DNA of 20,875 nt from a virus: IMG/VR virus record IMGVR_UViG_3300021963_010348, positions 1 to 20,875 of that record; one strand, 5' to 3'. A program made the translations under genes and the position numbers. Under the pieces are notes generated by a model. It was not told the DNA's origin. It searched no databases and was given only the letters and a program-made list of their open reading frames with translations. Positions 1 to 20,875 of the stretch are shown here, piece after piece (positions within the stretch are counted from its first letter, which is position 1; each line of letters starts with the position of its first letter).

Positions 1-975
1 CTCTTCGTTGTCGTCGCTATACACCGCCAGATAATTTCCTTGATTGCACCACATCCCAACTGTGTCTGAAGACTTGTAGTCTTGGTCTCCGTTGCCGGTT
101 TGAATCATCATGATGGTGTGGTTTGGTGAGAAATAAACAACTCTTTTTGGTCCATCTTTAGGCCCAAAAAAGAAAGTCTGATTTTCGACATTTGGATTTG
201 GTTCTTGGTTGAACATGTCAAGCCAAGTTAAAGCTTTGGGGTTTTTGTCACGGCTAATCCAATGTACATGATTGCGAAATCCTCCATAAATGCTTAAATT
301 GCAAAGTTCGGCTTCATGAGTAACGAATTTGACGAGAGTTGGATAAACTTTTGCTATTCTCAGAGCGTGCGTCATGCTGTGATCGCCATAGCCCTCTGCA
401 AATTCTTTTCGCATATCAAGATATTTTTGAGCTTGATCGCAGGATTTTAGTCGCTGTACTGCTGCGTTGCTTGTAATTGATATTTCGTGTTCATGAGGAG
501 GAGCAACATGAAATTGTAAATTAGGATGAGTTTTATACCAATGTCCATACCCCAACATGGTCAAAAGAGTTTGATCTACAGGCTGCACATCATAGTTTAG
601 TTCGCTAATTAAATGATATTCTCTTTCGTGATCAAAATCACGAACCAGAGTATTGTTTAAACCGCTGATGTCTGTGATACTGTCCTCATCTACTCTTACA
701 TACCATCGGGCACGATCTGGTTGAATGTGTTCTGAATAATACAGGTAAATTTTTTGAGCAACATGTATGTATTGAGAAATAACAATTTCGACATCGACAT
801 TATCAGGCCAACCAGATTCTACTTTGCTGGCTTCATTGCCCTTTGACAACATCAAATATACTTTGATTTTTAGATCACCTAGGTTTTGAAAACCATATTT
901 TTTGAAGTCATATGCCCTAGTGAGCAGCTTTTTATTGTTGGTTTCAATCGGAACGATGAATTCAAAATCGTACAT
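1..975 (-). CDS. Glycosyltransferase-like protein, incomplete at the window edge
   Basis: The reading frame runs open for 325 codons from ATG at 975 to base 1, so the C-terminus lies outside the window. The N-terminal half alternates hydrophobic strands and helices and reaches WYVRVDEDS near residue 91-99, which resembles the DxD-type metal/nucleotide-sugar site of Fringe-like or other GT-A glycosyltransferases. A later stretch with HEHEISITSNAAV and GYGDHSMTHAL could be the acceptor-side segment, but this is a weak resemblance. Only one base separates its start from the stop of the upstream minus gene, so the two are probably co-transcribed and translationally coupled. No signal peptide or membrane segment is visible. 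The function is inferred from a short motif; the existence of the gene is secure. Confidence 0.6.
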   Translation of the reverse strand, partial: MYDFEFIVPIETNNKKLLTRAYDFKKYGFQNLGDLKIKVYLMLSKGNEASKVESGWPDNVDVEIVISQYIHVAQKIYLYYSEHIQPDRARWYVRVDEDSITDISGLNNTLVRDFDHEREYHLISELNYDVQPVDQTLLTMLGYGHWYKTHPNLQFHVAPPHEHEISITSNAAVQRLKSCDQAQKYLDMRKEFAEGYGDHSMTHALRIAKVYPTLVKFVTHEAELCNLSIYGGFRNHVHWISRDKNPKALTWLDMFNQEPNPNVENQTFFFGPKDGPKRVVYFSPNHTIMMIQTGNGDQDYKSSDTVGMWCNQGNYLAVYSDDNEE

Positions 976-976
976 T

Positions 977-1432
977 TTATGCCACCTTGTAATTGCCTGC
1001 GCCCACCTTAACTATGTTTAAGCCCTGTTCTTGCAGTCTGCTTTTGACCTTTTTAAGATGATTGCAGAGTGCTGCGTCACTTAACCCCAAGTCCTTGTAC
1101 TTTTGTTTGAGTATCTTTAAGGAAACATTTTTTCTTTTGATGAATTGTTCGGTAATAAATTTTTGTATTTTTTTTGCAGCGGTCAGCGTTTCTCTTCTTT
1201 TGTTGACATTTATTTTTGTTTCAATTATTTCGTAAGTTGTTTTCGCAGTTTTTACTGTCGGATCACAAATCGCCAAAACCAGATTTTCCAAATCATAAAG
1301 TTCGCCACCAGACATTTGGACAATTTTCATGCTGGCATTGAAGCTTTTGCAGAATTCAAGCAACTGTGGCATATTTTTTTCTTGCGTGAAGAATTTTCTT
1401 TTGTCTTTTAATTCGATCAAAAGGCACTTCAT
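977..1432 (-). CDS. Small basic protein with C-terminal winged-helix-like region
   Basis: A 151-residue protein. The start was chosen at 1432 (MKCLLIELKD) because AAGGAG sits at 1444-1439, a proper distance upstream; a longer frame back to 1477 has no such site. The N-terminal half looks like a small alpha/beta fold. The C-terminal half (from about residue 85) is lysine-rich and helical, with KNVSLKILKQKYKDLGLSDAALCNHLKKV followed in part by a short strand pair ending in GAGNYKV, the pattern of a helix-turn-helix with a wing. It may bind nucleic acid and could be a regulator. It lies immediately upstream of the glycosyltransferase-like gene and is divergent from the amidoligase. I do not recognise a named family. 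Confidence 0.7.
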   Translation of the reverse strand: MKCLLIELKDKRKFFTQEKNMPQLLEFCKSFNASMKIVQMSGGELYDLENLVLAICDPTVKTAKTTYEIIETKINVNKRRETLTAAKKIQKFITEQFIKRKNVSLKILKQKYKDLGLSDAALCNHLKKVKSRLQEQGLNIVKVGAGNYKVA

Positions 1433-1456
1433 TTGGGTTCTCCTTAATACAAAATA

Positions 1457-1462
1457 ATTATA
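1457..1462 (-). promoter_or_regulatory. Possible -10 box for the minus-strand operon
   Basis: On the minus strand CCTATAAT is read across 1464-1457, about 25 bases before the ATG at 1432. The matching -35 is poor: TAGCAA at 17 bases spacing agrees with TTGACA at three of six positions. The other side of this divergent gap has the same CCTATAAT sequence. The support is modest. Confidence 0.3.
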
Positions 1463-1479
1463 GGTAAGTTTTTGCATAA

Positions 1480-1508
1480 TTGCTACTTAGAAGCGTAAAT
1501 CCTATAAT
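1480..1508 (+). promoter_or_regulatory. Sigma70-like promoter for the amidoligase gene
   Basis: TTGCTA at 1480-1485, a 17-base spacer and a perfect TATAAT at 1503-1508. Transcription would start at about 1514-1516, at the edge of the GGAGGA ribosome site (1515-1520), so the leader would be nearly absent unless a start site further upstream is used. The same -35 and spacing recur before thyX. Confidence 0.45.
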
Positions 1509-1524
1509 GAGTTCGGAGGATATC

Positions 1525-2547
1525 ATGGTTTCTGCAAAGGAAAATCTGAACATAGAAAACCTTCGCAGATTTGGCGCAGAAATAGAAATCAATGCGTTTG
1601 ATTTGAGAAATAGGCCAATTGGACATCAGGAAGGAAGATTGCCCGAAGGCACTCATTATGTCGCTAATTTAGTCAAAAAAACTGTAAAGAAACCAGTCAG
1701 AATTCACAAATGGGCTTATGACCATAATAATCCGACTTGGATCATCAAACCCGACAGCAGTTGTGGCATAGAAATTTGCACGCCTGTGATGAAGGGCTGG
1801 CTGGGCCTTATGGAAACATGCCGTGTTGTCGAAGCACTTGGGTCTGACAGCCGTGTTCAAGTCGATGACAGATGTTCATTCCATGTGCATGTTGATATTG
1901 GCGATCTGAATGACCAACAGCTTGCAACCGTTCTTACTTGGTGGACCAAGTGCGAGGCGGTTTTTATGGATTCTGTCCCTATGATCAGGAAACGGAATCA
2001 GTATTGTCAGCTTTTGGGACAGTCTGAAATATTTGGACATGTTGAAGACGGATTTTTGGCAAATGATGCCCTGATACGCAAATTGGGATTGTGCAAATAC
2101 TACACGATAAACACATACCATTATTACAACAACAAACGAAAAACTATTGAATTCAGAATCATGGACAGCGAATGTTGCCTTGATTCTTGGTTGTGTAAGA
2201 ATTGGATCAGACTAGTTTTGCATTTTATTGAGCGTGCGCTTCAGATGGGTATGCCTCTGGAATATCAAAGCGGTAATCCTTGGACGGGTTACTGTTGGCT
2301 TGATCCCATAGATGTATTTACATTTTTGGGGTTTGACGAGCAGCACGACTTGTCTCCCGGTTTGCGACAGGTTTGTGGGTGGTTTTTGGAAAGACTAACA
2401 GTAAACTCTAGGCTCACCTATGTTCAGGGCATTATGGGGTATAAATCACGATTGCCAGCCCAGAAAGAAATTGATATATTGTTTGATAGATTCAGCGATA
2501 TTGAAGACAATTACGGAGAAGTATTTGACAAAAAATTCAGTATATAA
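1525..2547 (+). CDS. Amidoligase (Amidoligase_2, PF12224 type)
   Basis: A 340-residue protein. The start was set at 1525 because GGAGGA at 1515-1520 is four bases upstream; the in-frame ATG at 1507 lies inside the TATAAT box and the TTG at 1480 has no ribosome site. The sequence carries the family pattern in order: FGAEIEINAFD near the N-terminus, W..KPDSSCGIEICTPVMKG in the first third, DDRCSFHVHVDIGDL with the paired histidines, and KTIEFRIMDS later. The family has a glutamine-synthetase/ATP-grasp-like fold and is predicted to form amide or peptide bonds from carboxylate and amine using ATP; family members are linked to peptide tagging or modification of cell-wall or proteins. The usual gamma-glutamyl cyclotransferase partner is not seen nearby. 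The substrate is unknown. It may be co-transcribed with the gene that follows 18 bases downstream. Confidence 0.85.
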   Translation: MVSAKENLNIENLRRFGAEIEINAFDLRNRPIGHQEGRLPEGTHYVANLVKKTVKKPVRIHKWAYDHNNPTWIIKPDSSCGIEICTPVMKGWLGLMETCRVVEALGSDSRVQVDDRCSFHVHVDIGDLNDQQLATVLTWWTKCEAVFMDSVPMIRKRNQYCQLLGQSEIFGHVEDGFLANDALIRKLGLCKYYTINTYHYYNNKRKTIEFRIMDSECCLDSWLCKNWIRLVLHFIERALQMGMPLEYQSGNPWTGYCWLDPIDVFTFLGFDEQHDLSPGLRQVCGWFLERLTVNSRLTYVQGIMGYKSRLPAQKEIDILFDRFSDIEDNYGEVFDKKFSI

Positions 2548-2565
2548 ATTTCAAAAAGGAAAAAC

Positions 2566-3024
2566 ATGATCAAGGTGGCAAAATTGTCTGAAATCGTCCA
2601 GATCATGAAAGGCATAGGAGAAGTTCTTGTGCCTTTTAACTTTCCAAAAGCGCCCCTGTCTTGGGAGGATGAATTGGGTATTTTCAAAGCAAGGGATGCG
2701 GAAATCGATGGATATCCTCTTTTCTTGCACTATCAAAAGTCAGACTATGATGATTACTTCATTGAGACACTTCAGATTCATAATCGTAGAGGTCCTTTTT
2801 TGCCATTTAATTTGATATGCAAGCTTGGAACTAAGTTTCTAGGGACAGTAAACTTGTCCCTCATTGAAATATTTAGAGAGAATAGAAAGGTTTATGTCTG
2901 GTCTAAATGTACAGACAAAAATGGTCGTTCTATTCCAGTTCCAAATCAAAGCGATTCTGAAACTTGTGAATATGAAGGTCTTCACTACATGTATGTTCAA
3001 CCAAACAATGTCGATTTTCTTTAG
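2566..3024 (+). CDS. Conserved-looking protein of unknown function
   Basis: A 152-residue soluble protein starting at ATG 2566 with an AAAAAGGA ribosome site at about 2553-2560. It has a compact, aromatic-rich core: YPLFLHYQKSDYDDYFIETL, then PFLPFNLICKLGTKFLG, then NRKVYVWSKC. This mixed alpha/beta protein has no membrane segment, signal or cysteine cluster. The pattern of strong aromatic and charged positions suggests a maintained fold, but I cannot name a family. It follows the amidoligase by 18 bases on the same strand and could be its partner or simply a neighbour. TATAAATT at 2543-2550, overlapping the amidoligase stop, resembles a T4 late box but lies very close to the start. Confidence 0.8.
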   Translation: MIKVAKLSEIVQIMKGIGEVLVPFNFPKAPLSWEDELGIFKARDAEIDGYPLFLHYQKSDYDDYFIETLQIHNRRGPFLPFNLICKLGTKFLGTVNLSLIEIFRENRKVYVWSKCTDKNGRSIPVPNQSDSETCEYEGLHYMYVQPNNVDFL

Positions 3025-3105
3025 AATTTAAACAAGATTTACCCTCATGTATTATTTTATTTCACGCATCATTATGATGTGTGAAAATGATATATAAAAT
3101 TACAA

Positions 3106-3128
3106 CGCCGTTTGCGGCGCTTTCCTTT
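3106..3128 (+). terminator. Short GC hairpin with T-rich tail in the intergenic gap
   Basis: CGCCG (3106-3110), TTTG loop, CGGCG (3115-3119), then CTTTCCTTTT. It could end the 2566-3024 transcript. It could instead be a leader hairpin of the gene starting at 3144, because TATAAAAT at 3093-3100 lies just before it. The T-tract is interrupted, so termination may be weak. Confidence 0.4.
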
Positions 3129-3143
3129 TACGAGGGTAAAAAC

Positions 3144-3443
3144 ATGAAGAAAAACAAGATACAAGCCATGCTGGTCGAGCATCTGATGAAGTATGGCTCA
3201 ATTGAAATTTTACTGCCCGACAATGTTAAAGTTGAAATTGGTACGACTCAAGAAAATCAAAATGGCAGACTCGTCAAGAAGGAAAATTATTGCTGGGTTA
3301 TCACATCAAGAGAAAATAGATCGACAAGTTTGGACGCTTACAACATGGGCCTGAAGTTTTCTGATGACGAGAGCATGATTGTTTTGGAAGATAAATTTGT
3401 TGATTCAAACGGAGATCATGTGCGGAGACTTGATGTTGTTTAA
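3144..3443 (+). CDS. Small protein of unknown function
   Basis: A 99-residue protein. The start at 3144 (MKKNKIQAMLVEHL) follows GAGGG at 3132-3136; the longer frame from GTG at 3081 would translate through the GC hairpin at 3106-3119 and has no ribosome site. It begins with a short amphipathic helix, then strands such as SIEILLPDNVKVEIG, YCWVITSRE and SMIVLEDKFV, which suggests a small mostly-beta fold. No catalytic motif is visible. Its TAA shares the palindromic TTAA (3440-3443) with the stop of the minus-strand frame that ends there. The function is unknown. Confidence 0.7.
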   Translation: MKKNKIQAMLVEHLMKYGSIEILLPDNVKVEIGTTQENQNGRLVKKENYCWVITSRENRSTSLDAYNMGLKFSDDESMIVLEDKFVDSNGDHVRRLDVV

Positions 3444-3778
3444 GATTCCATGATGTTTCCGATAATTGTGTTGTAGGTCAATTCTCCTTTAAATGAGAGA
3501 TACATTTCAATAGTTCCCTCTGCCGTTCTTTTGGGCGACAGAGGAGTGCTAAAATCTACCCAAATAGTGAAGCCTTGGCCATGCAACGCAAAGTTTGATA
3601 CGGAGATAGTTGATCCTTTTGTTTTTCCCGAAGCGCAACATATAATTGATAGGCGCTCGGTATTTTCTTGTACTTTTTGCAGTACAAATGCCAGTAGCTT
3701 GGAACTGTTTATAAAGTGTGCCCAATTAGCAACGAGCAATGACTCAAATTTATTTTGGTCAAAAATGTTGGTCAACAC
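3440..3778 (-). CDS. Probable small minus-strand gene of unknown function
   Basis: A 112-residue frame starting at GTG 3778. Without it, 3444-3802 would be a 359-base gap in an otherwise dense stretch. The predicted protein has a helical N-terminal half (NKFESLLVANWAHFINSSK) and a C-terminal half of alternating strands ending in GTIEMYLSFKGEL, which reads like a real fold. Its stop shares TTAA with the convergent gene, as is common in compact phage genomes. Against it: only a weak GGGAT ribosome site, a GTG start, and just 24 bases to the divergent gene at 3803. A plus-strand frame at 3531-3806 covers the same bases but has less protein-like composition. Confidence 0.5.
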   Translation of the reverse strand: MLTNIFDQNKFESLLVANWAHFINSSKLLAFVLQKVQENTERLSIICCASGKTKGSTISVSNFALHGQGFTIWVDFSTPLSPKRTAEGTIEMYLSFKGELTYNTIIGNIMES

Positions 3779-3802
3779 ACTTGTGATCCCGAGGGAGACA
3801 TC

Positions 3803-4063
3803 ATGAAAAAGCCTGAAGTTTACTTAAAAGAGTATTGTCAAAAACTTTCAGATGATAATATCAAGTTTTTGATTGGCCGCTTGAATCAAAGGCTTAACGG
3901 TGATCTTGCAGAAGCTGTTGATTTTCTTAGTAATGTGCGTGAAATTGATAAGTGGCTCTGTTCAGCCATAGATTCTAATGAATTTTACGACATGATTGAT
4001 CTAGTGCACGCAGCAGTTGGCAAAGAGCATGATCGTAGGTCCAATGTTGCTGCCGCTGTTTAA
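3803..4063 (+). CDS. Small helical protein of unknown function
   Basis: An 86-residue protein. The start at 3803 (MKKPEVYLKEYC) is fixed by GAGGGAG at 3791-3797. The sequence is almost entirely helical, with amphipathic segments around LSDDNIKFLIGRLNQ, AEAVDFLSNVREIDKWL and FYDMIDLVHAAVGKEHDRR. There is no signal or membrane segment. It is the last gene before the strong terminator at 4081. The function is not recognised; the helical make-up would suit a small protein-binding or inhibitor role, but nothing shows it directly. Confidence 0.75.
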   Translation: MKKPEVYLKEYCQKLSDDNIKFLIGRLNQRLNGDLAEAVDFLSNVREIDKWLCSAIDSNEFYDMIDLVHAAVGKEHDRRSNVAAAV

Positions 4064-4080
4064 TTTACTTTATTATCTGA

Positions 4081-4109
4081 AGCGCCCCTGTTCTAGGGGC
4101 GCTTTTTTT
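4081..4109 (+). terminator. Strong rho-independent terminator
   Basis: AGCGCCCCT (4081-4089), GTTCT loop, AGGGGCGCT (4095-4103), followed by an uninterrupted T-run to 4109. It separates the small-gene cluster from the helicase gene. Confidence 0.92.
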
Positions 4110-4152
4110 GTTGATTGGTTGAACATTTCGTGTTAACTTAAGTCCAATCAAC
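4110..4152 (+). promoter_or_regulatory. Inverted repeat in the helicase leader
   Basis: GTTGATTGG (4110-4118) and CCAATCAAC (4144-4152) form a perfect 9-bp stem around 25 bases, inside which AACA and TGTT can pair as well. It ends three bases before the TGGAG ribosome site (4156-4160) of the helicase gene. It may be an mRNA structure or an operator. No convincing sigma70 promoter is seen in the gap. Confidence 0.45.
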
Positions 4153-4166
4153 GACTGGAGCTTTTT

Positions 4167-6209
4167 ATGCCGCCTATTGTTCACCTGAATGACCAAGAAG
4201 TTTGTGTTGCCACTCTGGATTATCCGCACGCAAAATGGAAATTTGACAAGTTTAATCCTGTCCAAAGCAGGATGATGGATGTTTTTAACAAGGATGTCAA
4301 CGGCTTGATTGCTGCAAGCACTTCAGCGGGTAAAACCGTAGTTGCAGAAATGTTTTTAGCTCAAGAAATCCGTGAGCGTGGCGGTAAAGGTATGTTTCTG
4401 GCACCTTTGCGAGCTCTTGCCCGTGAAAAAATCAATGATTGGAAAAGCCCCGGATATCACTTTTCAGATTTAAACATCAGTATTTGTACTGGTGATTATA
4501 GATTAACCAAAGAGCGGTCACAGGAACTCAATGATGCTAATTTGATCATCATGACTAGCGAAATGCTTAGTCACCGGAGTCGTGGTTACAAATCGGAGCA
4601 AAATCAATTTTTGAAGGATGTAGGTACTCTTGTGCTGGATGAAAGCCATCTGCTCACCGTACCCGGTCGTGGCGATCACCTCGAAGTTGGGTTGATGAAA
4701 TTTACTCAAATCAACCCCAAGGCAAGACTGGTTTTGCTGTCGGCAACTATGCCTAATGTTGAGGAAATTGCTGAATGGATTTCCTACATGCTAACTGGCA
4801 AGGAAACTTTTGTATTGAGGTCAAAATACCGTCCCGTACCTTTGACAACACATTACGAACCCTACAGCGATGATATGCGCCGTTATGATTTAATAGAAAA
4901 AGAAAAAATAAACAAAGCTATGGATATTGTTGAGTGGTACAAGAATGATAAGTTTTTGGTGTTTGCGCACACCAAAAGAACTGGCGAGATGATGAAGAAG
5001 GAGCTTCAAGGTGCTGGCATTGAAGCGGAATTTCACAATGCTGATTTGGAAACATCGCAGCGTGCAAAGCTTGAAGATCGTTTTAAAAACGATCCAAAAT
5101 TCAGGGTTATTGTTGCAACTTCAGGACTTGCTTGGGGCTTAAACCTGCCTGCACGAAGAGTGATCATTCTTGGTGTTCACAGAGGCGTTGAGGAAGTCGA
5201 GTCTCACGATATTTTGCAGATGGTTGGTCGCTCTGGAAGATACGGCATTGATCCTATGGGTGATGCCTACATTCTTGTGCCCGAAAGCAAAATGCGACAA
5301 TACACTCAAAAATACAGCAGTCCCAGAAGGATCGAAAGTCAACTTCTGGAAAAGACGGGAACGCATCATAAATCTTTGGCGTTTCATCTGGTAAGCGAAA
5401 TATTTTACGGCGGCATTTCCACAACTGAGGATTTTCACAATTGGTACAAGCGTTCTTTGGCGCATTACCAAAACAAACAACTCAGCGATACTGTGGTTGA
5501 TGATACTTTGGAATTGCTTCGTAAATGCGGTGCTATTGTAGAAGAGAATGGCAAATGGACTGCTAGACCTATTGGCAAAATTTCAAGCATGTTTTACATT
5601 AGTCCCTTTGATGTATCGGACCTTTATTTCAACTTTAAAAATCTTTTTGATTCTAATCGTGAAGAAGACGATTACATGTTGTCTATGGCTTTGGCCAACC
5701 TTGATGGTCAAAGATTGAATATCGTTTCCAAGGCTGAGAAAGATGAAATTAGTCTGTATGCCAACAAAGTAAGGGTGATGTTGGCGGGTAAGTTTCTGAC
5801 AGATGGCTGCATTAAGGCTGGTTATTGTTACTATAACCTTCTTACTGGCAATAACGCTCAAGCTCTTGCAGCTTTTCAGCGGAATTTGCAGCAGGACTAC
5901 AATCGTATTTCACAGGTATTGCAGGCTATGGACACCATGACAGGTCAATGGGATCGATCAAGTTGGCTTAAGACTCTTGAGTCCAGAATTGCCAGCGGCG
6001 TTCCAGCACATTTAATTGACCTTTGCAAAATACCGAGTATTGGCAAAGTCAGAGCCACGAAACTTTATGATGCTGGATTCAAGACTTCAAAAGATTTGGC
6101 TAAATTAGATGCCGCTAAACTTTCTAAGCTTGTGAATGTAAAGTTGGAGTTGGCTCAAGAAATGATTCAATCTGCAAAGGGCGAATCAATTGATTTTTTT
6201 GAAGCGTGA
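4167..6209 (+). CDS. Hel308/Ski2-like superfamily 2 DNA helicase
   Basis: A 680-residue protein, close to the length of archaeal Hel308 (about 700). Motifs are intact: Q-like PVQSRMM near 31-37, motif I STSAGKT at 51-57, APLRALARE (Ia), DESH at 158-161 (Walker B), SAT at 192-194, FAHTKRT (IV), ATSGLAWGLNLP (V) and QMVGRSGR at 351-358 (VI). The region after about 380 should hold the winged-helix and ratchet domains, and a helix-hairpin-helix (IPSIGKVRATKLYDAG) starts at about 622. Known family members unwind DNA 3'-5' at stalled or branched forks using ATP. In a phage it would serve replication or recombination-dependent replication. The start is fixed by TGGAG six bases upstream. The last 24 bases overlap the convergent minus gene. 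Confidence 0.92.
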   Translation: MPPIVHLNDQEVCVATLDYPHAKWKFDKFNPVQSRMMDVFNKDVNGLIAASTSAGKTVVAEMFLAQEIRERGGKGMFLAPLRALAREKINDWKSPGYHFSDLNISICTGDYRLTKERSQELNDANLIIMTSEMLSHRSRGYKSEQNQFLKDVGTLVLDESHLLTVPGRGDHLEVGLMKFTQINPKARLVLLSATMPNVEEIAEWISYMLTGKETFVLRSKYRPVPLTTHYEPYSDDMRRYDLIEKEKINKAMDIVEWYKNDKFLVFAHTKRTGEMMKKELQGAGIEAEFHNADLETSQRAKLEDRFKNDPKFRVIVATSGLAWGLNLPARRVIILGVHRGVEEVESHDILQMVGRSGRYGIDPMGDAYILVPESKMRQYTQKYSSPRRIESQLLEKTGTHHKSLAFHLVSEIFYGGISTTEDFHNWYKRSLAHYQNKQLSDTVVDDTLELLRKCGAIVEENGKWTARPIGKISSMFYISPFDVSDLYFNFKNLFDSNREEDDYMLSMALANLDGQRLNIVSKAEKDEISLYANKVRVMLAGKFLTDGCIKAGYCYYNLLTGNNAQALAAFQRNLQQDYNRISQVLQAMDTMTGQWDRSSWLKTLESRIASGVPAHLIDLCKIPSIGKVRATKLYDAGFKTSKDLAKLDAAKLSKLVNVKLELAQEMIQSAKGESIDFFEA

Positions 6210-6764
6210 TGCTATAGACCTGATTAGTTTAGCTTTTTTTCTTTGCGCTATCAGAGATGGAGGAGGAGCGTCTGGACAAAGCGTTCCATTTACCCAGCTA
6301 TCAATTACTGTAGTTGAAATTGGACAACAAAAATTTACTCCAGATGTTGAGCCGTTGACTGTTATTGTATCACAATTATTGTAGGCTTTTGTCACAGTTC
6401 CATCAGCGTAGGTTCCATCTAAACCTATTCTCCAAGCTCCTGTATAAATTCCACAAGTGTATTGGTAAGTGCTGTTTGTAAGTGATACATTTCCAGCGCC
6501 TCCCTGCAATTTAAATCGTGTTAATCCTATGCTGCCTGTAGTGATTGGTACAAGACAACAAGCATCTGTGCTTATTGTGTTGTAGATGACTATGCTGTCT
6601 CCACCGGGACAGCCGGGGTTTGTATTTTGAGGAATAGTGGTTTTCCATGTCAAAGATGTATAACAAGGACACAGAATTACGCTGCTACAAATACAGGATG
6701 GACAGGGACATCCACACCATGAGCCGTAAGTTACTGGTCCACAATAAGGAGGACTACAAGCCAT
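6186..6764 (-). CDS. Cysteine-rich, Gly/Thr/Asn-rich protein, possibly surface or virion
   Basis: A 192-residue protein with 17 cysteines, nine of them in the first 34 residues (positions 3, 8, 17, 19, 21, 24, 26, 32, 34) among prolines and glycines. The middle (about 50-160) is rich in T, S, N, G and aromatic residues and looks like repeated beta strands, as in fibre or surface-decoration proteins. The tail ends in a basic helix (QRKKAKLIRSIASRFKKIN). There is no standard signal peptide. The cysteines could bind metal or form disulfides in the finished particle. It starts five bases after the stop of the upstream minus gene, so it is probably the second gene of a two-gene operon. Its 3' end overlaps the helicase gene by 24 bases. 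No family is recognised. Confidence 0.75.
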   Translation of the reverse strand: MACSPPYCGPVTYGSWCGCPCPSCICSSVILCPCYTSLTWKTTIPQNTNPGCPGGDSIVIYNTISTDACCLVPITTGSIGLTRFKLQGGAGNVSLTNSTYQYTCGIYTGAWRIGLDGTYADGTVTKAYNNCDTITVNGSTSGVNFCCPISTTVIDSWVNGTLCPDAPPPSLIAQRKKAKLIRSIASRFKKIN

Positions 6765-6769
6765 AAATT

Positions 6770-7033
6770 CTAACTTTCACCAAAAAAGTTTTGAGGATAT
6801 TCGATTTTCACGGTGCCGTTTCCAGATGTCGGGTTGCCATTTTCGTCTTCTACCCACCATCTAACCTGTTGGACTGGTATATTTAGTTGTTCCATGTGGC
6901 ATTTGTCTTTTGGGTCTACGGGCATGTGATACTCAACACCCTCAATCAGAACTGCCACTTTGCATTCCCTTTTTTCACGATTGAAAAGCAGGCAATTGTT
7001 GCAGATTTTTTCGACTTCTTTTTTTTTCGACAT
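6770..7033 (-). CDS. Small putative zinc-binding protein
   Basis: An 87-residue protein with a clear ribosome site (GAGGTAG about eight bases upstream of ATG at 7033). After a lysine-rich start it has CNNC at about residues 11-14, a further C at about 23 and C at about 45, spaced like a four-cysteine treble or ribbon, with histidines at about 35 and 46. The C-terminal half (VQQVRWWVEDENGNPTSGNG) looks like a short beta region. It is probably a structural zinc protein. It is the first gene of the pair with the cysteine-rich protein, and both may contribute to one metal-containing structure; that link is an inference from position and composition. Confidence 0.75.
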   Translation of the reverse strand: MSKKKEVEKICNNCLLFNREKRECKVAVLIEGVEYHMPVDPKDKCHMEQLNIPVQQVRWWVEDENGNPTSGNGTVKIEYPQNFFGES

Positions 7034-7056
7034 TTTTGATCTACCTCACTTGCTCA

Positions 7057-7062
7057 TATAAT
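7057..7062 (+). promoter_or_regulatory. Possible -10 box before the dNMP kinase
   Basis: TATAAT at 7057-7062, 41 bases before the ATG at 7104. The best -35 is TTGATC at 7036-7041 with a short 15-base spacer, so the assignment is weak. The divergent minus gene begins at 7033. Confidence 0.3.
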
Positions 7063-7103
7063 GGTAAAAGAGTCTTTGCTTTTGAACAAAAGAAGGAAAA
7101 AAT

Positions 7104-7733
7104 ATGAAAGTTGTTGCAGTTGCCGCCCAACTGAATACTGGCAAAGATGTGTTTTGTGATTATTTGGCACAAAAGCTAAATGTATCCCCATCTGAGACAT
7201 GGACTAGGTCTGCATTTGCAGATGCAGTCAAGAATACTTATTGCAATGCATTTGGCGTTGACCGTGATTTTATCGAGAAGTGGAAACGAAATCCAGAACC
7301 CCCTCCCGGCATGTTGATGCCTGTGCGACAAGGATTGCAGTTTATTGGCGATGGTTTTCGTAAAATTAAGAGCGAAATTTGGATCGAAATAGCTTTAAGA
7401 AGTAGTGATAATCTTATTATAAGCGACAGCAGATATATCAATGAAGCTAAAGCCGTAAAGCAAAAGGGCGGCAAAATGTTTATCATGTATCGTCCGGGGT
7501 TTTTGAATGATGATCCGAACCCAAGTGAAGCTCAAATTAGACCGCTCGTTGAGTTTTGTAAAAATAATTTAAATGAAGGTCCAATTCCAGAATATCGTGT
7601 TTTGCAAGAAAAATATCAAACTGAATTACCAGAGGGTATGCAATATTTTGATTATTTTTTGGTTAATGATGGTTCTATTAAAGACCTTCACAACAAAGTT
7701 GATGTTGAAGTAATCCCTTTTTTGAAAGCGTGA
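7104..7733 (+). CDS. Deoxynucleoside monophosphate kinase-like protein (T4 gp1 type)
   Basis: A 209-residue protein. The N-terminus MKVVAVAAQLNTGKDVF matches the P-loop position of T4 gp1-like kinases (the usual form is GxxxSGKDT), but the first glycine is alanine and the final T is V. Further support comes from GDGFRKIKSEIWIEIAL in the middle and ISDSRYINEAKAVKQKGG followed by RPG, the typical ISDxRFxNEA block of this family. Known members phosphorylate dNMPs to dNDPs for phage DNA synthesis, with the base set including modified bases in some phages. AAGGA at 7092-7096 fixes the start. It heads an operon with the nucleotidyltransferase (6 bases on) and the glycosyltransferase-like gene. The atypical P-loop leaves substrate and activity uncertain. 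Confidence 0.8.
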   Translation: MKVVAVAAQLNTGKDVFCDYLAQKLNVSPSETWTRSAFADAVKNTYCNAFGVDRDFIEKWKRNPEPPPGMLMPVRQGLQFIGDGFRKIKSEIWIEIALRSSDNLIISDSRYINEAKAVKQKGGKMFIMYRPGFLNDDPNPSEAQIRPLVEFCKNNLNEGPIPEYRVLQEKYQTELPEGMQYFDYFLVNDGSIKDLHNKVDVEVIPFLKA

Positions 7734-7739
7734 TCATGA

Positions 7740-8438
7740 ATGAATATTTTGGTGCCTATGGCTGGAGCCGGTGTTAGGCTGGCCAAAGCAGGCTACAACC
7801 TCCCGAAACCTCTAGTTCAGGTCAATGGTCGGTCGCTTATAGAAATCGCATATGAATCGTGGGGACTTGAAGGAAAATACATTTTTGTTGTTCAAGAGTC
7901 CCACGATCAACAGTTTGACTTCCAAAGAATATTATCAAATTTTGTTGAAGATTTTACCATAATTCGCACTTCTGGGCTTACACAGGGCGCAGCTTGTACT
8001 GCTCTACTAGCCGAAGAATATGTTGACAATGAGGAAGAGTTAGTCATAGCTGTTGTTGATGTTTACAATAAAATACCAAAAAAACCTTGGTCGAATGTTG
8101 CGTGCGATGGTGTGATATTTGTGACTGAGTCTCAAAGCCCAATATTTAGCTACGCAAAAGTAGATGATGAGTCTTTTGTAGCGGAAGTCGCAGAGAAAAA
8201 GGTAATTTCTAAATTTGCAACATCAGGCATTTATCATTGGGCTCATGGCTGTGACTTTGTCAAATATGCAAAGCAAATGATTAGTAAAAATGTCAGGACA
8301 AACAATGAGTTTTATATTTGTCCAGTTTACAACGAAGCGATTGCTGATGGTAAAAAATTTGTAGTGGTCCCTGTTGATGAGATGTATGACTTGGGCACGC
8401 ATGAAAACATTCAAATTTTCACAGAGAAATTTACATGA
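7740..8438 (+). CDS. Sugar nucleotidyltransferase (NTP transferase)
   Basis: A 232-residue protein, about the size of a minimal NTP-transferase domain. The N-terminus MNILVPMAGAGVRLAKAGYN followed by LPKPLVQVNG is the signature nucleotide-binding loop (MAGxGxRF...PKPLI.V.G). VVDVY near residue 102 would supply the metal-binding Asp, and YDLGTHEN close to the end matches the W/YxLGTPED element. It would couple a sugar phosphate to an NTP, giving an NDP-sugar. There is no good ribosome site, but the start is six bases after the dNMP kinase stop, which suggests coupling; its stop overlaps the next ATG (ATGA). Next to a glycosyltransferase-like gene, it probably feeds that enzyme. The sugar is unknown. 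Confidence 0.87.
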   Translation: MNILVPMAGAGVRLAKAGYNLPKPLVQVNGRSLIEIAYESWGLEGKYIFVVQESHDQQFDFQRILSNFVEDFTIIRTSGLTQGAACTALLAEEYVDNEEELVIAVVDVYNKIPKKPWSNVACDGVIFVTESQSPIFSYAKVDDESFVAEVAEKKVISKFATSGIYHWAHGCDFVKYAKQMISKNVRTNNEFYICPVYNEAIADGKKFVVVPVDEMYDLGTHENIQIFTEKFT

Positions 8439-9193
8439 AAGTTCATGTATTGCTTCGTGGCCAGCATTATGTTGAAGACGACACACCTTTTAGTCACAAA
8501 TTTCATAAACGCAATTTTATGCATATAGGTAAGAATTTTAGACATTTTTGTTATGAGCCGTTGAAACAGACTTTTGATGTTCAATTTTATGTTATTACTT
8601 GGGACAGTCCTGTTGCAGATGTCTTTGAAAAAATTTGTAGTAAAACCATTTTATTGCCCATCGAAAATTTTAATCAGAAAGGTTTTGAGCAATTTGATCT
8701 AGTGGCACAAGGTTTGGAACTAATTCCAAAAAACGATGACAGCATTGTTTTGATTTTACGATTAGATACGATTTTTAAAAAACCGGTAACAGAGTGGTTT
8801 GATTTTACATCTGATTTTGATATAGTTGTTCCATATAAAGAAACAGGTCCACATTATTGGGACAGATATTTTATGCCTTGGAAAAACAAAGCATCAGAAC
8901 ATAGGATCAGCGACATTTTTCATTTTCTGAAAAATAGAAATGGTAATTTAGATAAATTTTCAAGGATTGTTAAAGTCAATCCATTTGATGCTCATGAGAT
9001 TTATGACGATTTGATCACCGAAGGTTTCAATGTAAAGTTTTGTGTTCAAGATTATTACGATAGCGATACATCCAAGAAAATGAGTATAGCAGTCAATCCA
9101 TTGTTTTTTTTACAAAGGAATTACCATTATGAAATTGATTGGATTGGTTTGAAATTAAACGATGAATTTGGCGAACCGTTGTATGGTTTCTAG
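8435..9193 (+). CDS. Putative glycosyltransferase
   Basis: A 252-residue protein overlapping the nucleotidyltransferase by ATGA. It opens with the strand MKVHVLLRG, has VQFYVITWDS at about 50-59 and VLILRLDTIFKKPV around 107-120, where RLDT resembles the DxD region of GT-A enzymes, and then FDIVVPYKE and a tail with INPLFF-like strands (AVNPLFFLQRN). No signal or membrane segment is visible. I infer a sugar transferase from this pattern and from the direct coupling to an NDP-sugar-forming enzyme. The acceptor (capsid, DNA base, or host lipopolysaccharide) cannot be told from the sequence. Base use is markedly AT-rich (two sampled 60-base lines give about 32 and 37% GC). Its 3' end may overlap a minus-strand frame by 39 bases. 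Confidence 0.6.
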   Translation: MKVHVLLRGQHYVEDDTPFSHKFHKRNFMHIGKNFRHFCYEPLKQTFDVQFYVITWDSPVADVFEKICSKTILLPIENFNQKGFEQFDLVAQGLELIPKNDDSIVLILRLDTIFKKPVTEWFDFTSDFDIVVPYKETGPHYWDRYFMPWKNKASEHRISDIFHFLKNRNGNLDKFSRIVKVNPFDAHEIYDDLITEGFNVKFCVQDYYDSDTSKKMSIAVNPLFFLQRNYHYEIDWIGLKLNDEFGEPLYGF

Positions 9194-9307
9194 TCCATTT
9201 TTTCCTGAAATAATCGTACCCAGAGAAGGGTGTGCTCCCTCAAGCCATCTGATTCCAATTTGTTGTTCCTGATTGCAGAATGTAATTTGTTCGTCAAGTA
9301 TTTTTAT
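9155..9307 (-). other. Short open frame without a normal start codon
   Basis: After the nuclease stop (9306-9304) a +1-shifted frame stays open for 50 codons and reads IKILDEQITF...GIRWLEGAHPSLG to a stop at 9155. The only start-like codon at the junction is ATA at 9307-9305, directly after AAGGATCAACGGCA, which looks like a ribosome site. It could be a lost or rare start, a frameshifted extension of the nuclease, or chance. Otherwise 9194-9303 is a non-coding gap with no terminator visible. Confidence 0.25.
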
Positions 9308-9972
9308 TGCCGTTGATCCTTCAATTGTTTTCTGAGCTTGTTCAGCCCCACCTCCGTTAACACCATAAATCCGAATCCTCTCGCTTGGCAATATTGATCG
9401 CAGGCTGTCCATTTTGCTGAATTCCTTGGTAAATGAGTTTGATCGGAAGGTTTGACTTCCCATATTTCTACTCGTCCATCGCTGAACAAGACTTTTAAAT
9501 CTGGGTTGTACTCATGGAGATTCCCTTCAAAAGTATATTGTACCGAGAAGGGTTCGACCTCATATCCAATGATTTCAGGCATTCCTTCTAGGCATTCATA
9601 CACATCACATTCCATTCCAGAACGGTAGTGCATTTCCTTGCCTCCGTTTTTGGTAGATATCAGATATCCTTCCCTAAATTTTGGTTTTCGCTGCTTAAGT
9701 TTTCCCTTGGCACCGACATCTTTCCAAATAATTGCTTTCATTTGCCCCATCTTGGGAATGTTTGTTTCATATGGGTGTTTGGCCTTGATGTGAGTTCTTA
9801 CACAACGAACAGGACAGCCACATCTAGGCAAGGGACACAACACAAATTCACGACCTTCTTCGTGCGCTTCAAGGATGTGAGACTTGTATGAGTCAAACTC
9901 GGTGTGTGCCATACCACACACAAAGCATGTGTATTTTCGCAAGCCATTGTCTTTTTCAAATGGTAGAGTCAT
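9304..9972 (-). CDS. Zinc-finger plus TnsA-like PD-(D/E)XK endonuclease
   Basis: A 222-residue protein with two N-terminal C2H2-type fingers: C16-x2-C19-x12-H32-x4-H37 and C46-x4-C51-x9-H61-x4-H66. The nuclease domain follows: YRSGMECDVYECLE with E121, HEYNPDLKVLF with D158, and EVKP with E172 and K174, the E...D...ExK arrangement of TnsA. The segment NSAKWTACDQYCQARGFGF and LTEVGL also match that family. T4 gp4 (head-completion protein) has the same YRS..E...PDF...EVK pattern, so the role could be head completion, or a finger-targeted endonuclease acting on host or rival DNA. It starts by ATGA overlap with the upstream minus gene, and a weak ribosome site suggests coupling. Confidence 0.8.
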   Translation of the reverse strand: MTLPFEKDNGLRKYTCFVCGMAHTEFDSYKSHILEAHEEGREFVLCPLPRCGCPVRCVRTHIKAKHPYETNIPKMGQMKAIIWKDVGAKGKLKQRKPKFREGYLISTKNGGKEMHYRSGMECDVYECLEGMPEIIGYEVEPFSVQYTFEGNLHEYNPDLKVLFSDGRVEIWEVKPSDQTHLPRNSAKWTACDQYCQARGFGFMVLTEVGLNKLRKQLKDQRQ

Positions 9973-10391
9973 TTTTTCTTAGATTTCTTGGTTGCGTGTT
10001 TCATCATCTGATCAACTGCCGATTCCCTGTCGCACACCTTTATTGTCGGCAGGTCTTTTAAACTAAAAACGCTCTGAATGCTTTCTTCATCGCCGTCAGA
10101 CAGACACTTCAGCAAATTGATTGCAGGAAATTGAGCCTCATGTCTGAAGTTTGGCATCATGGGTTCGTCGTCGTCATCTGTCTTTAGTTTTGCAAAAATA
10201 AGGCGACTCTCTTCAGGTGCGCCAAACAGGTCTTTGCCTTTATTGAAAAAGAGAATCAATTCGTGTTTGTCCAAAATGTCGTTGAGCTTGTCTTCTTGTT
10301 CTTGCAATGCGCAATGATAATCCCAACGATCCATGAGACCACGAAAGCTGCTAAAGGCAGGTGATAAGTTGTTCTTATTATTCTTGCTCAT
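9969..10391 (-). CDS. Charged protein of unknown function, upstream of the nuclease
   Basis: A 140-residue protein with a polar N-terminus (MSKNNKNN), a helical segment DYHCALQEQEDKLNDIL, an acidic run (KTDDDDEP) near the middle and a lysine tail (TKKSKKK). No family is recognised. It is coupled to the nuclease gene by a 4-base overlap, so it may be its partner or inhibitor. The upstream bases (ACTATATATTTGAT) contain no ribosome site, so translation could be leaderless or the real start could be different; the next methionine, at residue 20, has no better site. Confidence 0.65.
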   Translation of the reverse strand: MSKNNKNNLSPAFSSFRGLMDRWDYHCALQEQEDKLNDILDKHELILFFNKGKDLFGAPEESRLIFAKLKTDDDDEPMMPNFRHEAQFPAINLLKCLSDGDEESIQSVFSLKDLPTIKVCDRESAVDQMMKHATKKSKKK

Positions 10392-10431
10392 ATCAAATAT
10401 ATAGTTTTGTGTTTAAGAAACTGGAGACTTT

Positions 10432-10608
10432 ATGATTGCTTATGCTCAATATCATGCTTATTCAAAATTGATGAATGAGGGCATGTATGACAAATTCACT
10501 CAGGGCTTGAAATCAGGCTACACATCAGCGAGGGATGAGACGGCGGTCCAATACGATAAATATGCAAAAATTGCTGGTGAAAGCTTCTGGAGTTGCCGCA
10601 AAATATAG
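10432..10608 (+). CDS. 5' part of a frameshifted gene (58-codon frame)
   Basis: This frame has the only good start in the region: GGAG at 10423-10426 and ATG at 10432. It encodes a helical, protein-like N-terminus (MIAYAQYHAYSKLMNEGMYD, then SARDETAVQYDKYAK) and stops at 10606. The main downstream frame begins at 10535 with MRRRSNTINMQ, which has no usable ribosome site and is just the shadow of this sequence. If one base is skipped in the A5 run at 10566-10570, YDKYAK continues directly into LLVKASGVAAKYSKK of the main frame, giving about 424 residues. It is probably the true N-terminus of the gene that follows. Confidence 0.6.
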   Translation: MIAYAQYHAYSKLMNEGMYDKFTQGLKSGYTSARDETAVQYDKYAKIAGESFWSCRKI

Positions 10609-11707
10609 CAAAAAATTAGGAATACCTCCAGAATTGGCAACAGCCTTGGTTGCGTCAGGTTTAATTGGAGGTCCAGCCGCTGTACCGTTCGCTGCCTTGA
10701 TGTATTTCGTAAAAAAGCCTGTTAATTATGTTGCAAACAAAGTTTTTGATGCGGGCTGGGCTGCTGGAGAAAAAGTTGTTGGCGCTTTGAAAGGCGGTAG
10801 ACAGCCGCAATTGCAGCCTGAATCTTTTAGCTTCAAAGAATGGCTTATGCTTATGGAAGAAGAAGAAAAAGAGGGATTTTTAGATAGATTTGCTAAAGGA
10901 ACTGGACATTTTATTGGAAGAATGGCAGGAAATATCGCAGGATTGGCTGGTAAAGTTGTAGGAACCATGAAAAGCCGACTCACCGATGTTTACAACTATG
11001 TGACTCAAAATCCGAAAGAAGTTGCCAGAGCAATGTTTTTAGTTGGTGTGGGAGCTCTTGCCGGTGCTGCTGTTGGAAAAATAACACATGATTTGAAAGA
11101 CATGGTTGTTCAAAAGGTAAAGGATATTGTTCAAGGCGTGCCAGCAGAAGAGGTTGCTTGGTTGCGTAAAAACATCGTTCTCGATCCTACTGAAGATGGA
11201 GGATATGCCACCCGTGGCTTTGGCTCGGAGGAAATGCTGCAACAAGGCGACCAAAATTATATGGATGTTCCCTACGATTCGCCCGATGGAGGAGCCACAT
11301 CGATGGTAGGAGGCACGACTGTAAAAGCTACGGATGGTCTTGTTCACGGGAACACCAGCACGGTAGATGCTATGACAGCCTCTCACTCTGGTGGAAAAGA
11401 AGGTTATTTTGCAGCTACTCAAAGTCATGCCAAATCTTTGGAAGACGCATATCGTGATACTGCCAAACAAATGGCAGGCATTTCAAGTCAATCATCAAGT
11501 GGTCCTTGGAATCCACTCCTCGGAAAAACTACTGGCATGATGCCGTCCTTAAGGGGAATGAATGTGAATCCAGAGGAAATGATTGCTAGGTATGGTCGTT
11601 CAGCCGCTGATGAAATACAAAGCAGATTGGCAACTCCAGATACCTATACTACTCCCGCAACAGTTGCTGGAGCAACTGTCAATGCTACAAATAGGCGTAA
11701 AAAGTAA
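10535..11707 (+). CDS. Probable virion or membrane-interacting structural protein
   Basis: The frame has 390 codons, but the first dozen are probably not coding (see the 10432 frame). Hydrophobic glycine/alanine-rich stretches at about residues 38-63 (LATALVASGLIGG...) and about 166-183 (MFLVGVGALAGAAVG) could cross a membrane, with a third weaker one around MAGNIAGLAGKVVG. A phrase FSFKEWLMLMEEEE at about 98-111 resembles the capsid-targeting motif found at the N-termini of nearby small proteins. The C-terminal half is rich in S, G, T and A and ends in a basic tail (NRRKK). The make-up recalls internal or ejected virion proteins. It is followed, 10 bases on, by two more genes with the same motif. 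No named family is recognised. Confidence 0.65.
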   Translation: MRRRSNTINMQKLLVKASGVAAKYSKKLGIPPELATALVASGLIGGPAAVPFAALMYFVKKPVNYVANKVFDAGWAAGEKVVGALKGGRQPQLQPESFSFKEWLMLMEEEEKEGFLDRFAKGTGHFIGRMAGNIAGLAGKVVGTMKSRLTDVYNYVTQNPKEVARAMFLVGVGALAGAAVGKITHDLKDMVVQKVKDIVQGVPAEEVAWLRKNIVLDPTEDGGYATRGFGSEEMLQQGDQNYMDVPYDSPDGGATSMVGGTTVKATDGLVHGNTSTVDAMTASHSGGKEGYFAATQSHAKSLEDAYRDTAKQMAGISSQSSSGPWNPLLGKTTGMMPSLRGMNVNPEEMIARYGRSAADEIQSRLATPDTYTTPATVAGATVNATNRRKK

Positions 11708-11717
11708 TATATAAAGT

Positions 11718-12188
11718 ATGTCTTATTTAAGCTTTAGAAAATATGTTGAAGAAATGGACCTAACTCCTGAAAAGGCTCGTGAGGACACCGATCCTTTGGA
11801 CGATAAGGCAAGTGCAGGGAAGCAAGATTATTTTGCGTCTTTAGGTGATGAACAAGGCATCGAGTGGGAGCAAATTAAGAACATTTACCAGAATGAACCT
11901 TGGATTTCTTCGCATTTTTCTTTAGGCAGCGACGATAAAGAGATGCTTTACAAACTTTCTCCGTGGGAAATTGTAAAAGGCACTCTTACTCCAGAAGGTG
12001 CAGATATTAGGTTGAAGCCTCAAAAAGGTTTGAGAAGTTACATAAAAGGCAACAAACTGAACAAAGCAAAGTATCAAGATACTAAGAGATATCACCTAAA
12101 TCGTGATGAGTTAGTAAAGTTTTTGACTACCGGCTGGACTCCTGCTGCTCAACAAGCTGGAGGTGCTGCCGGTGGTATGCCGATGTAA
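11718..12188 (+). CDS. Probable structural or internal head protein
   Basis: A 156-residue protein whose N-terminus MSYLSFRKYVEEMD resembles T4 capsid-targeting sequences (compare MKTYQEFIAE of T4 internal proteins). The middle is acidic and helical (KQDYFASLGDEQGIEWEQIK, SPWEIVKGTLTPEG). The tail GWTPAAQQAGGAAGGMPM is glycine/alanine-rich. The start has no clear ribosome site, only TATATAAAGT directly before it; TATAAAGT resembles a late box but touches the ATG. It lies 10 bases after the previous gene and 8 before the next, so translation may rely on coupling. The structural role is inferred from the motif and neighbours. Confidence 0.7.
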   Translation: MSYLSFRKYVEEMDLTPEKAREDTDPLDDKASAGKQDYFASLGDEQGIEWEQIKNIYQNEPWISSHFSLGSDDKEMLYKLSPWEIVKGTLTPEGADIRLKPQKGLRSYIKGNKLNKAKYQDTKRYHLNRDELVKFLTTGWTPAAQQAGGAAGGMPM

Positions 12189-12196
12189 GGAAAGAT

Positions 12197-12373
12197 ATGA
12201 CTTTTAGAGAATGGCTAAAGTTAAGGGAAGTTGGAACCAGCACGGCAAGTGTTGCTGTCTTTGCACGACCGCTATTTGGTGGTCCAACCACAAGGATGTA
12301 TCCAGAACCGATAATTTTGGGCGGCAGGGAAATTAAAAAGAAAAAGAAACACAAGCATAACGACGAAAAATAA
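12197..12373 (+). CDS. Small capsid-targeting-like basic protein
   Basis: A 58-residue protein with an AAGGAAAG ribosome site and ATG at 12197. The N-terminus MTFREWLKLREVG has the F-x-E-W/F-L...E pattern of T4 internal-protein targeting peptides, with LRE as a possible prohead-protease site. The remainder is proline/glycine-rich (ARPLFGGPTTRMYPEP) and ends in a strongly basic tail (KKKKKHKHNDEK), which would suit DNA binding inside a head. It is the last gene of the three-gene structural-like run. The function is inferred from composition only. Confidence 0.65.
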   Translation: MTFREWLKLREVGTSTASVAVFARPLFGGPTTRMYPEPIILGGREIKKKKKHKHNDEK

Positions 12374-12379
12374 ATTCTC

Positions 12380-12408
12380 TTGCTAAAAATTTAAACAAAT
12401 CATATATT
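12380..12408 (+). promoter_or_regulatory. Sigma70-like promoter before thyX
   Basis: TTGCTA at 12380-12385, a 17-base spacer and TATATT at 12403-12408, 29 bases ahead of the GTG start. The -35 and spacing are identical to the promoter before the amidoligase gene. Confidence 0.45.
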
Positions 12409-12437
12409 GAAGTCATCCACCGTGTGAGGATTTCATC

Positions 12438-13325
12438 GTGCAAGACTTGATGGATTTGGTCCCGAATAAAACAATTCAATGTCTCGATGGAATTGGTCAG
12501 GTACAACTGGTCGATGTGATGCCAAGGATGGCTCCCGATGGCCAGACCGCTGATTACGCAATAGCACAGGCAGCAAGAGTTTCTTACGGTGACGGCACCA
12601 AATCCGTCAACGAAGACAATGGTTTAGTCAGGTATCTTCTTCGCCACAGTCACACGACTCCAAGTGAAATGGTGGTCTTCAAGTTTAGACTTAAGCTGCC
12701 TATTTTTGTCAGCCGACAAATGTGTCGGCACAGAATGATGTCGATGAATGAAATTTCAGGAAGATATTCCGTCATGCGTGATGAGTTTTATTTTCCTCAT
12801 CCTTCAGATTTAAGAAAGCAATCCACTACCAACAAACAAGGATCAGATGGTTCCGTAAACGATGCTGATGCCGAGGCTTTTTCCCAAGCAATCGAGCAAC
12901 AATGTAAGCAAGCCTACGATCTCTACACCAAAATGCTAAATGCCGGGGTAGCTAGGGAACAGGCAAGGATGATCCTTCCTCTTAACCTGTACACCGAATA
13001 CTACTGGAAGCAAGACTTGCATAATCTTTTGCATTTCTTGGCCTTAAGATTAGATTCTCATGCACAGTATGAAATTAGGGTGTTTGCACAAGCTATGTAT
13101 GACCTTGTAAAGCCTTTGGTTCCTGTCACAATTCAGGCTTTTGAGGATTATCACTTCATGCGGGGAGCGGTGAAGTTGACCCGTTTAGAAGTTGATGCGG
13201 TCGTCAAATTTATGGAATCAAATGCTTGGCATCTGAATGCGCCTGAAATTGATAGCGAGAATAAGAGGGAGCGTTCTGAGTGGCTTGAAAAGGCTCAGAA
13301 GTTGGGCTTTCCAAAACCAAGTTAA
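12438..13325 (+). CDS. thyX: Flavin-dependent thymidylate synthase ThyX
   Basis: A 295-residue protein starting at GTG 12438 behind a GAGGA ribosome site. The family signature RHRMMSMNEISGRYS lies at residues 97-111, with the flavin/dUMP contacts R97, H98, R99, S102, N104, E105 and R109. LRHSHTTPSEM at 68-78 is the HxxTPxE element, with M in place of the usual final His, and LDSHAQYEIR is the C-terminal substrate loop. ThyX makes dTMP from dUMP using methylene-tetrahydrofolate, NADPH and FAD. The protein is longer than minimal ThyX because of an insertion around 120-150 (KQSTTNKQGSDGSVND) and a helical tail, neither of which touches the core motifs. With the dNMP kinase it would raise the thymidine supply during phage replication. 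Confidence 0.95.
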   Translation: MQDLMDLVPNKTIQCLDGIGQVQLVDVMPRMAPDGQTADYAIAQAARVSYGDGTKSVNEDNGLVRYLLRHSHTTPSEMVVFKFRLKLPIFVSRQMCRHRMMSMNEISGRYSVMRDEFYFPHPSDLRKQSTTNKQGSDGSVNDADAEAFSQAIEQQCKQAYDLYTKMLNAGVAREQARMILPLNLYTEYYWKQDLHNLLHFLALRLDSHAQYEIRVFAQAMYDLVKPLVPVTIQAFEDYHFMRGAVKLTRLEVDAVVKFMESNAWHLNAPEIDSENKRERSEWLEKAQKLGFPKPS

Positions 13326-13405
13326 ATCGATCTTCTGGCGTGAAAGAACTGTTGGCCAGAATAAAAGCAATAATCGTGATTGATTTGCTTATCATGCGAA
13401 CTCCT

Positions 13406-13429
13406 TTATGATTGTCATGATAATCATAA
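13406..13429 (+). repeat. Inverted repeat upstream of the HldE-like gene
   Basis: TTATGATT (13406-13413) and AATCATAA (13422-13429) are perfect 8-bp arms around GTCATGAT. A second, competing pairing is possible between TTATCATG (13389-13396) and CATGATAA (13416-13423). It lies in the 120-base gap 13326-13445, just ahead of the ribosome site, and could be an operator or an mRNA structure. Confidence 0.4.
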
Positions 13430-13445
13430 GGCAGGTCGCAAAACC

Positions 13446-14843
13446 ATGCAACTCTATTCTGATTTTTTAAAAGCTGATGCAAGTGGTCCTACTGCAAAAA
13501 TTGGCATCGTTGGCGATGCTATGGTTGATGAATTCATGGATGTTGAGATCAAGAAGATTTCACCAGAATTTCCTATAATTGTTGTGCAGTCCGAGGATGA
13601 AAACTATCAATATTTGCCCGGTGGTGCAGCTAACGCAGCTTTTCAGTTCAAGCACTTTAATGTCGATTCAACTTTGTTTGCATTTGTTGATGATGAGGCC
13701 AAGCAGGTCTTTACACAGAGTGGCTTAAAATCTGATTGTTTTGTTGAGATAGGCAATAAGATACCCAGAAAAAGACGCTTATACAGTCAGGGAATTCCTA
13801 TCAATCGCATAGATTTTGAGTCTAGCAATTATGGATTTAGCGAAGACATTCTCCAGTTGCGTGCACAAGATATTATCCATAAATTGCTTAAAACAAACTT
13901 GGATGCCTTGATTTTGTCAGATTATCACAAGGGGTTGTTTGCACAATTTGACAACAAAGTATTGAAAAATTTCAAACGCACTATCATTGACCCAAAATGC
14001 GGCGATATCAGTAGATGGTGCGGTTGCACAGTATTCAAACCAAACCAAGAAGAAGCCACTAGATTAAGTGGAAAATCCAACATTTACGACGCAGGCCGAT
14101 ATTTTCTTGATCAACTTTGTTGCCAAGCGGTTGTCATAACGATGGCAGCAAACGGAGTTGTTGTTTTTAAAAAGAACTGTGATCCTGTGGAAATCAAACC
14201 TCAGAAAAAACTGCCTCCAGCAGAATCTGTCGTTGGCGCTGGAGATTGTTTTGCTGCTTTTTATGCCATGTCTTTGGCAAGAGGGTTTGATTTTGATCAG
14301 GCCGCTGACATTTCGTTTCATGCTGGCAGTCTTTATGTTCAGAACAAACACAACAAACCCCTGACTCCGCAGGAATTTCGTGCCTCTTTTGACCCTTGTG
14401 GTTCTAAATTTATCGATAATCCGCAGAAATTTTTTGCTGGAAAAAATTACAAACTTGCCTTTACCAATGGATGTTTTGATTTTGGACTAACAGCCGCTCA
14501 TGTTGACTGCATAAATTTCGCCAAAACTTGCGGCGATAAGTTGGTCGTTGCCCTTAATAGCGATGCAAGTGTTTCAAGATTAAAGGGCGAAGGTAGGCCC
14601 ATTTTGCCTTTTGCAGATCGTGTCAAAATAATTTCAAGTATGCAAGCAGTTGATTATGTGGTGGGTTTTGACGAGGACACACCTCTCAACATCGTTGAAA
14701 AGGTTGTTCCTGATGTAATCATAAAGGGTGGCGATTACAATAAAGATACTGTTATTGGTGGACATATTGCAGAGGTGATTATATTTGATTGGGTTGAGAG
14801 CTTGTCAACTACTCAAAAAATTGAAAAGTATAAATCACTTTGA
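13446..14843 (+). CDS. HldE/RfaE-like bifunctional sugar kinase and nucleotidyltransferase
   Basis: A 465-residue protein, close to the 477 of E. coli HldE. Start 13446 (MQLYSDFLKAD) follows AAGGCAGG and is where the homology begins; an in-frame ATG at 13380 adds 22 unlikely residues. Domain 1 (about 1-320) is a PfkB/ribokinase-type sugar kinase: GDAMVDEF, LPGGAANAAF and GAGD at 264-267 with the catalytic D267. Domain 2 (about 335-465) is a cytidylyltransferase-like fold: TNGCFD at 340-345, LNSDASVSRLKG, GRPI, and ending VESLSTTQKIEK. In HldE these make heptose-1,7-bisphosphate and ADP-heptose. The nucleotide-binding HxGH element reads LTAAH (348-352), with an extra residue, T for the first His and A for Gly, so domain 2 may have altered specificity or activity. 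Its end overlaps the next minus gene by 9 bases. Confidence 0.88.
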   Translation: MQLYSDFLKADASGPTAKIGIVGDAMVDEFMDVEIKKISPEFPIIVVQSEDENYQYLPGGAANAAFQFKHFNVDSTLFAFVDDEAKQVFTQSGLKSDCFVEIGNKIPRKRRLYSQGIPINRIDFESSNYGFSEDILQLRAQDIIHKLLKTNLDALILSDYHKGLFAQFDNKVLKNFKRTIIDPKCGDISRWCGCTVFKPNQEEATRLSGKSNIYDAGRYFLDQLCCQAVVITMAANGVVVFKKNCDPVEIKPQKKLPPAESVVGAGDCFAAFYAMSLARGFDFDQAADISFHAGSLYVQNKHNKPLTPQEFRASFDPCGSKFIDNPQKFFAGKNYKLAFTNGCFDFGLTAAHVDCINFAKTCGDKLVVALNSDASVSRLKGEGRPILPFADRVKIISSMQAVDYVVGFDEDTPLNIVEKVVPDVIIKGGDYNKDTVIGGHIAEVIIFDWVESLSTTQKIEKYKSL

Positions 14844-15161
14844 TTTGCATTTTTTGCACTCGCATCCAGCGCAACAATTGTGATCTGGGCAGCAGACGCA
14901 CGGCGGGTTGCAAATCTGAAAACATTTGCAGCAGGTTTTTTTAGAGCCACAACCCTTGCAGCATTTGCAATTGTCGCAACACGCTCCAAATTCTGCGCAT
15001 CTACAACTTTCACCACAACACTCGCAACCACAATCGCATGGTCGGCAAGACCGATCAATTGCGCAACAGGGTTTGGCACACGCTTGATCGGGCGTTAGCA
15101 CAAGCATTGTCGCAACTCCAAAAATAAACCCGAGTATTAAACCAATAAATAAAAGCGTCAT
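14835..15161 (-). CDS. Membrane-anchored protein with an extreme cysteine content
   Basis: A 108-residue protein with a GGAG ribosome site seven bases before ATG 15161. Residues 1-23 (MTLLFIGLILGFIFGVATMLVL) form one hydrophobic segment, a membrane anchor or uncleaved signal. From residue 28 on there are about 29 cysteines in 80 residues, in pairs and CxC or CxxC units (PCDCGCECCGESCRC, CCDNCKCCKGCG), with lysines and a basic end KCKSK. The density matches metallothionein-like metal-binding proteins, or a heavily disulfide-linked outer-face protein. It could bind Zn, Cu or Cd at the membrane of the infected cell. It converges with the HldE-like gene and is divergent from the HNH gene. No family is recognised. 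Confidence 0.75.
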   Translation of the reverse strand: MTLLFIGLILGFIFGVATMLVLTPDQACAKPCCAIDRSCRPCDCGCECCGESCRCAEFGACCDNCKCCKGCGSKKTCCKCFQICNPPCVCCPDHNCCAGCECKKCKSK

Positions 15162-15163
15162 GG

Positions 15164-15193
15164 TTGACTCCTATTTTGCAATTTATATAGAAT
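15164..15193 (+). promoter_or_regulatory. Possible promoter for the HNH gene
   Basis: TTGACT at 15164-15169 with TATAGA 16 bases on (15186-15191), or TAGAAT at 18 bases. It is in the 50-base divergent gap. It is plausible but not strong. Confidence 0.35.
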
Positions 15194-15211
15194 TGTAAAT
15201 AAATTCGTCTT

Positions 15212-15490
15212 ATGAAAAGAAATAAAAAACTTGTCGATAAGGTAGTCAAAAAAAGACTTGCAGGCAAATGCAAGTTTTGTCCATGTGATGTTTACGAACT
15301 TTTAGACCTTCATCGTATTGTTGAAGGTAACGAGGGTGGTAAATATACTGATCAAAATACGGTTTGTTGCTGTGTTTCTTGTCATAGAAAAATTCATGCA
15401 GGCATTATAAAAATAGATCGTCAATATCCATCCATTAGCGGCAAGCTTGTGTTGCACTATTGGATTGATGGGCAAGAATATTGGGAATAG
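15212..15490 (+). CDS. Small HNH-type endonuclease
   Basis: A 92-residue protein. CKFCPCD near residues 22-28 supplies a CxxC pair, LLDLHRIV gives the first His, QNTVCCCVSC the Asn and the second Cys pair, and HRKIHAG the last His, which is the order of a zinc-supported HNH fold (H...N...H). Stand-alone HNH proteins of this size in phages act as homing-type or packaging-linked nucleases. It starts with a lysine-rich stretch. There is no ribosome site before ATG 15212 (AAATTCGTCTT), and it is the only methionine of the frame, so it may be leaderless or poorly translated. Confidence 0.8.
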   Translation: MKRNKKLVDKVVKKRLAGKCKFCPCDVYELLDLHRIVEGNEGGKYTDQNTVCCCVSCHRKIHAGIIKIDRQYPSISGKLVLHYWIDGQEYWE

Positions 15491-15497
15491 CGTAAAT

Positions 15498-15680
15498 ATG
15501 TTTATGAGAACTTTTTCTGAGTTTATGGAATCGAAAGCTACTGGTAAATTTGGCATGGGCACGGGACAATCGCCTACCAAACTAATGGCCGTGGGAGCTT
15601 CAAAGCCTTCTAAACCCACACATCTAAAGTATACTGGTTTAGCTGTGACGAAGACATATCCTGTGGCAAAATTCAAGTGA
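15498..15680 (+). CDS. Small protein with a T4-like capsid-targeting N-terminus
   Basis: A 60-residue protein. Two close starts exist, 15498 (MFMRTF) and 15504 (MRTF); neither has a strong ribosome site. MRTFSEFMESKA resembles the T4 internal-protein leader MKTYQEFIAE, with FME as a possible cleavage site for a prohead protease. After it come glycine, proline, threonine and lysine residues (GKFGMGTGQSPTKLMAVG), a basic and flexible mature part. It follows the HNH gene by 7 bases. I infer an internal head protein; that rests on the N-terminal motif and basic composition. Confidence 0.6.
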   Translation: MFMRTFSEFMESKATGKFGMGTGQSPTKLMAVGASKPSKPTHLKYTGLAVTKTYPVAKFK

Positions 15681-15695
15681 ATACTCACTTAGTTC

Positions 15696-16295
15696 ATGGC
15701 AGTATCAAGTCTTGGCGATAATTTGAGCATAATTATATCTTGTAGTCATGCGCCACATCATGACTGGATGTCTTTTCTTTGCTGGTATTCGATTAGTAAG
15801 AATTTGCCTGAAGCAACCGTGGTGATTGGCTGCGCCCGTGGCGGCGACATGAATTTTGATATTTTTAATTGGCCACGGCGTTGCGATGTTCAGTTGCTCT
15901 TTCACAGCGCATTCGCTGATGTTGTGAAAGCTGTTCTTGAAAATAAAAAAAGCAAAGCAAAAACGCCTGCTCTTATATTGGAACCACAGACTGTATGTCT
16001 TCGTGATTTTGACGAGGCGGGATTTAACACTTCTGTATTTGAAAGCCACCAGTTTTTATGGGCTAAAAACGACCCTTTGCTGCAATGTCGATGTGCGGAG
16101 GAAAATCCTTCCGTTTTCACCGATTACGCTGATGGATGGGGCAAGTTTGTTACTTCTGCTTGGATAAATAAGGCAAGCACACCACTCGTTACTGGAGGCG
16201 GCTATGTGAAGTCGTCAATGTCAGTAAATGAGATGAGGATAGGGAAGTTATGGGAGAGTGCTGCTTTCATGTATCAAAACATGGCAAGGGGATAA
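15696..16295 (+). CDS. Protein of unknown function, possible glycosyltransferase-like fold
   Basis: A 199-residue protein. It begins with a strand-helix pattern (NLSIIISCSHAPHHDWMSFLCWYS) and continues ATVVIGCARGG, which resembles the first part of GT-A glycosyltransferases; there is no clear DxD. Later parts have a conserved-looking FTDYADGWGKFV and WESAAFMYQN. It carries several cysteines but no ordered metal site. No ribosome site is seen before ATG 15696, and coupling to the gene ending 16 bases earlier is likely. Function is uncertain; the fold idea is weak. Confidence 0.7.
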   Translation: MAVSSLGDNLSIIISCSHAPHHDWMSFLCWYSISKNLPEATVVIGCARGGDMNFDIFNWPRRCDVQLLFHSAFADVVKAVLENKKSKAKTPALILEPQTVCLRDFDEAGFNTSVFESHQFLWAKNDPLLQCRCAEENPSVFTDYADGWGKFVTSAWINKASTPLVTGGGYVKSSMSVNEMRIGKLWESAAFMYQNMARG

Positions 16296-16296
16296 A

Positions 16297-16575
16297 ATGA
16301 GAAGATTTAACTACGATGATAATGACGAGTTTCGTGATGATATCGACAAGTTTTTCAATGAAGATGAGTCAGATACATACGAAGAATTTGTCAGAGAAGA
16401 AATAGCCCTGCAAGAAGCTGAACTTGATCTTTCCTATCGTGAGGTAAACATCAAGATCATGCGCACGGCGGTAAGAATTTGCGAGAAGTCATTCTGGTGG
16501 TCATTCTATTCCCAACCAACACGCATGAAAATGATCGTTGATACTTACAAAAAACTTAAAAACCTAGAGCTTTGA
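16297..16575 (+). CDS. Acidic helical protein of unknown function
   Basis: A 92-residue protein. Start 16297 (MRRFNYDDNDE) is set by AAGGGGAT, which lies in the end of the preceding gene; a frame back to 16258 overlaps that gene needlessly. The first half is very acidic (DDNDEFRDDIDKFFNEDESD), and the second is an amphipathic helix region with aromatic residues (SFWWSFYSQPTRMKM). It sits one base after the preceding stop and ends just before the FmdB-type gene, so it is part of the same transcript. No family is recognised. Confidence 0.75.
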   Translation: MRRFNYDDNDEFRDDIDKFFNEDESDTYEEFVREEIALQEAELDLSYREVNIKIMRTAVRICEKSFWWSFYSQPTRMKMIVDTYKKLKNLEL

Positions 16576-16583
16576 GGTGACTT

Positions 16584-16919
16584 GTGCCGTTCTATCAATT
16601 TGAATGTAAGAAATGTAAAAAAGAATATGAAGAACTGTGCTCATACGATGCCAGCGGGAAATATTCTGATGTGCGATGCCCGCATTGCAACAGCAAGACA
16701 AAAACCAAGTTGATGTCTGCGTGTAATTATAATTTCGCAAATCCTGAAGGTACTGACCGATGGAACAGCGAAAGTAGCGGTCATGATTACAGGTTCCACC
16801 ATAATCTTCCGAAGGTGTTGGCAGAACGACAAGCGGCTGAAGAAGCAGGTAAAAATCCCAGTCCTTATAACAACATCAACGACCTCGCCAATGAAAGTGC
16901 GTGGGGCGAAGTCAAATAA
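16584..16919 (+). CDS. FmdB-type zinc-ribbon protein
   Basis: A 111-residue protein starting at GTG 16584 behind GAGGTGA. The N-terminus MPFYQFECKKCKKEYEELCS and CPHCNSKTKTKLMS carry the two CxxC knuckles and aromatic start that define the FmdB/CxxC_CXXC_SSSS regulatory-domain family. The C-terminal half is polar and helical (LAERQAAEEAGKNPSPYNN). Members are small zinc proteins of uncertain role, some regulatory; this is typical in phages. It is the last gene before the terminator at 16945. Confidence 0.88.
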   Translation: MPFYQFECKKCKKEYEELCSYDASGKYSDVRCPHCNSKTKTKLMSACNYNFANPEGTDRWNSESSGHDYRFHHNLPKVLAERQAAEEAGKNPSPYNNINDLANESAWGEVK

Positions 16920-16944
16920 AAAAAGTTAAAATTATTTTTTTTGA

Positions 16945-16972
16945 CCCCAACTACGAAGTTGGGGTTTTTTTT
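16945..16972 (+). terminator. Strong rho-independent terminator
   Basis: CCCCAACT (16945-16952), ACGA loop, AGTTGGGG (16957-16964), then eight T (16965-16972). It closes the preceding gene run and isolates the prkA module. Confidence 0.92.
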
Positions 16973-16988
16973 ATTTTATGCGCTAACT

Positions 16989-17019
16989 TATAATTGTTGT
17001 TGACATAGGACAACTATGT
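16989..17019 (+). promoter_or_regulatory. Possible -10 box and inverted repeat before prkA
   Basis: TATAAT lies at 16989-16994 with no clear -35 (it would fall in the terminator T-run). TTGACA occurs at 17000-17005 but has only AAAAAT at 17 bases. ACATAG (17003-17008) and CTATGT (17014-17019) are inverted arms around GACAA and could be an operator or leader hairpin. Evidence for any single promoter is weak. Confidence 0.35.
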
Positions 17020-17056
17020 GTAAAAAATAACTGGCAGCACCGAACTTGGAGGAATT

Positions 17057-19135
17057 ATGGCCAGCGTTCTGCAAAAATACATCGGCAAGTTTGACCGCAA
17101 CCGTTTTCGTGAGTTGCATAGCGAAATTACATTCGCTGAATATCTTGACCTTTGCTATCAAAATCCAAAACTCATTCGCAACTCTTGGCAAACGATCTAT
17201 GACATGATCATGGAGAAGGGTTGCAACACCGTTGAGGAATACAGGAAGACCTATACCAACTACAAGTTCTTTGATGACCCAGATCATCCCATCATTGGCT
17301 TGACCCCTATGAAGGATGCTCTGGTCAAATTCATCAAGGGTGCTGCTGGAGGTTATGGGACCGAACGAAGAATCCTCCTGTTGCACGGTCCTGTGGGAAG
17401 CAGCAAGTCTACCTTGTGCAGACTTATTAAGCGAAGCATGGAGAAGTACAGCCATACCGAAGCTGGTGCATGGTATAGCTTCAAGTGGGTGAATCTGCCT
17501 ACTGGTTCAGATGGCATTTATACTGACACCGAATGCAACTGTCCCATGCATGAGCAGCCTCTGAAGCTGCTTCCTGTTGAGCTTCGCCAAGAAATTATTG
17601 CTGACCTCAACAAAATCCACGAGGAGCAAACCGCCGAAGATCAAAGGAGTGATATTTACACCCTGAAGTGCAATGATGAACTTGATCCTCTGTGCAAAAA
17701 GTTCATGAATGCGCTTCTCAAGAAATACGATGGTGATCTTGAAAAGGTGCTAGAGAATCACATCAGAGTGATTCGCAAGGTGTACAGCGAGGCAGATCGT
17801 TGCGGTATTGCAACATTCCAGCCCAAGGATGAAAAGAATCAAGATAGCACGGAGTTAACTGGCGATATCAATTTCCGTCAAATCGGCAACTTTGGTTCCG
17901 ATAGCGATCCCAGAGCGTTCAGCTTCGATGGCGAATTTTGTGTTGGTAACCGTGGGCTTATTGAATTTATTGAAGCCCTTAAGCTCGATACGGCCTTCCT
18001 GTACGATCTGCTTGGTGCAAGCCAAGAACAGAGTATTAAGCCTAAAAAGTTTTCACAGGTCAGCATCGATGAGGCCATTCTGGCGCATACCAATGATCCA
18101 GAATTTCAGAAGCTCAAGAGCAACCAATACATGGAAGCTTTCCGTGACCGTACCACCAAGATTGATGTTCCTTACACCTTGAGGTGGTCCGAGGAACTCA
18201 AGATTCTTGAGAAGGATTATGGTCCCGGCAAGGTGCGTCAACACATTGCGCCTCACACTCTTGAAATCGCTGCTCTCTGGAGCATCCTTACCCGTCTGCA
18301 AGACGACAAGGATGGTAAGATTTCGCTTGTCGAAAAGGCCGAATTGTATGATGGTAAGCTTTTGCCCGGTTGGACTGAGGATTCCGTAAAGGAACTCAAA
18401 GACAAGTATCCAGACGAGGGCATGGCGGGCGGTGTCTCTGTCCGTTATCTGCAAGACAAGATATCCAATTGTCTTGCTAACAACCATGACTATGTAAACA
18501 TGTTCATGGTGCTCAACGAGCTTCGTGATGGTCTTGACAACTGCTCCTTGCTTACCAACAAGGAGCAGGTCGGCAGATACATTACTTGTATCGATTTGTC
18601 CATCAAGAAACTCACCGAAATTCTCAAAGCGGAGGTTCAAAAGGCATTGGTAGGAGATAAGGAGGCTATCAAGCGTCTGTGTTTGAACTACATTGACAAT
18701 GTGATGGCTTATATCAACAAGAGTAAGATCAAAGACCCAATCACAGGTCAAGATCGCAAACCTGATGAAAGGCTGATGCGACAGATCGAGGAAAAGATTC
18801 AGATTCCCGACACGGGATGCGATGATTTTCGTCGTCAAATCGCAGCCTTCATTGGGCATCTCGCTCATGAAGGAAAGTCTTTCACTTGGGACAGCAATCC
18901 CAAGCTTCGCAAGGCTCTTGAGGCCAAGCTGTTTGAAGATGTCAAGGACACCATTAAATTGAGCGCCTTGAGCTCCAGCGGTGCAACCGTTGTTGACAAG
19001 GATATTCAAGAGAAGATTGATGCTGTCAAAACCAGACTGATTAAAGATTTTGGCTATAACGATAGGTCTGCCACAGATGTGCTCGACTTTGTTGGCGGCA
19101 TATTTTCTCGTGGCGATCTGGCTGAGGACGAGTAA
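17057..19135 (+). CDS. prkA: PrkA-family AAA+ protein (YeaG-like)
   Basis: A 692-residue protein, slightly longer than E. coli YeaG (about 644). Start 17057 follows TTGGAGGA. The N-terminal half is the PrkA AAA domain: GLTPMKDALVKFIKGAAGG, Walker A GPVGSSKST at 111-119, then FDGEFCVGNRGLIEFIEALK, a characteristic PrkA block. The C-terminal part (after about 400) carries the PrkA C-terminal domain, with SVRYLQDKISNCLAN. The family was first named a serine kinase; it has also been described as an ATP-dependent protease or AAA+ motor in Bacillus sporulation control, and in enterobacteria YeaG acts with YeaH and YcgB in starvation stress. Here it heads prkA, small ORF, DUF444, spoVR. Codon use is richer in G and C than in neighbouring genes. 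Confidence 0.93.
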   Translation: MASVLQKYIGKFDRNRFRELHSEITFAEYLDLCYQNPKLIRNSWQTIYDMIMEKGCNTVEEYRKTYTNYKFFDDPDHPIIGLTPMKDALVKFIKGAAGGYGTERRILLLHGPVGSSKSTLCRLIKRSMEKYSHTEAGAWYSFKWVNLPTGSDGIYTDTECNCPMHEQPLKLLPVELRQEIIADLNKIHEEQTAEDQRSDIYTLKCNDELDPLCKKFMNALLKKYDGDLEKVLENHIRVIRKVYSEADRCGIATFQPKDEKNQDSTELTGDINFRQIGNFGSDSDPRAFSFDGEFCVGNRGLIEFIEALKLDTAFLYDLLGASQEQSIKPKKFSQVSIDEAILAHTNDPEFQKLKSNQYMEAFRDRTTKIDVPYTLRWSEELKILEKDYGPGKVRQHIAPHTLEIAALWSILTRLQDDKDGKISLVEKAELYDGKLLPGWTEDSVKELKDKYPDEGMAGGVSVRYLQDKISNCLANNHDYVNMFMVLNELRDGLDNCSLLTNKEQVGRYITCIDLSIKKLTEILKAEVQKALVGDKEAIKRLCLNYIDNVMAYINKSKIKDPITGQDRKPDERLMRQIEEKIQIPDTGCDDFRRQIAAFIGHLAHEGKSFTWDSNPKLRKALEAKLFEDVKDTIKLSALSSSGATVVDKDIQEKIDAVKTRLIKDFGYNDRSATDVLDFVGGIFSRGDLAEDE

Positions 19136-19146
19136 TAAGCTGCGAT

Positions 19147-19175
19147 TGGAGGGGGATTAGTCCCCCTCCATTTTT
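19147..19175 (+). terminator. Terminator-like hairpin between prkA and the 72-residue gene
   Basis: TGGAGGGGGA (19147-19156), TTAG loop, TCCCCCTCCA (19161-19170), then five T. The last six bases of the right arm can also pair with TGGAGG at 19175-19180, which includes the next ribosome site, so two exclusive structures exist. Partial termination would lower expression of the downstream genes relative to prkA. Confidence 0.75.
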
Positions 19176-19189
19176 GGAGGAAAATTATT

Positions 19190-19408
19190 ATGCAAAACCC
19201 TTGGTTAAGTTCTGCAAAAAATCGTCAATTGTTTAAAGAAATTGATGAGATTGCTATGGATGTTTGGGCTGATGATGGCACTTTAAGCGACTTTTTTGCA
19301 TCGCTGACTGACGAGCAGACTGATTTTATTTTTAGTATGAAAATCAAAGATTTTGCCGCAGACCCAGATGACATGAAGATGGGTTTTGAACTTTCTGACC
19401 CAGATTGA
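19190..19408 (+). CDS. Small acidic protein inside the prkA module
   Basis: A 72-residue protein with GGAGG at 19176-19180 nine bases before ATG 19190. It is strongly acidic (FKEIDEIAMDVWADDG, then AADPDDMKMG, ending FELSDPD) and mostly helical, with a hydrophobic face (LSDFFASLTDEQTDFIFSM). There is no metal motif or signal. It lies between prkA and the DUF444 gene, where enterobacterial operons have no extra gene as far as I know. It may be an adaptor or regulator of PrkA or YeaH, inferred from position only. Its ribosome site can be masked by the hairpin just upstream. Confidence 0.75.
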   Translation: MQNPWLSSAKNRQLFKEIDEIAMDVWADDGTLSDFFASLTDEQTDFIFSMKIKDFAADPDDMKMGFELSDPD

Positions 19409-19409
19409 G

Positions 19410-19437
19410 TATAAATATTTTGATGCTTAAGCACCAA
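19410..19437 (+). promoter_or_regulatory. T4-type late promoter box and palindrome before yeaH
   Basis: TATAAATA at 19410-19417 is an exact match to the T4 late (gp55) consensus. TGCTTAAGCA at 19424-19433 is a perfect palindrome, extended to TTG...CAA (19420-19437) with one mismatched pair. Transcription from the box would start within or beside the palindrome, so an operator is possible. Whether this phage uses a gp55-like factor is unknown. Confidence 0.4.
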
Positions 19438-19450
19438 ATAGAGGTGAAAA

Positions 19451-20656
19451 ATGCCGAGGCGTGTTGAGGAAGATCATAAAGACTTCCGTGATGTTGTTTC
19501 TGGTCGTATTCGCAAAGCTCTCAAAAAGTTTATCAAGAGTGGTCAGATTGTCAGAAACCGTGGCAAGAACGGCAAGATATCAATCAGCATTCCCAAGATT
19601 GATATTCCTCATATCGTCTATGGCGATAGCGGTGAAGGTGCCGGTAGAGGTCCCGGCAAGGAAGGTGATGTTATCGGCAAAGACCCCAAAGGTGGTCAAG
19701 GAAATGGCGCTGGACAGGGTGAATCCGAAGGCATCAATATCAACTTAGACCTTGAAGATGTTCTTAAGTTTATGCAGGATGAACTCCAACTGCCCAATCT
19801 TAAAAAGAAACCAAACGAAATTTACGATCAGGTAAAAATCAAATATAACAAGATTTCCTTGATTGGCCCTGAGTCACTTAGACACAATCGTCGCACCTTG
19901 ATGCAAACCATGAAGCGTCAAGCTGCTGAAGGAACGCTCGGAAATCTTCGTAGCGTTCCCGGTTGCAAAGACCCTGTCAGGGTTTTGCAGCCAATCAACG
20001 AAGATAAGCGATACCGTCAGTTTAGCGAAATTAAATTGCCCTCCAGCAACGCTCTTGTCGTATTTGCAAGAGATGGTTCTGGCTCGATGGATGAAACCAA
20101 ATGTGAAATTGTCAGCGATATGACATGGTGGATCGATACTTGGATTCGTCGTTTTTATGATCGTGTTGATCGTCTATATGTCTGGCACGACAGCACGGCT
20201 ATGGAAGTAGATGAAGAAAAATTTTATAAGTATCGGTATGGTGGTGGCACAACTTGTTCTTCTGCTTTAAAGTTTATCACCAAGCAGTTTGAAAACCGTT
20301 ACCCACCCGACAAATGGAACATCTATGTTTTCTATTTTACGGATGGTGAGAATTGGGGCGATGACAACGAGATATTCATCAATACATTGGCAGAAGAATT
20401 CAAGCCAAGCGTTGTGAACTTTACGGGCATCACACAAATATTAGCATCGACCTATAACGATTCAGTCAAGAGTCATGTGGACGAAGCCATCAAGAATGGC
20501 AAATTAGACAAAGAATATGTTAGGACTGTTGCTATTGGTGGTGGCAGCGGAGGCGCATGGAATATGCCTAGTTTGTCAGAACAAAACCGAAACGAACAAA
20601 TAATTGATGCTATCCAAGTTCTACTAGGCAATCCTAACAAAATTTCTCGTGATTGA
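19451..20656 (+). CDS. yeaH: YeaH-like VWA protein (DUF444)
   Basis: A 401-residue protein (E. coli YeaH is about 427) starting at 19451 behind GAGGTG. The N-terminus MPRRVEEDHKDFRDVVSGRI is typical of DUF444, followed by a glycine-rich linker (GEGAGRGPGKEGDVIGKDPK) and the PDS-like core LIGPESLRHNRRTL. A von Willebrand A-type domain starts at about 200, with the MIDAS DGSGSM at 208-213 and later TDGENWG. YeaH partners PrkA and SpoVR in bacterial stress responses; an AAA+ and VWA pair recalls MoxR/VWA chaperone systems. It is the third gene of the module, followed 11 bases on by spoVR. Confidence 0.93.
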   Translation: MPRRVEEDHKDFRDVVSGRIRKALKKFIKSGQIVRNRGKNGKISISIPKIDIPHIVYGDSGEGAGRGPGKEGDVIGKDPKGGQGNGAGQGESEGININLDLEDVLKFMQDELQLPNLKKKPNEIYDQVKIKYNKISLIGPESLRHNRRTLMQTMKRQAAEGTLGNLRSVPGCKDPVRVLQPINEDKRYRQFSEIKLPSSNALVVFARDGSGSMDETKCEIVSDMTWWIDTWIRRFYDRVDRLYVWHDSTAMEVDEEKFYKYRYGGGTTCSSALKFITKQFENRYPPDKWNIYVFYFTDGENWGDDNEIFINTLAEEFKPSVVNFTGITQILASTYNDSVKSHVDEAIKNGKLDKEYVRTVAIGGGSGGAWNMPSLSEQNRNEQIIDAIQVLLGNPNKISRD

Positions 20657-20667
20657 GAGGACTCGAT

Positions 20668-20875
20668 ATGTCCAGCAAATTTTTTCATGGTTCAAGCGTT
20701 CTGATTGGCGACAATACCGTTCCCGGTGTCGGTCTTTCCAAAGAACTTAAGGAGCATATACCAAGGATTCTTCAAGCCTGTAGGGATTGGGGTTTGGATT
20801 TTTATCCGACAGTTGTTCAAATGCTTACCTATGACGAGATTAGTGAGATAGCCGCTTATGGGGGCTTTCCAGTAA
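20668..20875 (+). CDS. spoVR: SpoVR family protein, 5' part only
   Basis: 69 codons to the window edge from ATG 20668, with GAGAGGA at 20655-20661 as ribosome site. The pattern LSKELKEHIPRILQACRDWG then LDFYPTVVQMLTYDEISEIA and AAYGGFPV is the hallmark of the SpoVR/YcgB N-terminus (GLDFYPT.FE...EIAAYGGFP). Known members are about 450-510 residues, so most of the gene lies beyond the window. In B. subtilis SpoVR affects spore cortex formation; in enterobacteria YcgB acts with YeaG and YeaH. It completes the three-gene module. Confidence 0.92.
   Translation, partial: MSSKFFHGSSVLIGDNTVPGVGLSKELKEHIPRILQACRDWGLDFYPTVVQMLTYDEISEIAAYGGFPV

Follow-up and report, generated by a model that had tools for sequence, protein, structure and literature searches.

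The gene trio encoding PrkA, a DUF444/YeaH-type VWA protein and SpoVR was found to be a complete, selected and vertically inherited module of a huge tailed-phage lineage whose portals are of the T4 type, its completeness being established from relatives of the DNA analyzed here. The latter (hereafter the window) is the whole 20,875-base stretch of an IMG/VR record. The trio is common in bacteria, where it is tied to starvation and sporulation, and we know of no agreed biochemical function for it. Its status as a core module of the phage appeared almost certain. Our best overall explanation, held with evenly balanced confidence, is that this phage module would be a NorQ/NorD-like machine acting in the infected cell.

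The features of the trio region described next lie on the plus strand of the window. The prkA gene (17057-19135) encodes a protein of 692 aa with an AAA+ ATPase domain and a PrkA C-terminal domain (Pfam PF08298 and PF06798), the VWA gene (19451-20656) encodes a DUF444/YeaH-type protein of 401 aa (Pfam PF04285, 1.6e-62), and the start of SpoVR (20668-20875; Pfam PF04293) is cut by the contig end. This last reading frame (20653-20874, with a likely ATG at 20668) contains only about the first 70 residues and scored 24.7 bits against a cut-off of 27; thus, the complete trio is visible only in relatives. The original observation of PrkA and VWA genes and a SpoVR start in the window was confirmed. 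The strong terminator that it had placed to the left of prkA was likewise located, at 16943-16966, where a 10-pair stem precedes a run of Ts. Between this terminator and prkA are a ribosome-binding site and promoter-like sequences: a TATAAT box (16989-16994) located 68 bases 5' of the prkA start, and a second promoter-like site, TTGACA-17-AAAAAT (17000-17028), recovered by a consensus scan with 10 of 12 matches, such consensus sites being overall no more frequent than in shuffles. Another strong intrinsic terminator (19147-19170; a 10-pair stem with 7 G-C pairs, then a T tail) follows prkA, suggesting that prkA may be its own transcription unit in this phage. Terminator-like sites in the region 15600-20875 numbered 13, against 4.6 expected from shuffles. 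A 72-aa ORF between prkA and the VWA gene (19190-19408), like the terminator after prkA not part of the original observation, had matches in many window-type loci. Upstream of prkA lie a 105-aa gene (16258-16575), which had no family match and whose own family was present in 35 of the 39 window-type loci compared, and a gene for an FmdB-type zinc-ribbon protein of 111 aa (16584-16919; NCBIfam TIGR02605, 31.7 bits, cut-off 31.3), present in 32 of the 39. Elsewhere, the minus strand of the window encodes two cysteine-rich proteins without a Pfam match (14835-15161 and 6186-6764) and a third protein (9304-9972), in which a TnsA-like endonuclease domain was identified alongside a match to a head-closure PHROG.

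Genomic comparison placed the window among viral sequences. It is collinear with a viral contig of 172,833 bp (IMGVR_UViG_3300027754_005796), in which nearly all window genes from position 1480 to the end were matched in order, with identities of 91% for PrkA, 95% for the VWA protein and 91% for the SpoVR start. SpoVR is complete in this ~173-kb contig, and the same gene block, with a complete SpoVR of 537 aa, occurs in the huge phage LR756511.1 (595 kb); full-length SpoVRs in relatives include those of L002 (537 aa) and L014 (531 aa). We saw neither a truncation of SpoVR beyond the window edge nor an origin from a bacterial chromosome or plasmid, as SpoVR was full length in the nearest relatives and these relatives were on viral contigs, in part with virion genes. 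The phage context that had been predicted was supported by longer relatives carrying structural genes: tail sheath, T4-type portal or terminase genes occurred on contigs of 225-595 kb, including LR756511.1 (T4 portal and terminase), a 319,857-bp carrier contig (portal, terminase and sheath) and a 225-kb contig whose PrkA is 88% identical to that of the window (tail sheath). Most other long carrier contigs, many of which are fragments, gave no match for portal, terminase or sheath, and the 20.9-kb window lacks virion hallmark genes, as does the collinear 173-kb contig with respect to the three families sought in it. Conserved together with the trio in one block are an HldE-like gene, the zinc-ribbon gene, ThyX and a DnaE polymerase. 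When contigs of 299-527 kb were reached via the neighboring HldE-like gene, PrkA was present and a T4 portal was found in most of them; an alignment scan with this gene yielded 79 loci, 19 of which had no PrkA within the stretch examined, most of these stretches being incomplete. Downstream of the trio, the gene for the DnaE-type polymerase was split into two ORFs with other genes between them in L063 (15368-21976), L074 (15978-21514), L081 (16288-20304) and L041 (14763-18705), always at the same point (approximately residue 433-435 of the L002 copy), and the L076 copy seems to contain an intein.

A search of viral genomes showed that the triplet was present in many viral contigs. The window PrkA, used as a query in IMG/VR, retrieved 142 relatives, and an alignment scan retrieved 377. 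The bacterial gene order PrkA-VWA-SpoVR, originally noted for the window, was also present in all 76 window-type viral loci that were long enough among the best 80 loci examined; the other 4 had no SpoVR (2 of them also no VWA gene) and all end at a contig edge. A YeaG-type query gave 138 viral matches, mostly complete trios, of which a few loci may be host DNA, and 6 of the 15 long YeaG-type contigs checked had a T4 portal. A third type of trio is carried by Thermus phages. In the PrkA tree, the window type formed one clade (support 100, stem 0.88) that adjoins or nests within bacterial copies from Planctomycetota, Myxococcota, Bdellovibrionota and Chloroflexota, and the Thermus phages formed one separate clade. 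At least two changes (starred branches) were needed to explain the YeaG-type viral label, a count of origins that is a lower bound because the bacterial YeaG-type sampling was thin. One window-type phage clade was also recovered in each of the VWA and SpoVR trees, so the phage copies form their own clades for all three proteins, as had been anticipated. The YeaG-type jumbo phages and the Thermus phages acquired the trio independently of the window type. Pairwise dN/dS was approximately 0.03-0.11 for PrkA, VWA and SpoVR, with synonymous sites often saturated, and the window-type trio is under strong purifying selection. The trio is a long-established, conserved part of the genome in several lineages of very large bacterial viruses. 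Most bacterial genomes of the class examined had two PrkA paralogues, the open frames encoding roughly 700 and 755 residues.

The window PrkA matched both Pfam AAA_PrkA (1.2e-79, 268.4 bits) and the PrkA C-terminal domain (3.3e-74, 250.2 bits), with cut-offs of 25. Its Walker A motif reads GPVGSSKST, and Walker A was intact in all 80 viral PrkAs. In a structure model of this protein (pLDDT 87), the AAA+ domain was close to NorQ, NorQ-NorD VWA complexes and CbbQ, with sigma-54 activators tying (Z 14.2 for NorQ; 14.4 for NtrX, and others); the Pfam scan gave PrkA families only and no MoxR-type AAA+ family. Solved structures are available for a close PrkA relative (PDB 9xip, 9xiq and 9xir, 30 chains), and the ATPase, kinase or protease activity of bacterial PrkA is disputed (PMC13001217). 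The VWA protein reached 212.4 bits for DUF444 (cut-off 27) and has the metal-site motif DGSGS (DxSxS). Loss of this site in L072, L077 and L086-L089 was considered and rejected, since these copies read DCSGS.

SpoVR was modeled on the full-length relative L014 (352.4 bits for the SpoVR domain; model pLDDT 83). The best structural matches of its N-terminal region include leukotriene A4 hydrolase, M32 carboxypeptidases, ACE and BepA, the first 18 matches having Z from 11.7 to 5.9, values that a helical model can reach by chance; matches beyond these mostly cover another part of the model. The top two, 3o0y and 3cmn, we take to be zincin-type, which their titles do not say. Foldseek of SpoVR against PDB gave no match at E 0.001, and a sequence-profile search for a solved SpoVR structure found none. 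Three residues were invariant (H123, H127 and E293, L014 numbering), corresponding to HxxxH and a downstream NEG motif. In the alignment rows inspected, the catalytic Glu of the zincin HExxH motif is missing; thus, SpoVR may not be an enzyme. The zincin-like nature of SpoVR, as predicted from the model, is a lead and not proof. Intein junctions were recognized by pattern in 16 viral SpoVR genes, at site a (YE[ML]V[VI]N^T) and site b (NEGWA^S): two inteins in L016, L019, L021, L027, L029, L035-L037 and L071, and one in L013, L017, L022, L033, L040, L057 and L090. Five bacterial SpoVRs (L095, L099, L103, L117 and L154) have one intein each, at the same NEGWA^S site as the phage genes. Intein and LAGLIDADG domains in the insertions were backed by both Pfam and NCBIfam, and the idea that SpoVR is broken in relatives was dismissed, the gaps being in-frame inteins. 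Inteins usually occupy essential active-site motifs, which supports NEGWAS as functionally critical. Our literature search found no paper covering both SpoVR and inteins.

The phage trio resembles the bacterial prkA/yeaG-yeaH (DUF444)-spoVR/ycgB operon in families, gene order, and intact Walker A and VWA metal site, whereas it differs in its phage-only clades, its fixed position in a block with zinc-ribbon, HldE-like and DnaE genes, the extra small ORF and internal terminator of the window set, and the inteins in many of its SpoVRs. The same PrkA, VWA and SpoVR families are found in the Thermus phages phiYS40, TMA, phiLo, MN1 and Lalka8, which differ from the window type in gene order (VWA-SpoVR-PrkA), clade and PrkA sequence (~30% identity), and jumbo phage RsoM2USA has PrkA and SpoVR of the same families (PMC8504454). 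The MoxR AAA+/VWA pairs (NorQ-NorD, CbbQ-CbbO) also combine an AAA+ with a VWA protein and have a similar predicted AAA+ fold, but PrkA constitutes a separate Pfam family, has a distinct C-terminal domain and is equally similar to sigma-54 activators. Another set resembling the trio is the AAA+, VWA and metallopeptidase set (MoxR-VWA-metallopeptidase) of other jumbo phages, for which a role in assembly or maturation was proposed (Iyer et al., 2021; PMC7824862); in contrast, SpoVR has no HExxH. What was already known comprises single-gene annotations in the Thermus phages and RsoM2USA and one PHROG labeled sporulation protein. In addition, spoVR has been listed among marine viral genes (PMC8940887), and the words sporulation and von Willebrand are absent from the main text of the huge-phage paper (PMC7162821). 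The open-access literature yielded no description of the three genes as a conserved cassette of phages, most subscription papers being outside this search.

The separate fixation of the trio in several huge-phage lineages under strong selection indicates that it is of use in the infected cell. An AAA+/VWA remodelling machine that includes SpoVR appeared reasonably probable. PrkA would form an ATP-driven ring, as in bacterial AAA+/VWA pairs such as NorQ/NorD, the VWA protein would dock the client through its metal site, and SpoVR would complete the machine, acting as a metal-dependent hydrolase or else being a metal-bound client or scaffold remodelled by the ring. Action on the host side rather than the virion side seemed about equally balanced with its opposite: the trio may be active in the infected cell ahead of virion assembly, driven by a host-type promoter 5' of prkA, and might remodel proteins in a way that keeps the host in a productive stress-like state. 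Several observations count against this reading: the tie between NorQ and sigma-54 activators for PrkA, the missing Glu of SpoVR, the terminator that separates the window prkA from its VWA gene, and the Thermus phage Lalka8, in which portal and minor head protein genes are followed by VWA, SpoVR, PrkA, hypothetical genes and TerL.

Upstream motifs provided clues to expression, with expectations taken from base shuffles and the loci being related to each other. TATAAT was found 5' of prkA in 16 of 35 loci (5.0 expected) and in 31 of 59 in a larger set (9.2 expected), and, of the eight conserved gene families compared in the block, prkA alone showed clear enrichment. A conserved -35 box was not clear 5' of prkA (at least 4 of 6 matches in 8 of 33 TATAAT sites, ~13% expected). 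ACTATAT, which we read as a candidate late promoter in these phages, was present upstream of 17 of 136 virion-region genes (L390-L403; 3.4 expected). ACTATA was not enriched upstream of the trio (PrkA 2/59, VWA 0/60, SpoVR 0/60). The T4 late-promoter motif TATAAATA showed no enrichment. Thus, the host-like TATAAT at prkA, together with a trio that shows no enrichment of ACTATAT, slightly favors a role in the infected cell over one in virion assembly, and the promoter-like motifs argue weakly against co-expression of the trio with virion genes.

The phage copies might instead control host dormancy, one of the roles originally proposed, by mimicking or replacing the host starvation module, and thereby keep the cell in stationary phase or sporulation or prevent it from entering them. 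This appeared unlikely, even though bacterial homologues are induced at growth arrest in R. etli (PMC3188799) and needed for sporulation in B. anthracis (PMC13001217), and host-like TATAAT boxes occur at prkA. No clear stress phenotype was seen when prkA was mutated in R. etli (PMC3188799). Moreover, the three largest YeaG-type carriers (634-642 kb) fit a size class predicted to infect Bacteroidetes (PMC7162821), and the single Bacteroides control genome had no PrkA C-terminal domain, suggesting that the host copy to be mimicked may be missing there.

On the other hand, PrkA and the VWA protein could be a phage chaperone pair, with SpoVR as a processing partner, that works on capsid or tail proteins. 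The Lalka8 gene order would fit such a role, as would the proposal for the other jumbo-phage set by Iyer et al. (2021; PMC7824862), who also refer to a MoxR-VWA system required for tail assembly in an archaeal virus. However, the trio is ~180 kb from the portal gene in LR756511.1, the window-type block is near DnaE, ThyX and HldE-like genes, other Thermus phages have no head genes beside the trio, and the virion-region motif ACTATAT is not enriched 5' of it; we regard virion assembly as quite unlikely. Finally, an origin as host contamination, or as genes picked up recently and of no use to the phage, is extremely improbable: the window lacks virion hallmark genes of its own and such cases do occur, as in the Enterobacter phage LAU1 record (MN688132.1, L010), which has yeaG-yeaH at its end (1-3308), probably host DNA flanking a prophage, but collinearity with a long viral contig, a phage-only PrkA clade on a long stem, purifying selection and the hallmark genes on relatives' contigs all oppose it, and contamination is ruled out by the collinearity, the trees and these hallmark genes.

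Returning to the remodelling machine in the infected cell, a bolder and still doubtful version is that phages repeatedly adopted PrkA-VWA-SpoVR as a self-contained machine that needs no host copy, in which SpoVR would be an unrecognised zincin-type protein with an intein-marked active site. From the zincin-like character predicted for SpoVR and the NEGWAS site marked by inteins, predictions follow that can be tested for partners, metal dependence and key residues. If this is true, phage systems would be the simplest place to learn the role of a widespread and unexplained bacterial trio.
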